From Paracoccaceae bacterium (GTDB lineage: Bacteria > Pseudomonadota > Alphaproteobacteria > Rhodobacterales > Rhodobacteraceae): a stretch of DNA of 64,000 nt. The notes beneath the pieces were generated by a model. The model worked only from the letters and a program-made list of their open reading frames with translations. It was not told where the DNA came from and ran no database searches. The stretch is from the NCBI GenBank assembly GCA_020622085.1, contig JAHRYM010000001.1:681117-745116 (forward strand), written 5' to 3'. This document shows, piece by piece, positions 1 to 64,000 of the stretch; within the stretch, counting starts at the first letter, position 1, and every line of letters begins with the position of its first letter. The translations under genes and the position numbers were made by a program.

Positions 1-1
1 C

Positions 2-199
2 GAGCGGTTCCAGGTGGGCGATCACGTCGATGTCCGCGTGACCAACGTCGACAGCAAGACCCGCAAGCTGGGCGTGTCGATCAAGGCGCGCGAGATCGCG
101 GAAGAAAAGGAAGCCGTCGAACAGTATGGATCGTCGGATTCGGGCGCGAGCCTGGGCGACATCCTTGGCGCCGCGCTGAAAGGCACGGGCGACCGCTGA
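2..199 (+). CDS. rpsA: 30S ribosomal protein S1, C-terminal end (partial)
   Basis: The last 65 codons of a gene that begins before the window. The readable part ends the final S1 RNA-binding repeat (GDHVDVRVTNVD followed by KLGVSIKA, typical of the closing strands of an S1/OB fold) and then an acidic, serine/glycine-rich tail ending in LKGTGDR. Ribosomal protein S1 anchors mRNA on the 30S subunit. The identity rests on these S1 strands plus the position directly before ihfB, a gene order well known in Rhodobacterales. A strong intrinsic terminator follows 24 bases after the stop codon, so ihfB is probably transcribed separately. Confidence 0.85.
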   Translation, partial: ERFQVGDHVDVRVTNVDSKTRKLGVSIKAREIAEEKEAVEQYGSSDSGASLGDILGAALKGTGDR

Positions 200-222
200 A
201 CGGTGGCCCGCTGACGGAACGG

Positions 223-255
223 AAAAAGGCCCCGCCGCTGCGCGGGGCCTTTTTT
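223..255 (+). terminator. Rho-independent terminator after rpsA
   Basis: A GC-rich inverted repeat (aaggccccg / cggggcctt with a short loop) runs directly into a stretch of six T. The A-tract before the stem pairs with the T-tract, so the hairpin could also act weakly on the other strand. It closes the rpsA transcript. Confidence 0.9.
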
Positions 256-499
256 ATTTCGGGGCCGAATCGGCTGGCCCTTGCGGTCATGCGGGCCGTG
301 GCACCCCGGCCCCGAAGCGCCATTGCCGCATTGCAGCACCGCCGTCACGGGGGCGAAACCTGCCCCAAGGCCTGTCTGCACCGGCCAAGTCCCCCGATTT
401 GAAGGGCTTTTCTGTTTGAGTGGAAGGATTTTCCCCCTATAGTCATTGGGGAAAACAAAGTCTGCGGGCTTGGACCCGACGGCGCCACGGGGGATGCCC

Positions 500-781
500 A
501 TGATCCGGTCAGAGTTGATCCAGAAGATTTCCGACGACAATCCGCACCTGTTCCAGCGCGACGTCGAAAAGATCGTCAACACGATCTTTGAAGAGATCAT
601 CGAGGCCATGGCGCGTGGCGAGAGGGTCGAGCTTCGCGGCTTTGGCGCCTTTTCCGTCAAGAAACGGGATGCGCGCACCGGGCGGAACCCAAGGACGGGC
701 GAAGCGGTTGATGTGGATCAGAAGCATGTGCCGTTCTTCAAGACCGGCAAGCTTTTGCGGGATCGCCTGAACGGGAATTGA
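500..781 (+). CDS. ihfB: Integration host factor subunit beta
   Basis: A 93-residue DNA-bending protein of the HU/IHF family; with IhfA it forms the heterodimer that bends DNA at promoters, origins and recombination sites. The start MIRSELIQ is the usual IhfB start. The beta-arm motif GRNPRTGE (residues 61-68), which inserts a proline into the minor groove, and the preceding [10 protein letters not shown] are intact. Two earlier in-frame ATGs exist (446 and 494), but the family length of 93-95 residues favours 500. The 244 bases before it hold no gene and must carry the promoter. lapA follows after 7 bases, so the two are probably co-transcribed. Confidence 0.95.
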
Positions 782-788
782 GACTGCC

Positions 789-1151
789 ATGTTACGCTAT
801 ATCCGGGCTGTGCTTCTGGCCGCCGTTGCGGCAGTGCTGCTGATCTTTGCCTTTGCCAACCTGCAGGTCGTTACCATCAGGTTCGTTCCCGAAGGTCTTG
901 GTGCGCTGCTGAATTTCGATCGCGCGTTCAACGTGCCGTTGTTTCTGGTGATCCTTCTTTCGATTCTGGCGGGCGTGGGGCTGGGGCAGGTCTGGGAATG
1001 GGTGCGAAACGCCAGACACCGGACCGCCGCCACCCGGAACCGCCGTCAGGTTGCGCGGCTGGAGCGCGAGGTCGGCCGCTTGCGCCAGGCACAGCCCACC
1101 GATCAGGACGAGGTTCTGGCGCTGCTTGAGGGTTCCGAGCGTCCGCGCTAA
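789..1151 (+). CDS. LapA-domain (DUF1049) inner-membrane protein
   Basis: A 120-residue protein with two predicted membrane helices (about residues 5-23 and 47-69) and a basic, heptad-rich cytoplasmic tail (about 78-118) that may form a coiled coil. This layout matches the LapA/YciS family, whose E. coli members act with LapB in lipopolysaccharide assembly. In E. coli a lapA-like gene lies near the ihf/rps region too. No lapB gene is visible next to it, so a role in LPS control is family knowledge and not shown here. trpF starts 10 bases downstream, implying one transcript with ihfB. Confidence 0.75.
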
Positions 1152-1161
1152 ACCCTTGTGC

Positions 1162-1803
1162 ATGGATACGCGCGTCAAGATCTGCGGGCTTCGAACCGAA
1201 GCCGATATCGCCGTCGCCGCCGAGGCGGGCGCCACTTACGTCGGGCTGGTGTTCTTTGCCAAATCGCCGCGCAATGTGACGATCGAGGCCGCGCGGGGGC
1301 TTGCGCTTTCGGTGCCGCCGGGGGTGGCCAAGGTGGCGCTGACGGTCGATGCCGATGACGCGACGCTGGATGCGATCTGCGATGCGGTGCCCTTGGACAT
1401 GTTGCAGCTTCACGGCCATGAAAGCCCCGACCGCGTGGCCGAGGTTCGCGGCCGCTACGGCCTGCCGGTGATGAAGGCGGTGGGTCTTTCCGGCCCCGAG
1501 GATCTGGCGGCGCTTGATCTGTACCAGACCGTGGCGGACCAGATCCTGGTCGATGCCAAGCCGCCGAAGGGGGCCGCACTTCCGGGGGGCAACGGGCTGG
1601 CCTTCGACTGGCGGCTGCTTCTGGGCCGGTCCTGGCGGCGGCCCTGGATGCTTGCGGGCGGGCTTACCCCGGACAACGTCGCGCTGGCGGTTCGGTCGAC
1701 CAATGCCCGGCAGGTGGATGTGTCTTCAGGCGTCGAAAGCGCGCCCGGCGTCAAGGACCAAGGGCTTATCCGGGCCTTTGTCGCGGCGGCGAAGGCGGGC
1801 TGA
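1162..1803 (+). CDS. trpF: Phosphoribosylanthranilate isomerase
   Basis: A 213-residue TIM-barrel enzyme that converts N-(5'-phosphoribosyl)anthranilate to CdRP in tryptophan synthesis. The N-terminal KICGLR holds the catalytic base cysteine (Cys8), and Asp131 in ILVDAK matches the catalytic acid. [10 protein letters not shown] and the late VDVSSGVES form the phosphate-binding loops. The chosen ATG gives the normal N-terminus; an upstream reading-frame extension overlaps lapA and looks non-coding. trpB follows after 67 bases, and the trpF-trpB pairing supports both calls. trpA is not in the window. Confidence 0.96.
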
Positions 1804-1870
1804 CCCATCCCCGGGCTTTACCGCCGGGCGTGGCAGGGGTAAGCGTGGCTGATAACCGCAGGAGACGCAG

Positions 1871-3097
1871 ATGCCCGAAGATCGGATCAACAGCTACATG
1901 GCCGGCCCGGACGAGAACGGGCGCTTTGGCATCTTCGGCGGGCGCTTCGTGTCCGAAACGCTGATGCCGCTGATCCTGGATCTTGAGGCCGAATACGAAC
2001 ACGCCAAGACCGACCCGACCTTCTGGGCGGAAATGGACGACCTCTGGACGCATTATGTCGGCCGCCCCTCGCCGCTTTACCATGCCGAACGGCTGAGCGA
2101 GCACTTGGGCGGCGCCAGGATCTACATGAAGCGCGACGAGCTGAACCACACCGGCGCGCACAAGATCAACAACGTGCTGGGACAGATCATCCTTGCCCGC
2201 CGCATGGGCAAGACCCGGATCATCGCCGAAACCGGCGCGGGGCAGCACGGCGTGGCCACCGCCACCGTCTGTGCCAAGTTCGGGCTGAAATGCATCGTCT
2301 ACATGGGCGCGCATGACGTTGAACGTCAGGCGCCGAACGTCTTCCGCATGCGGCTTCTCGGGGCCGATGTGGTTCCCGTCACCTCGGGGCGTGGCACGCT
2401 GAAGGACGCGATGAACGACGCGCTGCGCGATTGGGTCACCAACGTGCGCGACACCTTCTATTGCATCGGCACGGTCGCGGGGCCGCATCCCTATCCGGCG
2501 ATGGTCCGCGACTTCCAGTCGATCATCGGCAAGGAGGTCCGCACCCAGATCATGGACCGCGAGGGCAGGCTTCCCGATACGCTCGTTGCTGCCATCGGTG
2601 GTGGTTCGAACGCAATGGGGCTGTTCTTCCCCTTCCTTGATGACAAGGACGTGCGGATCATCGGCGTCGAGGCCGGGGGCAAGGGCGTCGACGACCGGAT
2701 GGAGCATTGCGCCAGCCTGACCGGCGGGCGTCCGGGCGTTCTGCATGGCAACCGGACCTATCTGTTGCAGGATGCCGACGGACAGATCCTCGAGGGCTTC
2801 TCGATTTCGGCCGGGCTGGATTATCCGGGCATCGGGCCGGAACATTCCTGGCTGCATGACGTGGGCCGCGCCGAATACGTCTCGATCACCGACAAGGAGG
2901 CGCTTGAGGCGTTCCAGCTGTCTTGCGCGCTGGAAGGCATCATCCCCGCGCTGGAACCGTGCCATGCGCTGGCCCATGTGATGAAGATCGCACCAGGCCT
3001 GCCCAAGGACCACCTGATCGTCATGAACATGTGCGGGCGCGGCGACAAGGACATCTTCACCGTCGCCAAGCACCTTGGCGTGGACGTCAGGGCCTGA
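1871..3097 (+). CDS. trpB: Tryptophan synthase beta chain
   Basis: A 408-residue PLP enzyme that condenses indole and serine to tryptophan. The PLP lysine lies in HTGAHKIN (Lys98), the catalytic Glu in AETGAGQHG, and the phosphate-binding GGGSN loop at residues 243-247. The sequence is complete and of normal length. An AGGAG ribosome site lies just before the ATG. A strong terminator follows 55 bases after the stop, so trpA must be elsewhere or expressed separately. Confidence 0.97.
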
Positions 3098-3152
3098 CGA
3101 TTCGCCCCCTGTGATGGGCGGAACTTCCTAAACCTTCGGCCTAAGACCCTGA

Positions 3153-3178
3153 ACCCCGCGCCTGTCGCGGGGTTTTTT
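3153..3178 (+). terminator. Rho-independent terminator after trpB
   Basis: The stem accccgcg / cgcggggt has a short cctgt loop and runs into six T. It separates the trp genes from the downstream accessory unit. Confidence 0.9.
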
Positions 3179-3226
3179 GCTCAGGGCGAAGACAGGCGGC
3201 GCGCCTTGCCTGCCGGGGCGAGCCAT

Positions 3227-3279
3227 CTAAACCATGGTTTAGGGCCATTGGCACGGGGTTTAGTGCGGCGCGATAAACC
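3227..3279 (+). promoter_or_regulatory. Palindromic TAAACC/GGTTTA operator cluster
   Basis: A perfect 16-base palindrome CTAAACCATGGTTTAG lies at 3227-3242. It is followed by a second inverted pair, GGTTTA (3257-3262) and TAAACC (3274-3279), separated by 11 bases. A further lone TAAACC lies at 3129-3134. These sites sit about 150-200 bases before the first gene of the unit that encodes a LuxR-type regulator. Many LuxR/FixJ-type helix-turn-helix proteins bind short palindromes, so autoregulation is a reasonable inference. The rest of the 326-base gap between trpB and the next gene holds the trpB terminator and no recognisable gene. Confidence 0.5.
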
Positions 3280-3424
3280 TCTGCGGCATGGCGCAGCGGT
3301 GCAATCGGCATCTAGCTGGCGGTATCCGGTTTCACACCACTCACCCGGATCATGCACACTGCCCATGGCCGCTTCACACCCGGCAGTCATGGGCAGCCCG
3401 ATGAACAGCAATGGGAACGAGCTT

Positions 3425-3916
3425 ATGAAAAAGACCCTCTTTCTGACGACGGCCCTGATCTTTTCGGGCCACATGGCCATTTCCGCGACCGTCGCCGAGC
3501 AGGTTGTCGAGAAGCTGAAGGCGGATGGTTTCGAAAACATCGAAGTCGCCCAGCGTGGCGAGACCGTGAAGGTCGAAGGCGTTCGGCAAGATCTGAAAGT
3601 CGAGGCGGTCTATGACACCACCACCGGAGAGAAGCTGAAGGAAGCGATCGGCCGGCCCGGCGACGAAGACAAGATTTCGGACGACGACGGCAATGATGAC
3701 GGAAACAAGGTCTCGGAAGATGACGGAACCGATGACGGAGAGGTAATCCTCGACGACGACGGGACTGACGACCAGGGCAAGACCAACGACGACGGCCATG
3801 ACGATGATGGCGGCGACGACAACGGGGATGATCACGGCGGTGATGGCGGCGATCACGCAGGCGATGGCGGCGGTGATGGCGGCGATCACGGCGGTGATGG
3901 CGGCGGCGACGACTGA
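3425..3916 (+). CDS. Secreted Asp/Gly-rich protein with PepSY-like N-terminal domain
   Basis: A 163-residue protein. Residues 1-20 form a clear signal peptide (MKKTLFLTTALIF, cleavage near AISA). Residues 21-75 resemble a small PepSY-like fold (a GF-x-x-I-x-V strand, then a D-x-x-TGE turn). Residues 79-163 are low-complexity Asp, Gly, Asn and His repeats (DDDG, DDGN, GDGGDH), a strongly acidic tail that could bind cations such as calcium; that is inference. The second gene downstream encodes a shorter relative. The ATG chosen gives a normal signal peptide; the frame stays open upstream only as non-coding sequence. Function is unknown. Confidence 0.75.
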   Translation: MKKTLFLTTALIFSGHMAISATVAEQVVEKLKADGFENIEVAQRGETVKVEGVRQDLKVEAVYDTTTGEKLKEAIGRPGDEDKISDDDGNDDGNKVSEDDGTDDGEVILDDDGTDDQGKTNDDGHDDDGGDDNGDDHGGDGGDHAGDGGGDGGDHGGDGGGDD

Positions 3917-3942
3917 ATACTGTGCACCGGCGACGTGACTTT

Positions 3943-3972
3943 GCCGATCCGCCTTCGGGCGGGTCGGCTTTT
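3943..3972 (+). terminator. Terminator with TTCG tetraloop between the two acidic-protein genes
   Basis: An 11-base-pair stem (GCCGATCCGCC / GGCGGGTCGGC, one G-T wobble) is capped by a TTCG tetraloop and followed by TTTT. It is a textbook intrinsic terminator. It should end most transcripts of the first acidic-protein gene and leave only part of them to read into the second gene and the regulator. Confidence 0.85.
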
Positions 3973-4032
3973 GCTTGCGGCTGCGGGATAGCCGCGCGAC
4001 AGTGTGGATGCGAAGGCGGGAAGGGCGCGAGG

Positions 4033-4392
4033 ATGCGGGTTCGGAGTTTCTCCATGGCGCTGGCGGTGCTTCTTGCCTGCACCGGACCCATCCAGGCCGG
4101 CGTGGACATCGATGCCCTGACGGAAGGGCTCGGGTCGCAGGGCTTTGATGACATCAAGGTGTTTCGCACCCTTCTCGGGCGCACGCAGATTATCGCCGAC
4201 GGACCGGCCGGGCACCGCGAAATCGTGCTTGACCCACGCACCGGCCAAATTCTGCGCGATATTTTCCGCGACGATGAGGATAGAGGAAAGGGTGAGGGCG
4301 CCCGGTCCGGTTCGGGCGCAGGGGATGATGGCGACCATGACGACGACCATGATGGCGGCGAGAAGGGCGGCGGCGGTGGCGATGACGGCTAG
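4033..4392 (+). CDS. Secreted PepSY-like protein with Asp/Gly-rich tail (paralogue)
   Basis: A 119-residue protein with a signal peptide (residues 1-22, MRVRSFSMALAVLL, cleavage after IQA). Residues 23-75 follow the same pattern as the preceding secreted protein: GF-D-D-I-K-V, then LDPRTGQILRDI. The tail (about 78-119) is rich in Asp, Gly and His. The two genes therefore look like an old duplication. The LuxR-type gene begins only 2 bases after its stop codon, so these two are surely co-transcribed. I know no characterised relative; sensing of an envelope or cation signal for the regulator is speculation based on context. Confidence 0.72.
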   Translation: MRVRSFSMALAVLLACTGPIQAGVDIDALTEGLGSQGFDDIKVFRTLLGRTQIIADGPAGHREIVLDPRTGQILRDIFRDDEDRGKGEGARSGSGAGDDGDHDDDHDGGEKGGGGGDDG

Positions 4393-4394
4393 CA

Positions 4395-4946
4395 ATGCCA
4401 CCTGCGCGGGGTTCGGGATGGCCGCTCGTGCGTAGCTGGGTCTTCCTTACGGCAATCCTGCTCGTTCAGGCGCTCTGCGCGTTCTTCTTCGTTTCCGACA
4501 TCATCCTCGGGATCCTCGGGATCTATGTATCGCCGCTGTCCTGGCAGCAGCGCGAATACCTTGAAATCGGCGCCGCGATCGGCCTGCTTCTGGGGTTGTT
4601 TCTTGGCGGCGTCGCCATCTATCGCACGACACGCGATCGTCGCATCGCCGAAGAAAAGCTGCGGCGCGCCTCGGGTGCCTTCATGGAACTTCTCGAGGAA
4701 CGGTTTGCCGACTGGGGGCTGACGGCGGCCGAACGCGATGTGGCGCTGTTTGCCATCAAGGGGCTGAACACGCAGGAAATCGCGGTCCTGCGATCGACCT
4801 CGGAGGGGACGGTCAAGGCGCAGACCAACGCCATCTATCGCAAGGCCGGCGTCACCGGGCGCCCCCAGCTTCTGAGCCTGTTCATCGAGGATCTGGTTGA
4901 CGGCCAGTTTCAGCGCCACGCGCCGCCGGTCGCCAAGGCATCCTGA
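4395..4946 (+). CDS. Membrane-anchored LuxR-type transcriptional regulator
   Basis: A 183-residue protein with two predicted membrane helices (about 14-36 and 57-77), a charged linker (79-105) and a C-terminal LuxR/GerE helix-turn-helix (about 107-166, LTAAERDVALFAIKGLNTQE then SEGTVKAQTNAIYRKAG). There is no receiver or autoinducer domain, so it resembles a one-component regulator that works from the membrane. It overlaps in transcription with the upstream secreted-protein gene (2-base gap) and meets the next, opposite-strand gene with no gap at 4946/4947. Its target may be the palindrome cluster near 3.23 kb. Confidence 0.82.
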   Translation: MPPARGSGWPLVRSWVFLTAILLVQALCAFFFVSDIILGILGIYVSPLSWQQREYLEIGAAIGLLLGLFLGGVAIYRTTRDRRIAEEKLRRASGAFMELLEERFADWGLTAAERDVALFAIKGLNTQEIAVLRSTSEGTVKAQTNAIYRKAGVTGRPQLLSLFIEDLVDGQFQRHAPPVAKAS

Positions 4947-5330
4947 TCAGTCGCCCCGGCAGTCCGGGTCGCAGGCGCGCAGGATTTCCAGCGGCACGAT
5001 TTCCAGCGCGCGCTGGTGGGTTGATCGCAGGTGGACCTGCGGGGCGGCGCCTTCCTCATGCGCCTGCAGGAAGCGCCCGGCGCAAAGGCACCAGCGGTCA
5101 CCGGGTCTGAGCCCCGGAAAGCGCAGGTCGGGGCGCGGTGTCGACAGGTCATTGCCGAGGTATTTCGACAACGCCAGAAACTCGGCCGTCAGGGTGACAC
5201 AGACGGTATGGCTGCCCTGATCCTCGGCGCAGGTGTTGCAGTGGCCGTCGCGGAACCACCCTGTCACCGGCGCGGTCGAACAGGGTTCAAGCGCGGTTCC
5301 AAGGACGTTGATCGAAGGCAGGCGCTGCAT
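4947..5330 (-). CDS. DUF2237 family protein
   Basis: A 127-residue protein matching the DUF2237 pattern closely: NVLGTALEPC, TGWFRDG, CNTCAEDQGSHTVC, LALSKYLGNDLSTP and FPGLRPGDRWCLC. The conserved cysteines and the GDRWCLC motif are intact. The family is widespread in proteobacteria and fungi but has no assigned function. A GGAG site lies before the ATG. The stop codon directly abuts the stop of the LuxR-type gene on the other strand. Confidence 0.88.
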   Translation of the reverse strand: MQRLPSINVLGTALEPCSTAPVTGWFRDGHCNTCAEDQGSHTVCVTLTAEFLALSKYLGNDLSTPRPDLRFPGLRPGDRWCLCAGRFLQAHEEGAAPQVHLRSTHQRALEIVPLEILRACDPDCRGD

Positions 5331-5393
5331 CGTCGGCTCCGGGCTGGATGGGCGGGGTCAGCCTAGGATTGTCCGGGCATCCCGGCAAGTCGG

Positions 5394-6098
5394 TCAGTCG
5401 CGGCGGAAGCGGTTGAGCAGTTGGTCGAGCTTTGACTGGGCAGGGGAGGCCGGGGCCTCGGCTGGCGCGGCGCTGGCGGCGGGCGGGGCCTTCGGCGCTT
5501 TCTCGGGCCGGGCCGTGCCCGAAGACCTTGGCGGCGCGGTGCGCAGCGCCACCGCGTTCATGAATCGCTGCGGATCGCCCGCAGCCAGCGCCGCCGCGCC
5601 ATCGGAAATCCCGCGCAGCAGGTCATCCAGCCAATCCTGATCGGCCTTGGGGAAATCCGACAGCACATAGGCCGCCACCCGATCCTTGTCGCCGGGGTGG
5701 CCGATGCCCAGTCGCACGCGGTCATATGCCTCGCCGATATGGGCGTGGATCGAGCGCAGGCCGTTGTGCCCGGCATGGCCGCCGCCGGTCTTGGTGCGGC
5801 AGCGCCCGGGGGCGAGGTCCAGTTCGTCGTGAAAGACGGTGACCTCGGCGGGGGTGAGCTTGTAGAAGCGCATCGCCTCGCCCACGGATTGCCCGGACAG
5901 GTTCATGAAGGTGCCGGGCTTCAGCAGCACCACCTTTTCGCCGCCCAGCGTGCCCTCGCTTGCCAGACCCTGGAAGCGGGCGCGCCAGGGGGCAAAGCCG
6001 TGATCGGACGCGATGCGGTCAACGGCCATGAAGCCGATGTTGTGCCGGTTGCCCTGGTATTTCGTGCCGGGATTGCCCAGCCCCACGAAAAGCCGCAT
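5394..6098 (-). CDS. pth: Peptidyl-tRNA hydrolase with Pro/Ala-rich tail
   Basis: A 234-residue enzyme that frees tRNA from peptidyl-tRNA lost by ribosomes. The core (1-188) carries LGNPG (8-12), the catalytic His19 in NRHNIG, FMNLSG, HDELDL and GGGHAGHNGLRS. It is about 40 residues longer than E. coli Pth because of a proline/alanine-rich linker (about 190-222) ending in a short basic amphipathic segment (LDQLLNRFRRD). The gene sits downstream of rplY on the same strand, a common pairing, with a terminator between them. Confidence 0.96.
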   Translation of the reverse strand: MRLFVGLGNPGTKYQGNRHNIGFMAVDRIASDHGFAPWRARFQGLASEGTLGGEKVVLLKPGTFMNLSGQSVGEAMRFYKLTPAEVTVFHDELDLAPGRCRTKTGGGHAGHNGLRSIHAHIGEAYDRVRLGIGHPGDKDRVAAYVLSDFPKADQDWLDDLLRGISDGAAALAAGDPQRFMNAVALRTAPPRSSGTARPEKAPKAPPAASAAPAEAPASPAQSKLDQLLNRFRRD

Positions 6099-6171
6099 CC
6101 ATGCCTCTTGTGCTTGCCCGGATCTGATCTGGCCTTAGGTGGCGCAAAAACCGCCGCCATACAACCGGCTC

Positions 6172-6203
6172 CAAAAGAAAAGACCCCCGCAGGGCGGGGG
6201 CCT
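6172..6203 (-). terminator. Rho-independent terminator after rplY
   Basis: Read on the minus strand, a ggcccccgc / gcgggggtc stem is followed by TTTTCTTTT. It lies 30 bases after the rplY stop codon and separates rplY from pth. Confidence 0.88.
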
Positions 6204-6232
6204 TTCCGATCTTGCAGGGCCGCGCGTGCCGG

Positions 6233-6838
6233 TCAGGCTTCGGCTTCTTCTTCGCCCGATGCCATCAGGCCCGAGGGCGCGGCGATGTTGGCGATGACGA
6301 AGTTCCGGTCGATCGTCGGCCTGGCGCCTTTCGGCAGGGTCACGTCGTTGATGTGGATGACGTCGCCGATTTCCTTGCCCGTCAGGTCGACGGTGATGTG
6401 GTCGGGGATGTCGCCGGCCATCACTTCCAGTTCGACTTCGGGACGAACGATGGTCATCGTGCCGCCACGCTTCAGGCCGGGGGCCTTCTCGTGGTTCACG
6501 AAGTCCACATGGATGAACAGGTTGATGCGGCTGTCACCGTGGATGCGCATGAAATCGATATGCGTCGGCAGATCCTTGACCACATCGCGCTGGACGCTGC
6601 GGCAGATCACATGCACATCTTTCTGGCCTTCGACCTTCAGGTTGAAGAGCATCTGCTTGAAGCGGCCTGCCTTCAGGCGCTTGAGCAGGTAGTTGAAGGG
6701 AATATTGATCGGCGTCGGCTCCTTGCCGTCACCGTAAACGATGCCTGGTACGTTGCCCTCACGACGAGCTTGACGAGCGGCCCCCTTGCCTGTCCCCGTC
6801 CGCACCGTGGCGTTGAGATCCGTGATCTGTCCGGCCAT
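6233..6838 (-). CDS. rplY: 50S ribosomal protein L25/general stress protein Ctc
   Basis: A 201-residue 5S-rRNA-binding protein of the long (CTC/TL5) type. The N-terminal L25 domain (about 1-95: [22 protein letters not shown]) is followed by the beta-rich TL5 C-terminal domain (about 100-190, with [12 protein letters not shown]). The start [10 protein letters not shown] follows a GGAG site; the longer reading frame upstream has no coding character. The glutamate-rich end (ASGEEEAEA) is typical of alphaproteobacterial L25. Confidence 0.95.
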
Positions 6839-7061
6839 TGGTAATCTCCATAGGTTGCGACTGGCCATCCTCCAAGGGTGCATGGCCACGAGGCGTTGCC
6901 TATAGGGCGGAACGGACGGAAAGGAAAGCCCTTTCGCGCGCCCGCGACATGCATGGGTCGGGGACAAGCGCGCGCAGGCCGGGTCGGCGTGACAGGAGGA
7001 TGGTCCGGGGTGCCGCTCTCCCCGTTTCCATCGCCCGGCCAATCAGGATTTCAGCAGACCG

Positions 7062-8240
7062 ATGGGTTCAACGACGTATCTTGCATCGATCCGGCTGGCG
7101 CGCGCGCCGCTTGTGGCATTCCTGTCGATGGGCGTCCTCTGGGGGGCCTATGCGGCGCTGGTGCCCGATACCAAGGCCATGCTGCAGGCCAATGACGCGC
7201 AGTTCGGGTCGCTGATGCTGGCCACGCCGATTGCGGCGGTGGTGGCGATGCTTCTGGCGCCCCGGATTGCCCCGAATATGGGTCATCACGTCCTGGCCAT
7301 TGCCGTTCTGGCGATGGGCCTTGCCTTCATGGTGCCGGGATGGATGCATCGGCAATTCCTGTTTGCGATCGCCATGGTCCTGACGGGCGCCAGCACCGGG
7401 TTTCTGGATGTGACCATGACGGCCCGCGTCAGCGGGATCGAGACCCGGCATGGGCTGCACCTGATGAACCTGACCCATGCCGCCTATTCGCTGGGCTATG
7501 CCGTCGCGGCCATCGCCACCGGTATCGCGCGAAGTCTTGGCGCCTCGCCGGGTGAGGTGCTGACGGTGGCGGGGCTTGTGGTGGCCGTCTCGGCGGCCCT
7601 TGCGCTTGAGCGTGACGACGATGCTCGAGACTTCGCATCCCGCCGTCCCCGCGGACAGTCGATCGGAATGGTTCCGTTCTGGGGCGGGCTGATCGTGCTG
7701 ATCGCCTTCACCGCAGAAAACGCCGCCGAGAACTGGTCGGCCCTGCACATCGAGCGGACCCTTGGCGGATCGAAGGCCGAAGGCAGTTTCGGCCCGGCCC
7801 TGCTTGCGTTGACCATGACGGTCGGCCGGATCGGCGGGCAAGCGCTGATCGTGCGGCTGTCGGAATACGGCCTGTTGCGCGGCGGGGCGGTAATCACCGC
7901 GCTCGGGCTTGCGCTGGCGGCGCTGGCGCCGACGACGATGGTTGCCTATCTGGGGTTGGTCGTGATGGGCCTGGGCTGTTCGGTTCTGGTGCCCACGGCT
8001 TTCGCGCTGATCGGGCGCCTGTCGCCCGCGGCACTGCGCACCGATATCATCGCGCGCGCAACGGCGCTGGGATACATGGGCTATTTCTTCGGGCCGCCGG
8101 TGCTGGGGCTGGTGTCCGAAGGACTGGGCCTGCCCGTGGCCTTCCTTGGCGTCGCGGCCGTGGTGATGCTGGTGACGGTGCTTGTGCCGCTTCTGATCGC
8201 GTCGGGGATGAGGGAGCGATTCGGGGCAGACGCCGGCTAG
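7062..8240 (+). CDS. MFS transporter
   Basis: A 392-residue protein with about 12 hydrophobic helices in two halves joined by a polar loop near residues 185-200 (RDDDARDFASRRPRGQS). No clear substrate motif is visible; it resembles the YbjJ/FucP-like branch of the major facilitator superfamily. The substrate is unknown. It is transcribed away from rplY; the 223 bases between them hold both promoters. Its 3' end overlaps the pabC stop by 4 bases on the opposite strand. Confidence 0.85.
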   Translation: MGSTTYLASIRLARAPLVAFLSMGVLWGAYAALVPDTKAMLQANDAQFGSLMLATPIAAVVAMLLAPRIAPNMGHHVLAIAVLAMGLAFMVPGWMHRQFLFAIAMVLTGASTGFLDVTMTARVSGIETRHGLHLMNLTHAAYSLGYAVAAIATGIARSLGASPGEVLTVAGLVVAVSAALALERDDDARDFASRRPRGQSIGMVPFWGGLIVLIAFTAENAAENWSALHIERTLGGSKAEGSFGPALLALTMTVGRIGGQALIVRLSEYGLLRGGAVITALGLALAALAPTTMVAYLGLVVMGLGCSVLVPTAFALIGRLSPAALRTDIIARATALGYMGYFFGPPVLGLVSEGLGLPVAFLGVAAVVMLVTVLVPLLIASGMRERFGADAG

Positions 8241-8869
8241 GGCACTGGCACCAGCCGCGCCGGGATCAGCTCGCGCAGCGAATTGCCCATGGTCAGGCGG
8301 ACCCCTGGCAAATCGGCCAGGGTCAGGATCCCTTCGCCGCACTGGCCAAGCGCGATCCGTTCCTCGCGCAAGATCCCCGGCAGGCAGCCACAAGCGACCG
8401 GCGGTGTTCGCCCGCCCTGCCCAGGATCGAAAAACAGCGTGGTGATCGTGCCCTCGCAAATTTCGTCGCGTTCATTGGCAAAGATCCACTCGTCAATTCC
8501 GGCGGGAAGGTTCGCGCGGGCCGTGTCAAAAAGCGCGCGCTGCGTGGTCTTGTGGCGAAGCCAGGGATTACCCGAGTGAAGCCGCGCCGGGTGCAGCGCC
8601 ACGCGCCATTCGGCGGGCGTTGGGCCAAGCGGCGCGGTCGTCACTTCTGCATCTCCGCCTTGGCCCAGTGTCAGCCGGACCCGGAGCGGGTCTGGCCCGG
8701 TGATCTGCGCCAGCGCCCTGTCCACGGCCTCTGCATCATGGCAGAACCCCAGCGCGGCGGCGCTGCGGGCCAGCCGCGCCAGATGCAGGTCGCGCCGGAC
8801 AAGGCCCGTGCCATCCCAGCGCAGGGTTTCGATCAGGCGGGTGTCAGGCGGGCAAAGCGGGCTTTCCAC
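8237..8869 (-). CDS. pabC: Aminotransferase class IV (4-amino-4-deoxychorismate lyase-like)
   Basis: A 210-residue fold-type IV PLP enzyme. LHSGNPWLRHKTT carries the likely PLP lysine; DEICEGTITTLFF is the Glu-rich substrate-side motif; GCLPGILRE and LTMGNSLRELIPA close the active site. It most likely removes pyruvate from aminodeoxychorismate to give p-aminobenzoate for folate. It overlaps the end of pabB by 37 bases in another frame, which supports coupled translation. A branched-chain or D-amino-acid aminotransferase is less likely given this context. Confidence 0.85.
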   Translation of the reverse strand: MESPLCPPDTRLIETLRWDGTGLVRRDLHLARLARSAAALGFCHDAEAVDRALAQITGPDPLRVRLTLGQGGDAEVTTAPLGPTPAEWRVALHPARLHSGNPWLRHKTTQRALFDTARANLPAGIDEWIFANERDEICEGTITTLFFDPGQGGRTPPVACGCLPGILREERIALGQCGEGILTLADLPGVRLTMGNSLRELIPARLVPVP

Positions 8870-9966
8870 AGGGCTTCCTCATATTCCGAAGCGGCGGTCG
8901 AATCCTGCACGATGCCGCCGCCGACGCCAAATTCGACCGCGCCATCGGGCTGCATCATCAGCGTGCGGATCGCCACGTTGAACACCGACTGCCCGTCGGG
9001 CGCCAGCCAGCCGATGGCACCGCAGTAGATGCCGCGTGGCGTCGGCTCCAGTTCCCGCAGGATTTCCATCGCCCGGATCTTCGGCGCCCCGGTGATCGAG
9101 CCGCAGGGAAACAGCGCCCGGAAGATCACCGAAGGCGCGGTGCCCGGCTGCAACTGGCCAACCACGCGCGATACCATCTGGTGCACGGTGGCATAGCTTT
9201 CGACCCGGAACAGGTCGGGCACCCGGACGCTGCCCACTTCGCAGATACGCGAGATATCGTTGCGCAAAAGATCAACGATCATAAGGTTTTCCGCGCGGTT
9301 CTTCACGCTCGACTGCAAGGCGCGGCGCAGGGTGGCGTCGCGGTTCGGGTCCGGGTCTCGGGGGGCTGTGCCCTTCATGGGGCGCGTCTCGATCCGGCCC
9401 TCGGCATCGGTGGCAAAGAACAGTTCGGGTGAACGGGACAGAAGCGCGGGTGTGTCGGGCAGATCGACGAAGGCCGCATAGCGCACCCGCTGGCGTTGCC
9501 GCAACGCGCCGTAAAGGCCTTCGGCGGAACCGGTGGCGGTGGCGTGCATGCGGAAGGTCAGGTTCGCCTGATAGATGTCGCCCGCCGCGATGTAGTCCAG
9601 AACGCGGCGGATGGCGCCTTCGTGTTCCTCCGCGCTCCAGTCCGCGCGGGGATCCGACAGCGCGGCGCCCTCGATCCCGGCGCGGGCGCGGGTCAGGAAG
9701 GGCTCGCCCCTCGCGGGGGCGTCATAGACGCCGAAGAGGATCAGCGGCAGACGGCGGTTGGCGGGCATCAGCGGCGCAAGCCGGGGTTCGAGCGCATAGC
9801 CCAGTTCGTAGGAGGCAAAGCCCGCAAGCCAGGATCCTTCGGCCCGCGCGGCGTCGATCGCATCAAGTGCCGCATCGACCTCGGCCGCGCTGTCGGCGCG
9901 GATCAAGCGCCCTGGCCGCTCAAACCGGGCCGGACGCGCCTTGGGTCCATGTTCGAAGAAGATCAT
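8833..9966 (-). CDS. pabB: Aminodeoxychorismate synthase component I
   Basis: A 377-residue chorismate-using enzyme that makes aminodeoxychorismate for folate. SRSPELFF, RPMKGTAPRD (with the lysine nucleophile region), NRAENLMIVDLLRND and PCGSITGAPKIRAMEIL are the hallmark motifs of the PabB/TrpE family. The start MIFFEHGP gives a family-typical N-terminus; the frame stays open upstream without coding character. A matching glutamine amidotransferase (pabA) is not adjacent. It is followed by pabC with a 37-base overlap. Confidence 0.93.
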   Translation of the reverse strand: MIFFEHGPKARPARFERPGRLIRADSAAEVDAALDAIDAARAEGSWLAGFASYELGYALEPRLAPLMPANRRLPLILFGVYDAPARGEPFLTRARAGIEGAALSDPRADWSAEEHEGAIRRVLDYIAAGDIYQANLTFRMHATATGSAEGLYGALRQRQRVRYAAFVDLPDTPALLSRSPELFFATDAEGRIETRPMKGTAPRDPDPNRDATLRRALQSSVKNRAENLMIVDLLRNDISRICEVGSVRVPDLFRVESYATVHQMVSRVVGQLQPGTAPSVIFRALFPCGSITGAPKIRAMEILRELEPTPRGIYCGAIGWLAPDGQSVFNVAIRTLMMQPDGAVEFGVGGGIVQDSTAASEYEEALWKARFARLTPA

Positions 9967-10109
9967 TCGCGCGCCTTCAATCCTGTTCGGGCGCCAGATT
10001 CCATGCAACGGGCCCGGTCTGCAAGGCCAGAACCGGCAAGGGCGGCATTGTTCCCGTCGCAGGCCTGCCTGCGCTTGCACAGGGGACGGTCCCGCGATAA
10101 GGGCCGGGC

Positions 10110-10622
10110 ATGTTAAGAATTTGTTCACTCTTTGGACTTGCTGCCGCCCTGGTCCTGTTGGCCGCCTGCCAGCCGGACGCGGTGCCGGCACCGGATGCCC
10201 CGGCTGGTGTGGCTGCGGTCAACCAGCGTGCGGCCGATGGCGATACGCTGGTCATAGCCGGTGAACGCTTGCGGCTTGCGGCGATCGATGCACCGGAACT
10301 GCACCAGACCTGCATGGATTCGGCCGGAGAGACCTGGGCCTGCGGCCTTTGGGCGAAGGAGCGGCTTGCGGCGCTGCTGGTCGGGCCCGCCACCTGCGAG
10401 GGCGCGGCGCGCGACCGGTATGGCCGTCGCCTGGTGCATTGCCACGTGGGCGGGCAGGATCTTGGCGCCGCGATGGTGGCGGAGGGCGCCGCGCGGGCCT
10501 ATCTGCGCTATGGCCGCGAATATGCCGGGGCCGAGACAACCGCCCGCGAGGCGGGACGCGGTATCTGGCAGGGATCCTTTGCTGATCCGGAAGCGGTCCG
10601 CCGCTGGGGGCGCCGGCCCTGA
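10110..10622 (+). CDS. Thermonuclease-family lipoprotein
   Basis: A 170-residue protein with a lipoprotein signal (LLAAC, lipidated Cys20) and a staphylococcal-nuclease domain (about 38-165). The catalytic pattern is present: DGDTL, then RLAAIDAPE (first Arg and the Glu) and RDRYGRRLVHC (second Arg). It probably degrades nucleic acid at the outer membrane or in the periplasm. It is divergent from pabB with about 140 bases between. Confidence 0.85.
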   Translation: MLRICSLFGLAAALVLLAACQPDAVPAPDAPAGVAAVNQRAADGDTLVIAGERLRLAAIDAPELHQTCMDSAGETWACGLWAKERLAALLVGPATCEGAARDRYGRRLVHCHVGGQDLGAAMVAEGAARAYLRYGREYAGAETTAREAGRGIWQGSFADPEAVRRWGRRP

Positions 10623-10764
10623 CCCCACTGAATCTCCGGGCGGCTGCGCGATCTGCCTGTGGCGGGGAAGGCACAGCGGCATTGCGTATTTGATTGAGGT
10701 CAATGCCTTTGCCCGAGTCGGGCCGCTAATCTCCGGGTTCAAGTTGAAACGGAAAGGATCCGAC

Positions 10765-11004
10765 ATGGGCCACACGCCGCACGAACTGAACCAGGACTTC
10801 CCCGGACAGGCAGAGAAGATCCACGCGCTGAAGACGTCGGACGCGCATTTTGCCAAGCTGGTTGCGGAATATCACGAGGTGAACGCCGTGGTTCATCGCG
10901 CCGAAACCAATGTCGAGCCGTTGGAGCAGCTTGCCGAAACCACGGTGCGCAAGCAGCGCGCGGCTCTCAAGGACGAAATCGCCCGGATCTTGTCGCGCGC
11001 CTGA
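10765..11004 (+). CDS. YdcH family (DUF465) small protein
   Basis: A 79-residue, highly charged, probably helical protein. The pattern LKTSDAHFAKLVAEYHEVNAVV followed by KKQR-like KQRAALKDEI matches DUF465/YdcH proteins, whose function is unknown. A GGAAAGGA ribosome site precedes the ATG. A longer reading frame upstream overlaps the nuclease gene and is not coding. Confidence 0.85.
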   Translation: MGHTPHELNQDFPGQAEKIHALKTSDAHFAKLVAEYHEVNAVVHRAETNVEPLEQLAETTVRKQRAALKDEIARILSRA

Positions 11005-11043
11005 CGCGTAGCCGATGGCAGGCCCTCCGCCTGCCGCCAGATG

Positions 11044-11520
11044 TCACGCCGAGGGGCGATCTGCGCCCCCGGCTTCCGCCCTCGCTTCCACCGCCGCCTT
11101 GAACCGGTGAAAGAAGCTGTCGGCCAGCCGGCGTGCAAAGCCGCGCAGGATCCAGCCTCCCAGTTTCGCCAGGCGCCCGCCGACATCGGTTTCAACCCGG
11201 TAGTCAAGCCGCGTGCCTTCCGCCACCGGCTCAAGCCGGACATGCGCCGCGCCCCGGGCGGCCGAGGCATGCGCCCCCACGCCTTCGCCGATGATCGTCC
11301 AGGACTGTTCGGGAATGGCATCTCGCAGCAAGAGCCGGCCGTTGAACCGGGCATGGATCGGGCCGATCTTCTGTTCGGCCTCGGCCTCGAACCCCATTGC
11401 TGCGGTGCCGGTCAGGGACGAACAGCCCGGGATGCAGGCGCAAAGCACCGTCGGGTCGTTCAGCGCCGCCCAGATCCGGGCCGGGCTGGCCGCGACGACC
11501 ACCGATCCGGTGATGTCCAT
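11044..11520 (-). CDS. CoxG-like SRPBCC protein
   Basis: A 158-residue START/SRPBCC-fold protein. MDITGS at the start, PARIWAALNDP and LCACIPGC, then RLDYRVETDVGGRLAKLG near the end, match the CoxG family, which is linked to carbon monoxide dehydrogenase or other molybdenum hydroxylases in some genomes. No CO dehydrogenase genes are near, so the role here is open. A GGAG site lies before the ATG. It follows the ScfR-type regulator by 13 bases and is probably co-transcribed with it. Confidence 0.82.
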   Translation of the reverse strand: MDITGSVVVAASPARIWAALNDPTVLCACIPGCSSLTGTAAMGFEAEAEQKIGPIHARFNGRLLLRDAIPEQSWTIIGEGVGAHASAARGAAHVRLEPVAEGTRLDYRVETDVGGRLAKLGGWILRGFARRLADSFFHRFKAAVEARAEAGGADRPSA

Positions 11521-11533
11521 GAACTCTCCGCGG

Positions 11534-12925
11534 TCAGGCGATTTCATAGGGGATCTGGCCTCGGATGTCGGGGTTGACACGCAGGCGGCGTTCCAGCGGC
11601 GGGACAGAGCGTTGCGCACAGTCGCGCCGTTCGCAGATCCGGCAGGAAATGCCGATGGGCGCAAAGGCGCGGGCGCGGCCCAGGTCCAGGTCGTCGGCAT
11701 AGACCAGATCGCGTGCCTGGCCGATTTCGCAACCCAGACAGATTGCATAGCGGCGCACCGGGGCGTGGAATGATCCGCCGGGTTTCGTCACCTCTCGCGC
11801 AAGGCAAAGATAGCGCACGCCGTCGGGCGTTTCGGCCAGTTGGCGCAGGAACTGGCCCGGGGTTTCAAAGGCCTGATAGACGACCCACTGCGGGCAGGCG
11901 CCGCCGAAGCGAGCGAATTGCAGGCGGGTCGCGGAATGGCGCTTGGTGATCGTGCCGGCGCGGTCCACCCGGACGAAGAAGAACGGGATGCCCTTGTCAC
12001 CCGGCCGTTGCAGGGTGGAAAGCCGGTGCGCCACCTGTTCCACCGAAGCGCCGAAGCGGTCGGACAGGCGTTCCAGATCATGCCGCGTTTCGATCGTGGC
12101 GGCGCGGAAGGCGCGGTAAGGCAAAAGTGCCGCGCCGGCGAAATAATTGGCCAGCCCGATCTTGGCGATGGACCGTGCGGCATCCGACTGGAATCGCGCC
12201 AGGTCCAGCGTCGCCTCCAGCAGGTCGTTCTGGGTCAGGAGCGCGAGCTGGTGCAGAAGCTGGAAGCGTTGCGTTGCCGTGGGGGTGCGGGTCGAGAGCC
12301 GGAGCGTGTGGCCCGAAAAGTCGCGCAGCGCCTCCATGTCGGACATCTGCACCTCGATGCCGCGCGCCCGCAGCAATTCAGCCGCTCGCACTGCCGGGTC
12401 GGTCGTGCCGGCCTGGGTGGCGAAATGTTCGGCCGCGCGGTCGACGGCGTCGATGTAGTTGTCGCAATAGTGGAAGAAATCCCGCACTTCTTCCCAGGGA
12501 GAGGCGACAGAGGCCGAATCATCGCGCCCCAGCGCCTCGTCGAGTGAGGCGAGGCGTTCATGGGACTGGCGGTAGGCGCGGTGCAGTTCCAGGAAGGCCC
12601 GCGCCAGCGCCGGGGCATTCGATGCGGCCAGCCGCAGGTCGGCCATCGGCGGGGCGGTATCGGCAAAGACCGGATCGGCCAGCGCCTCGCGCATGTCCGA
12701 TACCACCCGCTCGCTGTCGGACGTCGTCAGCGCGGTGACATCCATGCCGAATTCGCCTGCCAGCCGCAGCACCACCGCCGCCGAGATCGGGCGATGGTTG
12801 TTTTCCATCTGGTTGAGATAGGGCAGCGATACGCCCAGCTTTTCGGCAAAGGCCTTCTGCGTCAGGCCGATCCTTGCCCGCGTCTCACGCAGGGCAACCC
12901 CGGCATAAAGCTTTTGCGTGGCCAT
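11534..12925 (-). CDS. ScfR-family regulator (PccR/RamB-like)
   Basis: A 463-residue regulator. An XRE-type helix-turn-helix (about 12-66: TRARIGLTQKAFAEKLGVS then YLNQMENNHRPIS) is followed by a long middle domain and a C-terminal DUF2083-type part with clustered cysteines (CLGCEIG, CRICERRDC). This layout is that of short-chain fatty acyl-CoA regulators such as PccR (propionate, Rhodobacter sphaeroides), MccR and RamB. A consensus AGGAGG precedes the ATG. Two TTTGCAAA sites, the known PccR/RamB core, lie just before the gene, which supports autoregulation. Which acyl-CoA it senses cannot be told from context. Confidence 0.88.
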   Translation of the reverse strand: MATQKLYAGVALRETRARIGLTQKAFAEKLGVSLPYLNQMENNHRPISAAVVLRLAGEFGMDVTALTTSDSERVVSDMREALADPVFADTAPPMADLRLAASNAPALARAFLELHRAYRQSHERLASLDEALGRDDSASVASPWEEVRDFFHYCDNYIDAVDRAAEHFATQAGTTDPAVRAAELLRARGIEVQMSDMEALRDFSGHTLRLSTRTPTATQRFQLLHQLALLTQNDLLEATLDLARFQSDAARSIAKIGLANYFAGAALLPYRAFRAATIETRHDLERLSDRFGASVEQVAHRLSTLQRPGDKGIPFFFVRVDRAGTITKRHSATRLQFARFGGACPQWVVYQAFETPGQFLRQLAETPDGVRYLCLAREVTKPGGSFHAPVRRYAICLGCEIGQARDLVYADDLDLGRARAFAPIGISCRICERRDCAQRSVPPLERRLRVNPDIRGQIPYEIA

Positions 12926-12936
12926 GCGCGCCTCCT

Positions 12937-12965
12937 TTTGCAAAGGCAGGTCTATCCTTTGCAAA
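12937..12965 (-). promoter_or_regulatory. Paired TTTGCAAA operator upstream of the ScfR-family gene
   Basis: Two perfect TTTGCAAA palindromes lie at 12937-12944 and 12958-12965, with 13 bases between them and centres 21 bases apart (two helical turns). The first is only 11 bases before the start codon and borders the ribosome site, so bound protein could block both transcription and translation. The core equals the reported PccR and RamB binding sequence; as I recall, the PccR motif has a 4-base spacer, so this spacing is different. The whole gap to the upstream gene is only 41 bases. Confidence 0.75.
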
Positions 12966-12966
12966 G

Positions 12967-14181
12967 TCAGTCGTGCAAGTCCCTGTGGCGCCGCGCCCGT
13001 GCCTCGACCCAGAGGATCGCCGCGACCGACAGGGCCGAAGACAGGAGCATCAGCACAATAAGCGGCGTTGCCCCGCTTTCGGGGCCAAGCAGCGCGCCCG
13101 AAAGTGTGGCCAGGCCCGCGCCCACGGCAACCATGATCGTCGAGCCAAGCCCCGAGGCGGTGCCGGCAAGTTCGGGGCGAACCGACATCATCCCGGCATT
13201 GGCCGAAGGCAGGGCAAGACCGTTGCCGATGCCGGTGATGCCGACGCAGCCAAAGAAGATCAGCGGATGGTTGACGCCCGAGAGGTCAAAGGCAAGCGCC
13301 ACGACCAGTGCCGCAGTGGCAAGCACCGTGCCGGCCATCACCATCGCGTTCAGCCCGACCCGCACCGTATAGCGACCGGACAGGAAATTGCCGATCCCGT
13401 AGCCCACTGCGGGGATCGCAAAGAAATACCCGACCTCGACCGGACTCAGCCGGAAGACATGCGCACCCACGAAAGGCGCTCCGCCCAGATAGGCATAGAA
13501 CAGCCCCGCCGCAGTGCTTCCCGACAGGCAATAGCCCCAGAACCCGACCGAGGCGAGAAGCTGCGGATACTGCCGCAGTTGTGTGCGAAATCCAGTTCCG
13601 CCCCTGGCGACGGTTTCGCCGAGGTCGACCCAGATCAGCGCGGCCACCGCCAGCCCGGCCAGCAGCAGCAGCGCAAAGCTTGCCTGCCATCCGAAGGCTT
13701 CGTCCAGCGCGCCGCCGATCACTGGCCCGATCATCGGCACCAGCGACATGCCCATGGTCACATAGCCGATCATGGATGCCGCCCGGTCGGCGGGAACCAT
13801 GTCGCGCACGATGGCGCGCGCCAGCACGAAACAGGCGGCGACGGCGGACTGTAGCATCCGGCAGACAAGAAAGACCGTGGCATTGGGGGCAAGCAGCGTG
13901 CCGATGGTCGAGACCACGAAGACCGCCATCACCGAAAGCAGGACCACCCTTCGGCCAAAGCGGTCCGATATCGGCCCGACGAAAAACTGCATCAGCCCCG
14001 ACATCGCCAGATAGGCCGAGACCGAAAGCTGCATCACCGCATAGTCGACATGGAAATGCCCGGCCATCGCCGGCAGGGAAGGCAGGAAGATGTTGAGCGA
14101 AAGCGCCCCTATCCCTGTTGCGAGAACAAGCGTCACGACATGCGGCGGGGTGCTGCGATCCAGAAATCTGGCGGGGGTCAT
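12967..14181 (-). CDS. Bcr/CflA family drug-resistance transporter
   Basis: A 404-residue MFS protein with 12 predicted helices. ALSLNIFLPSLPAMAGHF at helix 1, the MFS loop motif GPISDRFGRRVVLL, and VGPMIGPVIGG-like VPMIGPVIGGAL in helix 5 (antiporter motif C) mark the DHA1 Bcr/CflA exporters. It probably expels a drug or metabolite with protons. The start MTPARF was chosen because the part before it is polar and poorly coding; MGDKRAK at 14229 is an alternative. It precedes the ScfR-type gene on the same strand. Confidence 0.87.
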   Translation of the reverse strand: MTPARFLDRSTPPHVVTLVLATGIGALSLNIFLPSLPAMAGHFHVDYAVMQLSVSAYLAMSGLMQFFVGPISDRFGRRVVLLSVMAVFVVSTIGTLLAPNATVFLVCRMLQSAVAACFVLARAIVRDMVPADRAASMIGYVTMGMSLVPMIGPVIGGALDEAFGWQASFALLLLAGLAVAALIWVDLGETVARGGTGFRTQLRQYPQLLASVGFWGYCLSGSTAAGLFYAYLGGAPFVGAHVFRLSPVEVGYFFAIPAVGYGIGNFLSGRYTVRVGLNAMVMAGTVLATAALVVALAFDLSGVNHPLIFFGCVGITGIGNGLALPSANAGMMSVRPELAGTASGLGSTIMVAVGAGLATLSGALLGPESGATPLIVLMLLSSALSVAAILWVEARARRHRDLHD

Positions 14182-14242
14182 GGCAGGGCTTTCGCGCCGG
14201 GGTGGTGCCTTTGCGCGCTTGTCGCCCATGTGCGGGCAGAGG

Positions 14243-14872
14243 TCAACCGCCCGGCTTGGGGTTCTGGCCGGGGGCGATTGCCGATTGCGGAGTCGCGGTG
14301 GCGGAATGCCCGGTGGCAGGATTCTGCTGTCCGAATGCGGCATCGATCCTTGCTTCGAGCCTTGCCAGAACCATCTGCAGGTGCAGATCCCGCAATGCAT
14401 CGATCTTTTCGTGCAGGCGCAAGATTTCCAGTTCGGCCTTGAGGTTCACCTCGTAGTCGTTTGCGGCGGCCTGACGGTCTTTCTCGGCCTGGCGGTTCTG
14501 CGACATCATGATGACCGGCGCCTGGAAGGCCGCAAGCATCGACAGGATCAGGTTCAGCAGAATGAAAGGGTAGGGGTCCGGCACCGGATCGCGCAGGATG
14601 AAGACGGTGTTGATCAACACCCATCCGACGATCAGCGCGAAAAAGAGGATGATGAAGGTCCAGGAACCGCCGAAGGCCGCGACCCGGTCGGCGATCCTTT
14701 GGCCGAAGGTGGCTTCGGTCGTCCAGCTATCGGCCAGGTCGCGCGAGATGGCGTGCCGCTTGGCAATTCCTTCAAGGACGCGGCGCTCGCCTTCGTCCAT
14801 CTCGTCGTAGACGAGACCCAGCAATTCTTCAGCGATTGCCTGGATGTTGCTCCGGGAATTGTGGTTGTCCAT
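14243..14872 (-). CDS. DUF1003 membrane protein
   Basis: A 209-residue protein with two central membrane helices (about 70-92 and 104-125). FGGSWTFIILFFALIVGWV, DPYPFILLNLILSMLAAFQAP and MMSQNRQAEKDR are the DUF1003 signature; a charged helical region and a Pro/Gly-rich end follow. The family is of unknown function. The ATG follows a GGG-rich ribosome site. It lies between betA and the exporter gene, all on the minus strand. Confidence 0.88.
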   Translation of the reverse strand: MDNHNSRSNIQAIAEELLGLVYDEMDEGERRVLEGIAKRHAISRDLADSWTTEATFGQRIADRVAAFGGSWTFIILFFALIVGWVLINTVFILRDPVPDPYPFILLNLILSMLAAFQAPVIMMSQNRQAEKDRQAAANDYEVNLKAELEILRLHEKIDALRDLHLQMVLARLEARIDAAFGQQNPATGHSATATPQSAIAPGQNPKPGG

Positions 14873-14931
14873 GGCCTGCCCGCCCTTCTGCGGCGCCGGA
14901 AAGCCACGGACGCCCTGCGCCGGATGATGAC

Positions 14932-16593
14932 CTAGCGTTGGGCATTTCGCCAGCGCGGGCTGTTCCAGGGCTCCAGATTGGCGCGGGGCAGCATTCCCTT
15001 GCCCAGAATGTGGTCTGCCGCCTTTTCCCCCACCATGATCGAGGGCCCGTTCAGGTTGCCGTTCGTCACGCGCGGAAAGATCGAACTGTCGGCGACGCGC
15101 AGGCCCTCGACGCCGATCACCCGGCATTCGGGGTCGACCACGGCCATCGGGTCGTCGCGGCGGCCCATGCGGGCGGTGCCGCAGGGGTGGTAGGCGCTTT
15201 CGGCATGTTCGCGGATGAAGCTGTCGATCTCGTCATCGCTTTGCAGGCGCATCCCGGGCTGGATCTCGTGCTTGACGAAGGGCGCGAAAGCGTCCTGGGC
15301 GAAGATCTCGCGCGTCAGGCGCACGCATTTGCGGAAATCCGACCAGTCGTCGGGATGCGACATGTAGTTGAAGCGGATGCGGGGGCTGTCCTTGGGGTTG
15401 GCCGACCGCAGCGTGATGTTGCCGCGCGACTTGGCGCGCATCGGGCCGACATGGGCCTGGAAGCCGTGCCCTTCGGCCGAAGCCTTGCCGTCGTAGCGCA
15501 CCGCGATCGGCAGGAAGTGATACTGGATGTCGGGGTAATCCACGCCCTTGTCCGACCGGATGAAGGCGCAGCTTTCAAACTGGTTCGAGGCGCCAAGGCC
15601 CTTGCCGGTGAACAGCCACTGCGCGCCGATGATCGCCTTGCCCCAAAGGTTCCAGTATTTGTAAAGCGTCACCGGCAGCTTTGACGCGAACTGCATGTAG
15701 ATCTCCATGTGATCTTGCAGGTTCGCGCCAACACCGGGACGGTCGGCCACGACGGAGACCCCATGTTCGGCCAGATGTGCCGCCGCGCCGATGCCGGACA
15801 GCATCAGAAGCTTCGGCGTGTTGATGGAGGACGCGGCAAGGATCACCTCGGCGCGCGCGGCGATCACCTCGGTCGCGCCGCCGCGTTCGATCTCGACCCC
15901 GGTGGCGCGGCCCTCGCGGATCACCACCTTGCGGGCAAGCCCCCGCACCAGCGTGCAATTCGGCCGCTTCAGCGCCGGCTTCAGGAAGGCTTTTGCCGCC
16001 GACCAGCGCTGGCCCTTCCAGATCGTCGCCTCCATCGGGCCGAAGCCTTCCTGCTTCTGTCCGTTGTAATCGCCCGTCACCTCGTATCCCGCCTGCCGTC
16101 CGGCATCGACGAAGGCGTTGAACAGCGGGTTCGTGCGGGGGCCGCGTGTCACATGCAGGGGGCCGTCATGGCCGCGAAACTGCCGGTCCTCGTCGGATCC
16201 ATTGCCGCCGTGCCAGGTCTCCATCCGTTTGAAATAGGGCAGGACGTCGGCATAGGACCAGCCGCTGGCACCCTGTTCCTCCCAATGGTCGAAATCCCGG
16301 GCGTGGCCACGCACGAAGACCATTCCGTTGACCGATGAAGACCCGCCGATCACCTTGCCGCGCGGGGTGGCAAGGGTCCGGCCGCCCAGATGCGGTTCGG
16401 GTTCGGACCGGAAGCCCCAGTCGTAGCGCGACATGTTCATCGGATAGGACAGCGCGGCCGGCATCTGGATGAAGGGTCCGGCATCGGTGCCGCCGTGTTC
16501 GATGACGATCACCGAACGCCCAGCTTCCGACAGCCGGTAGGCCATCGCGCAACCGGCACTGCCGGCGCCAACGATCACATAATCCGCTTCCAT
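14932..16593 (-). CDS. betA: Choline dehydrogenase
   Basis: A 553-residue GMC-family flavoprotein that oxidises choline to betaine aldehyde and can take it further. The FAD-binding [13 protein letters not shown] (residues 8-20), [14 protein letters not shown] and the C-terminal HPCGTARMG and [13 protein letters not shown] motifs, with the active-site histidine and asparagine region, are intact. It is third in betI-betB-betA and starts 82 bases after betB. Membrane association is family knowledge. Confidence 0.95.
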
Positions 16594-16675
16594 GGCGACT
16601 CCCCCTTCGCGCCGCCCAAGGGCGCGTTCCCATCATTGTTTTCGCTGGGGCGGAGGCTGGGCCTCCGTCCGCTGT

Positions 16676-18130
16676 TCAGTAAGGTGCGTCGACGGGGCCA
16701 AGGCCCACGTAGACCGACTTCACCTGCGTGTAGTGTTCGACCGCCGCGCGCGAATTCTCGCGGCCGACGCCCGACATCTTCACCCCGCCGAAGGGCGCTT
16801 CGACCGGGGTGAGGTTGTAGGCGTTGATCCAGCAGGTGCCTGCCTCAAGTTCTGCCACCACGCGGTGCGCGCGGGTCAGGTCGGTGGTGAAGACACCTGC
16901 CGCAAGGCCGAATTCGGTGGCATTGGCGCGGGCGATGACCTCGTCTTCCGTGTCGAAGTCCAGAACCGCCATCACCGGGCCGAAGACTTCTTCGCGCGCC
17001 AGCGTCATGTCGTCGGTGACATCGGCAAAGACCGTGGGCTGGATGAAATAGCCGTCATTCGCGCCGGTCCGCGCCCCGCCCGTGACCAGCCGCGCGCCCT
17101 CGGCGCGGGCGCGGTCGACGTAGGCCAGAACCTTGTCAAGCTGCGCGGCGGAGACCAGTGGCCCCATCTGCGTCGCCTCATTCAGCGGATCGCCCAAGGT
17201 GATTCGCTCGGTCCGTTCCTTCAGGCGCTGAAGGAAGCGGTCCTTGATGCCCTTCTGGACAAAGACCCGCGTGCCGTTCGAACAGATCTGCCCCGAGGAA
17301 TAGAAGTTCCCCAGCATCGCGCCGCCGATCGCGCTTTCGACATCGGCATCATCGAAGACGATCAGGGGCGACTTGCCGCCCAGTTCCATCGTCACATGCC
17401 GCACGCCTTCGGCCGCCAGCGCATAGACCTTGCGGCCCGTGGGCACCGATCCCGTCAGCGAAACCTTGTCGACGCGCGGATCGCTGACCAGCGCCGCGCC
17501 CACCGCGCCGCGGCCCTGCACGACGTTGTAAAGCCCGGCGGGCAGGCCGGCTTCATGCAGGATCTCGGCCAGCTTCAGGGCCGAGAGCGGGGTGGTTTCC
17601 GAGGGCTTGAAGACCATCGCATTGCCGAGCGAAAGGGCAGGCGCGGCCTTCCAGCAGGCGATCTGGATCGGATAGTTCCAGGCGCCGATGCCCACGCAGA
17701 CGCCCAGAGGTTCGCGAATCGTGTAGACGAAATCCCGGCCCAAAGGCACGGTTTCACCCGTGACGGTGGGGGCGAGGCCCGCGAAATATTCGAGGCTGTC
17801 CGCGCCCGAAGCCGCATCCGCCACCAGCGTTTCCTGCAAGGGCTTGCCGGTATCGAGCGTTTCGAGCACCGAAAGTTCATGGTTCCTTTCGCGCAGGATG
17901 TCGGCGGCGCGGCGCAGGATGCGGGCCCGTTCCACCGGCTTCACCCGTGCCCAATCCGCCTGCGCACGCCGGGCCGAGGCAAGGGCGCGGTCGATGATCG
18001 CGGGCGTCGCTTCGTGCAGGCGGGCGATCACCTCGCCGGTGGCGGGGTGGATCACTTCGATTTCCGCGCCGGTGGTGTCTTCGACATAGGCACCATCGAC
18101 GAAGTGGCTGGCTTTGGGCTGGGCCTTCAT
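16676..18130 (-). CDS. betB: Betaine aldehyde dehydrogenase
   Basis: A 484-residue NAD(P)-dependent aldehyde dehydrogenase that makes glycine betaine. The general base Glu is in [11 protein letters not shown] and the nucleophile Cys in [31 protein letters not shown] is the BetB-type cofactor segment, and [14 protein letters not shown] is near the end. It overlaps betI by 4 bases (ATGA), so the two are translationally coupled. Confidence 0.96.
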
Positions 18131-18708
18131 GCGCCTCTCTCCAGTTCGGTGTTCAGGAAATCCAGCACCATCTCGGCGGCGCGGATTCGATCGGGCGTTC
18201 CCGATTTCAGCGCCTCGCGCAGGTAGGCGCCATCGATCATCGCGCCCAGGCCTTCGGCCAGCATGGGGGCGCGATCGCCTACCAGCGGGCGCAGGTCGTG
18301 GATCAGGTTCGACCGGAGCCGCGCCTGATAGACCAGCAGGAGACGCATCGCCTCGGGCTTGATCTGCGACATCACATAGAAGTTCAGCCAGGCGCTGACG
18401 GCCTCGCGCCGGAAGCTGCCGCCCGAGAACGAGGCCCGGATCACCGCGATCAGCCGCCCGCGCGGCCCGTCAGCCGCCGCCAGCGCACCCCGCACCTCGG
18501 CGCCATAAAGCGTGAGGATATGGCGCATCGCGGCCAGGAAGATCTGTTCCTTCGATCCGAAATAGTGGTGCGCCAGCGCCGAGGACATGCCGGCCCGCTT
18601 GGCGATCTGGCTGACAGTCACATCCAGCGATCCCGTATTGCCGATTTCGGCAATGGTGGCGCGCACCAGCGCTGCCTTGCGAATCGGTTCCATCCCCACT
18701 TTCGGCAT
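18127..18708 (-). CDS. betI: TetR-family repressor of the choline operon
   Basis: A 193-residue TetR-type repressor. [19 protein letters not shown] and the helix-turn-helix [21 protein letters not shown] match BetI closely. Choline is the usual inducer. An AGGAAGGG ribosome site fits the ATG at 18708; the frame extension upstream crosses the operator and is not coding. It is the first gene of betIBA and lies opposite choX. Confidence 0.95.
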
Positions 18709-18752
18709 TGCGCCCTTCCTGACCTGACGGTTGATGGGATAGTGAAACGATA

Positions 18753-18782
18753 ATTGACTCGTCAATCAAGAAAAATCTTGAT
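18753..18782 (-). promoter_or_regulatory. BetI operator 1 (betIBA side)
   Basis: A perfect inverted repeat, ATTGAC-tc-GTCAAT (18753-18766), is followed by a second one, ATCAAGA / TCTTGAT (18765-18782). The first 22 bases are nearly the same as a second site in front of choX, differing at one base. BetI proteins bind such TTGA/TCAA palindromes. It lies 45 bases before the betI start. Confidence 0.78.
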
Positions 18783-18943
18783 GCTACCTCCGGCACCGGC
18801 TTGCGGCCCGCAACTCATTCGCTGCTATGGTCTTTGCCCGGCGGCTGACCTGCGATATTCTGCATTCGAATGCGCCTTCGATCAGCCACAAAAACGGCAG
18901 GCAGTAAAAAAAATCCTTGCCAGCGCATCGGAAAAGCACGTTT

Positions 18944-18965
18944 ATTGACTCATCAATCAAGAAAA
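18944..18965 (+). promoter_or_regulatory. BetI operator 2 (choX side)
   Basis: ATTGACTCATCAAT at 18944-18957 followed by CAAGAAAA repeats operator 1 in the same orientation with one changed base. It lies only 13-20 bases before the choX ATG, between the likely promoter and the ribosome site. One repressor can thus control oxidation and uptake together. The rest of the 270-base betI-choX gap holds both promoters. Confidence 0.75.
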
Positions 18966-18978
18966 CAGGGAGAAAGAA

Positions 18979-19905
18979 ATGGCATTGCGTTCCGTTCTTC
19001 TGGGGACCGTCGTCAGCGTCCTGGCGAGCCCGGTCCTGGCGGCCGGCTGCGACAAGATCGTGTTTTCGGATGTGGGCTGGACCGACATCACGGCGACCAC
19101 TGCCGCGACGACACTGGTGCTCGAGGCGCTGGGATACCAGACCGAAACCAAGGTCCTGTCGGTTCCGGTGACCTATGCCGGCCTCGCCGGGGGCGACATC
19201 GACGTGTTCCTGGGCAACTGGATGCCGACGATGGAGGGCGACATCGCCACCTACCGCGAGGCCGGCACCGTGGACACCGTCCGCACCAACCTGGAAGGCG
19301 CGAAATACACCCTTGCCACCAATGAACCCGGCGCCGCGCTGGGCATCAAGGATTTCAAGGATATCGCCGCGCAGAAGGACGCGCTGGCGGGTCAGATCTA
19401 CGGGATCGAGCCGGGCAACGACGGCAACCGCCTGATCATCGACATGATCGACAAGGGCCCCTTCGGGCTTGACGGGTTCCAGATCGTCGAAAGTTCGGAA
19501 CAGGGGATGCTGTCCGAGGTCGCCAAGAAGACCAGCGCGGGCAAGCCAATCGTCTTTCTAGGCTGGGAACCCCACCCGATGAACGCCAACTTCAAGATGA
19601 CCTATCTTTCGGGCGGTGACGATGTGTTCGGCCCGAACTTCGGCGGCGCGCGGGTCGATACCAATACCCGCTCGGGCTATGTCGCGGAATGCCAGAACAC
19701 CGGCAAGTTCCTGCAAAATCTAGTCTTTTCTCTGCCGATGGAGAACGAGATCATGGGCAAGATCCTGAACGACGGTGAGGATCCGCGTGATGCCGCCAAG
19801 ACATGGCTTGCCGCCAACGCTGCCACCTGGGAGCCGTGGCTTGACGGCGTGACCACCAAGGACGGCGGCGATGCCAAGGCCGCCGTTGCGGCCGCGCTGC
19901 AATGA
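18979..19905 (+). CDS. choX: Choline ABC transporter, substrate-binding protein
   Basis: A 308-residue periplasmic binding protein with signal peptide (1-21). The aromatic cage known from Sinorhizobium meliloti ChoX (Trp43, Trp90, Tyr119, Trp205, plus Asp45) is reproduced at Trp34, Trp81, Tyr110, Trp196 and Asp36, with every spacing identical. Choline is therefore the best ligand call, over glycine betaine. An operator overlaps the leader. choW follows after 54 bases that contain a hairpin. Confidence 0.94.
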   Translation: MALRSVLLGTVVSVLASPVLAAGCDKIVFSDVGWTDITATTAATTLVLEALGYQTETKVLSVPVTYAGLAGGDIDVFLGNWMPTMEGDIATYREAGTVDTVRTNLEGAKYTLATNEPGAALGIKDFKDIAAQKDALAGQIYGIEPGNDGNRLIIDMIDKGPFGLDGFQIVESSEQGMLSEVAKKTSAGKPIVFLGWEPHPMNANFKMTYLSGGDDVFGPNFGGARVDTNTRSGYVAECQNTGKFLQNLVFSLPMENEIMGKILNDGEDPRDAAKTWLAANAATWEPWLDGVTTKDGGDAKAAVAAALQ

Positions 19906-19912
19906 CGCACAA

Positions 19913-19936
19913 GGCCCCGGTGACCAAACCGGGGCC
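19913..19936 (+). other. mRNA hairpin between choX and choW
   Basis: A 9-base-pair perfect stem (GGCCCCGGT / ACCGGGGCC) with a GACCAA loop follows the choX stop by 7 bases and leads into GTTTC. Such hairpins after binding-protein genes often protect the upstream mRNA end or dampen expression of permease genes. The T-tract is too short for a strong terminator. Confidence 0.65.
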
Positions 19937-19959
19937 GTTTCTGACGACCGGGGGGACTG

Positions 19960-20790
19960 ATGGACTGGCTGACGGATCACAAGATTCCGGTCGGCAAGGT
20001 GGCAAAGACCATCTTCGACTGGATGAAGAACAACCTTTCACCGCTGTTCGACGCGATTTCAGCCGTCATGGACGCGATGATCGCGGGTATCCTGTGGGTC
20101 TTGCAGACGCCGCATCCGCTGGTTGTCGTCGCCTTCTTCGTCGCGCTGACCTGGATCGTGCAGCGAAGCTGGAAGGTCTGCCTCGGCGTTCTGCTGGGTT
20201 TTCTCTTCATCCTCAACCAGGGCTACTGGAAGGAAACGACGGAAAGCCTGACCCTCATCCTTTCGGCCTGCGTGGTCTGCATGGGGCTGGGCGTGCCGGT
20301 CGGCATTGCCGCCGCGCACCGGCCGCGGCTTTACACGGGGCTGGCCCCGGTCCTCGACCTGATGCAGACCCTGCCGACCTTCGTCTACCTGATTCCGGCC
20401 ATCGTCTTCTTTGGTCTTGGCATGGTTCCCGGCCTGATCGCCACGGTGATCTTTGTCCTGCCCGCCCCCATCCGCCTGACGTATCTTGGCGTCTCCTCCA
20501 CGCCGACCGCACTTCTTGAGGCCGCGACCGCCTTCGGGGCCACGCCCCGGCAACGGCTCTGGAAGGTCGAACTGCCCTGGGCCATGCCGCAGATCATGGC
20601 AGGGCTGAACCAGACCATCATGCTGTCGCTGTCGATGGTCGTGATCGCCGCGCTGGTCGGCGCGAACGGGCTTGGCGTGCCGGTTGTCCGGGCGCTGAAC
20701 AGCGTCAATACCGCGCTTGGCTTCGAATCGGGCTTCATCATCGTGGTGGTGGCCATCCTTCTTGACCGGATTCTGAGGGTGTCGAAATGA
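19960..20790 (+). CDS. choW: Choline ABC transporter, permease
   Basis: A 276-residue inner-membrane protein with about six helices and the ABC-permease EAA-type loop (EAATAFGATPRQRLWKVELP). This is the ProW/OpuAB-type permease. The N-terminal about 60 residues form an amphipathic cytoplasmic/periplasmic extension common in ChoW. Its stop overlaps the choV start (ATGA). Confidence 0.94.
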   Translation: MDWLTDHKIPVGKVAKTIFDWMKNNLSPLFDAISAVMDAMIAGILWVLQTPHPLVVVAFFVALTWIVQRSWKVCLGVLLGFLFILNQGYWKETTESLTLILSACVVCMGLGVPVGIAAAHRPRLYTGLAPVLDLMQTLPTFVYLIPAIVFFGLGMVPGLIATVIFVLPAPIRLTYLGVSSTPTALLEAATAFGATPRQRLWKVELPWAMPQIMAGLNQTIMLSLSMVVIAALVGANGLGVPVVRALNSVNTALGFESGFIIVVVAILLDRILRVSK

Positions 20791-21836
20791 CGGGATCATC
20801 CATGCGGACCGCCGTCGAATTCGATCGCGTCTCCATCGTGTTCGGCGACCACCCCGAACACGCTCTACCGTTGATGGACCAGGGTCTGTCACGCGGGGAA
20901 ATCCAGACCCGGACCGGGCAGATCCTTGGCGTCCATGATTGCACGCTTTCGGTGGCGGAAGGTGAAATCCTTGTTCTCATGGGGCTTTCTGGGTCCGGCA
21001 AATCCACGCTCTTGCGCGGGGTCAATGCGCTTAACCCTGTGGTTCGGGGCGAGGTCCGCGTCTGGGACGGCAGCAAGATGCAGTCGGTCACGAAGGCCGA
21101 ACCGGAAACGCTGCGCAAGCTGCGGCTGTCGCGGATTGCCATGGTGTTCCAGCAATTCGGCCTTCTGCCCTGGCGGACGGTGCGCGACAATGTGGGCCTG
21201 GGGCTGGAGCTTGCCGGTCAATCGCCCGACCAGCGCCGCGCCAAGGTCGACCAGCAGCTTGAACTGGTGAACCTGACGCAATGGGCCGACCGCAAGGTGG
21301 GCGAATTGTCGGGGGGCATGCAGCAGCGCGTGGGCCTTGCGCGGGCCTTCGCCACCGATGCGCCGATCCTTCTGATGGACGAACCCTTCAGCGCGCTCGA
21401 CCCGCTGATCCGGGCACGGCTTCAGGACGAATTGCTGGCGCTGCAATCCAAGTTGCAACGCACCATCATCTTTGTCAGCCACGACCTGGACGAGGCCTTC
21501 AAGCTGGGCAACCGAATCGCGCTGATGGAAGGTGGGCGGATCGTGCAATGCGGCACCGCGCGCGACATCATCGCACGACCCGCATCAGGCTATGTGGCGG
21601 ATTTCGTCGAACACATGAACCCGCTGGGCGTCCTGAAGGCCAATGACATCCTGCTTCCGGGGCCTCTGGGCGGTGCACCGATGATCGAGGGCGAAACCCC
21701 GGTCAGGCAGGTGATGGCCCGGCTGATGGAGGTGCCGGCGCTGACCGTCACCGAACATGGCGCACCCGTGGGCCATGTGACGCGCGAAAGCGTCTTTGCC
21801 CGGCTGCTCGACCCGCGTGGAGAGGGTCAGGCGTAG
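20787..21836 (+). CDS. choV: Choline ABC transporter, ATP-binding protein
   Basis: A 349-residue ATPase. The Walker A motif GLSGSGKST is at 66-74, the signature LSGGMQQR, and Walker B ILLMDEPFSALD; VSHDLDEAFKLGNRIALM is the H-loop region. The C-terminal part (about 285-349) is a short, probably incomplete CBS-like segment. Its end overlaps the end of the opposite-strand hydroxy-acid dehydrogenase gene by 10 bases. Confidence 0.94.
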   Translation: MTGSSMRTAVEFDRVSIVFGDHPEHALPLMDQGLSRGEIQTRTGQILGVHDCTLSVAEGEILVLMGLSGSGKSTLLRGVNALNPVVRGEVRVWDGSKMQSVTKAEPETLRKLRLSRIAMVFQQFGLLPWRTVRDNVGLGLELAGQSPDQRRAKVDQQLELVNLTQWADRKVGELSGGMQQRVGLARAFATDAPILLMDEPFSALDPLIRARLQDELLALQSKLQRTIIFVSHDLDEAFKLGNRIALMEGGRIVQCGTARDIIARPASGYVADFVEHMNPLGVLKANDILLPGPLGGAPMIEGETPVRQVMARLMEVPALTVTEHGAPVGHVTRESVFARLLDPRGEGQA

Positions 21837-22990
21837 CTGTCGAAGAAGCCCTTGGGCACCAGAAGGTTCTGCCGGCCAAGCGCGCGGACATCGCGTTCGC
21901 CGCAAAGCGCCATGGTCACGTCAAGCTCCTTGCGGATGATCTCCAGCGCCTTGGTCACGCCGGGGCCGCCCATGGCCCCCAGGCCGTAGATATAGGCGCG
22001 GCCGATCATCGTGCCCCTGGCCCCCAGCGCCAGCGCCTTCAGCACGTCCTGGCCCGACCGGATTCCGCTGTCGAGCCAGACTTCGGTCCGCTCACCCACG
22101 GCGGCGACGATTTCCGGCAACATGCGGATCGAGGACAGCGCGCCATCGAGCTGCCGCCCGCCATGGTTCGAGACGATGATCGCATCCGCGCCAAAGTCGG
22201 CGGCGCGGCGGGCGTCCTCGGCATCAAGGATCCCCTTGAGGACCAGCTTGCCGCCCCACATGTCGCGGATGGCGGCGATCTTTTCCCAGTCTAGGCAGGG
22301 GTCGAACTGTTCGGCCGTCCAGTCGATCAGCGAGCTTGTATCCCCCACGCCCTTGGCATGTCCGACGATATTGCCGAAGAACCGTCTGCGTGTGCCCAGC
22401 ATCCCAAGACCCCACTGCCATTTGGTGGCCAGGTTCAGCATCGTGGGCAGGGTCAGCTTCGGCGGCGCCGAAAGGCCGTTCTTCAGATCCTTGTGCCGCT
22501 GGCCAAGGATCTGGAGGTCAAGCGTCAGCACCAGCGCCGAACATTTCGCCGCCTTGGCACGTTCGATGATCGCGGCGAGAAAATCCTGGTCGCGCATGAC
22601 GTAAAGCTGGAACCAGAAGGGTTTCGTGACATGGGCGGCCACATCCTCGATCGAACAGATCGACATGGTGGAGAGCGTATAGGGCACGCCGAAGGCTTCC
22701 GCCGCGCGGGCGGCGTGGATTTCGCCATCCGCCCGGTTCATGCCGGCCATGCCCACCGGCGCCAGAGCCACCGGCATCGATACCGGCTGGCCCAGCATCA
22801 TGCTGGCGATCGAGCGGCCGGACATGTCGACGGCGACCTTCTGGCGCAGGCGGATGGCCGCGAAATCGGCGCTGTTGTCGCGGAAGGTCTGTTCGGTCCA
22901 GCTTCCGCTTTCGCAGTAGTCGTGGAACATCTTCGGCACGCGGCGGCGATAGAGGTGGCGAAGGTCGCCGATATTGGTGATCACGGTCAT
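21827..22990 (-). CDS. lldD: FMN-dependent alpha-hydroxy-acid dehydrogenase (L-lactate dehydrogenase-like)
   Basis: A 387-residue TIM-barrel flavoenzyme. APVGMAGMNRADGE, WFQLYVMRDQ, LTLDLQILGQRHKD and the active-site signature SNHGGRQLDGALSS with the catalytic His/Arg are all present, and DSGIRSGQDVLKALALGA binds FMN phosphate. L-lactate is the likeliest substrate; glycolate, mandelate or other 2-hydroxy acids cannot be excluded. The ATG follows a GGGGGA site. Confidence 0.85.
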   Translation of the reverse strand: MTVITNIGDLRHLYRRRVPKMFHDYCESGSWTEQTFRDNSADFAAIRLRQKVAVDMSGRSIASMMLGQPVSMPVALAPVGMAGMNRADGEIHAARAAEAFGVPYTLSTMSICSIEDVAAHVTKPFWFQLYVMRDQDFLAAIIERAKAAKCSALVLTLDLQILGQRHKDLKNGLSAPPKLTLPTMLNLATKWQWGLGMLGTRRRFFGNIVGHAKGVGDTSSLIDWTAEQFDPCLDWEKIAAIRDMWGGKLVLKGILDAEDARRAADFGADAIIVSNHGGRQLDGALSSIRMLPEIVAAVGERTEVWLDSGIRSGQDVLKALALGARGTMIGRAYIYGLGAMGGPGVTKALEIIRKELDVTMALCGERDVRALGRQNLLVPKGFFDSYA

Positions 22991-23154
22991 GGATGTCGTC
23001 CCCCGGTCGTCGTCGCATTGGTAAAGGGCTGGCCGGATGCGACGCAACGCCGCCCTTGGGCGACTTTGGGCTCAGCGCGGGGCTTTCGTCTTGCGCTTGG
23101 CGCCGGGCTTCTCTATCGGCGCGCGCAGATTGCGGCGACCCCGGGGAACAAGCC

Positions 23155-24051
23155 ATGCCGACCTATTCCGCCTTTACCACGCTTGCATCGCGTGAACCGG
23201 CCGAGGCGCTGGCCGAGGCGCTGGAAGATTTCCTGCCCGAACCGGTTGGCGTCGGTGTTTTCGAGATAGAGGACGGCTCGGGCCGCTACGAGGTCGGCGT
23301 CTATTTCGAGGAGGAGCCGGGCGATACCGAACTGGCGCTGATGGCGGCGATCTATGGGGCCGCGCCCTTCGTCGTGTCGGAAGTGCCCGAAACCGACTGG
23401 GTGGCGCATGTGAAACGCGAGTTGCGTCCCGTCGAGGCCGGGCGGTTCTTCGTCTATGGCGCGCATGACGCCGACAAGGTGCCCGAAGGCAGCATCGCAT
23501 TGCTGATCGAGGCAGCAATGGCCTTCGGCACCGGCCATCACGCAACGACCCTTGGCTGCCTTCTGGCGCTGGACCGGCTGGATCGCGCGGGTTTCCGCGG
23601 CCGGCGCGTTGCCGACATCGGCTGCGGGACGGCGGTGCTGGCCATGGCGTCGGCGCGGCTCTGGCCGGATGCGCCCGTGGGCTCGATCGAACAGCAGGTC
23701 ATCGCCTCGGACATCGACCCCGTCGCCGTCGAGGTGGCGCGGGCCAATGTCGCGGGGAATGGGCTGGCGGAGCGCATCACCTGTCTGGAGGCCGCAGGCT
23801 TCGACCACGGCGGCATCGCCGCCGCAGCACCCTATGATCTGGTTTTTGCCAATATCCTCAAGGGGCCGCTGATCGAGCTTGTCCCGGCCATGGCGCGCCA
23901 CATGGCACCGGCCGGTTACGCGATTCTTTCCGGCCTGCTGGTTCCCCAGGCCCCTGACGTGACCTCTGCCTATCAGGCAGCGGGATTTTCGCTGGTTTCA
24001 CGCAACGAAATCTCCGAGTGGTCCATACTGGTCATGAAGCGCAACCAATGA
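23155..24051 (+). CDS. prmA: Ribosomal protein L11 methyltransferase
   Basis: A 298-residue SAM-dependent methyltransferase that trimethylates ribosomal protein L11. An N-terminal substrate domain (about 1-110) is followed by AFGTGHHATTLGCL, the SAM motif VADIGCGTAVLAMAS and the family motif LVFANILKGPLIEL. The start MPTYSAF gives the normal length. The 164 bases to the divergent lldD hold both promoters. Confidence 0.93.
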   Translation: MPTYSAFTTLASREPAEALAEALEDFLPEPVGVGVFEIEDGSGRYEVGVYFEEEPGDTELALMAAIYGAAPFVVSEVPETDWVAHVKRELRPVEAGRFFVYGAHDADKVPEGSIALLIEAAMAFGTGHHATTLGCLLALDRLDRAGFRGRRVADIGCGTAVLAMASARLWPDAPVGSIEQQVIASDIDPVAVEVARANVAGNGLAERITCLEAAGFDHGGIAAAAPYDLVFANILKGPLIELVPAMARHMAPAGYAILSGLLVPQAPDVTSAYQAAGFSLVSRNEISEWSILVMKRNQ

Positions 24052-24138
24052 ACCGGCCCGGATTGCGGCAACACAATTTCGCCGCAATTTGACCGTCTCG
24101 TGGCCGATACCCGGAACCACATAGTAACGAGACCCGTC

Positions 24139-24486
24139 ATGTTTGATCCCAACCTGCGCGATTTTCAGGGCCGCGTTGCCCGAATCCAGAAGACCCACGC
24201 TGCAGGCGGCGGGTTCGAGGCCGAGGGGACGCTGGGCATGTATTACTACAACAGTCTGAAGGTTCAGCGCCGCCGCGGCGCCTGGGTCTTCCCCGTGGCG
24301 CTGGTCTTTGCGACCGTGCTGGCGATGAAGGCTGCGGTTCTTGCCACAGTCGGCGCCGAATCCTACGCCGAGCGGATAGCCACCCTTCAGACCGGCGGCA
24401 TGGTCGATGTGATCGGCGCCTGGGTCTTGCAGGCCGATCCGGTCACCGTGAAGCTTTCGACGCTTCTTGCCGGGATCGGTCTCTGA
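24139..24486 (+). CDS. Small single-pass membrane protein, unknown
   Basis: A 115-residue protein with a polar N-terminus (about 1-46, with GMYYYNSLKVQRRRGAW just before the membrane), one strong membrane helix (about 48-72) and a hydrophobic end. I do not recognise a domain. It lies 87 bases after prmA on the same strand. MADTRNH at 24100 is another possible start. Confidence 0.62.
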   Translation: MFDPNLRDFQGRVARIQKTHAAGGGFEAEGTLGMYYYNSLKVQRRRGAWVFPVALVFATVLAMKAAVLATVGAESYAERIATLQTGGMVDVIGAWVLQADPVTVKLSTLLAGIGL

Positions 24487-24616
24487 TCCGGTTCTCTTCG
24501 CGCTGCGGGCAATACGGCCCGTGCCCGTCTTGCGGACCGGGTGACCGGGCCTTCGCCGGGTCATGCCCGGGGTCAGGCGCAGTCGATCCGCGGCGATCGG
24601 GGCATCTGGCAAAGTG

Positions 24617-24657
24617 AAAAAGGAAAGGCTGCGGCGGAATGATCCGGCGCAGCCTTT
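24617..24657 (-). terminator. Terminator of the DUF1127 transcript
   Basis: On the minus strand, a 10-base-pair stem AAAGGCTGCG / CGCAGCCTTT encloses a second short stem (CGGA/TCCG with loop) and is followed by CCTTTTT. It ends the transcript that starts at the DUF1127 gene about 90 bases upstream. Confidence 0.8.
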
Positions 24658-24677
24658 GGCGATCTGCCGATCGCAGG

Positions 24678-24732
24678 GCCGGATTGATCTGTTCAATCCG
24701 GCTTTCCCCTTCCTGCCTGTGAAGGGCAGGGG
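24678..24732 (-). other. Tandem hairpins in the DUF1127 3' UTR
   Basis: Two more inverted repeats lie between the DUF1127 stop and its terminator. One is GCCGGATTGA / TCAATCCGGC (24678-24702, 10 base pairs, 5-base loop). The other is CCTGCC / GGCAGG (24712-24730). Together with the terminator this makes a 3' UTR of three stacked hairpins. The 257 bases between 24487 and 24743 hold no gene. Confidence 0.65.
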
Positions 24733-24743
24733 TCGAGACGCGT

Positions 24744-24944
24744 TCAGGCGCGCGCAGCCACCGAGTCGATATCGCTGCGGCTCAGGCCGATATCGTCAAG
24801 TTCGCGGTCCGACAGCTTGGCCAGCGCATTGCGGGTCGCGCGGGCATCATTCCAGGCCGAGAACGCGTTGGCCATCCGGCTGACGATACCCGTGGCGGCG
24901 CGGTTCGACGTGGCGCGGCTGGAAACATAAGCAGACATTTTCAT
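24744..24944 (-). CDS. DUF1127 (YjiS-like) small protein
   Basis: A 66-residue arginine-rich protein. The C-terminal half, RNALAKLSDRELDDIGLSRSDI, is the DUF1127 signature; such small proteins are linked to stress response and RNA metabolism in alphaproteobacteria. AAGAGGAAA gives a strong ribosome site. In R. sphaeroides a DUF1127 gene is co-transcribed with the CcsR small RNAs, so the structured 3' UTR here may be relevant. Confidence 0.9.
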   Translation of the reverse strand: MKMSAYVSSRATSNRAATGIVSRMANAFSAWNDARATRNALAKLSDRELDDIGLSRSDIDSVAARA

Positions 24945-25304
24945 TTCCTCTTACTGACAAGATATCCGTTCCACCTGGCCCGGATTGCATGCGGATGTTT
25001 GGTTTCCGCTGCTGATGTTGATGATCTAGGCCGGGTTTGAGCCCGCGACAAGCGCGCCAGAATCAGGTCAGCCATGCGTCAGGCGCATGGCTTTGCCGTT
25101 TGGTCACATTTTCTTCAACTTCCTTTAATCATTGGCATTGCTGCGCATGCAAAAAGTCGTTTGCGACGTTCGTTCCGACGTTTTTAGTGCATCCGTGGTC
25201 AAGCAACTGCCCGCTCAGTGCATGGCTTTCCTGCTTCCCGATGTTCGCGCTTCGTGCTAGTGCTGCGAAAAAGCAACAGTCATCGGGCGACAGGCGGGGC
25301 AATC
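24945..25304. other. Intergenic region between the DUF1127 gene and ruvC
   Basis: About 360 bases of lower GC than the neighbours, between divergent genes. It must carry both promoters. I see no convincing small gene or hairpin in it; the few reading frames that cross it have no coding character. Confidence 0.6.
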
Positions 25305-25808
25305 ATGCGCGTTTTGGGGATTGATCCGGGTCTGCGAAACCTCGGCTGGGGGGTAATCGAGATCGCGGGGTCGCGACTCACCCATGTTGCGAACGGAATT
25401 ATCCACTCGGAAGGGACGGATCTGGCGCCGCGTCTGCTGTCGCTTTACCGCGCGCTGACCGAGGTTGTGCGGGCCCATGCGCCCGACACGGCGGCGGTGG
25501 AGCAGACCTTCGTCAACAAGGACGCGGTGGCGACATTGAAGCTGGGTCAGGCGCGAGGCATCGCGCTTCTGGTGCCGGCCGAGGCGGGGCTGACCATTGG
25601 GGAATATGCGCCGAACGCGGTGAAGAAGGCGGTCGTGGGCGTGGGCCATGCCGACAAGGCGCAGGTCGCCCATATGGTGCGCTACCAGCTTCCGGGCGTC
25701 GAACTGGCCGGGCCGGATGCCGCCGATGCGCTGGCCATCGCGATCTGCCACGCCCATCACAGCCAAAGCGCCAGCCGGATGCTGGCCGCACAAAGGGGTG
25801 TCGCATGA
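25305..25808 (+). CDS. ruvC: Holliday junction resolvase RuvC
   Basis: A 167-residue endonuclease that cuts Holliday junctions. The acidic catalytic set is visible: Asp7 in [12 protein letters not shown], Glu in [10 protein letters not shown], and the C-terminal Asp pair in [14 protein letters not shown]. An AGGCGGGG site precedes the ATG. It overlaps ruvA by 4 bases. Confidence 0.96.
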
Positions 25809-26488
25809 TCGGACGTCTTGCCGGGGTGATCCTTCACCGTGCCGCCGATCATATCCTGCTGGATGTGCGGGGCGTGGGCTACATCGTCCATGTCTCGCCC
25901 CGGACCGCAGCCGCGCTTCCTGCGGCGGGCGAGGCCTGCGCGCTTTATACCGAGCTTCTGGTGCGCGAAGACCTTCTGCAGTTGTTCGGTTTCCCGACGC
26001 TTCTGGAAAAGGAATGGCACCGGCTGCTGATCACCGTGCAGGGGGTGGGGGCCAAGGCGGCGATGGCGATCCTTGGCACGCTTGGCGCCGAGGGCGTGGG
26101 TCGGGCCATCGCCCTGGGCGACTGGACGGCGATCAAGGCCGCGCCCGGGGTGGGGCCGAAGCTCGCGCAGCGCGTGGTGATGGAACTGAAGGACAAGGCG
26201 CCCACGGTCATGGCGCTGGGCGGGTCGCTGACTGTCGATATCGCGCAGGTCGATGATGCGCCGGTGATCGAGGCGCCGCGCCCGGCGCGGGCCAGTGCGG
26301 CCGCCCCGCAGGCCAGCGCCACGGCGGATGCGCTGTCGGCGCTTCTGAACCTTGGCTATGGCCAATCCGAAGCCGCCGCCGCCGTCGCCCAGGCCTCGGG
26401 CGAGAACGGGGCTTCGGGCGAGGATGGGGCCGCCGCCACACCGGCGCTGATCCGCGCCGCGCTGCGGCTTCTGGCCCCGAAGGAGTGA
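25805..26488 (+). CDS. ruvA: Holliday junction branch-migration protein RuvA
   Basis: A 227-residue junction-binding protein. MIGRLAGVI and the OB fold come first, then two helix-hairpin-helix motifs ([14 protein letters not shown] and [17 protein letters not shown]). The linker and C-terminal domain III, with [15 protein letters not shown], are somewhat longer than in E. coli. Confidence 0.96.
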
Positions 26489-26492
26489 TCCG

Positions 26493-27523
<1,031 letters not shown>

Positions 27524-27527
<4 letters not shown>

Positions 27528-28156
27528 TGCAAGGCTTCGACGCAAGCCGGATCGCGGCGCTGTTTACCGACCATGGCGGCACTTACCACGCCGCGCGCTG
27601 GCGTCGTCCGATTGCACCGGTCGTGTTCGGCGTGGATGATGCGACGCTTGCTGCCGTCAAGGACGCGATCGAGGCGGCTGTTGCGACGGCAGGCCACTTC
27701 ATGGCCGAGACCGATCCTGAAATGGGCGCGAACCTCTGGTTCTTCTTCTTTGCCGAATGGGCGGATCTGCTGGCGGTGCCGGATCTGGAGGGGCTGGTGG
27801 CGGGGCTTGGCCCATTGGTCGCGCGGGCCAGTGCTGCCGATGCACAGCAGGCGCGGATCTTCCGGCACGAAGCCGATGGCGCGATCCGTGCGGCTTTCGT
27901 CTTCTTGCGCATGTCGGGGGCGCTTGCGGATGTGCCCGCTGATGTGCTGGCACTCGATCAGGCCCTGCGCCTTCTCGCCCCTTTCGCCGAGGGTGGCCTT
28001 TCGGCCGGCGACACGGTCGTGGACGGTCCGGGCGGCGCCACCATCGCGCCCCGCATGGCCGCGCTTCTGCGCGCGCTCTATGATCCCATGATGCCTGATG
28101 CGGCCACTGAGGCCAGCCATGCGCTGCGGCTTGCCGCGCGGCTGACGCGGGCTTGA
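27524..28156 (+). CDS. Conserved hypothetical protein between ruvB and ybgC
   Basis: A 210-residue cytoplasmic protein without signal or membrane segments. I do not recognise a domain. An N-terminal region ([19 protein letters not shown]) is followed by an acidic middle with [12 protein letters not shown] and an alanine/leucine-rich helical end. It overlaps the ruvB stop by 4 bases (ATGA), so it is translated with ruvB, which argues that it is real. Confidence 0.75.
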
Positions 28157-28167
28157 TCGAGGCAGCC

Positions 28168-28653
28168 ATGATCCACAGCCACCCCGTCCGCGTCTATTAC
28201 GAGGATACCGATCTGGCGGGCATCGTCTATTACGCCAATTACCTGAAGTTCATCGAGCGCGGGCGCAGCGAATGGATCGCGGTGCTTGGGGTCGACCAGA
28301 TGGAGGTGCGCGCGCGGCTTGGGGTGGTCTTTGCCGTCCGCCGGGTCGAGGCCGATTACCTGCGGCCCGCCCGCTTTGGCGATGATCTTGTGGTCACCAC
28401 GCGACTTGCCGCAGTGACCGGCGCCCGCATCCTGCTGGAACAGGACGTCTTGCGCGGGGCGGAGTTGCTGTTTGCCGCACAGGTGACGCTGGTCTGTCTT
28501 GGCGATGAAGGGGCGGCAGCACGGGTTCCGGCAGAGATCCGCCAGAAGATGAGCGCAGGACTGCACCAGGCCGCCGTCTTCCCGGGCGCCGATGTCAGAC
28601 TTGACACATCGCTTGACGCAGATGTGTTGGCATTCCCCCTAAAACATCGCTAG
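28168..28653 (+). CDS. ybgC: Tol-Pal-associated acyl-CoA thioesterase
   Basis: A 161-residue hotdog-fold thioesterase. The catalytic Asp lies in YYEDTDLAGIVYYANYLKF and ERGRSEW follows, the YbgC signature. The ATG at 28168 has a GAGG site; a TTG at 28153 is possible but gives an unusual N-terminus. It stands directly before tolQ as in most tol-pal clusters. Confidence 0.93.
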   Translation: MIHSHPVRVYYEDTDLAGIVYYANYLKFIERGRSEWIAVLGVDQMEVRARLGVVFAVRRVEADYLRPARFGDDLVVTTRLAAVTGARILLEQDVLRGAELLFAAQVTLVCLGDEGAAARVPAEIRQKMSAGLHQAAVFPGADVRLDTSLDADVLAFPLKHR

Positions 28654-28712
28654 ATGTCGCGTTAATGAGCGCCACGCGAACAGGTCGTGGCCCAACCGGC
28701 GAGCAGAGACTG

Positions 28713-29408
28713 ATGGACACAAACACCCTTGCCATGGCGCAGGAGATCGACTTCTCCTTGCTGGCGCTCTTCATGCGCGCCTCCTTCATCGTCAAGATCG
28801 TGATGCTGCTGTTGATCGCCGCATCCTTCTGGTCCTGGACGATCATCGTGCAGAAGATCATCGCCTACCGGGCCGCGCGCGCCGAAGCGGCGGTCTTTGA
28901 CCGGGATTTCTGGTCGGGCGAACCGCTCGACGAATTGTTCGAAAAGATCGGCACGCAGCCAGACGGGGCCAGCGAAAAGATCTTTGCCAGCGGGATGATC
29001 GAATGGCGGCGCAGCCACCGTCAGGACGGCGGGCTGATCGCCGGCGCGCAGGCGCGGATCGACCGGTCGATGGACGTGGCGATCGTCAAGGAAAGCGAAC
29101 AGCTTTCGCGCGGCCTGCCGTTCCTTGCAACCGTGGGCTCGACCGCGCCCTTCGTCGGGCTGTTCGGCACGGTCTGGGGGATCAAGGTCGCCTTCGAGGA
29201 AATCGCGATTTCGCAAAACACCTCGCTTGCGGTCGTCGCCCCCGGCATCGCCGAGGCGCTGATGGCGACGGCGCTGGGCCTTGTCGCGGCGATCCCGGCG
29301 GTCGTGGCCTACAACAAGCTGTCGTCAGACAGCGACCGCATCATCGGCGGCTACGAGGCTTTCGCCGACGAATTTGCCACCATCCTGTCGCGCCAGCTGG
29401 ACGCCTGA
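28713..29408 (+). CDS. tolQ: Tol-Pal system protein TolQ
   Basis: A 231-residue inner-membrane ion-channel protein that forms the motor with TolR. Three helices are predicted (about 18-42, 134-158 and 168-190), with ATVGSTAPFVGLFGTVWGI and ALMATALGLVAAIPAVVAYN as family motifs. The start MDTNTLAM is preferred over an upstream in-frame start that would add a polar extension. Confidence 0.95.
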   Translation: MDTNTLAMAQEIDFSLLALFMRASFIVKIVMLLLIAASFWSWTIIVQKIIAYRAARAEAAVFDRDFWSGEPLDELFEKIGTQPDGASEKIFASGMIEWRRSHRQDGGLIAGAQARIDRSMDVAIVKESEQLSRGLPFLATVGSTAPFVGLFGTVWGIKVAFEEIAISQNTSLAVVAPGIAEALMATALGLVAAIPAVVAYNKLSSDSDRIIGGYEAFADEFATILSRQLDA

Positions 29409-29411
29409 GCC

Positions 29412-29912
29412 ATGGGCGCGGGCGTGATGAAAAAAGGCGGGGGCGGCAACCGTCGCCGCCGCGGGGCGCGGGGCAAGGCCGGGGTGATGGCCGAAATCAA
29501 CGTCACGCCCTTCGTGGACGTGATGCTGGTGCTCTTGATCATCTTCATGGTCGCGGCGCCGCTGATGACGGTCGGCGTGCCGCTGGAACTGCCCAAGACC
29601 GCCGCCAAGGCCGTTCCGACCGAGCAGGAAGAGCCGCTGACCATCTCGTTGCAGGCGGATGGCAAGATCTCGATCCAGAACACCGAAACCCCCGAAGACG
29701 AGCTGATCGCCAAGCTTTCCGCCATTGCATCGGAACGGCAGGACAAGAAGCTGTTTCTGCGCGCCGATGGCGCCATTCCCTATGAACGCGTCGTGCAGGT
29801 GATGGGTGCGCTGAACATGGGCGGCTTCAACAACATCGTCCTTGTCACCGATACCGGCGGGCCTTCGTTCAACGGCGGTGGCGCCTCCGCTCAGGCGCCG
29901 GCCGGGAACTGA
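29412..29912 (+). CDS. tolR: Tol-Pal system protein TolR (ExbD family)
   Basis: A 166-residue protein with a Gly/Arg-rich cytoplasmic start, one membrane helix (about 37-58) and a periplasmic domain. The proton-path Asp is in INVTPFVDVMLVLLIIFM. It begins 3 bases after tolQ and is followed by tolA after 5 bases. Confidence 0.95.
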   Translation: MGAGVMKKGGGGNRRRRGARGKAGVMAEINVTPFVDVMLVLLIIFMVAAPLMTVGVPLELPKTAAKAVPTEQEEPLTISLQADGKISIQNTETPEDELIAKLSAIASERQDKKLFLRADGAIPYERVVQVMGALNMGGFNNIVLVTDTGGPSFNGGGASAQAPAGN

Positions 29913-29917
29913 CCCCG

Positions 29918-31120
29918 ATGGATACGGCGAACGAACAGCGCACCGGCATGATCGTCTCGGCCGTCGGCCACGGCGGTTTCCTGCTGTGGGCGCTGATCGG
30001 CGGGTTCTTCAACGCACCCGACAATCCTGCCACGATAATCACCTCCGAAGTCTCGCTGATGTCGTCGGACCAGTTCGCGGCACTTCAGGCGGCCGCGCCG
30101 AAGGCCACGACGGCGGCTCCCGATGCGCCGTCGATGCCGAAGGCCGGCTCGGAAACCCCGCCCGAGCCGCCGAAACCCGAACCGCAGCCAGAGCCGAAGC
30201 CGACCCCGGCAGAACCCGAACCGCAGCCGCAGCCCGACCCCGCGCCGGATGTGACCGAGGTCACGCCCCCCGAGGCGCAGGTGACCGACACGCCGCCGCC
30301 GCCGATAACTTCGCCCGCCGAGGAACCATCGGCGATGGTATCGCCGACCCTGTCGGAAAAGCCGAAACCCAAGCCTGCGCCGCGCGTCGCGCCAGAGCCG
30401 ACCGAGGCGCCGCCCCCCGATGCGACCATCGCCGAAGAGGCCAAGCCCCAGCAGGCACCTGACGAAGCCGCCAAGCCTGATCAACCGATCGAGGAACCCA
30501 AGACCGCGACCGCACCGCCGGAATCGGGCGAAGTGCTGAAGACCGAGGAAAACAAGGACAACGTGCCCGCGTCCTCGGCGCCGGTCGCTTCGGCACGGCC
30601 GAAGCAGAAGCCCGCGAAACCCGCCCCCGTCCAGGAACCCGCCACCGAACCCGCCGCGCCGGCCGAGACCGAGGTGGCCAAGACCACCGAACAGACCGGC
30701 ACCGATCAGGCCGGGATCGACAGCGCGCTGGCCGATGCGCTTGCCGGCGAGCAGGCCGAGGAAGCCAGCCCCGGCACCGGCTTGGCCGACAACGGCCCGC
30801 CGATGACCAGCGGCGAAAAGGATGCGCTGGTGCTGGCGGTCAAGGCCTGCTGGAACGTCGGCGCGCTGTCGACCGATGCTCTGCGCACGGTTGTGACGGT
30901 GGGCGTGACCATGGGGCAGGACGGAAGGCCGGATGCGGGTTCCATCCGCATGATCGGATATGAGGGCGGCGACGAAACCGCCGCGCGCGGGGCATTCGAT
31001 GCCGGGCGCCGCGCGATCATCCGCTGCACCAAGGACGGCTATCCGCTGCCGCCCGACAAATATGGCCAGTGGCGCGAAATCGAGGTTGTCTTCGATCCCT
31101 CGCAGATGAGGATGAAATGA
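29918..31120 (+). CDS. tolA: Tol-Pal system protein TolA
   Basis: A 400-residue periplasm-spanning protein. A single N-terminal membrane helix (about 10-31) is followed by a long Pro/Glu/Lys/Ala-rich segment (about 60-295) and a globular C-terminal domain (about 300-400) with [20 protein letters not shown], the TolA/TonB-C-like fold that meets TolB and Pal. In place of the E. coli coiled coil the middle is proline-rich ([16 protein letters not shown]). Confidence 0.93.
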
Positions 31121-31251
31121 TGGCCCGCGCCTGTCCGACCTCCACCGCCCCCGTCATCGTCACCGCCCCCGCCACCGACCGCCGCCACTGCCTTTGCCGC
31201 AGCCAAAGCCGCAACCAACGACGCCTTGTTCCGACGAAGGGAATTCCCGCC

Positions 31252-32574
31252 ATGTTCCGCACCCTGTGCCTTGCCGCCGCCCTGATGGGCAGCGCTGCCC
31301 TTTCCGCGATGCCAGCACTGGCGCAGAGCGGCCCTTTGCGCATCACCATCACCGATGGCGTGATCGAACCCTTGCCCTTTGCCGCGCCCGTCTTCACCGA
31401 CGAGGGCGGCGCGGGCGAGCTTTCGGCCGCGATCACCCAGCTTGTCGCCGCCGATCTGGAAGGCACGGGGCTTTTCCGCCAGATCGACCCTTCGGCCTAT
31501 ATCGGCGGGACCAGCTTTGACGCGCCCGTGGCCTACGAGAACTGGAAGGCGATCAACGCGCAGGCGCTGATTACCGGGGCGGTGACGGCTTCGGGCGGGA
31601 AGATCCAGGTCAAGTTCCGGCTGTTCGACGTGTTTTCCGGCCAGCCCCTGGGTGAGGGCCTGCAATTCGCGGGAACCGAGGCCGACTGGCGGCGGATGGC
31701 GCACAAGGTGGCCGACCAGATCTACAGCCGGATTACCGGTGAAGGCCCCTATTTCGACAGCCGCGTGGTCTATGTCTCGGAAAGCGGGCCCAAGAACGCG
31801 CGGCAGAAGCGGCTGGCGATCAGCGATTACGATGGCGCCAATGTCCAGTATCTGACCGACAGCTCCACCATCGTCATCGCGCCGCGGTTTTCGCCCGATG
31901 GCAACCGGATCCTCTTCACCTCGTTCGAGACGGGCTTCCCGCGCATCAAGCTCATGGATATCGGTTCGATGGCATCAAAGCCCCTGGCCGACCTGCAGGG
32001 AAACATGACCTTCGCGCCGCGCTTTTCGCCGGACGCGTCTTCGGTGATCTTCTCGCTGGAACAGGGCGGCAACACCGACCTTTACGCGATGAACCTGCGG
32101 GGTGGCGGCATCAGCCAACTGACCAATTCGCCCGCGATCGAAACCGCGCCGTCCTATTCGCCCGACAGCAGCCAGATCGTCTTTGAAAGCGACCGGTCCG
32201 GCACGCAGCAGATCTACGTCATGCCCGCTGGCGGCGGCGAACCCACGCGCATCAGCTTTGGCGAGGGGCGCTATTCCACCCCGGTCTGGAGCCCGCGCGG
32301 CGACATGATCGCCTTCACCAAGCAGAACAAGGGCCGCTTCCATATCGGCGTCATGCGGGTGGACGGTTCCGAGGAACGGCTGCTGACCTCTTCCTTCTTG
32401 GACGAAGGTCCGACCTGGGCGCCGAACGGCCGGGTGATCATGTTCACCCGCGAAAGCGCCGGTGCGGCGGGGGGTGCGCAGCTCTATTCGGTCGACATCT
32501 CGGGGCGGGCGCTCAGGGCGGTGCCGATGAAGGGCGCAGCGTCGGACCCGTCGTGGTCGCCGCTGCTGCCGTGA
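31252..32574 (+). CDS. tolB: Tol-Pal system beta-propeller TolB
   Basis: A 440-residue periplasmic protein. The signal peptide (1-24, cleavage after ALA) is followed by an N-terminal domain and a six-bladed WD40-like propeller with repeated [23 protein letters not shown] motifs. The start MFRTLC was chosen because it begins the signal peptide; an ATG overlapping the tolA stop would add 45 unlikely residues. Confidence 0.95.
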
Positions 32575-32672
32575 AGGACGCAACAGGTGGCGGGGCAAGG
32601 ATTCCCAAAGCCGAAAGCTGGTGTTAAGGTGGCCCTGGAACGGGGCCAAGAGCAACAAGGCGGAACCATCGA

Positions 32673-33200
32673 ATGAACAAGATCACCATTTCGCTTCTCC
32701 TGATCGGGGCGCTTGCCCTGTCGGCGTGCAACAATCCGAACAAATACGGCAAGGGCGCCGGAGCGGCGGGCCTGAATGGCGCCGGCGCGGGCGGCATCGG
32801 CGTGGGTGGTCTGGGCGACCCGAATGATCCGAACTCGCCGGCCTATTTCGCGCAGACCATCGGCGACAAGGTGCATTTCGTCGTCGATCAGTCGACGCTG
32901 ACCCCCGAGGCGCGCGGCATCCTGACCTCTCAGGCCAACTGGCTGGGCCAGCACCCGGGCTACACCGCGATCATCGAAGGCCATGCCGACGAACAGGGCA
33001 CCCGCGAATACAACCTGGCACTGGGTGCGCGCCGCGCGACCGCCGTGCAGGAATTCCTGATTGCCAATGGCGTTGCGGGCAATCGCCTGCGCACCGTGTC
33101 CTATGGCAAGGAACGCCCGCTTGCCGTCTGTTCGGATGAACAGTGCTATTCGCAGAACCGCCGCGCGGTCACGGTCATCTCGGCCGGCGCCGGCGTCTGA
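32673..33200 (+). CDS. pal: Peptidoglycan-associated lipoprotein Pal
   Basis: A 175-residue outer-membrane lipoprotein. The lipobox LSAC (Cys19) and a glycine-rich linker are followed by an OmpA-like peptidoglycan-binding domain (about 62-172) with EGHADEQGTREYNLALGARRA. It is the last core member of tol-pal. Confidence 0.96.
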   Translation: MNKITISLLLIGALALSACNNPNKYGKGAGAAGLNGAGAGGIGVGGLGDPNDPNSPAYFAQTIGDKVHFVVDQSTLTPEARGILTSQANWLGQHPGYTAIIEGHADEQGTREYNLALGARRATAVQEFLIANGVAGNRLRTVSYGKERPLAVCSDEQCYSQNRRAVTVISAGAGV

Positions 33201-33229
33201 CGGGCAGATCGGGAAAGGACAGGCGCGGG

Positions 33230-34123
33230 ATGAACCGGCCGTTCAGATTGATGCTGGCACTTGTGGCGGCGCTTGCCGCCCCCGGTCTGGCGACCGAAGC
33301 CTTCGCAGCGGGCGGCGCTTCGAAAGAGACGCTGGCCGATGTGCGCAAGGAACTGGAAACGCTTGCCGGCAGTCTCCAGAAGCTCCGGTCCGAACTCGTG
33401 GCCGGCGGCGCGGGCGGCTTTCAGGCCGCAGGTGGTGCCGCGGCACTTGACCGCATGAACGCGATCGAGGCGGAACTGACCCGTCTCACGCAGCGCACCG
33501 AGGAATTGCAGAATCAGATCAACCGGGTGGTGTCGGATGGCACCAACCGGATTGGCGACCTGGAATTCCGGCTGTGCGAACTGGAAGAAGGTTGTGACCC
33601 GTCGAAACTGCCGGTCACGGAATCCCTTGGGGGCGCGCCCGCCGGCGGCTCTGCGGGGGCGGCGGCCCCGGTCGTGACGACCCAGCCCGCGACGGGCGGT
33701 GCGGCGTCGGGCGGTGCGGCCTCGGGCGCGCCAGAAATGGCCATCAACGAACAGGCGGACTTTGATCGGGCGAAGGCGGCGCTCGATAAAGGTGACTTTC
33801 GCGGCGCCGCGGACCTCTTTGCGGCCTATGCCGAAGCCTACCCGGGCGGTGCGCTGACCGGTGACGCGCAGTTCTATCGCGGCGAGGCGCTGGCCCAGGC
33901 TGGCGACACGCCGGGATCGGCGCGCGCCTATCTGGAAAGCTTCTCGGGCGCGCCCACGGGTCCGCGCGCGGCTGCGTCGCTGGTGAAGCTGGGCACCGCG
34001 CTTGGCACGCTTGGCCAGAAGCAGGAAGCCTGCGTGACCCTGGCCGAAGTGGGGAACCGCTTCCCCTCGGCCCCCGAGGCGACCGAGGCGCAGAGCACCA
34101 TGCGCAACCTTGGCTGCCAGTGA
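33230..34123 (+). CDS. cpoB: Cell division coordinator CpoB (YbgF)
   Basis: A 297-residue periplasmic protein. A signal peptide (1-25, cleavage near AFA) is followed by a coiled coil (about 30-125), a low-complexity Gly/Ala/Thr linker and a C-terminal TPR domain (about 175-297) with DFDRAKAALDKGDFRGAADLF and QFYRGEALAQAGD. CpoB links peptidoglycan synthesis to outer-membrane constriction. Confidence 0.93.
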   Translation: MNRPFRLMLALVAALAAPGLATEAFAAGGASKETLADVRKELETLAGSLQKLRSELVAGGAGGFQAAGGAAALDRMNAIEAELTRLTQRTEELQNQINRVVSDGTNRIGDLEFRLCELEEGCDPSKLPVTESLGGAPAGGSAGAAAPVVTTQPATGGAASGGAASGAPEMAINEQADFDRAKAALDKGDFRGAADLFAAYAEAYPGGALTGDAQFYRGEALAQAGDTPGSARAYLESFSGAPTGPRAAASLVKLGTALGTLGQKQEACVTLAEVGNRFPSAPEATEAQSTMRNLGCQ

Positions 34124-34136
34124 CCGGGGCCTGCCG

Positions 34137-35378
34137 ATGACGCCGGAAGCGGCGATTGCGGCCTGCCTTCAACGACATGGCGCGCCCAGGGGGGAAACCC
34201 CTCTGGGCGTTGCCGTTTCCGGCGGGTCGGATTCGATGGCGCTTCTGCATCTGCTGGCGGGGCAGGGGCTGCGACTGTCGGTGGCGACGGTCGACCACGG
34301 CTTGCGGGCCGAGGCGGCGGCAGAAGCCGCGATGGTCGCCGCCACCTGTGCGGGTCTCGGGTTGCCGCATGCCACGCTGCGCTGGACAGATCCGGGCGGG
34401 CCGGGAAACCTTTCTGCCCGCGCCCGCGCGGCGCGCTACGGTTTGCTGCGGGACTGGGCTGCGGGCCAGGGGATCGACACGGTCACGCTGGGCCATACGC
34501 TCGACGATCAGGCCGAAACGGTGCTGATGCGGCTGGCGCGGGGGTCGGGCGTCGATGGCCTGTCGGGCATGTCCGAGGCGCGGTTGGATGGCGGCATCCT
34601 CTGGCTGCGCCCGTTGCTGTCGCAGCGCAGGCTGGCCTTGCGCGACTGGCTTCAGGCCCGTGGCATCGGCTGGGCCGATGATCCCACGAATGACGATCCC
34701 GCCTATGATCGCGTGAAGGCGCGACAGGCGCTTCACCTGCTGGCGCCCTTGGGGATCAGCCGCGAGGGGTTGGCGGAAACCGCGCAGTGGATGGCCCGCG
34801 CGCGTGAGGTGCTTGCGGCAGCGGCAGCGGCCCTTGCGGATACCGCCCTGCGCCACGAGGCCGGTGAGATTGTGATCGAGGCTGACACCTATCGCGCCGC
34901 AGCCGATGAAACCCGCCTGCGGCTTTTGTCTGCCGCGATCTGCTGGATCGGCGGAACCGCCTACCGCCCGCGACTGGCGACCCTGATGCAGGTTGAGGCG
35001 TCAGTGCTGGCAGGGCAGGTGCGCACGCTGGCGGGCTGCCTGATTTCGCACAGGCGCGGCCTGATCCGGGTGGGGCGCGAACCGCAGGCGGTCGCGTGGC
35101 AGGTATCAAGCCCTGATCGGATCTGGGATCGGCGCTGGCGCCTTGTCGGCCCGCCCGCGCCTGACGGGGCAGAACTCCGATACCTGGGCGAGGCCGGAAT
35201 CGCGCTTTGCCCCGGCTGGCGCGACATGGGCCTGCCCCGGGCATCCGTGATCGCCGCGCCGGCCCTGTGGCAAGGAAACACCTTGCTGGCCGCGCCTCTG
35301 GCCGCAAATCCGGTCGATTGGGCGCTGGAACCGGTCCGAAGCCCGGCGGATTTCGCCCGAATGCTAATCGCGCATTGA
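34137..35378 (+). CDS. tilS: tRNA(Ile)-lysidine synthase
   Basis: A 413-residue ATP-dependent enzyme that makes lysidine at position 34 of tRNA-Ile. The PP-loop SGGSDS is at 28-33, then VDHGLR, GHTLDDQAETVLMRLARGSG and DPTNDDPAYDR, all typical. The ATG at 34137 was chosen because it places the PP-loop at normal distance; a TTG inside cpoB is the other option. Confidence 0.95.
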   Translation: MTPEAAIAACLQRHGAPRGETPLGVAVSGGSDSMALLHLLAGQGLRLSVATVDHGLRAEAAAEAAMVAATCAGLGLPHATLRWTDPGGPGNLSARARAARYGLLRDWAAGQGIDTVTLGHTLDDQAETVLMRLARGSGVDGLSGMSEARLDGGILWLRPLLSQRRLALRDWLQARGIGWADDPTNDDPAYDRVKARQALHLLAPLGISREGLAETAQWMARAREVLAAAAAALADTALRHEAGEIVIEADTYRAAADETRLRLLSAAICWIGGTAYRPRLATLMQVEASVLAGQVRTLAGCLISHRRGLIRVGREPQAVAWQVSSPDRIWDRRWRLVGPPAPDGAELRYLGEAGIALCPGWRDMGLPRASVIAAPALWQGNTLLAAPLAANPVDWALEPVRSPADFARMLIAH

Positions 35379-35453
35379 ACCCGCCCGCCCAATCTCTATT
35401 TTAGGAACAACCGGCCCGGTCTTTTCTTCCGGGCATGTCTGGAGGACTTCCCC

Positions 35454-37358
35454 TTGGGTAATGCGAGAAACATCGCTTTCTGGGTCGTGCTGTTCGTGCT
35501 GATCCTGGCGCTGTTCCAGCTGTTCGGCAACAATCAATCCACGATGAACAGCCGCACCTGGAGCTATTCCGAATTCATCAACGCGGTGAACAAGGATCAG
35601 GTGGCCAGCGTCAAGATCGACGGCGAGAACCTGACGATCCGGGGCAAGGACGGGCAGCAATATGTCTCGACCGCGCCGCGCGATGAAAGCCTGCCCCAGC
35701 GGCTTCTGGACAAGAACGTTGAAGTGACCGCCGTTCGCCAGCAGCAATCGGGCTTCATGTCGCTTCTGTCGCTGTGGCTGCCTTTCGTCCTGCTGATCGG
35801 CGTGTGGTTCTTCTTCATGAACCGGATGCAGGGCGGCGGCAAAGGCGGGGCGATGGGCTTTGGCAAGTCGCGCGCCAAGCTCTTGACCGAAAAGCACGGC
35901 CGCGTGACCTTCGACGATGTGGCGGGCATCGACGAGGCCAAGGAAGAACTGGAAGAGATCGTCGAATTCCTGCGCAACCCGCAGAAGTTCAGCCGTCTGG
36001 GCGGCAAGATCCCTAAGGGCGCGCTGCTCGTCGGGCCTCCGGGCACCGGCAAGACGCTTCTGGCCCGCGCCATCGCGGGTGAGGCGGGCGTGCCCTTCTT
36101 CACCATTTCCGGGTCGGACTTCGTCGAGATGTTCGTGGGCGTCGGCGCGTCCCGTGTGCGCGACATGTTCGAACAGGCCAAGAAGAACGCCCCCTGCATC
36201 GTCTTCATCGACGAGATTGACGCCGTGGGCCGGTCGCGTGGCGTGGGCATCGGCGGCGGCAACGACGAACGCGAACAGACGCTGAACCAGCTTCTTGTCG
36301 AAATGGACGGGTTCGAGGCCAACGAGGGCATCATCATCGTCGCCGCCACCAACCGCCGCGACGTGCTTGACCCGGCACTGCTGCGCCCGGGTCGGTTCGA
36401 CCGGCAGATCCATGTGCCGAACCCCGATATCAAGGGCCGGGAAAAGATCCTCAACGTCCACTCCCGCAAGGTGCCGCTTGGCCCCGATGTCGACTTGCGC
36501 CTGATCGCACGCGGCAGCCCCGGTTTCTCGGGCGCCGACCTTGCCAACCTGGTCAACGAGGCGGCGCTGATGGCCGCCCGTGTCGGCCGCCGCTTTGTCA
36601 CGATGGACGATTTCGAAAACGCCAAGGACAAGGTGATGATGGGCGTCGAACGCCGCTCCATGGTCCTGACGCCCGAGCAGAAGGAAATGACCGCCTATCA
36701 CGAGGCAGGCCACGCCATTGTCGGCATGGCGCTGCCCAAGTGCGATCCGGTCTACAAGGCGACGATCATCCCGCGCGGCAGCGCCTTGGGCATGGTGGTC
36801 AGCCTGCCGGAAATCGACCGGCTGAACTACCACAAGGACGAGGCCAAGGAAAAGATCGCCATGACCATGGCGGGCAAGGCCGCCGAGATCATCAAATGGG
36901 GCGAGGAACGCGTCTCGAACGGGCCGGCCGGCGATATCCAGCAGGCTTCGGCCATTGCGCGGGCGATGGTCATGCGCTGGGGCATGTCGGACAAGGTCGG
37001 AAACATCGATTATGCCGAGGCGCATGAAGGCTATCAGGGCAATACCGGCGGCTTCTCGGTTTCGACCAAGACCAAGGAAATGATCGAGGACGAGGTCCGC
37101 GACCTGATCGAGGAAGGCTACCAGCGCGCCCGCGCGATCCTTCTGGAAAAGGGTGAAGATTTCGAGCGTCTGGCGCAGGGCCTGCTGGAATACGAAACCC
37201 TGACAGGTGACGAGATCCGCAAGGTGATCGCGGGCGAACCGATGGACGGCGATGATGCGGGAACGCCTGCGCCCTCTGATGCGCCTTCGCTGACGGCGGT
37301 GCCGAGGACTGCCCGGGCTCGGCCGAAACCCGATCTGGGCGCGGAACCCAGCGCCTGA
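35454..37358 (+). CDS. ftsH: ATP-dependent zinc metalloprotease FtsH
   Basis: A 634-residue membrane-bound AAA+ protease. Two membrane helices (about 8-24 and 106-122) flank a periplasmic domain; Walker A GPPGTGKT is at 194-201, Walker B IVFIDEID at 249-256, and the zinc site HEAGH at 416-420. The start is TTG, supported by a strong GGAGGA site 7 bases before it and by the conserved [11 protein letters not shown]. The end is a variable Pro/Ala-rich tail. Confidence 0.97.
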
Positions 37359-37386
37359 GTCCGGGAAGCCTGACGGTCATTCATGC

Positions 37387-37414
37387 AAGGGCGGCGCCGA
37401 AAGGGCCGCCCTTT
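37387..37414 (+). terminator. Probable terminator after ftsH
   Basis: A 9-base-pair stem (AAGGGCGGC / GCCGCCCTT) follows the ftsH stop by 28 bases and leads into TGCCTT. The T-tract is broken, so efficiency is uncertain. Confidence 0.6.
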
Positions 37415-38350
37415 GCCTTGGCGCGATTGCGTCCGCCGGATGCGTGCTGCAATCTCGGGCCAGCAGACGCGGACGAGCTGATCGACCGGAACCCGCAGCC
37501 TTGTTCGCGCTTCCGCGATCTGCGCCTGTGGCCGGCACTTGACCGTCTTGCGCCTGTCGGTGACCTGCCGTCGGGCGCGGCGTCCGGCTACGGCGGTGGT
37601 GCGATGTCTCGGCCACTCTTGCAAAGATTTCCGGGCCGGGCGCTGATCGGTGTCGTGCCTCGACCGCCATGCTGGCGGCGGCGTGGAAGGGCGGACCCTA
37701 TCGGGAACTCGTCTCCTCGGGCCTTGCCGCCTGACGGGCACCGGCACCGATCTTTTCGAAAGCGGCGCAGCACTGGCTGCTTGATCACGACCATCTTCCA
37801 CGGTTGGAAAGGGTGCTGGCTTCGGCTGGCGAGTTGGCCGTTCAGGTGCCGCGACAATTTGGCGCGCCCTCGCACGGTTGTCGCGTGACTTCGTTGCCCG
37901 GATGTTTCGTGACCGGTTCGACCTTTTCCACCGGCACCTGCCAGTATGCGCCGGTGGATTGCGCCGGGCGGCTTTCCCCGCCGGGGCAGGCTGATGTCGG
38001 CGAAACCGATGATATCCTGTGACTTTCGGCCGCAGGGACGGACCATCGGGTGCGGCATTTCACCAGATCGATTGCGATGGGTCCGTTCCCTGACCGGCCT
38101 TCCGGTAACGAGGTGGTGGTCTTCACCGGTCGTTATGACGATGCCTTCATCCCGCCTGTCCGAGGATAGAGGACGGTTCTGTTCTCTTTCCCATCCGCCG
38201 GCTGTTCCTCACGATCCGGCTCGGACAGAGCGCTGCCCTTGCCGGTGCTTGCCGAATCTGCAACAGCACCTGTCGGAATTGTCACCACGCTGCGTATTGC
38301 AGCGGATAGAACCCCAACATGCCGGTCTCCCGGCCCAGAAATGTCACTAT
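37415..38350 (+). other. Gene-free region, possibly a decayed gene
   Basis: About 0.93 kb without an intact gene, unusual for this dense stretch. Protein-like segments appear on the plus strand in different frames: RFRDLRLWPALDRLAP near 37.52 kb, AWKGGPYRELVSSGLAA near 37.7 kb, HDHLPRLERVLASAGELAV near 37.8 kb, SRDFVARMFRDRFDLFHR near 37.9 kb and GNEVVVFTGRYDDAFIPPV near 38.13 kb. Stops and frame changes separate them. I cannot name a family. It could be a gene ruined by several frameshifts, or chance in GC-rich DNA. Confidence 0.4.
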
Positions 38351-38360
38351 GGAGAAGAGC

Positions 38361-40037
38361 ATGGCTTTCAAGACTGACATCGAGATAGCGCGGGAAGCGA
38401 AGAAGCGTCCGATTCAGGAGATCGGGACGAAGCTGGGGATTCCTGTTGAGCATCTTCTGCCTTACGGCCATGACAAGGCGAAGGTGAGCCAGGAGTTCAT
38501 CAAGGGTCTTTCGGGTCGTCCGGATGGCAAGTTGGTTCTGGTGACGGCGATCAACCCGACGCCTGCGGGCGAGGGCAAGACGACGACGACGGTTGGTCTG
38601 GGCGACGGGCTGAACCGGATCGGCAAGAAAGCGGTGATCTGCATCCGCGAGGCGAGCCTTGGGCCGAACTTCGGGATGAAGGGCGGGGCTGCGGGTGGCG
38701 GCTATGCGCAAGTGGTGCCGATGGAGGAGATGAACCTTCACTTCACCGGCGACTTCCATGCGATCACCTCGGCGCACAACCTGCTCAGCGCGATGATCGA
38801 CAACCACATCTACTGGGGCAACACGCTCGACATCGACGCGCGGCGCGTGATGTGGCGCCGGGTGATGGACATGAACGACCGGGCGCTTCGCGACATCGTG
38901 GTGAACCTTGGCGGCGTGGCGAACGGCTTCCCGCGCCAGACCGGCTTCGACATCACGGTGGCGTCCGAGGTGATGGCGATCCTGTGCCTGTCCAATGATC
39001 TTGACGACCTGCAGAAGCGCCTGGGCGACATCGTGGTGGCCTATACCCGCGCCAAGACCCCGGTCTATGCCCGCGACCTGAAGGCCGATGGGGCGATGAC
39101 GGTGCTTTTGAAGGATGCGATGCAGCCGAACCTGGTGCAGACGCTTGAGAACAACCCGGCCTTCGTGCATGGCGGGCCGTTCGCCAATATCGCGCATGGC
39201 TGCAACTCGGTCATCGCGACGAAGACGGCGCTGAAGCTTGGCGAATATGTCGTGACGGAAGCCGGTTTCGGGGCCGATCTTGGCGCCGAGAAGTTCTTCG
39301 ACATCAAGTGCCGCAAGGCGGGCCTGAAGCCGGCGGCGGCGGTGATCGTGGCCACGGTCCGGGCGATGAAGATGAACGGCGGGGTTCTGAAGGCCGACCT
39401 CGGGGCCGAGAACGTGGAGGCGGTGCAGAAGGGCTGCCCGAACCTTGGGCGCCACATCGCCAACGTCAAGGGCTTTGGCGTGCCGGTGGTGGTGGCGATC
39501 AACCACTTCCATTCCGACACCGATGCGGAAGTGGCGGCGGTGAAGGAATATGTGGCCCAGCAGGGGGCGGAGGCGATCCTGTGCAAGCACTGGGCGCAGG
39601 GCTCGGCGGGGGTCGAGGATCTGGCGCGCAAGGTGGTGCAGCTGGCCGAAGGCGGCACGTCGGAATTTGCGCCGCTTTATCCCGACGAGATGGGCCTGTT
39701 CCAGAAGATCGAGACCATCGCCAAGCGGATCTACCACGCCGATGCGGTGATTGCCGACAAGTCGGTGCGCGACCAGCTGAAGGCCTGGGAGGCGGCGGGC
39801 TATGGCCATCTGCCGATCTGCATGGCCAAGACCCAGTATTCCTTCTCGACCGACCCGAACCTGCGCGGCGCGCCGACCGGGCATTCGGTGCCGGTGCGCG
39901 AGGTGCGGCTTTCGGCCGGCGCCGGGTTCATCGTGGTGATCTGCGGCGAGATCATGACGATGCCGGGCCTGCCGAAGGTGCCCTCGGCCGAGGTGATCCG
40001 TTTGAATGACGCGGGCCATGTCGAGGGCCTGTTCTGA
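38361..40037 (+). CDS. fhs: Formate-tetrahydrofolate ligase
   Basis: A 558-residue enzyme that joins formate to tetrahydrofolate with ATP, or runs in reverse to release formate and ATP. The P-loop [13 protein letters not shown] is at 67-79, and the [26 protein letters not shown]-type region, here around 98-123, is typical. GGAG precedes the ATG. Together with the two folD genes downstream it forms the tetrahydrofolate C1 pathway; in this setting the oxidative, formate-releasing direction is plausible. Confidence 0.97.
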
Positions 40038-40047
40038 GGTGACGGCG

Positions 40048-40098
40048 GCGGGGGGCCAGCCCCCCGCACCCCCCGGGATATTTGTGCCAAGTTGAAAG
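40048..40098 (+). repeat. Intergenic repeat copy 1 (hairpin plus CGGGATATTT element)
   Basis: Just after fhs, an 8-base-pair GC hairpin (GCGGGGGG / CCCCCCGC, loop CCAG, 40048-40067) is followed by CCCGGGATATTTGTGCCAAG and TTGAAAG. A related sequence occurs near 57.6 kb. From general knowledge, CGGGATATTT...GCCAAG..GAA elements recur between genes in Rhodobacterales genomes. It may act as a transcript end. Confidence 0.55.
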
Positions 40099-40165
40099 GG
40101 TGTGGGCGTTTTCAAGGGAAGGCGCATCCGCTAGGAAGGCGGCGCGGATTTTTCGGGAGAGCGAC

Positions 40166-40477
40166 ATGCGTTTGCCGGCGGAGTGCAGGACGATGGCCGA
40201 GATCCGGGCCGAGATCGACCGCGTCGATGCGGCGCTGGTGGACTATCTCGCCGAGCGGGCGGGGTATATCGACCGGGCGGCGGAGCTGAAGGCCGATCTG
40301 GGCTGGCCGGCGCGGATCGGCCCGCGGGTCGAGGAAGTGGTGGCGAACGTGCGGGCCGGGGCCGAGGCGCGGGGACTGCCGGCGGACCTGCTTGAGGATT
40401 TCTGGCGCCGGCTGGTCGACTGGTCGATCGCCCGCGAGGAGGCAAGCCTTGGGCCGGACGGTTCCGGGGAAGACTGA
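40166..40477 (+). CDS. Chorismate mutase, AroQ class
   Basis: A 103-residue all-helical mutase that turns chorismate into prephenate for phenylalanine and tyrosine. The pattern MAEIRAEIDRVDAALVDYLAERAGY, with the first active-site Arg, then the Lys in AAELKADL and a later Glu/Arg-rich helix, fits the minimal AroQ fold. It lies between fhs and folD without clear metabolic link; the placement is a synteny feature. GGGAGA precedes the ATG. Confidence 0.87.
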   Translation: MRLPAECRTMAEIRAEIDRVDAALVDYLAERAGYIDRAAELKADLGWPARIGPRVEEVVANVRAGAEARGLPADLLEDFWRRLVDWSIAREEASLGPDGSGED

Positions 40478-40508
40478 AGGGCCGGGAACGGCAGGGGATG
40501 GACGGGCA

Positions 40509-41402
40509 ATGGGCGCGACCCTGATTGACGGCAAGGCGATCGCGGCGGCGATGCAGGCGCGCACCCGGGCTGCGGCCGCGGCGCTTGGCGCCGAGGGCTG
40601 GCGGCCGCGGCTGGTTTCGGTTTCGGTCGGCGATGTGGCGGCGGCCGAGCTTTACGTGCGCAACCAGAGCCGCCAGGCGGCGGCGGCGGGGGTGGAGTTC
40701 GAGGCGCGCAACTACCCCGCGACCACGAGCCTTGAACAGTTGAACGGCATCCTGTCGGGGCTCAACGCCGACCCGCGGGTGCATGGCATCATCATCCAGC
40801 GGCCGCTGCCCATCCATATCCCGGTGAAGGCGCTGCAGACGGCGATCCATCCCCTGAAGGATGTCGAGGGCATGCATCCGGCCTCGATCGGGCGGATCGT
40901 CTACAACGACCTGGGGCTTGGGCCCTGCACCGCCGTGGCGGCGGTCGAGATCCTGAAGTCGCTGCCGCTGATCATCGAGGGGCTCGATGTCTGCGTGATC
41001 GGCCACAGCGAGATCGTCGGCAAGCCGATCGCGTTTCTGATGATGGGGCTCGGGGCGACGGTGACGGTCTGCCATCACATGACGCGGCAGGTGGCGGTGC
41101 ACAGCCGGGCGGCGGATGCGGTCTTTGTCGCGGTGGGGCGGCCGGGGCTGGTGACGGGCGCGATGCTGAAGCCGGGCGCGGCCTTGATCGACATCGGCAT
41201 CAACCGGGTGAGCGATGGAGAGGGCGGCACGCGGACCGTCGGGGACGCGGATTTCGAAAGCTGCGCCGCGACCGCGGGCTGGATCACGCCGGTTCCGGGC
41301 GGGGTCGGGCCGGTGACGGTGGCGGTGCTGATGCAGAACGCCGTCAGCGCGGCGGCCGCGCAGCGCGACCAGTATCGCGCCGCCTTTGCGGCGGCGGAAT
41401 GA
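40509..41402 (+). CDS. FolD-like protein with altered active site
   Basis: A 297-residue member of the FolD family (5,10-methylene-THF dehydrogenase/cyclohydrolase). The fold motifs [17 protein letters not shown] and [18 protein letters not shown] are intact. By E. coli numbering, offset by one, the catalytic Lys54 and Lys56 are Gln53 and Arg55 (YVRNQSRQ), and Asp121 is Glu120 (KDVEG); Gln98 is kept (Gln97). Lys56 is needed for cyclohydrolase action, so this copy may be dehydrogenase-only or have another job. A normal folD follows 23 bases later. Confidence 0.85.
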
Positions 41403-41425
41403 ACCCTCAGCATGGGAGAGACCAG

Positions 41426-42319
41426 ATGACGGCACGGGTGATCGACGGCAAGGCCTTTGCGGCCGGGATCCGGGAACAGGTGGCGGCGCATGTGGCGCAG
41501 CTGAAGGCCGGGCACGGGCTGCAGCCGGGCCTGGCGGTGGTCCTGGTGGGGGAAGACCCGGCAAGCCAGGTCTATGTCGGTTCGAAGGGCAAGCAGACGG
41601 TCGAGGCGGGAATGGCCTCTTTCGAACACAAGCTGCCGGCCGAGACCTCCGAGAAGGATCTGCTTGCGGTGATCGACCGGCTGAATGCCGATCCGAAAGT
41701 TCACGGCATTCTCGTGCAGTTGCCGCTGCCTTCTCATCTGAACTCTGACCTGGTGATCAACCGTATCGACCCGGCGAAGGATGTCGACGGGTTTCACATA
41801 TCGAACGTGGGGCTTCTGGGAACGGGTCAGAAGTCGATGGTGCCCTGCACGCCGCTGGGCTGCCTGATGCTCTTGCGCGACCTGCACGGCAGCCTTGCGG
41901 GGATGAACGCGGTGGTGGTGGGGCGCAGCAATATCGTCGGCAAGCCGATGGCGCAGCTGCTGCTGGGCGACAGTGCCACGGTGACCATCGCGCATAGCCG
42001 GACGAAGAACCTCGCCGAGGTCTGCCGCGGCGCCGATATCCTGGTGGCGGCGGTGGGCCGGCCCGAGATGATCCCCGGCGACTGGGTGAAACCCGGCGCC
42101 ACGGTGATCGACGTCGGCATCAACCGCATCACCACGCCCGAAGGCAAGACCCGGCTGGTGGGCGATGTCGATTACGCCAGCGTCTCGCAGGTCGCCGGCG
42201 CCATCACCCCGGTCCCCGGCGGCGTCGGCCCGATGACCATCGCCTGCCTGCTCGCCAATACCCTCACCGCCGCCTGCCGCGCCAACGGCCTGCCGGAACC
42301 GAAGGGACTGACCGCCTGA
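41426..42319 (+). CDS. folD: Bifunctional methylene-THF dehydrogenase/methenyl-THF cyclohydrolase
   Basis: A 297-residue enzyme with the complete active site at exact E. coli positions: Tyr50, Lys54, Lys56 (YVGSKGKQ), Gln98 (VQLPLP) and Asp121 (KDVDG). [14 protein letters not shown] and [15 protein letters not shown] bind NADP. GGGAGA precedes the ATG at 41426; an ATG at 41399 overlapping the previous stop is less likely. It interconverts methylene-, methenyl- and formyl-THF and supplies Fhs. Confidence 0.96.
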
Positions 42320-42342
42320 GGCGGGCGCGGGCGACTTGACGA

Positions 42343-43206
42343 CTAGGCGCCAAGCCCGGCGATCGCGGAAAAGACCACCGCGATCGCCAGCCATTGCAGC
42401 GGGCGGACCGGCTCGGAGAGGAAGGCCCGCGCCAGCAGGATTGTGACCACGCCAAAGACCGAGGCGACGACGGCGGCGAATTCGGGATGGGGCAGGCCGG
42501 CCGACAGGGCGACGGCGGCCATGGCGGCGGCATCGAGCAGACCCATCAGGATCAGCAGACGCCAGGGCAGGGCAGGCGTTCCCTGCGGCTGCGGCAGCGG
42601 CGCTTGTGCGAGCAAGGCTGCCAGCAGCGTCACGAGCAGTGTCGTGGCCCGCGTGATGGCCATCTTGGGCCATTCGGCGGTGGCGTCGCCCGACTGTGCG
42701 GCCGCCTGTGCCAAGGCGAAGGTCGTTGCAAAACCCGCGGCGGCGGCCAGCGACCAGAGGATTGCCTGCAACCTCGTTCCCCTTGCAGTCGCATGGTCGG
42801 GAGAAAGAACCGCGACGCAGCTGACGCCGCCGACAATGACCGCGACCGCGATCAGTTCCGCAAGCGCGGGTGCACGACCGGAGAGGGTTGCGGAAAGAAG
42901 GGTCAGGATCGGGTAAGCTCCGACAATCGGGGCGACCAGTGCGACGGCGCCGATGGCGAAAGCCCGGTAGAGCCCATATCCGGCAACGAAGAACCCAAGC
43001 CCCGCGCCGACGGCCAGCAATGTTCCCGGCCAATCCAGCGCCCAGGGCGACCCCAGGGTGACCGACAGCGCCGCTACCGGCACCAGACCCGCCGCCAGGA
43101 CGATGGCAAGCAGCGGCAAAACCGGGCGGCCCGGCGCCGCAAAGCGCACGCACAGGTCGTGCACGCCCCATGCAAGTGCCGCTGCGAGACCTAGAATGAC
43201 TGACAT
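42343..43206 (-). CDS. EamA-like (DMT superfamily) transporter
   Basis: A 287-residue protein with ten predicted membrane helices in two EamA repeats (first repeat about 1-135, second about 140-287). GLAAALAWGVHDLCVRFA and the late SVFGVVTILLARAFLSEPVRPLQWLAIAVVFSAIA pattern are typical. The substrate is unknown. The gene converges on folD with 23 bases between the stops. Confidence 0.85.
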   Translation of the reverse strand: MSVILGLAAALAWGVHDLCVRFAAPGRPVLPLLAIVLAAGLVPVAALSVTLGSPWALDWPGTLLAVGAGLGFFVAGYGLYRAFAIGAVALVAPIVGAYPILTLLSATLSGRAPALAELIAVAVIVGGVSCVAVLSPDHATARGTRLQAILWSLAAAAGFATTFALAQAAAQSGDATAEWPKMAITRATTLLVTLLAALLAQAPLPQPQGTPALPWRLLILMGLLDAAAMAAVALSAGLPHPEFAAVVASVFGVVTILLARAFLSEPVRPLQWLAIAVVFSAIAGLGA

Positions 43207-43309
43207 CGACCGGTGCCTCCGTGAATGATTGCGCGGGCCGGATCGTGCCTGCACTGGACATGTATTGCGGAGGCTTCAACCTGTCTCCGCGGCAAGAGCA
43301 CCTTGCCTG

Positions 43310-43341
43310 AAAAAGAAGGGCGCCGGATCTGCCGGCGCCCT
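43310..43341 (-). terminator. Orphan Rho-independent terminator
   Basis: On the minus strand, a 9-base-pair stem GGGCGCCGG / CCGGCGCCC (loop of 5) is followed by TTCTTTTT. The upstream gene gmaS already has its own terminator 200 bases earlier, and the EamA gene starts after this one. It therefore ends some other minus-strand transcript. Confidence 0.82.
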
Positions 43342-43494
43342 CTCAGTCACTGATCCGGGGGGAAGCGGATCAGATCCGAAGCCGGCCTTGTGTCCCCTTG
43401 TGGTGGTCCGGATGCGCCGCAGGCAGGCCGTGGCCACGAAAGCGTCACAAGAGATTCCCGTGTCAGGGCAAGTCTTCCCGGCATGTTGCATCTG
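43310..43494 (-). ncRNA. Candidate small RNA ending at the orphan terminator
   Basis: The 388 bases between the EamA gene and gmaS hold no convincing gene but two minus-strand terminators. The second implies a transcript that begins after the first. A TTGACA hexamer on the minus strand (43495-43500) could be its -35 box; no clear -10 box follows. Size and start are guesses. Confidence 0.35.
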
Positions 43495-43543
43495 TGTCAA
43501 ATAGTTTTCATATGAGGAATGTAAAACCGGGTCATTCCTGTGC

Positions 43544-43572
43544 AACAAAAAGGCCCCCGGGCAAGGGGGCCT
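43544..43572 (-). terminator. Rho-independent terminator after gmaS
   Basis: On the minus strand, AGGCCCCC / GGGGGCCT with a 6-base loop is followed by TTTTTGT. It lies about 25 bases after the gmaS stop. Confidence 0.92.
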
Positions 43573-43594
43573 GATTGGTCTTTGCCGGGCATCC

Positions 43595-44902
43595 TCAGAT
43601 GTCGAGGGTATTCTCGATTTCCCAGGACGACATGTGGGACACATAGCTGTCCCATTCGCGCTGCTTCGTCTTCAGATAGGCGGATGAGAAATCCTCGCCC
43701 ATCATGCCTTTCAGCGTTGTGTCCTTGTCATAGGCGCGCAGGGCGTCCAGCAGGTTCAGCGGCAGCTTGGGCGCATTCTTGATCTTGTGCCCGTCCTGAT
43801 ACATGTCGATGTCCAGACGCTTGCCGGGATCGGCCTTGGTGCGCACGCCGTCCAGACCGGCCGCCACGATCACCGCCTGCATCAGATAGGGGTTGGCCGC
43901 GCCATCGGGCAGACGAAGCTCGATCCGGCCCTTGCCCGGCACCCGCACCAGGTGGGTGCGGTTGTCGCCCGACCAGGTGACGGTGTTCGGCGCCCAGGTC
44001 GAACCCGACGAGGTGCGCGGTGCGTTGATGCGCTTGTAGCTGTTCACCGTCGGGTTGGTGATCGCCGCCAGCGCCGAGGCGTGCTTCATGATGCCGCCCA
44101 GGAAGTATTTGCCCTTTTGCGAGAGGCCCAGTTCGCCTTCGGGGTCGTAGAATGCATTGTCCTGGCCATCGAGGCTCCAGGCCGAGATATGCGCATGCAT
44201 GCCCGACCCGGTCAGTTGCAGGAAGGGCTTGGGCATGAAGGTGACGCGCAGACCGTGCTTTTCGGCAACCGAGCGCAGCATGAACTTGAAGAAGCTCAGC
44301 TTGTCGGCGGTCCGGAGCACGTCGTCGTATTTCCAGTTCATCTCGAACTGGCCGTTCGCGTCCTCATGGTCGCTCTGGTAGGGTTCCCAGCCGAGATCCA
44401 TCATGTAGTCGCCGACTTCGGCGATCATGTCATAACGGCGCATGATCGCCTGCTGGTCGTAGCAGGGCTTGGACGAATTGTCCCACGGGTCGGCGGGCCT
44501 GTCGCCTTCTGGGGTCAGCAGAAAGAACTCGGGCTCGACACCGGTCTTGACGCGCAGGCCTTCCTTCGCGGCTTCGGCGATGACGTTGCGCAGCACATTG
44601 CGCGGCGCCTGCGCCAGTTCGGAGCCTTCCATGGTGCAGTTGGCGGCAATCCAGGCCACTTCCGGCTTCCACGGCAACTGGATGACGCTGCTGGGGTCAG
44701 GCATCCCCAGCGTGTCGGGGTGGGCGGGGGTCACGACGAACCCCGCCGCGAACCCCGCGAAGCCGGCGCCGCCGGCCACCACATCATTGATGACCTGGGC
44801 CGGGACCAGCTTGGCCCGTTGCGCGCCGCCCAGGTCGGTGAAGGATATCATGAAGTATTTGACACCCTTGTCCTTGGCCCATTTTTCGAGGTCCGAGACC
44901 AT
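43595..44902 (-). CDS. gmaS: Gamma-glutamylmethylamide synthetase (GlnT-type glutamine synthetase)
   Basis: A 435-residue enzyme of the glutamine synthetase fold. VEPEFFLL, the ATP/metal motif TGSGMHAHIS, the NSYKRINAPRTSSGSTWAPN adenine-side motif and RIELRLPDGAANPYL are intact. It is of the short GlnT/GmaS type. Its place directly after mgsABC makes ligation of methylamine to glutamate the likely reaction. A true glutamine synthetase III is the alternative. AGGGAG lies before the ATG at 44902. Confidence 0.82.
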   Translation of the reverse strand: MVSDLEKWAKDKGVKYFMISFTDLGGAQRAKLVPAQVINDVVAGGAGFAGFAAGFVVTPAHPDTLGMPDPSSVIQLPWKPEVAWIAANCTMEGSELAQAPRNVLRNVIAEAAKEGLRVKTGVEPEFFLLTPEGDRPADPWDNSSKPCYDQQAIMRRYDMIAEVGDYMMDLGWEPYQSDHEDANGQFEMNWKYDDVLRTADKLSFFKFMLRSVAEKHGLRVTFMPKPFLQLTGSGMHAHISAWSLDGQDNAFYDPEGELGLSQKGKYFLGGIMKHASALAAITNPTVNSYKRINAPRTSSGSTWAPNTVTWSGDNRTHLVRVPGKGRIELRLPDGAANPYLMQAVIVAAGLDGVRTKADPGKRLDIDMYQDGHKIKNAPKLPLNLLDALRAYDKDTTLKGMMGEDFSSAYLKTKQREWDSYVSHMSSWEIENTLDI

Positions 44903-44931
44903 CGAAATCTCCCTGTCGTGTTTCATTTTTA

Positions 44932-46260
44932 TCAAAATCCTCCGTTCCGGCCGGGGATCCAGGTCGTGCCTGCCAGGGGAACGCCGGCCATGGCGGCGGC
45001 TTCCACGTTCAGGGCAACAAGGTCTTCCGGCTCAAGGTTGTGCAGGTGATTCTTGCCACAGGCGCGGGCGATGGTCTGTGCTTCCAACGTCATCACCTTG
45101 AGGTAGTTCTTCAACCGACGGCCGCCCAGGACCGGATCGAACCGCTTGAACAGTTCGGGATCCTGGGTGGTGATGCCCGCCGGGTCCTTGCCTTCGTGCC
45201 AGTCATCATAGGCGTCGGCCGTCGTCTGCAGTTTCTGGTATTCGGCTTCAAGTTTCGGATCATTGTCGCCAAGCGCCACCAGTGCCGCCGTGCCGATGGC
45301 GACCGCGTCAGCGCCCATGGCCATCGCCTTGGCCACGTCCGCCCCGGTGCGGATGCCGCCCGAGACGATCAGTTGCACCTTGCGGTGCATGCCCAGATCC
45401 TGCAGTGCCTTAACGGCGAGCGGGATACAGGCGAGGATCGGCATGCCGACCTGTTCGATGAACACGTCCTGGGTTGCGGCGGTGCCGCCCTGCATCCCGT
45501 CCAGAACCACGACATCGGCCCCGGCCTTCACCGCCAGCGCGGTGTCGTAATAGGGACGGGCGCCGCCGATCTTGACGTAGATCGGTTTTTCCCAGTCGGT
45601 GATCTCGCGGATTTCAAGGATCTTGATTTCCAGGTCGTCCGGGCCGGTCCAGTCGGGATGACGGCAGGCCGAGCGCTGGTCGATGCCCTTGGGCAGGTTG
45701 CGCATCATCGCCACGCGGTCGCTGATCTTCTGGCCCAGCAGCATCCCGCCACCGCCGGGCTTGGCGCCCTGACCGACCACGACCTCGATCGCATCGGCGC
45801 GGCGCAGGTCATCGGGGTTCATGCCGTAGCGGCTGGGAAGAACCTGATAGACCAGCGTCTTGGAGTGCCCGCGCTCTTCCTCGGTCATGCCGCCGTCGCC
45901 GGTGGTGGTCGAGGTGCCGGCTTCGGTCGCGCCGCGACCCAGGGCTTCCTTCGCCGGGCCCGAAAGCGCGCCGAAGCTCATGCCCGCGATGGTAACGGGG
46001 ATGTCCAGGTGGATCGGATTCTTGGCGAAGCGGGTGCCGAGCCAGACGTCGGTCGCGCATTTCTCGCGGTAGCCTTCCAGCGGATAGCGCGAGATCGAGG
46101 CGCCGAGGAACAGCAGGTCGTCGAAGTGGGGCAGGTGCCGCTTCGTGCCGCCACCGCGGATGTCATAGATGCCCGAGGCGGCCGCGCGACGGATTTCCGC
46201 GTTGATGGCCGGGGTGAAGGTTGCCGAGAACCGCGGCGGGGTATGGGGAAAATCGCTCAT
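44932..46260 (-). CDS. mgsC: N-methylglutamate synthase subunit C (FMN glutamate-synthase domain)
   Basis: A 442-residue protein matching the FMN-binding, synthase part of glutamate synthase. GMSFGALSGPAKEALGRGA, GQGAKPGGGGMLLGQKI, YVKIGGARPYYDTALAVKAGAD and LIVSGGIRTGADVAKAMAMGAD are the TIM-barrel FMN and 2-oxoglutarate motifs; cysteines near the end may hold an Fe-S cluster. With MgsA and MgsB it equals a split GltB. gmaS starts 29 bases after its stop. Confidence 0.82.
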   Translation of the reverse strand: MSDFPHTPPRFSATFTPAINAEIRRAAASGIYDIRGGGTKRHLPHFDDLLFLGASISRYPLEGYREKCATDVWLGTRFAKNPIHLDIPVTIAGMSFGALSGPAKEALGRGATEAGTSTTTGDGGMTEEERGHSKTLVYQVLPSRYGMNPDDLRRADAIEVVVGQGAKPGGGGMLLGQKISDRVAMMRNLPKGIDQRSACRHPDWTGPDDLEIKILEIREITDWEKPIYVKIGGARPYYDTALAVKAGADVVVLDGMQGGTAATQDVFIEQVGMPILACIPLAVKALQDLGMHRKVQLIVSGGIRTGADVAKAMAMGADAVAIGTAALVALGDNDPKLEAEYQKLQTTADAYDDWHEGKDPAGITTQDPELFKRFDPVLGGRRLKNYLKVMTLEAQTIARACGKNHLHNLEPEDLVALNVEAAAMAGVPLAGTTWIPGRNGGF

Positions 46261-46271
46261 GTTCCTGTGCC

Positions 46272-47003
46272 TCAGTATGCCGCAGCGTTGTCGATGTTGA
46301 AGTTGTAGAGTTTCCGGGCCGAACCGTAGCGGCGGAACTCTTCGGGTTTCGCCTTGCCTGTGGCTTCGCCGCGGCGCAGCAGTTCTTCCAGCGCCTCGTA
46401 ATGCTCGGGGCGCATTTCCTTCTCGATGCAGTCGGCGCCGAGGGACTTCACCTTGCCGCGGACATAGAGCTTCGCCTCGTAGAGCGAATCACCCAGCGCA
46501 TCGCCGGCATCACCCAGAACGACAAGGCTGCCCGACTGTGCCATGAAGGCCGACATGTGGCCGATGGAACCGTGCACGACGATGTCGATGCCCTTCATCG
46601 AGATGCCGCAGCGCGACGAGGCGTTGCCCTTGATGACCAGAAGGCCACCGCGGCCGGTGGCGCCGGCATACTGGCTGGCGTCGCCTTCGACGATGACGGT
46701 GCCCGACATCATGTTTTCGGCCACGCCCGGACCGGCCGAACCGGTGATGCGGATGCTGGCCTGCTTGTTCATGCCGGCGCAATAGTAGCCGGTGGTGCCG
46801 CGCACGGTGATGTCGAGCGGCGCGTCGACGCCCACTGCAATCGCGTGGCTGCCGCGGGTATTGACGATTTCCCAGACCGTTTCATTGGTCTGTCCACCAC
46901 GCAGCGAATGCAGCGTCTGGTTCAGTTCACGCAAGCCGCGGGCTGCAAGATCGAAGGTTTGCATGTCGGAGGCTCCGGCTGAGATCGAACTTGGTTTGTT
47001 CAT
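46272..47003 (-). CDS. mgsB: N-methylglutamate synthase subunit B (GXGXG domain)
   Basis: A 243-residue protein made of the GltB C-terminal right-handed beta-helix. Gly-rich turns recur (GSAGPGVAENMMSGTVIVEG, GATGRGGLLVIKG, GDAGDALGDSLYE), as in the GXGXG domain. The ATG at 47003 follows the mgsA stop by 2 bases; MQTFDL at 46964 is possible too. It serves as the structural core between the amidotransferase and synthase parts. Confidence 0.82.
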   Translation of the reverse strand: MNKPSSISAGASDMQTFDLAARGLRELNQTLHSLRGGQTNETVWEIVNTRGSHAIAVGVDAPLDITVRGTTGYYCAGMNKQASIRITGSAGPGVAENMMSGTVIVEGDASQYAGATGRGGLLVIKGNASSRCGISMKGIDIVVHGSIGHMSAFMAQSGSLVVLGDAGDALGDSLYEAKLYVRGKVKSLGADCIEKEMRPEHYEALEELLRRGEATGKAKPEEFRRYGSARKLYNFNIDNAAAY

Positions 47004-47005
47004 GG

Positions 47006-47902
47006 TCAGTGCTTCCAGAAATAGACGGTTGCGGGTTCGGGCTCCCAGACGCGGGCGTTCTCGATGCCCGGCAGGTTCACCAGTGCGCGGTATTCCGAAC
47101 CGAAGGCGACATACTGATCGGTTTCGGCCATGACGGCGGGCTTGCAGGCGATCGGGTCGCGCACGACGCCGAAGCCATCCTTGGTGCCGACGACGAAGGT
47201 GTAGAAGCCGTCCAGATCTTCCAGGCCCGATTCCAGCGCCTGGCCCAGGTTCTGGCCTTCCTTCAGCTTGTGGCTGACATAGGCCGCCGCCACTTCAGTA
47301 TCGTTCTGGGTTTCGAAGGTCATGCCTTCGCGGATCAGCTCACGGCGCAAGCCGTTGTGATTCGAAAGCGAGCCATTGTGCACGAGGCACTGGTCCGGAC
47401 CGGTCGAGAACGGGTGGGCGCCCATGGTCGTCACGGCTGATTCGGTCGCCATGCGGGTGTGGCCGATCCCGTGCGATCCCGTCATCTTCGACACGTCGAA
47501 GCGGGCGGCAACGTCCTTGGGCAGGCCGACTTCCTTGTAGATTTCAAGGCTGTCGCCGACGCTCATCACCTTGATGTTCGGGCGCAGTTGCGTCAGGGCG
47601 CTGCGCGCGGAGTCGAGCTGATCGAGCGGCACTTCCAGAACCGCGTGGGAGCTCTTCACCAGCATCAGCACCGGCTTGCCGATGGCGTTCTTCAGATCCT
47701 GGTCGAGGTTCTTGAAGTCCGCGTCGGGCGTGGCTGACTGCACCGTGATCTTGGCACGGCCATCATCCGCCCCGGAATAAATCGCGATTCCGGCGCTGTC
47801 GGGTCCGCGGTCGGTCATGGTGATGAGCATGTCCGTCAGCAGTTCGCCGAGCTTGGGTTCCAGGGATTTGTCCTTAAGAAACAGTCCGACAATGCCGCAC
47901 AT
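47006..47902 (-). CDS. mgsA: N-methylglutamate synthase subunit A (class II glutamine amidotransferase)
   Basis: A 298-residue Ntn hydrolase. After removal of Met, Cys2 (MCGIVGLF) is the nucleophile; TDRGPDSAGIAIY, GHTRMATESAVTTMGAHPF and LVHNGSLSNH form the glutamine pocket. It releases methylamine or ammonia from the gamma-glutamyl amide for MgsC. It is first in mgsA-mgsB-mgsC-gmaS. The 437 bases before it are shared with the divergent permease. Confidence 0.82.
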   Translation of the reverse strand: MCGIVGLFLKDKSLEPKLGELLTDMLITMTDRGPDSAGIAIYSGADDGRAKITVQSATPDADFKNLDQDLKNAIGKPVLMLVKSSHAVLEVPLDQLDSARSALTQLRPNIKVMSVGDSLEIYKEVGLPKDVAARFDVSKMTGSHGIGHTRMATESAVTTMGAHPFSTGPDQCLVHNGSLSNHNGLRRELIREGMTFETQNDTEVAAAYVSHKLKEGQNLGQALESGLEDLDGFYTFVVGTKDGFGVVRDPIACKPAVMAETDQYVAFGSEYRALVNLPGIENARVWEPEPATVYFWKH

Positions 47903-47951
47903 GGCATCCTCCTTTGCTGTTGCCGCCCCCTCTTTTTCCGGGGCACTGCGA

Positions 47952-48110
47952 ATCTCCTAACAGGAATTATTTTTTCTTGCTAGGCAAAAAATAAGACCCG
48001 TCCGTTCCTCTCTGGAAATCCCCTTCCCGCACCCCGGGAAATTTTGCATCTGAGAAATCCGCCAAGAACCGTTGACAGGATAGCGGTAAATACGTTTCCT
48101 GCTAGAAAAA
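47952..48110. promoter_or_regulatory. Candidate operators between mgsA and the permease
   Basis: Several related elements lie in this AT-rich divergent region. TTATTTTTT and AAAAAATAA (47967-47994) form a perfect 9-base inverted repeat around TTGCTAGGCAA. TTCTTGCTAG (47974-47983) and TTCCTGCTAG (48096-48105) are direct copies 122 bases apart. TCCTAACAGGA (47955-47965) is a short palindrome. They are good candidates for the XRE or GlxA regulator encoded nearby. No gene lies in the 437 bases except a 10-codon leader. Confidence 0.5.
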
Positions 48111-48176
48111 AAAATTACCTTGCAGGGAACGGCGCAACCACTGGCGCCGTCGTGAAGCATCTGACGGGAGGAAAAG

Positions 48177-48209
48177 ATGCACGGAAACCAATCTGCCAGT
48201 TCGCCGTGA
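48177..48209 (+). CDS. 10-codon leader ORF before the permease
   Basis: An ATG preceded by GGGAGGAAAAG, one of the best ribosome sites in the window, opens a frame of only ten codons (MHGNQSASSP) and a stop. It lies 130 bases before the permease gene. It may be a regulatory leader peptide or a chance match; nothing else supports it. Confidence 0.35.
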   Translation: MHGNQSASSP

Positions 48210-48339
48210 TCGGCCGACTGAAATAATCGACAAAACATGTGGGACTTCGGACGCCATCCTGCGCATCGCGTTGCGGGAAGGGATGCGTGACTCCGGCTGG
48301 TCCTTGGACACGTTTTACACGTTGCAGAAAGATCCAAGC

Positions 48340-49872
48340 ATGAGCGGAAGTAACAACAACGATACGGATTTTCTCGAATACGAGCACGGGAATCTCTATG
48401 GCGGCACGAACTGGTGGGGTGCATTCGTCATCGGTCTGGCCGGAACCATTCTTGTCACCGGGGCAGCGCCTGCCTTCCTGACGGTCTTTGGCGCGTCCTA
48501 TATCCCCTTCATCATCTTCTTCACGATCACGGGCGTCCTGCTCTGCCTGATCCTGGCCGAACTTTCGGCGATGATGCCGGGGCGGACCGGCGGATCGCCC
48601 TCCTATGCCTACCCGGCCTACATCCGGCGCTTCCCGCGGCTTGCGCCGCATGTGAACGGCATGACGGCCTGGATGTACTGGGTCGGCTGGATGCCGGTGG
48701 CGCCGCTGAACATGATCCTGGCCTCGGCCTATATCGCCCATATCCTGGGCCTTGATACCAGCGCCGGCATCACCCCGGTCAGCACCTTCATCCCCTACTG
48801 GACGCTGGCGATCACCGTGGTCGGCCTGCTGATCCTGTCGATCCCGGCCTATCTGGGCATCAGCTTCGGCACCGGGATGGCGACGATCCTTGCGATCCTG
48901 TCGATGATTCCGCTGACCTTCCTTTCGATCGGCTTCATCTTCAACCTGGACGCCGCCAACTGGAGCGAACTGATCGGCTTCCCGCATCTGGACGGCAGCA
49001 GTTTCTTTGCCGACATGGTGACGACGACCGGCACCTATCCGGCCTGGCTGATGTATGTCGCCTATGCCTTCCCGCTCTTGTGGACCGTGATCGCCTTCGA
49101 GGCGGCGGCCTGCTACATCGGCGAATGCAAGAACCCCGGCCGCGACGCCAAGATCGCCATGACGCTGGAAGGCGGCTATGGCGTGTTCGTCTATTCGATG
49201 CTGCCGATCTCCTTCGTCGTGATCCTCGGGGCCGAGGCGCTGTCGAACCCCGATCTTGTCGATCCCAAGACCATGTTCGTGACCTTCGCCAGCAAGATCT
49301 TCCCCGGCGTTGCGGGTGCGGTGATGGAATGGGCCATGGCGATCATGCTGATCATCGCTCTGGTGCTGTCGGCGCTGAACTCGCTCATGGGCTGTTCGCG
49401 GTCGCTTTACCAGATGTCGCTGGACGGCCAGTTCCCGCGCTTCTACCAGCGCCTGAACAAGTTCCGCGTTCCGGCCCCGGCGATGATGACCAACGTGGTC
49501 GCCAGCCTGGCCATCGCCTTCATGGGCGGCGCGATCGAGATCTATTCCTTCTCGAACGTGGGCTATCTGGGGTCGTTCGTTCCGGTGCTGATCGGCTACT
49601 ACCTGCTGCGCAAGGACCGTCCGAACGTGCCGCGCCCGTTCCGCCTGCCCGAGTTCTTCAAGTGGATCGCGATTGCGCTTGCCGCCCTCTACTTCTTCGT
49701 CTGGTTCGTCGGTGGCCTGATCTATTCCGTCATCGGCGGCCAGGCGATCTACTACTTCCTCGGCGTGGCGACGATCTTCATGTATCTGCCGCTCTATTGG
49801 TACCGCAAGTATGAAGACCGCCGCGACGGGGTTGCCGTGCCGTCCGCGACAAGCGGCTCTGTGCGGAGCTGA
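48340..49872 (+). CDS. APC-superfamily amino acid permease
   Basis: A 510-residue protein with about 12 membrane helices. The APC helix-1 motif is visible (GAFVIGLAGTILVTGAAPAF, residues about 28-47), then ILAELSAMMPGRTGGSPSYAY and FEAAACYIGECKNPGRDA. It sits opposite mgsABC-gmaS and before a UspA gene, so import of an amino acid or methylated amine linked to this pathway is likely. The exact substrate is unknown. The start MSGSNNND follows a GAAAG site. Confidence 0.85.
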   Translation: MSGSNNNDTDFLEYEHGNLYGGTNWWGAFVIGLAGTILVTGAAPAFLTVFGASYIPFIIFFTITGVLLCLILAELSAMMPGRTGGSPSYAYPAYIRRFPRLAPHVNGMTAWMYWVGWMPVAPLNMILASAYIAHILGLDTSAGITPVSTFIPYWTLAITVVGLLILSIPAYLGISFGTGMATILAILSMIPLTFLSIGFIFNLDAANWSELIGFPHLDGSSFFADMVTTTGTYPAWLMYVAYAFPLLWTVIAFEAAACYIGECKNPGRDAKIAMTLEGGYGVFVYSMLPISFVVILGAEALSNPDLVDPKTMFVTFASKIFPGVAGAVMEWAMAIMLIIALVLSALNSLMGCSRSLYQMSLDGQFPRFYQRLNKFRVPAPAMMTNVVASLAIAFMGGAIEIYSFSNVGYLGSFVPVLIGYYLLRKDRPNVPRPFRLPEFFKWIAIALAALYFFVWFVGGLIYSVIGGQAIYYFLGVATIFMYLPLYWYRKYEDRRDGVAVPSATSGSVRS

Positions 49873-49885
49873 CAGGAAGATGACC

Positions 49886-50395
49886 ATGGCAATCCGCTGG
49901 CCCCTGAACCGATCAAAACCTGCCGCATCCGCGGCAGGAACCCGGACGGTGCTTCTGGCATCCGAAGGGCGCAGGTTCACCCCCGAGGCGATCAAATTCG
50001 CGGCGCGTCTTGCACGCCGCGAAGGGGGGGGCGACGGGGGCCATGTGCGGGTTCTGACGGTGGCGCGGCTTTGGGGGACGGGCCTTGGCCTGCCCAATCC
50101 CGGGCTTCGCCCCAGCAAGAGCGAGTTGGCCGAGCAGGAGGAAAACGTCCGCCTGGCGATCCGGCAGCTTGAAAAGATGGGAATCAAGGCCGACGGAAAC
50201 ATCGTCGTGACGCGCGATCCCCGCAAGAGCATCCTGCGCGAGACAAGACGCCTGGGGTGCGAAGCCATCGTCATGGGCGCCGACAACCGGCGCCCATGGT
50301 TGATTGCGGATTTCATGTGGAGCCAGGCGCCCTATCGGGTGGCGCGCCGCGCCCCGGTGCCTTGCCATATCGTCGTGGCGGGCGCCAAGACCTGA
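49886..50395 (+). CDS. Universal stress protein (UspA family)
   Basis: A 169-residue UspA-fold protein. TVLLASEGRRFTPEAIKFAARLA opens the fold; LGCEAIVMGADNRRPW and VPCHIVVAG close it, near the usual ATP-loop position. AGGAAG lies 6 bases before the ATG at 49886. It follows the permease by 13 bases, and transporter-UspA pairs are common, so it may tune the permease. Confidence 0.82.
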   Translation: MAIRWPLNRSKPAASAAGTRTVLLASEGRRFTPEAIKFAARLARREGGGDGGHVRVLTVARLWGTGLGLPNPGLRPSKSELAEQEENVRLAIRQLEKMGIKADGNIVVTRDPRKSILRETRRLGCEAIVMGADNRRPWLIADFMWSQAPYRVARRAPVPCHIVVAGAKT

Positions 50396-50432
50396 TCTGG
50401 CCCGGGCATCGCCGACAAAGGGCGGACAAAGG

Positions 50433-50470
50433 AAAAAGCGGGCGGTCGGGGAACCCCGGCCGCCCGCTTT
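50433..50470. terminator. Bidirectional Rho-independent terminator
   Basis: A long stem (GCGGGCGG-t-CGGGG / CCCCG-g-CCGCCCGC, one wobble) with an AA loop is flanked by AAAAA and TTT. It can end the UspA transcript and, with TTTTT on the minus strand, the converging regulator transcript. Confidence 0.9.
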
Positions 50471-50475
50471 CCCGT

Positions 50476-51177
50476 TCAGTCCGACTGCGGGTAGGTGATG
50501 ATCGACAGGAAGCGCGCGGGCAGCTTGTTCAGCTTGTCCGGCCCGTGCGGCGCATCGGCATCGAAGAACAGGCTGTCGCCGGGTTCCAGCAGGTAGTTCG
50601 TGTCTCCGTGGCGGTATTCGACTTCGCCTTCAAGCATGTAGAGAAGTTCGATCCCGTCGTGCTGGAAGGTCGGGAACACGTCCGAGGTTTCCGACAGCGT
50701 GATCATGTAGGGTTCGACCACCACGCCCGAGGCATTGACGCCGATATGGCCCAGCAGGTTGTATTGGTGACCCGAGCGGGTGCCTGCGCGCTCGATCTCG
50801 ACGTGCTGGCCGGATTTGACATGCATCGCTTCTCGGTGCTCCTCATAGCGACGGAAGAACGAGGTGATCGGCACGCTCAGCGCATGGGCAAGGGATTGCA
50901 GGGTCGTCAGCGAGGGAGAGGTATTGCCGTTCTCGATCTTCGACAGCATCCCGATCGAAAGCCCGGTCTGCTTGGAAAGATCGGCCACCGTCATGCCCTT
51001 GGTTCGCCGGGCCGAGCGAACGGAGCGGCCGATCGCCACCTCGAGGTTCTTTTCGCGCGGTTCGGTGACGCGGTGCGGGTTTTGCGACAGCGGCTTCTTT
51101 GGCGCAACCTTCTTGTCGCCTGCCTTCGTCACGATCGTGGCCTTGCCATGTGCCGGAGTAGTCTTGAGCCGATTCAT
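50476..51177 (-). CDS. XRE-cupin transcriptional regulator (PuuR-like)
   Basis: A 233-residue regulator. A basic N-terminal arm is followed by a helix-turn-helix (about 50-105: GMTVADLSKQTGLSIGMLSKIENGNTSPS, in two helices) and a C-terminal cupin (about 155-228: GIELLYMLEGEVEYRHGD, then LEPGDSLFFDADAPHG). Such proteins control amine and amino-acid use. GGAGG precedes the ATG. It is divergent from a GlxA-type regulator, with a palindrome between. Confidence 0.9.
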   Translation of the reverse strand: MNRLKTTPAHGKATIVTKAGDKKVAPKKPLSQNPHRVTEPREKNLEVAIGRSVRSARRTKGMTVADLSKQTGLSIGMLSKIENGNTSPSLTTLQSLAHALSVPITSFFRRYEEHREAMHVKSGQHVEIERAGTRSGHQYNLLGHIGVNASGVVVEPYMITLSETSDVFPTFQHDGIELLYMLEGEVEYRHGDTNYLLEPGDSLFFDADAPHGPDKLNKLPARFLSIITYPQSD

Positions 51178-51264
51178 CGGAAACCTCCATGCGTCATTCG
51201 AGTGAACACCGGGCTTCCTGGGCAGATGCCGGCTTGTCCGCGATCCGTTTGCGAGTGAAGCAAT

Positions 51265-51279
51265 ATTCCTATAGGGAAT
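51265..51279. promoter_or_regulatory. Palindrome between the XRE and GlxA-type regulator genes
   Basis: ATTCC-TATAG-GGAAT is a 15-base palindrome around the core CCTATAGG, only 22 bases before the GlxA-type start codon. It is the best operator candidate in this 124-base divergent gap. It partly resembles the TTCCTGCTAG elements near 48.1 kb. Confidence 0.55.
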
Positions 51280-51301
51280 GTGAAATGGCAATGGCGGTGA
51301 A

Positions 51302-52279
51302 ATGACTCAGTCGCTCGGATTTCTGGTTTTATCGGGTTTTCCGATGGCTTGCCTGACTTCGGCAATCGAGCCGCTGCGTGCGGCGAATGAAATCACAGGA
51401 AAACGCGCCTTTCACTGGCAGGTGATCGGCGAAACTGCGGGGCGCGTCGAATCATCGGCAGCCGTCGCGTTCGAGCCGGACCTGCCGCTGGAACGAGTGG
51501 CCGACCTGGACTACCTGTTCCTGCTCAGTGGGCCGGACGGGGCTTTTGCCAATCCGGGGCGTGCCAACGGGCAGCTTCGTCGGCTGGCACGGGCCGGAAT
51601 GCGGATCGGTGCAGTCAGCGGCGCGATCTTTCCCATGGCGCGCGCGGGCTTGCTGGACGGGCATCGGGTAGCGGTGCACTGGCTTTATCACAGCGCCTTC
51701 CAGGCCGAATTTCCCGATATCGAAGCCAGCTCCAGCGTGATCGAGATCGACCGCAACCGCCTGACAGTGGCGGGGGCGTCCTCGGCCTTTGATCTGGCGC
51801 TGGGGTTGGTAGAGGAGGCGCTTGGACCCGAGGTGATGACCGAAGTGGCCTGCTGGTTCCAGCATCCGGTGATCCGGGGCGAGGGCGTTGCGCAGAAGAC
51901 GCCGGGCTACCGCGCCGACCGGACGCAGGACACGATGCCGGCAATGATTGCGCGGGCGATCAAGATCTTCGAGACCCATCTCGAAGAGCCGATCCAGATT
52001 GCCGAGGTGGCGGAACGGTTGCGGATTTCCGCACGCCAGCTGGATCGGAGCTTCCGCCGCTATACCGGCCGGGCGCCGCTGGCCTATTATCGGATGCTGC
52101 GCATGAAGCAGGCGCGGCAACTGGTGCTTTATACGAAGGACACGCTGACGACGATCGCGCTTGCGGTGGGCTATGGCAGCACGACGCCGCTCGTCAAGCA
52201 TTACGTCGCCGAATTCGGCATCACGCCGCAGGAGGATCGCGCGGCCCAGGCGGGCCTGCGCATTCGCAAGGGCGGCTGA
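51302..52279 (+). CDS. GlxA-family transcriptional regulator
   Basis: A 325-residue protein. The N-terminal DJ-1/PfpI-like domain (about 5-170: GFLVLSGFPMACLTSAIEPLRAAN) is joined to a C-terminal AraC-type double helix-turn-helix (about 220-318: IAEVAERLRISARQLDRSFRRYTG, in two helices). In rhizobia and Rhodobacterales, glxA genes accompany glx/mgs and sarcosine oxidase genes. It converges on soxG with 10 bases between. Confidence 0.87.
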   Translation: MTQSLGFLVLSGFPMACLTSAIEPLRAANEITGKRAFHWQVIGETAGRVESSAAVAFEPDLPLERVADLDYLFLLSGPDGAFANPGRANGQLRRLARAGMRIGAVSGAIFPMARAGLLDGHRVAVHWLYHSAFQAEFPDIEASSSVIEIDRNRLTVAGASSAFDLALGLVEEALGPEVMTEVACWFQHPVIRGEGVAQKTPGYRADRTQDTMPAMIARAIKIFETHLEEPIQIAEVAERLRISARQLDRSFRRYTGRAPLAYYRMLRMKQARQLVLYTKDTLTTIALAVGYGSTTPLVKHYVAEFGITPQEDRAAQAGLRIRKGG

Positions 52280-52289
52280 GAACCGCCGA

Positions 52290-52862
52290 TCAGGCCACCG
52301 ACTCGGCTGCCTGGATCAGGGCGTGGTGCAGCGACGCTGCCGCCGAGCGCATCCCCAGAACACTGTAGCGGCTGCCCGCCTCGCGGCAGATGACGTAGCA
52401 GCCAAGATGCTCGATCAGGCTGCGCGTCGCCTGTCCCGCCTGCATCGCATGGATGTCGATGGCGGAAAGTCGTTCGAACATCGGGATCGCGTCGCGCCCG
52501 ATGATGTCGAACCGGACCCAGGCATCGGTCTGTTCGGTGACCGAAGCGGCGTCACCAACCGCTTCCTTCACCCGCGCGGCAATGTCTTCATGCGTGGCAA
52601 AGGGCGCCTCGATGAACCACTGGCCGGGGGCGGTCCAGATCGCGCCCCAGTCGCCCGCCTGCGCGGCATGGCCGGGCGTGGGCAGGGCGAAACCCAGAAG
52701 CGCCTCGGCGCGGGGGGTGAAGTCCGCTTCGCGGCCCCGGCGCTGCGCAAGCGAAGCCAGCGCGACATCGGGGTTTTCGGCGATGGTGATCCGGCCGACG
52801 CTGCGGATCACGGGGCGGGCCTGCGCCAGTGGCGTCAGGGCTTTCAGGCGGTGCTCAGGCAC
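52290..52862 (-). CDS. soxG: Sarcosine oxidase/N-methylglutamate dehydrogenase gamma subunit
   Basis: A 190-residue subunit of a heterotetrameric oxidase. WGAIWTAPGQWFIEAP, VTEQTDAWVRFDIIG and LIEHLGCYVIC fit the gamma family. The GTG at 52862 was chosen because AAGGAG lies before it and the soxA stop overlaps it by 8 bases; an ATG at 52898 would extend 12 residues into soxA. It is last in soxB-D-A-G; MgdD is the equivalent name. Confidence 0.85.
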   Translation of the reverse strand: MPEHRLKALTPLAQARPVIRSVGRITIAENPDVALASLAQRRGREADFTPRAEALLGFALPTPGHAAQAGDWGAIWTAPGQWFIEAPFATHEDIAARVKEAVGDAASVTEQTDAWVRFDIIGRDAIPMFERLSAIDIHAMQAGQATRSLIEHLGCYVICREAGSRYSVLGMRSAAASLHHALIQAAESVA

Positions 52863-55803
52863 GGAGACGCTCTCCTTCCGGGTCGATGAAATGCGCACTC
52901 ACGACCTCGACTTCGGTTTCCAGATCCTTCACGGGGCAGACCGCGCGCAGGCGTTCGCCCATGCGGTTTGCGCCGTTCTTCAGCAGGCCAAGGCCCACGG
53001 CATGCCCAAGGCTGGGCGAGAAGGCGACCGAGGTCATGTAACCCTGGTCATTGGCGGCATTCGCCACCGCCCCGGCGTTGATGAAGTGCGACCCCGCTGA
53101 CATGACGGCATCCTTCGACACCGGCCGGAAGCCGACAAGGTTCAGCACATCGGGCTGCACCAGACCTTCGCGTTCTGACAGTGTCGAGCCGATCGAGTCC
53201 TTCTTCTTGTTGACCATGCCCGCCATGCCAAGGTTCAGCGCGGTGGTGGTGCCGTTCAGTTCGTTCCCGGCTGCGTGGCCCTTTTCGATCCGCATGACGC
53301 CCAGGGCTTCCGTGCCATAGACCACGCCGCCGAACTCCTGTGCCGCCTCGGACATGGCGCGGATCAACCCGTCGCCATAGCGGGTCGGCACCGCGATTTC
53401 ATAGGCCAGTTCGCCCGAGAAGCTGATGCGGAAGATCCGCGCCCTCAGCCCGCCCATGACGGTGATCCCGGCGCAGCCCATGTAGGGCAGGGCCTCGTTT
53501 CCGATGTCCTGGTCGACGATCTTCTGCAGCAGCTTGCGCGCATTGGGGCCGGCCACCGAGAACTGTGCCCAGGCTTCGGTGGTGGAGATCAGCTGCACGT
53601 CCATGTCGGGCCAGAGGCACTGGCGGCAGAATTCCATGTGCCGATAGACGCCGACCGCGTTGGCGGTGGTGGTCGTCACCACGAAATGGTCATCGGCCAG
53701 ACGTGCGGCGGTGCCGTCGTCCATCACCATGCCATCTTCCCGCAGCATGATCCCGTAGCGGACCTTGCCGACGCCCAGTTTCCCGAAGGGGTTGGCGTAG
53801 ATGCGGTTGAGGAATTCGGCCGCATCCGTGCCCTGCACGTCGATCTTGCCCAGCGTGGTCACGTCGCAGATCCCGACCGAACCGCGCGTGGCGAGAACCT
53901 CGCGGTCAACCGACTGGCGCCAGGTGGTTTCGCCCTTGCGAGGGAACCACTGGGCGCGCAGCCACATCCCCACCTCGACAAAGACCGCGCCCTGTTCGGA
54001 TGCCCATTTGTGGCTGGGGGTCAGGCGTTTGGGACGAAAGTCGGCGCCGGCCGAGCGGCCCGCGAAGGCCGCGATCGGCACGGGGTTGTAGGGCGGGCGA
54101 TAGATGGTCGTGCCGGTTTCGGGGATGGTCCGGCCGGTCATTGCCGCCATGACGGCAAGGCCGGTGACGTTCGAGGTCTTGCCCTGGTCGGTCGCCATGC
54201 CCAGCGTCGTGTAGCGCTTCAGATGCTCGACCGACTTGTAACCTTCCTGATGCGCAAGCTTCACATCCTTCACGGTCACGTCGTTCTGCGGATCGACCCA
54301 GGCGCGGCCCTTGGTATGGGGCACATACCAGAGCGGCACCATGCGCGGGGCATCGTCCTCGGCGCGTGGCAGGTCGGGCAGCGCGGCGGTGCGGCCCAGA
54401 TCGGCCAGCGCCGAGGCGGCGCCCTCGGCCCCGGTGCGCAGGGCGGCGGCGGTTGTCAACCGGCCGGCCGCGGCCCCGGCCACGGTCATGCCGGCCGGCA
54501 GATCGGCACCGGGCACAAAGGCGGCGATGGCTTCGTCCCAGACGGGACGCGACCGGTGATGGCAGGTCAGGCTGACGTTCGGGTTCCAGCCGCCGGACAC
54601 GCCCAGCGCGTCGCAGGCGATGGTGCGCATTTCGCCCGAAGCGGTGCGGACCGTGATCGACGACAGGCCCTGACGGCCCTTCGTATCCACCACCATCGCG
54701 CCGCGCAGGTGTTCGACCCCGCTGATCGCGGCGCCATCGGCCCGGCTGTCGATGACGGCGGCGATGGCAACCCCCCTGGCGCGCAGGTCGGCCACGGTGC
54801 GCAAACCATCGTCATTGTTGGTGAATACCGCGACCCTGTGCCCCGGCGTCGCCGCCCAGCGGTTGGCATAGGCGCGCAGGGCACCGGCGAGCATGATGCC
54901 GGGGCGGTCGTTGTTGACGAAGGCGATCGGTCGCTCGATGGCGCCGGCGCAGACCAGCGACCTTTTGGCGTAGATGCGCCACAGCGTCTGGCGCACCTTG
55001 CCCTGCGGCGTGACCGGCAGGTGGTCGCTGACGCGTTCCAGCGCGCCATGGATGCCATGGTCGAAGGCGCCGATCACGGTCGTGCGGGTCATCAGCCGGA
55101 CGTTGGGCATGGTCGCCAGTTCGGCCACCGTTGCCGCCGCCCAGTCCGCCCCCGAGCCATCGCCCACCGCCAGCGTCTCGGCATTGAGCCGGCCGCCCAG
55201 GCGGAAATCCTCGTCGGCAAGGATCACCCTTGCGCCCGCCCGCCCGGCGGTCAGCGCCGCTGCCAGACCCGCAGGGCCCGCGCCGGTGATCAGCAGGTCG
55301 CAGTGCAGGAAGCCCTTGTCATAGGCATCCGGGTCCGCCTCCATCGACAGCCGGCCCAGGCCGGCGGCGCGGCGGATGACCGGCTCGTAGAACTTTTCCC
55401 ACAGTTTCGCGGGCCACATGAAGGTCTTGTAGTAGAAGCCTGCGGCGAAGAACGGGCTGAACAGGTCGTTGATGCCCATGGCATCGAAAGACAGTGACGG
55501 CCAGCGGTTCTGGCTGTTGGCCTCGAGCCCGTCGAAAAGCTCGGTCACGGTGGCGCGGGTGTTGGGTTCACGCCGGGCACCGCTGCGCAGTTCGACCAGC
55601 GCGTTCGGCTCCTCGGACCCGGCCGAGATCACGCCGCGCGGACGGTGATACTTGAAGCTGCGGCCCATCAGCCGCACGCCATTGGCCAGAAGCGCCGAGG
55701 CCAGCGTATCGCCCGGATGGCCGGTGAAGTTCTTCCCGTCGAAGCTGAAGCGCAGGGTGTTGTTGCGGTCGATCTGGCCGCCGGAAAGTCGGTTGACGGT
55801 CAT
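52855..55803 (-). CDS. soxA: Sarcosine oxidase/N-methylglutamate dehydrogenase alpha subunit
   Basis: A 982-residue subunit. The N-terminal ferredoxin-like part (FSFDGKNFTGHPGDTLASALLANG, in segments) is followed by NAD(H)-binding GAGPAGLAAALTAGRAGA (near 175), a second pyridine-nucleotide region, and a C-terminal tetrahydrofolate-binding GcvT-like domain (about 600-980, with KTSNVTGLAVMAAMTG and LRIDGMVMDDGTAARL-like stretches). It passes the methyl carbon to THF. The start MTVNRLSGG overlaps soxD by 4 bases. Confidence 0.92.
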   Translation of the reverse strand: MTVNRLSGGQIDRNNTLRFSFDGKNFTGHPGDTLASALLANGVRLMGRSFKYHRPRGVISAGSEEPNALVELRSGARREPNTRATVTELFDGLEANSQNRWPSLSFDAMGINDLFSPFFAAGFYYKTFMWPAKLWEKFYEPVIRRAAGLGRLSMEADPDAYDKGFLHCDLLITGAGPAGLAAALTAGRAGARVILADEDFRLGGRLNAETLAVGDGSGADWAAATVAELATMPNVRLMTRTTVIGAFDHGIHGALERVSDHLPVTPQGKVRQTLWRIYAKRSLVCAGAIERPIAFVNNDRPGIMLAGALRAYANRWAATPGHRVAVFTNNDDGLRTVADLRARGVAIAAVIDSRADGAAISGVEHLRGAMVVDTKGRQGLSSITVRTASGEMRTIACDALGVSGGWNPNVSLTCHHRSRPVWDEAIAAFVPGADLPAGMTVAGAAAGRLTTAAALRTGAEGAASALADLGRTAALPDLPRAEDDAPRMVPLWYVPHTKGRAWVDPQNDVTVKDVKLAHQEGYKSVEHLKRYTTLGMATDQGKTSNVTGLAVMAAMTGRTIPETGTTIYRPPYNPVPIAAFAGRSAGADFRPKRLTPSHKWASEQGAVFVEVGMWLRAQWFPRKGETTWRQSVDREVLATRGSVGICDVTTLGKIDVQGTDAAEFLNRIYANPFGKLGVGKVRYGIMLREDGMVMDDGTAARLADDHFVVTTTTANAVGVYRHMEFCRQCLWPDMDVQLISTTEAWAQFSVAGPNARKLLQKIVDQDIGNEALPYMGCAGITVMGGLRARIFRISFSGELAYEIAVPTRYGDGLIRAMSEAAQEFGGVVYGTEALGVMRIEKGHAAGNELNGTTTALNLGMAGMVNKKKDSIGSTLSEREGLVQPDVLNLVGFRPVSKDAVMSAGSHFINAGAVANAANDQGYMTSVAFSPSLGHAVGLGLLKNGANRMGERLRAVCPVKDLETEVEVVSAHFIDPEGERLRA

Positions 55804-56087
55804 TTGCTGCGCCCCCGGTTGCGGGCCACGTCGCTGGCCAGTTCGACATTGAGGATTTCGTGGGTGGCCATGTTGCGCGTCACCACGACCCAGGACCGGT
55901 CGCCCTGTTCGTGGAACCACAACTCGCGGTGATCTCCGGCGGGGTTGTCGCGGAGGTAGAGGTATTCAAAGAACCGGTCGACCGCGTCGGGGGCCTGCCA
56001 GTCGGGACGGTCGATCAGGTTCGCATCACCCAGATAGGTGAATTCCTGCGAATCCCGCGGTCCGAGAAGGGGATGGTTGATGATCAT
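55800..56087 (-). CDS. soxD: Sarcosine oxidase/N-methylglutamate dehydrogenase delta subunit
   Basis: A 95-residue zinc-binding subunit. MIINHPLLGPRDSQEF and YLRDNPAGDHRELWFHEQG, with the His/Cys pocket residues, match SoxD. It overlaps soxA by 4 bases and begins 69 bases after soxB. Confidence 0.92.
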   Translation of the reverse strand: MIINHPLLGPRDSQEFTYLGDANLIDRPDWQAPDAVDRFFEYLYLRDNPAGDHRELWFHEQGDRSWVVVTRNMATHEILNVELASDVARNRGRSK

Positions 56088-56156
56088 TCGCGTGTTCCTT
56101 GGCGCATGGTGGCGCGGGCGGGGTCGGGATGTATGGCGGGGGTGGACATGGCCGCC

Positions 56157-57407
56157 TCAGTGCAGGTTGGGCTGCGCGCCCATGCCTTTTTCGTCGATCA
56201 TCAACCCCTTGCGGAAGCGATCGAAGCGATAGGCGCGGGCGGTTTCATGCGGCTTGTCGGTGGCCAGAAGATGGGCGAAGGCCCAGCCGCTGGCAGGGGT
56301 GGCCTTGAAGCCGCCGTAACACCAGCCGCCGTTGAAATAGAGCCCTTCGATATCGGTCCTGTCGATGATCGGCGAGCCGTCCATCGACATGTCCATGAGC
56401 CCGCCCCAGATCCGCAGCAGGCGCGCACGCCCGATCATCGGCATCAGGCTCATGCCGCCTTCGCAGACATCCTCGACCACCGGCAGGTTGCCGCGCTGGG
56501 CGTAGGAGTTGTAGCCGTCAAGGTCGCCGCCAAAGACAAGGCCGCCCTTGTCGGACTGGCTGACATAGAAATGCCCCGCGCCATAGGTGATGACACCCGG
56601 GATCGTGGGCTTGAGGCCTTCGGAAACGAAGGCCTGCAGGACGTGGCTTTCGATGGGCAGGCGCATGCCGGCGTGCGACATGACCTTCGAGGACGAACCG
56701 GCAACGGCGCATCCGACCTTTTTCGCGCCGATGAAGCCGCGCGTGGTCTCCACGCCCTGGATGCGGCCGTTGTCGATCCGCATGCCGATGACTTCGCAGT
56801 TCTGGATGATGTCGACGCCGCGGCTGTCGGCGCCGCGGGCATAGCCCCAGGCGACCGCGTCATGGCGAACGGTGCCGCCGCGCGGCTGCATGAGCCCGCC
56901 CTTGATCGGGAAGCGGGCGCTGTCGAAGTTCAGGTAGGGGGCCATCTGGCGCACCCCTTCGCGGTCCAGAAGCACGGCATCGACACCATTGAGGCGCATG
57001 GCATTGCCGCGACGGGTATAGGCATCGCGCTGGGCATCGGTATGGCAAAGGTTCAGGATCCCGCGCTGGCTGACCATGGCGTTGTAGTTGAAATCCTGCT
57101 CCAGCCCCTCCCAGAGCTTCATCGAGAATTCGTAGAAGGGCTCGTTGCCGTCGAGCATGTAGTTCGAGCGGATGATGGTCGTGTTGCGCCCGACGTTGCC
57201 ACCGCCGATGTAGCCCTTCTCGATCACGGCGATACGGGCCTGTCTGAATTCCTTGGCGAGGTAATAGGCCGTCGCCAGGCCGTGCCCGCCACCGCCGATG
57301 ATGACGTAGTCGTAGCTCGCCTGCGGCGCGGGGTCGCGCCAGGCTGGCGTCCAGCCCTTGTGGCCGGTCAAGGCCTCGCGGATGACGCGGAACCCGGAAT
57401 ATCGCAT
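56157..57407 (-). CDS. soxB: Sarcosine oxidase/N-methylglutamate dehydrogenase beta subunit
   Basis: A 416-residue flavoprotein that oxidises the N-methyl amino acid. FAD-binding YVIIGGGGHGLATAYYLA (near 31-48), GGNVGRNTTIIRSNY and the covalent-flavin region GGTVRHDAVAWGYARGAD are intact; FNGGWCYGGFKATPASG closes the active site. The start MRYSGFRVI is typical. It is first of the four-gene unit, preceded by an inverted repeat. Sarcosine and N-methylglutamate enzymes cannot be told apart by motifs alone. Confidence 0.9.
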   Translation of the reverse strand: MRYSGFRVIREALTGHKGWTPAWRDPAPQASYDYVIIGGGGHGLATAYYLAKEFRQARIAVIEKGYIGGGNVGRNTTIIRSNYMLDGNEPFYEFSMKLWEGLEQDFNYNAMVSQRGILNLCHTDAQRDAYTRRGNAMRLNGVDAVLLDREGVRQMAPYLNFDSARFPIKGGLMQPRGGTVRHDAVAWGYARGADSRGVDIIQNCEVIGMRIDNGRIQGVETTRGFIGAKKVGCAVAGSSSKVMSHAGMRLPIESHVLQAFVSEGLKPTIPGVITYGAGHFYVSQSDKGGLVFGGDLDGYNSYAQRGNLPVVEDVCEGGMSLMPMIGRARLLRIWGGLMDMSMDGSPIIDRTDIEGLYFNGGWCYGGFKATPASGWAFAHLLATDKPHETARAYRFDRFRKGLMIDEKGMGAQPNLH

Positions 57408-57421
57408 GTCTTTGCCTCTTG

Positions 57422-57440
57422 CTGTTCGCCACGGGAACAG
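57422..57440 (-). promoter_or_regulatory. Inverted repeat upstream of soxB
   Basis: CTGTTC and GAACAG are separated by 7 bases and lie 15 bases before the soxB ATG. It could be an operator for one of the two nearby regulators. No second copy was noticed elsewhere. Confidence 0.4.
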
Positions 57441-57550
57441 TGGCCCATGGATCGAGACTGGCAGAGGGTGTGGTGATTTGCCTCGTCCGTATCGGACATG
57501 GACGCGTCTGTTCTGGACATGTAACGCGTCGGTGACGGTGGCGCCGGGGC

Positions 57551-57577
57551 AAAAGAAAAGGGGGCTTGCGCGCCCCC
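57551..57577 (-). terminator. Rho-independent terminator after metG
   Basis: On the minus strand, GGGGGC / GCCCCC with a 6-base loop is followed by CTTTTCTTTT. It lies 55 bases after the metG stop, beyond a repeat element. Confidence 0.8.
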
Positions 57578-57590
57578 TCGGCCTTCGGCC

Positions 57591-57625
57591 TCACCCTGCG
57601 GGATATTTCCGCAAGGTGAAAATGA
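57591..57625 (+). repeat. Intergenic repeat copy 2 (GCGGGATATTT hairpin)
   Basis: CACCcTGCGG / CCGCAaGGTG forms a short hairpin around the loop GATATTT (57592-57618), followed by AAAATGA. The core GCGGGATATTT..GCAAGGTGAAA resembles the element after fhs at about 40.07 kb. It lies 8 bases after the metG stop codon. Confidence 0.5.
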
Positions 57626-57631
57626 TTTTCT

Positions 57632-59362
57632 TCAGGTGCGGATGCCCGAGAAGCGCCCCTGCCATTCCTCGCGTTCTTCGTCGGTGATCTTGGCGAAAAG
57701 CACCTCGGGCGTGGTGAAGGCATGGCCGGCGGGCAGCGCAGCAAGGGCTGCCTCGACATCGTCGGGCCAGGCCTGGTCTTCGGTCCGCATGCCTTCGAGC
57801 ATCTTTTGGGACGCATCGGGGATGAAGGGCGAAGACAGCACCGCGTAAAGCCGGACCAGGTTCAGTGACAGGCGCGTCTGGGCGGCGGCACGGTCCGGGT
57901 CGGTCTTGAAGACGGTCCAGGGGGCGGCGGATTGCAGGTATTCGTTGCCCGAGACCCAGATCGCGCGGAGTTCAGCGGCGGCCTTGCGGACCTCCATCGC
58001 CTCCATCGCGGCTTCATAGGCGCGGATCCGGGTGGTCAGGTCGGCGATCAGCGCGCGTTCCTGGTCGCCGTAGCTTCCTGCGGCGGGGATTTCCTCGCCG
58101 AATTTCGACCGGCAGAATTTCGTGATGCGGCTGACGAAGTTGCCCAGCACGTCGGCCAGATCCTTGTTCACGCCGGCCTGGAAGTTTTCCCAGGTGAATT
58201 CGCTGTCCGAGCTTTCGGGCGCATGGCTGAGGAGCCACCAGCGCCAGTAATCGGCGGGCAGGATCGACAGCGCCTGGTCCATGAAGACGCCGCGGCCCTG
58301 GCTGGTGGAGAACTGGCCGCCGTCGTAGTTCAGGTAGTTGAAGGACTTGATGTAGTCGACCAGCTTCCATTGCGCCCCGCCGGCGCGGTTGGCGCCAAGG
58401 ATCGTTGCCGGGAAGCTGAGCGTGTGGAAGGGGACGTTGTCCTTGCCCATGAATTCCGTATAGGTCACGTCGCCCGCGCCCTTGTCGGTGCGCCACCAGC
58501 GCTGCCAGGCGTCATCCGCCTGGCCGGTCGCGTCGGCCCATTCGGCGGTGGCGGCAATGTATTCGATGGGGGCGTCGAACCAGACGTAGAAGACCTTGCC
58601 CTCCATCCCCGACCAGGGGGCGCCGTCGAACTGGGCGGGCACGCCCCAGTGCAGGTCGCGGGTGATGCCGCGGTCTTGCAGGCCTTCGCCGTCGTTGAGC
58701 CATTTCTTGGCGATCGAGGTGGTCAGGATCGGCCAGTCGGATTTGGAGTCGATCCAGGATTCAAGATCGCCCTTCAGGCTGCGCTGACGCAGGTAAAGGT
58801 GCTTGGTGTCGCGCACCTCCAGCCGGGTGGAGCCGGAGATGGCCGAGCGCGGATTGATCAGATCGGTCGGGTCAAGCTGCTTGGTGCAGTTTTCGCACTG
58901 GTCGCCCCGGGCGCGGTCATAGCCGCAGTTCGGGCAGGTGCCCTCGATATAACGGTCGGGCAGGAAACGGCCGTCATCGACGGAATAGACCTGCTTTTCG
59001 GTGACCTCGGCCACCAGACCCTGTTCGCCCAGCGTCCTGGCGAAATACTGGGTCAGGGCGTGGTTGCGGGCGCTGGACGACCGGCCGAAGTGATCGAAGG
59101 ACAGCCGGAAGCCCTTGGCGATTGTCGCCTGGATGTCATGCATTTCTGCGCAGTATTCGGCCACCGGTTTTCCGGCCTTGGCGGCGGCAAGCTCGGCGGG
59201 CGTGCCGTGTTCGTCGGTCGCGCAGATGAACATCACCTCATGTCCGCGCGCGCGCTGGTAGCGTGCAAACAGATCGGCTGGCAATTGCGAGCCGACGAGG
59301 TTGCCCAGGTGCTTGATGCCGTTGATATAAGGGATCGCTGAGGTAATCAGATGCCGGGCCAT
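57632..59362 (-). CDS. metG: Methionyl-tRNA synthetase
   Basis: A 576-residue class I synthetase. The HIGH-type motif is HLGN in [14 protein letters not shown]; the zinc knuckle [17 protein letters not shown] is present; [17 protein letters not shown] and the anticodon-binding [13 protein letters not shown] region follow. The KMSKS position reads QFSTS (350-354), so both lysines are missing, the second being absent in many relatives of this type too. It has no C-terminal dimerisation domain. Confidence 0.95.
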
Positions 59363-59450
59363 GATCCGCCTTTCGTCGTTTGCCGCTGTTTAGCCGCTTG
59401 GGGCGCGAAGGGCTAGGGGGCTGGCGGCAGGGAAGGGCGGGGAATGAAGG

Positions 59451-59730
59451 CGGTGGAGCTTGCAGGGCGCAGCGCCGCGCCCGATCCGGGTGACGGGGCG
59501 CGCAGGGGCCGCCGTCGCGGCCAATCTGAAGATCGCGTCCGAGGCCGGCCTTCCATCCGCGGCGATGGCCAATGCCTGGGTGCCGACACGGCCCTTTCCG
59601 CTGTTCCCATCATTGGCGCCTCGACCCTGCCGCAGCTGGAGATTGCGCTTTCGGCCGCCGAGATGGCCTTGGCGAAGGATGTGCTGGTCGCCATCGAAGC
59701 CGCGCGCAAGGCGCACCCGATGCCGTTCTG
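59451..59730 (+). pseudogene. Aldo/keto reductase C-terminal remnant, frameshifted
   Basis: A plus-strand stretch reads AAVAANLKIASEAGLPSAAM, then NAWVPTRPFPL in one frame, then after a one- or two-base shift (about 59600-59610) PIIGASTLPQLEIALSAAEM and KAHPMPF in another. Together they match the C-terminal part of aldo/keto reductases (ALAW..TRPF..VIIGA..QL...HPMP). No start or N-terminal half is visible before 59445, where a stop lies. It is a truncated, frameshifted relic between metG and the SDR gene. Confidence 0.7.
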
Positions 59731-59761
59731 GGGCCGGATGCGGGGGGGGGCGGTTGACGGT

Positions 59762-60517
59762 TTACTGCGCCGTGTAGCCGCCATCGACCAGATGGTAGGA
59801 TCCGGTGATGAAGCTCGCACGGTCCGAGAGCAGGAAGACGATCAGCGCCGCGACCTCGTCTGCGGTGCCCATCCGGCCCAATGCATGCTTGCCGTTCAGG
59901 AACTCCTGCGTGGCCAGATCAAGCGAGCCGTCCACCAGCGGCGTGTGGATGAAGCCGGGGCCGACCGAGTTCACGCGGACGCCCTGCCGGGCATATTCAA
60001 GGGCTGCGTTCTTGGTCATGCCCACCACACCGTGTTTGGCGCTGACATAGCCCACGGACCCGGCAAAGCCGACGCTGCCGAGGATCGATGCGATGTTGAC
60101 GATCGAACCGTTGCCCGCCTTGGCCATTTCGGGAATGGCGAAGCGCATGCCGTAAAAGACGCCCGACAGGTTGATGTCGGTCACCTGTTTCCAGGCCGCC
60201 AGATCATATTCGCCGGTGGGTGCGATCTTGCCGCCGATGCCGGCGTTGTTGACCAGCCCGTAAAGCCCGCCGGTGGTGTCGACGGCAATACGCACCATCG
60301 CCTCGACCGAGGCAGCATCGGCCACGTCGACGGCAACCGCATGGGCCTTGCCGCCCGCAGCGGTGATCTGCCCGGCTACTTTCTGCGCCCCCGGCATGTC
60401 GCGGTCTGCGACGATGACCGTCGCGCCCGAAGCTCCGAGTTCCACGCAGGTCGCCGCCCCGATGCCCGAGCCGCCGCCGGTCACGATGATGGTCTTTCCG
60501 CCGAAACGCAGGTCCAT
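59762..60517 (-). CDS. SDR family oxidoreductase
   Basis: A 251-residue short-chain dehydrogenase. The cofactor motif TGGGSGIG is at about 14-21, NNAGIGG follows, the catalytic Ser lies in VNIASILGS, and Tyr/Lys in YVSAKHG. The Asp after the second strand (VADRD) suggests NAD(H). Substrate is unknown. AGGAGG precedes the ATG. A GlxA-type regulator lies next upstream on the same strand. Confidence 0.87.
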   Translation of the reverse strand: MDLRFGGKTIIVTGGGSGIGAATCVELGASGATVIVADRDMPGAQKVAGQITAAGGKAHAVAVDVADAASVEAMVRIAVDTTGGLYGLVNNAGIGGKIAPTGEYDLAAWKQVTDINLSGVFYGMRFAIPEMAKAGNGSIVNIASILGSVGFAGSVGYVSAKHGVVGMTKNAALEYARQGVRVNSVGPGFIHTPLVDGSLDLATQEFLNGKHALGRMGTADEVAALIVFLLSDRASFITGSYHLVDGGYTAQ

Positions 60518-60613
60518 TCCCGCCTCCTGTCTGTGATATGTCCATCTTCCAGATCGGACCTTGCCGCCAGATTGCAAGATCGGCGTGTCGGTTTGCCGCG
60601 GTAACGGCGCGAT

Positions 60614-61606
60614 CTAGCCGGCAGATTTTCCCGCCGATGCCTGCCTCAGCGACGAAGCGGTGACGCCGAACCGGGCGCGGAAGGCGCGGGCAAAGGCAGG
60701 CTGGCCGGAAAAGCCGCAGCGCAGCGTGATTTCCTGCAAGGGCAGGTCGGTGTCCCAGATCATCCGCCGCGCCTCGTCCAGCCGCAGATCCAGAAAGAAG
60801 CGCCCCGGCGAAAGTCCAAGGCGGCGCTTGAACAGCATTTCCAGCCGCCGGGCCGAGATACCGGTCCGGCGGGCTATCTCGGCCATGGTGAGCGGCGTCT
60901 CGATATGCGCCTCCATCAGACCGATGGCGCGGCCCAGGGCGGGATCCTGGCGCATCAGGCTGGCGACCGGCACCGCCTGCTGCGGACTTGTTGCGGTCAG
61001 GAGCGGTTCGTAGACGAAGGCCGAGGCGACCCGGAACGCCAGTTCCGGCCCCTGACGGGCGCGGATCAGCGCGATCATCATGTCAAGGCAAGGCCCCGCA
61101 CCGCCGGTGGTGATCATCCGGCCCGAGACGACATAGCGATCACGCAGCACGCGGACATGGGGAAAGCGGTTTGCGAAGGTTTCCAGATCCTCCCAGTGGA
61201 CGGTGGCATCAAGCCCGTCCAAAAGCCCCGCAAGCGCGGGAAACCACGGGCCGCCGTCGATGGCAATCATCGCGCGGACCTGCGGCGCAAGGCGCCTGAG
61301 CCGCCCCAGAAGCGCGGGCGTTGCCTGTTCGAAAAGCCGGAAGCCCGCGACGATCATCAACGCGTCGAAATCGGCGCGATCGGGCAGCGGTGCGGTGGGA
61401 ACGGAAAACCCGGCGGTGATCGGAACCGCGCCGCCCTGATCCGACAGGAACTGCCACTGGTAAAGCGTGCGCCCCGCGCGCCGGTTCGCCGCCCGCATCG
61501 GATCGACACAGGAGGCCAGCGCCAGCGCGTTGCAATCAGCCATCACCAGCACACCCACGCGCAGCGGGGCCGGATCGGGCGAGAAGATGGTGGGCAGGCC
61601 GAGCAT
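60614..61606 (-). CDS. GlxA-family (DJ-1/PfpI plus AraC) regulator
   Basis: A 330-residue regulator of the same two-domain type as the one at 51.3 kb but clearly different in sequence. The N-terminal domain (about 15-180: VGVLVMADCNALALASCVDPMRAAN) precedes an AraC domain (about 225-325: MAEIARRTGISARRLEMLFKRRLG). Relatives of this type sense carnitine, glycine betaine or related amines (CdhR, GbdR), so a tie to the betaine genes is possible but not shown. Confidence 0.85.
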   Translation of the reverse strand: MLGLPTIFSPDPAPLRVGVLVMADCNALALASCVDPMRAANRRAGRTLYQWQFLSDQGGAVPITAGFSVPTAPLPDRADFDALMIVAGFRLFEQATPALLGRLRRLAPQVRAMIAIDGGPWFPALAGLLDGLDATVHWEDLETFANRFPHVRVLRDRYVVSGRMITTGGAGPCLDMMIALIRARQGPELAFRVASAFVYEPLLTATSPQQAVPVASLMRQDPALGRAIGLMEAHIETPLTMAEIARRTGISARRLEMLFKRRLGLSPGRFFLDLRLDEARRMIWDTDLPLQEITLRCGFSGQPAFARAFRARFGVTASSLRQASAGKSAG

Positions 61607-61715
61607 GCAGAAGACCTAAGGCGAGTGGCGTCGGCTTGACAAGCCGGCTGGCATCCGAACACCCGAGACGGTAGGAAAGACGGCACAGGCACGCAATCGG
61701 ACGGGAGGCGGCGAG

Positions 61716-62060
61716 ATGAGCAGAACGGGGATGCATCTTGCGCTGTTGATGGGGGCCGCGCTGATGCTTGCAGCCTGCCGGCAGGGTGCGGACACGCAGC
61801 TTCCGCCCGTCGGCGCGGCCGGGGTCGCGGTGGAACGCAGCGCCTGCGAGGGGCGCGGCGGCAGCTTCCGCAACCGGGGGGCGGGCATCCTGGCCTGCTT
61901 CACCACGCCGCGTGATGCCGGCAAGGCCTGCCGCACCTCGGATGATTGCACCACTGCCTGTCTGGCGCGCTCGATGACCTGCGCGCCGATCACGCCGCTG
62001 ATCGGCTGTCAGGAAATAATGACCAATCTTGGCACAAGGATCACGCAATGCATCGACTGA
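61716..62060 (+). CDS. Cysteine-rich small lipoprotein
   Basis: A 114-residue protein. A lipobox (LAAC, Cys21) is followed by a compact domain with eight further cysteines, in patterns such as AGKACRTSDDCTTAC and APITPLIGCQE, which suggests disulphide bonds in the periplasm or on the surface. I do not know the function. GGGAGGCG gives a strong ribosome site. Its end overlaps the lipocalin gene by 13 bases. Confidence 0.75.
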   Translation: MSRTGMHLALLMGAALMLAACRQGADTQLPPVGAAGVAVERSACEGRGGSFRNRGAGILACFTTPRDAGKACRTSDDCTTACLARSMTCAPITPLIGCQEIMTNLGTRITQCID

Positions 62061-62566
62061 GCCGGGGCCTTGCCCTTTGGGTGATATTGCCCCTGCTTGC
62101 GGCGTGTTCGGGCAAGGCGCCCACGGATGCCGCCTATCGCGCGCAAGGCGCGCAGATATCCTCCAATGCGCTGTTCGATCCGGCGCGGTTTGCCGATGTC
62201 TGGCATGTCGTCGGGGCCTACGGCGCCGAGACGAGTTGCGGCCCGCTGGCGGAAACCTGGGTCTTGACCGGACCGCAGAGCTATCAGGTCACCGGCACCC
62301 GCTGTGGCCCGAACGGGGCGCGTGCCTTCGTGGCGCCGGCGCAGGTGACGGGGCCGGGGCGCATCACCCGCGATGGCGAAGTGCTGTGGGTGATGTGGGT
62401 CGATGCCGACTACAGGATCGCGGTGATCGGCACGCCGGATGGCCGGTTCGGGCGGATCCTGTCGCGGTCACCCCGGCCAAGGCCCGACCTGCTGACGGCG
62501 GCCCGCGAGGTGCTGGATTTCAACGGCTACGACCCGGCCGGGCTTCGGATGGTTGCGGGCGGCTGA
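62048..62566 (+). CDS. Lipocalin-family lipoprotein
   Basis: A 172-residue outer-membrane lipoprotein. The lipobox LAAC (Cys18 area) is followed by a lipocalin-like start (FDPARFADVWHVVGAYG), a beta-barrel middle and the typical end (VLWVMWVDADYRIAVIGTPDGRFGRILSR). It resembles the Blc type that binds lipids. It overlaps the preceding cysteine-rich lipoprotein gene, so both are co-translated. Confidence 0.82.
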   Translation: MHRLSRGLALWVILPLLAACSGKAPTDAAYRAQGAQISSNALFDPARFADVWHVVGAYGAETSCGPLAETWVLTGPQSYQVTGTRCGPNGARAFVAPAQVTGPGRITRDGEVLWVMWVDADYRIAVIGTPDGRFGRILSRSPRPRPDLLTAAREVLDFNGYDPAGLRMVAGG

Positions 62567-62663
62567 CGGCGCGCATCGCCGTTCGCCTGCGCCCGACAAA
62601 GCAAGCCCTCTGTCCGCTGGTGCGGGCGACCCGGCCTGCCATCGACCGCAGGGCGCGCCCCTG

Positions 62664-63356
62664 TCAGAGACGGCGAAAGACCGGGACCGGGCCCGAATTG
62701 TCAAAGAAGGGGATGCTGTCGGGGGCGGTTCTGCGGACCAGAATCTGCGCCACTTCGGCAAGCACCACTTCGGTGATAAACGGAAGGTTCAGGGTCCGCG
62801 CCTCGGATATGAGCACCCAGTGCAGATGCGACAGTTCATCACTGGCCCGCGAGAAATCATCGCTGTTGCCCACAAGCTGGTCGGCATCGGTCAGGAAGAA
62901 CCGCGCATCGAAGCGGCGTGGACGCCCGGCAGGGGTGATCGCGCGGAACACGAAGGTCAGCGCATCCGCAACGGGGACGCAGCCCGCGCCCGCGAAGGCC
63001 CGCCAGTCCTGCGGGGCCTCTCCGGGCCAGGGTGAACGCGCGCCAAGCATCAGGCCGGTTTCCTCGAACAGCTCGCGGATGGCGCAGGCTGCCAAAGCAT
63101 CCGCCAGATCCGTCGCGGCACCAGCGCAGATCCGGCTGCGGCAGAGCTCCGGCAGCGGACGCACCAAGGGCACGGCCGCGTCGTCCTTGTCCACCGCGCC
63201 GCCGGGGAAGACGTATTTCGAGGGCATGAACACAGCCTTGTCACCGCGCTGGCCCATCAGGATTTCGGGCCCGCGGGGGCGGTGGCGCACGACAAGGACG
63301 GTTGCCGCGTCGCGGATCGGCACTTCGGGTTTCGGGGCGGGCTGGCCGTCAGACAT
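62664..63356 (-). CDS. Nudix hydrolase with split Nudix box
   Basis: A 230-residue pyrophosphohydrolase. The Nudix box is interrupted: GGAVDKDD begins it and RELFEETGLM ends it, with about 40 residues between. Such an insertion is known in NUDT19-type coenzyme A diphosphatases, so a CoA-like substrate is a fair guess. It starts inside the end of the DUF983 gene (8-base overlap). Confidence 0.83.
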   Translation of the reverse strand: MSDGQPAPKPEVPIRDAATVLVVRHRPRGPEILMGQRGDKAVFMPSKYVFPGGAVDKDDAAVPLVRPLPELCRSRICAGAATDLADALAACAIRELFEETGLMLGARSPWPGEAPQDWRAFAGAGCVPVADALTFVFRAITPAGRPRRFDARFFLTDADQLVGNSDDFSRASDELSHLHWVLISEARTLNLPFITEVVLAEVAQILVRRTAPDSIPFFDNSGPVPVFRRL

Positions 63357-63771
63357 CGGCAAGACCGCTTTCGTCGCCGATCGGTTCCTGATCGCGGCCG
63401 AAGCCGTGCATCCGCTTGGCCCATTGCAGGCCGACAATCGCACCCTTGATCCGTGGCAGCAGCATCAGCGACAGAACAACCACGCTGATCGAGAAGCCGA
63501 TCGCCATTGTCCAGGGCGATGGCTGCCAGCGAAAATAGACGAACAGGATTGCGGGCGCGAACAGGTGGCCGACGATCAGGATCGTCAGATAGGCCGGCCC
63601 GTCGTCGGCGCGGTGATGGTGCAGTTCCGCCCGGCAGAAAGGGCAGGCATCCTGCACCTTGAGAAAGCTGCGGAACAGCGCGCCTTCGCCGCAGGCCGGG
63701 CAGCGCTGCCACCAGCCCCGCCGCAACGCCGATTTCAGATCGCGGTCCTCGACCGCCTGGCCTTGGGTCAT
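63349..63771 (-). CDS. DUF983 membrane protein with zinc ribbon
   Basis: A 140-residue protein. A cytoplasmic zinc-ribbon (CPACGEGALF and CPFCRAEL) precedes two membrane helices (about 59-79 and 84-107). The pattern GWWQRCPACGEG is the DUF983 signature; the function is unknown. AGGAGA lies before the ATG. The 212 bases upstream to 63983 hold no clear gene. Confidence 0.87.
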   Translation of the reverse strand: MTQGQAVEDRDLKSALRRGWWQRCPACGEGALFRSFLKVQDACPFCRAELHHHRADDGPAYLTILIVGHLFAPAILFVYFRWQPSPWTMAIGFSISVVVLSLMLLPRIKGAIVGLQWAKRMHGFGRDQEPIGDESGLADV

Positions 63772-63983
63772 GTCATTCTCCTGATCGCAAACCGCTATAT
63801 ACTCGCCGACCGCCTGCGCGCAAAGACCTGTGGGGAAAATCGCCGCAGGGAGCCCCGGGCCAAGACCGGATTGCGGGGGAGGCCGATTTCCGGTGCGGTC
63901 CAGGCGACGGAAACGGGATCATGCCCCGTATCACCTGCATGAAGGGACATGACCACATGGACCCCGACAGGATGGAGAAGAGC

Positions 63984-64000
63984 ATGAAACGGACCAATCT
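63984..64000 (+). CDS. Start of a possible gene running off the window
   Basis: An ATG (MKRTN) at 63984 has a GGAGAAG ribosome site just before it and stays open to the window end. Only five codons are visible, so the product cannot be named. Confidence 0.35.

What the first reader, a model, noticed from the sequence alone, without database searches (positions are those of the whole stretch)
3227..4946. Membrane-anchored LuxR regulator with two secreted acidic PepSY-like proteins and its own palindromes
Seen: two adjacent genes encode secreted proteins with the same small N-terminal fold and Asp/Gly/His-rich tails; the next gene, 2 bases later, encodes a two-helix membrane protein ending in a LuxR helix-turn-helix. 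A perfect 16-base palindrome (CTAAACCATGGTTTAG) and a second inverted pair of the same half-sites stand before the unit. Inference: a one-component envelope-sensing circuit in which cation-binding secreted partners tune a membrane-bound regulator. I know no described system of this make-up.
Basis: partly seen in the sequence, partly recalled or inferred. Interest (0 to 1): 0.63.

Follow-up and report, generated by a model that had tools for sequence, protein, structure and literature searches.

The report
Membrane LuxR switch with acidic partners
Three neighbouring genes, two for acidic secreted proteins and one for a membrane-tethered gene switch, travel together through a large family of bacteria with a conserved DNA site in front of them, and they look like a kinase-free version of a signalling module recently described in the cholera bacterium.

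Summary
Among the 80 closest regulator orthologues fetched, 79 have a PepSY-like secreted gene directly before the regulator and 60 have two or more. The two form paralogue classes in fixed order (59 of 60), mostly with acidic tails. The 16-bp palindrome alone is not remarkable (about 2.9 perfect ones expected per window). But an operator of about 70 bp built around it is conserved: 58 of 77 upstream regions beat every control. Its core occurs in 120 of 162 genomes with a strong orthologue and 18 of 157 with none. New: a GC-rich hairpin follows gene 1 in 41 of 61 units (1.7 in shuffles); one genome has an EF-hand protein in place of the PepSY proteins. Best reading: an autoregulated one-component circuit whose periplasmic PepSY partner controls a membrane LuxR protein, a kinase-less analogue of DbfQRS (PMC12714742). 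Operator binding, partner contact and cation sensing are inferred. New variant of a known kind; my searches of the open-licence library found no paper on it.

The parts
3227..3242 (.). Perfect palindrome CTAAACC-AT-GGTTTAG, core of the conserved operator
   Evidence: left arm recovered by EM without being in the seed; core TAAACYNNRGTTTA tracks the regulator across genomes
3257..3263 (-). Third half-site GGTTTAG, 21 bp after the second
3274..3279 (+). Fourth half-site TAAACC, inverted relative to the third
   Evidence: one base closer than in the consensus
3425..3916 (+). Gene 1: secreted PepSY-like protein, upstream class, Asp/Gly-rich tail
   Evidence: not recognised in 19 of 79 orthologous loci that have a PepSY gene, some of them contig-cut
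3943..3968 (+). GC-rich hairpin followed by TTTTGCTT, between genes 1 and 2 (attenuator or 3'-end stabiliser)
   Evidence: position conserved in relatives
4033..4392 (+). Gene 2: secreted PepSY-like protein, downstream (core) class, acidic tail
4395..4946 (+). Gene 3: membrane-anchored regulator, two helices plus GerE/LuxR-type HTH (residues about 109-173)

Best explanation
The unit is an autoregulated one-component signalling circuit. Gene 3 makes a membrane hairpin: helix 11-41, a short loop (about residues 42-50, taken to face the periplasm), then one long helix 50-107 that runs from the membrane into a NarL/GerE-type DNA-binding domain. A dimer of it binds the palindrome 3227-3242, and probably a second dimer binds the half-sites at 3257 and 3274, to control its own unit. 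The sensor-side partner is gene 2, a periplasmic PepSY protein that holds the regulator in one state, most likely by contacting the loop and the outer ends of the two helices. A change in the periplasm, most likely free divalent cations or envelope state acting on the acidic tails, alters that contact and so transcription. Gene 1, made in excess because a hairpin follows it, is a second acidic PepSY protein, a competitor or the main product. Shown: co-conservation, gene order, operator conservation, hairpin. Inferred: membrane topology, HTH-operator pairing, partner binding, cation or envelope signal, excess of gene 1, sign of regulation.
For: 79 of 80 loci have a PepSY-like gene directly before the regulator, median gap 36 bp; 59 of 60 two-PepSY loci keep the class order. 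In 19 of 19 single-PepSY loci it is the gene 2 class, which is also the more conserved one (0.555 vs 0.394 mean identity of mature columns). Operator core present in 120 of 162 genomes with a strong orthologue and 18 of 157 with none; of the 36 genomes for which searches printed both places, 30 have them 300-2500 bp apart in the right order. Core found once at 0 mismatches in its own genome, as expected for local autoregulation. The HTH is of NarL/GerE type. Q25, P47, W50, E54 and E57 are invariant in 37 of 37 orthologues aligned and lie in or near the hairpin. [quoted passage not shown] in P. aeruginosa the PepSY protein encoded next to the sensor is predicted to bind it and the one further off is not (PMC12714742, abstract and found passages). 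Cation hints: EF-hand protein at the same place in one genome; tails with median charge -39 and -22.
Against: No binding, expression or ligand data; no complex was predicted. The palindrome alone is a chance-level object. 42 of 162 genomes with a strong orthologue lack the exact core. The EM score was trained on the regions it scores, and the class models on the sequences they sort. No canonical EF loop occurs in the 141 PepSY proteins scanned; acidic tails may have a structural role only. 11 of 79 downstream-class and 2 of 60 upstream-class tails are under 20% acidic. The own-genome paralogue's operon has no exact core.
Confidence: 0.55

Rival explanations
1. The PepSY proteins are outputs only: the regulator senses something itself (membrane state or a ligand of its hairpin) and switches on acidic secreted proteins that coat, buffer or bind cations; they do not act on the regulator.
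For: Gene 1 is followed by a hairpin that should favour its expression over the rest; the gene 1 class can be lost; RTX and EF-hand genes behind some off-locus operators would be further outputs.
Against: The gene 2 class is the one kept in the single-PepSY loci and its domain is the more conserved. The paralogue and several relatives outside the family keep a PepSY gene in the operon even with a cytochrome gene in between. The loop between the helices is short, leaving little room for a ligand site of its own.
Confidence: 0.25
2. PepSY as protease guard: gene 2 inhibits a periplasmic protease; when inhibition is relieved, the regulator is clipped in the membrane and its HTH is released (regulated proteolysis).
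For: PepSY domains are described as peptidase regulators (Yeats et al. 2004, seen only as cited); the regulator is membrane-tethered with the HTH at the free end.
Against: None of the three genes is a protease. The HTH is joined to the membrane by one continuous predicted helix. DbfQ acts by direct binding.
Confidence: 0.1
3. The regulator belongs to a redox or respiratory circuit: its relatives follow PepSY-cytochrome b561 or DUF1924 and diheme cytochromes, and the acidic PepSY proteins sense or carry metal for periplasmic electron transfer.
For: Cytochrome b561 before the own-genome paralogue, before relatives outside the family (L231, L232, L234, L235, L237, L238) and within it (L156, L220, L243); DUF1924 and diheme cytochrome genes before it in L239-L241.
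Against: None of the three genes is a cytochrome, and in 79 orthologous loci the PepSY gene ends at most 363 bp (median 36) before the regulator, which leaves little room for a cytochrome gene between them. I did not search those loci for cytochrome genes elsewhere.
Confidence: 0.12

Closest known systems
DbfQRS of Vibrio cholerae and dbfQRS-like modules, including the PA2658/PA2659-BqsS locus of Pseudomonas aeruginosa (PMC12714742; abstract and found passages read)
   Same: Small periplasmic PepSY protein(s) encoded directly before a signalling protein, sometimes two of them; DbfQ binds the sensor's periplasmic domain and sets its output
   Different: There the receiver is a histidine kinase plus response regulator. 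Here a single membrane-anchored LuxR-type protein takes both roles; the tails are strongly acidic, an operator is conserved and a hairpin follows gene 1
LIC13292 family transcriptional regulator (NCBIfam NF047608)
   Same: Closest NCBIfam model to gene 3 (E 1.9e-15)
   Different: 57.4 bits against a cut-off of 200; the match covers only residues 93-168
Membrane-bound LuxR-type regulators of Gordonibacter and Eggerthella (PMC11585353; two passages read)
   Same: LuxR-type regulator on the membrane, next to its target genes
   Different: Co-localised with molybdopterin oxidoreductases and linked to their substrates; no PepSY partner in the passages read
ToxR/ToxS and TcpP/TcpH type membrane-anchored transcription factors with small partners (recalled, from no call)
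   Same: Logic of a membrane-tethered DNA-binding protein modulated by a small partner encoded next to it
   Different: As recalled: winged HTH at the N-terminus and a periplasmic domain; here a C-terminal GerE HTH, two helices and only a short loop
[quoted passage not shown] seen only as described in review PMC8963506, passages)
   Same: PepSY protein with a negatively charged face that binds metal
   Different: Single-pass membrane protein with a tandem of PepSY domains; no LuxR partner in the passage

Membership tests
LuxR/GerE-type DNA-binding domain | Pfam GerE above gathering score | tested here: met
   PF00196 28 bits vs 23.5, residues 109-161; best fold matches StyR, GerE, VpsT, NarL, none below E 0.001
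Quorum-sensing LuxR | Autoinducer-binding domain | tested here: not met
   No such Pfam match at E 1; the N-terminal part is two helices
Response regulator / two-component system | Receiver domain, and a kinase next to it | tested here: not met
   No Response_reg match; the gene before the unit is a PALP-family enzyme, read as trpB, the one after it DUF2237
LIC13292 family (NF047608) | Score above the NCBIfam cut-off | tested here: not met
   57.4 vs 200 bits
PepSY_2 (PF13670) | Pfam gathering score | tested here: not met
   Genes 1 and 2 score 16 and 16.6 vs 24.3; the PepSY proteins of the paralogous operon and of L232, L234, L235, L237, L156 do pass
PepSY-like fold | One helix packed on a four-stranded sheet, related to solved PepSY structures | tested here: inconclusive
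   Topology as expected, but Foldseek has no hit below E 0.001 and the YpeB and YpmB entries reach only Z 4.8 and 4.5 among unrelated rows
DbfQRS-like module | Periplasmic PepSY protein encoded next to the signalling protein | tested here: met
   79 of 80 loci, PepSY by the orthologue profile, not by the Pfam cut-off
DbfQRS-like module | Histidine kinase and response regulator | tested here: not met
   Absent; a single membrane LuxR protein instead
DbfQRS-like module | Direct binding of the PepSY protein to the sensor | not testable with these tools
   No complex prediction or wet assay available
EF-hand or RTX calcium-binding protein | Canonical EF loop or RTX nonapeptides in genes 1 and 2 | tested here: not met
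   No EF loop by regular expression in the 141 PepSY proteins scanned; no EF-hand or HemolysinCabind match in the window genes

The most novel reading that the evidence does not exclude
A split one-component system for periplasmic divalent cations: a short membrane LuxR protein with almost no sensor of its own borrows an exchangeable periplasmic sensor subunit with a polyacidic tail (PepSY in nearly all orthologous loci seen, EF-hand in one genome). Occupancy of that subunit by calcium or another cation sets transcription of the sensor itself and, in some species, of RTX and EF-hand proteins. The same regulator family with other partners would serve cytochrome b561 and metal-efflux genes across Proteobacteria.
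Probability: 0.28. Interest if true: 0.75.

Novelty: new variant of a known kind. Interest (0 to 1): 0.6.

Why it matters
If right, the PepSY-partner principle just described for a two-component system also drives a one-component system, so the partner and not the kinase would be the constant part. A regulator of this family is in 237 of 394 sampled genomes of the bacterial family and a strong orthologue in 162 of 394. Its operator is defined to the base and occurs once in the window's genome, which makes it a clean promoter for asking what PepSY proteins sense; the DbfQ paper calls the exact function of the PepSY motif unclear. The EF-hand protein standing in for PepSY in one genome gives a direct way to test whether the signal is a cation.

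Tried and rejected
Palindrome as such: not significant by itself. Palindrome with a 3-base spacer: one two-mismatch match elsewhere in the genome against 6 for the reversed control.

Wide regulon in the own genome: no support. There is one exact core; one more with 1 mismatch (2 matches in all against 3 for the control), which lies between two divergent genes that I read by eye as flagellar (locus L116); and at 2 mismatches 30 matches in all against 69 for the control.

Calcium regulon across species: left as suggestive. RTX or EF-hand genes stand behind 5 of 45 off-locus operator cores, against 0 of 29 anagram-palindrome control sites (Fisher p 0.15), 25 of 5113 random positions in fetched stretches and 0 of 1999 in the 80 loci outside the unit. 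The 45 are the fetched places whose stretch shows no LuxR or PepSY gene, not all that exist, and include sites inside genes. The four sites before RTX genes do not reach the full-operator threshold, and the one before the EF-hand gene (26.2 bits) falls just short of it.

EF loops in the acidic tails: none. Sigma-70 promoter scan 3080-5000: none, so the sign of regulation cannot be read from promoter position. Fold searches: no hit below E 0.001 for either model. DUF2237 as a constant downstream neighbour: only 15 of 73 loci. Class labels g1/g2 were picked by the worse E-value (a bug); replace them. Two of the 19 single-PepSY loci (L104, L112) showed a second PepSY-like gene. Locus L212 was first read as a third operator-bearing PepSY-cytochrome operon; the gene between was not identified, so it is not counted.

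Literature (open-licence library only): PepSY with LuxR and Rhodobacter; PepSY domain with LuxR family, transmembrane, operon and autoregulation; PepSY domain with LuxR and Alphaproteobacteria; PepSY with cytochrome b561 and regulator: 0 papers each. Membrane-bound LuxR and LIC13292 terms: one paper. PepSY with periplasm, two-component system and calcium: 10 papers, passages of three read. led to the DbfQ paper; one search gave nothing relevant.

Full report
Anatomy. Behind a gene read as trpB (1871-3097; PALP family) lie gene 1 (3425-3916), gene 2 (4033-4392) and gene 3 (4395-4946), all on +; a DUF2237 gene follows on the other strand (4947-5330). Genes 1 and 2 have a hydrophobic start, a small domain and an acidic tail. 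Pfam PepSY_2 is hit weakly by both (E 0.013 and 0.0079, below the gathering score) and GerE clearly by gene 3. AlphaFold2 on a 32-sequence alignment gives gene 2 a helix and four strands between residues 26 and 79 (blocks 31-80 at pLDDT 93-96) and a low-confidence tail. On a 37-sequence alignment gene 3 is a helix 11-41, a continuous helix 50-107 and an HTH domain 111-173 (mean pLDDT 87.3), matching StyR, GerE and NarL among the best, none below E 0.001.

Co-conservation. The regulator's family is found in 237 of 394 genomes of the bacterial family at E 1e-12 or better (393 genera). Of 429 relatives in the named-genome collection the best 80 were kept, so what follows describes the closest orthologues. 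79 of 80 have at least one PepSY-like gene within 1.7 kb upstream and 60 have two or more; the one without starts at the edge of its contig. The gap to the regulator is 36 bp at the median, 363 at most. Upstream and downstream copies form two classes: in 59 of 60 two-PepSY loci each copy scores best with the model of its own position, and one locus (L098, with an extra PepSY gene further up) is reversed (the models were built from the same sequences). The single-PepSY loci have the downstream class in 19 of 19, 16 of them with 1.7 kb or more of upstream sequence held; an earlier, buggy pass saw a second PepSY-like gene in two of them. The downstream class is the more conserved (0.555 against 0.394 mean identity over 54 mature columns). 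Tails: 58 of 60 upstream and 68 of 79 downstream copies are at least 20% acidic, median charge -39 and -22. A trpB-like gene lies upstream in 57 of 66 loci with enough sequence.

Operator. Exact half-sites CTAAACC/GGTTTAG number 54 in 40 of the 80 loci within 2.6 kb upstream of the regulator (189 kb in all) and 7 in the other 406 kb of these loci. An EM model seeded with three half-sites but without the left arm of the palindrome recovered that arm on its own: TAAACY-NN-RGTTTA, a third half-site 21 bp on and a fourth, inverted one about 38-39 bp on, then CAATGG, about 70 bp in all. 58 of 77 regions (76 loci and the window; four loci had too little upstream DNA) score above the best of both controls, reverse strand and downstream DNA; the model was trained on the regions it scores, which favours them. 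A test free of that is the core pattern against whole genomes: present in 154 of 394, in 120 of 162 with a strong orthologue (printed exponent -50 or lower, that is E under 1e-49) and in 18 of 157 without a match at 1e-12. Of 36 genomes where searches printed both places, 30 have them 300-2500 bp apart in the right order; two of the other six lie far apart on one contig and four on different contigs. In the window's genome it occurs once at 0 mismatches. The 7-2-7 shape of the palindrome is that of NarL-type sites (recalled, from no call).

Hairpin. Between genes 1 and 2 the window has an 11-pair hairpin followed by TTTTGCTT (3943-3968). A stem of 8 or more pairs with 7 or more G-C follows gene 1 in 41 of 61 units (60 loci and the window), against 1.7 in shuffles; after gene 2 it is 8 of 80 (shuffles 2.1) and after gene 3 it is 0 of 80 (shuffles 3.3). 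With at least 3 T in 8 bases also required it is 26 of 61 against 0.2; under the strict terminator rule it is 8 of 61 against 0.2. The eight stems printed differ in sequence, apart from the window and its near relative L035. Inference: gene 1 is made in excess of the regulator, by partial termination or by 3'-end protection.

Partner swap and wider family. In genome G063 (locus L213) the same place (trpB-like gene, operator core, LuxR protein, DUF2237) holds a single protein with a signal-like start, EF-hand-like loops and a poly-Asp tail in place of the PepSY proteins (EF-hand_6 E 2.1e-5, 24.3 bits against a cut-off of 25). In G048 an operator core stands before a protein with four EF-hands. 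RTX genes follow operator cores in four further genomes; the statistics are suggestive only. The window's genome has a paralogue of the regulator in an operon PepSY - cytochrome b561 - LuxR protein, without the exact core, though similar operons in two other genomes have it (L156, L220). In a class-wide sample 30 of 385 genomes, four of them of the window's family, have a relative at E 1e-8 or better, several only in the HTH part. Outside the family it follows cytochrome b561 genes in six loci read (PepSY_2 confirmed in L232, L234, L235, L237) and DUF1924 plus diheme cytochrome genes in three (L239-L241). In a phylum-wide sample 37 of 398 have it at E 1e-15 or better. Of ten such loci read, one (L320) lies divergent to a gene fragment of CusA/CzcA type (ACR_tran 354.8 bits; the gene is cut by the stretch).

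Mechanism. DbfQ, a periplasmic PepSY protein of V. [quoted passage not shown] In P. aeruginosa the PepSY protein encoded next to BqsS is predicted to bind it and the other is not (PMC12714742, abstract and found passages). The conservation pattern here, with gene 2 next to the regulator the kept and more conserved one, fits the same logic with a one-component receiver. Q25, P47, W50, E54 and E57, invariant in 37 of 37 aligned orthologues, mark the hairpin and loop as the likely contact or cation site. What triggers it is not known; cations are favoured by the tails, the EF-hand swap and the metal-binding PepSY precedent UipA (described in PMC8963506, passages). Outer-membrane perturbation, which activates the DbfRS pathway, is the main alternative.

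Verdict. Real, widespread and not found described in the searches listed under Tried and rejected. It works like DbfQRS but is not a member, because it lacks kinase and response regulator.

Noticed in passing
G000:C1:1735530-1736000 (locus L002 1420-3214, outside the window): Paralogous operon in the same genome: PepSY, cytochrome b561, then a second membrane LuxR protein (40% identical to gene 3).
   Followed up: partly
window 3128-3134: A further CTAAACC half-site about 100 bp before the palindrome; a few relatives also have extra upstream half-sites.
   Followed up: no
L152 2466-2611 (genome G302): A strong full-length operator match (33.7 bits) stands between a histidine kinase gene and an OmpR-type response regulator gene, hinting at cross-wiring with a two-component system.
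   Followed up: partly
L116 1479-1562 (own genome, C2:1054121): The only one-mismatch operator core of the own genome lies between two divergent genes read by eye as flagellar; at this mismatch level chance gives as many.
   Followed up: partly
L230 941-3056 (genome G294): Two units face each other: PepSY-LuxR and, convergent, LuxR with a protein that bears the same TLLGRTRI motif but no acidic tail (no Pfam hit).
   Followed up: partly
L320 3-2853 (genome G1065): A more distant relative of the regulator lies divergent to a CusA/CzcA-type RND efflux gene, suggesting a metal link for the wider family.
   Followed up: partly
window 14606-14621: The only other perfect 16-bp palindrome of the window, GGTGTTGATCAACACC.
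   Followed up: no
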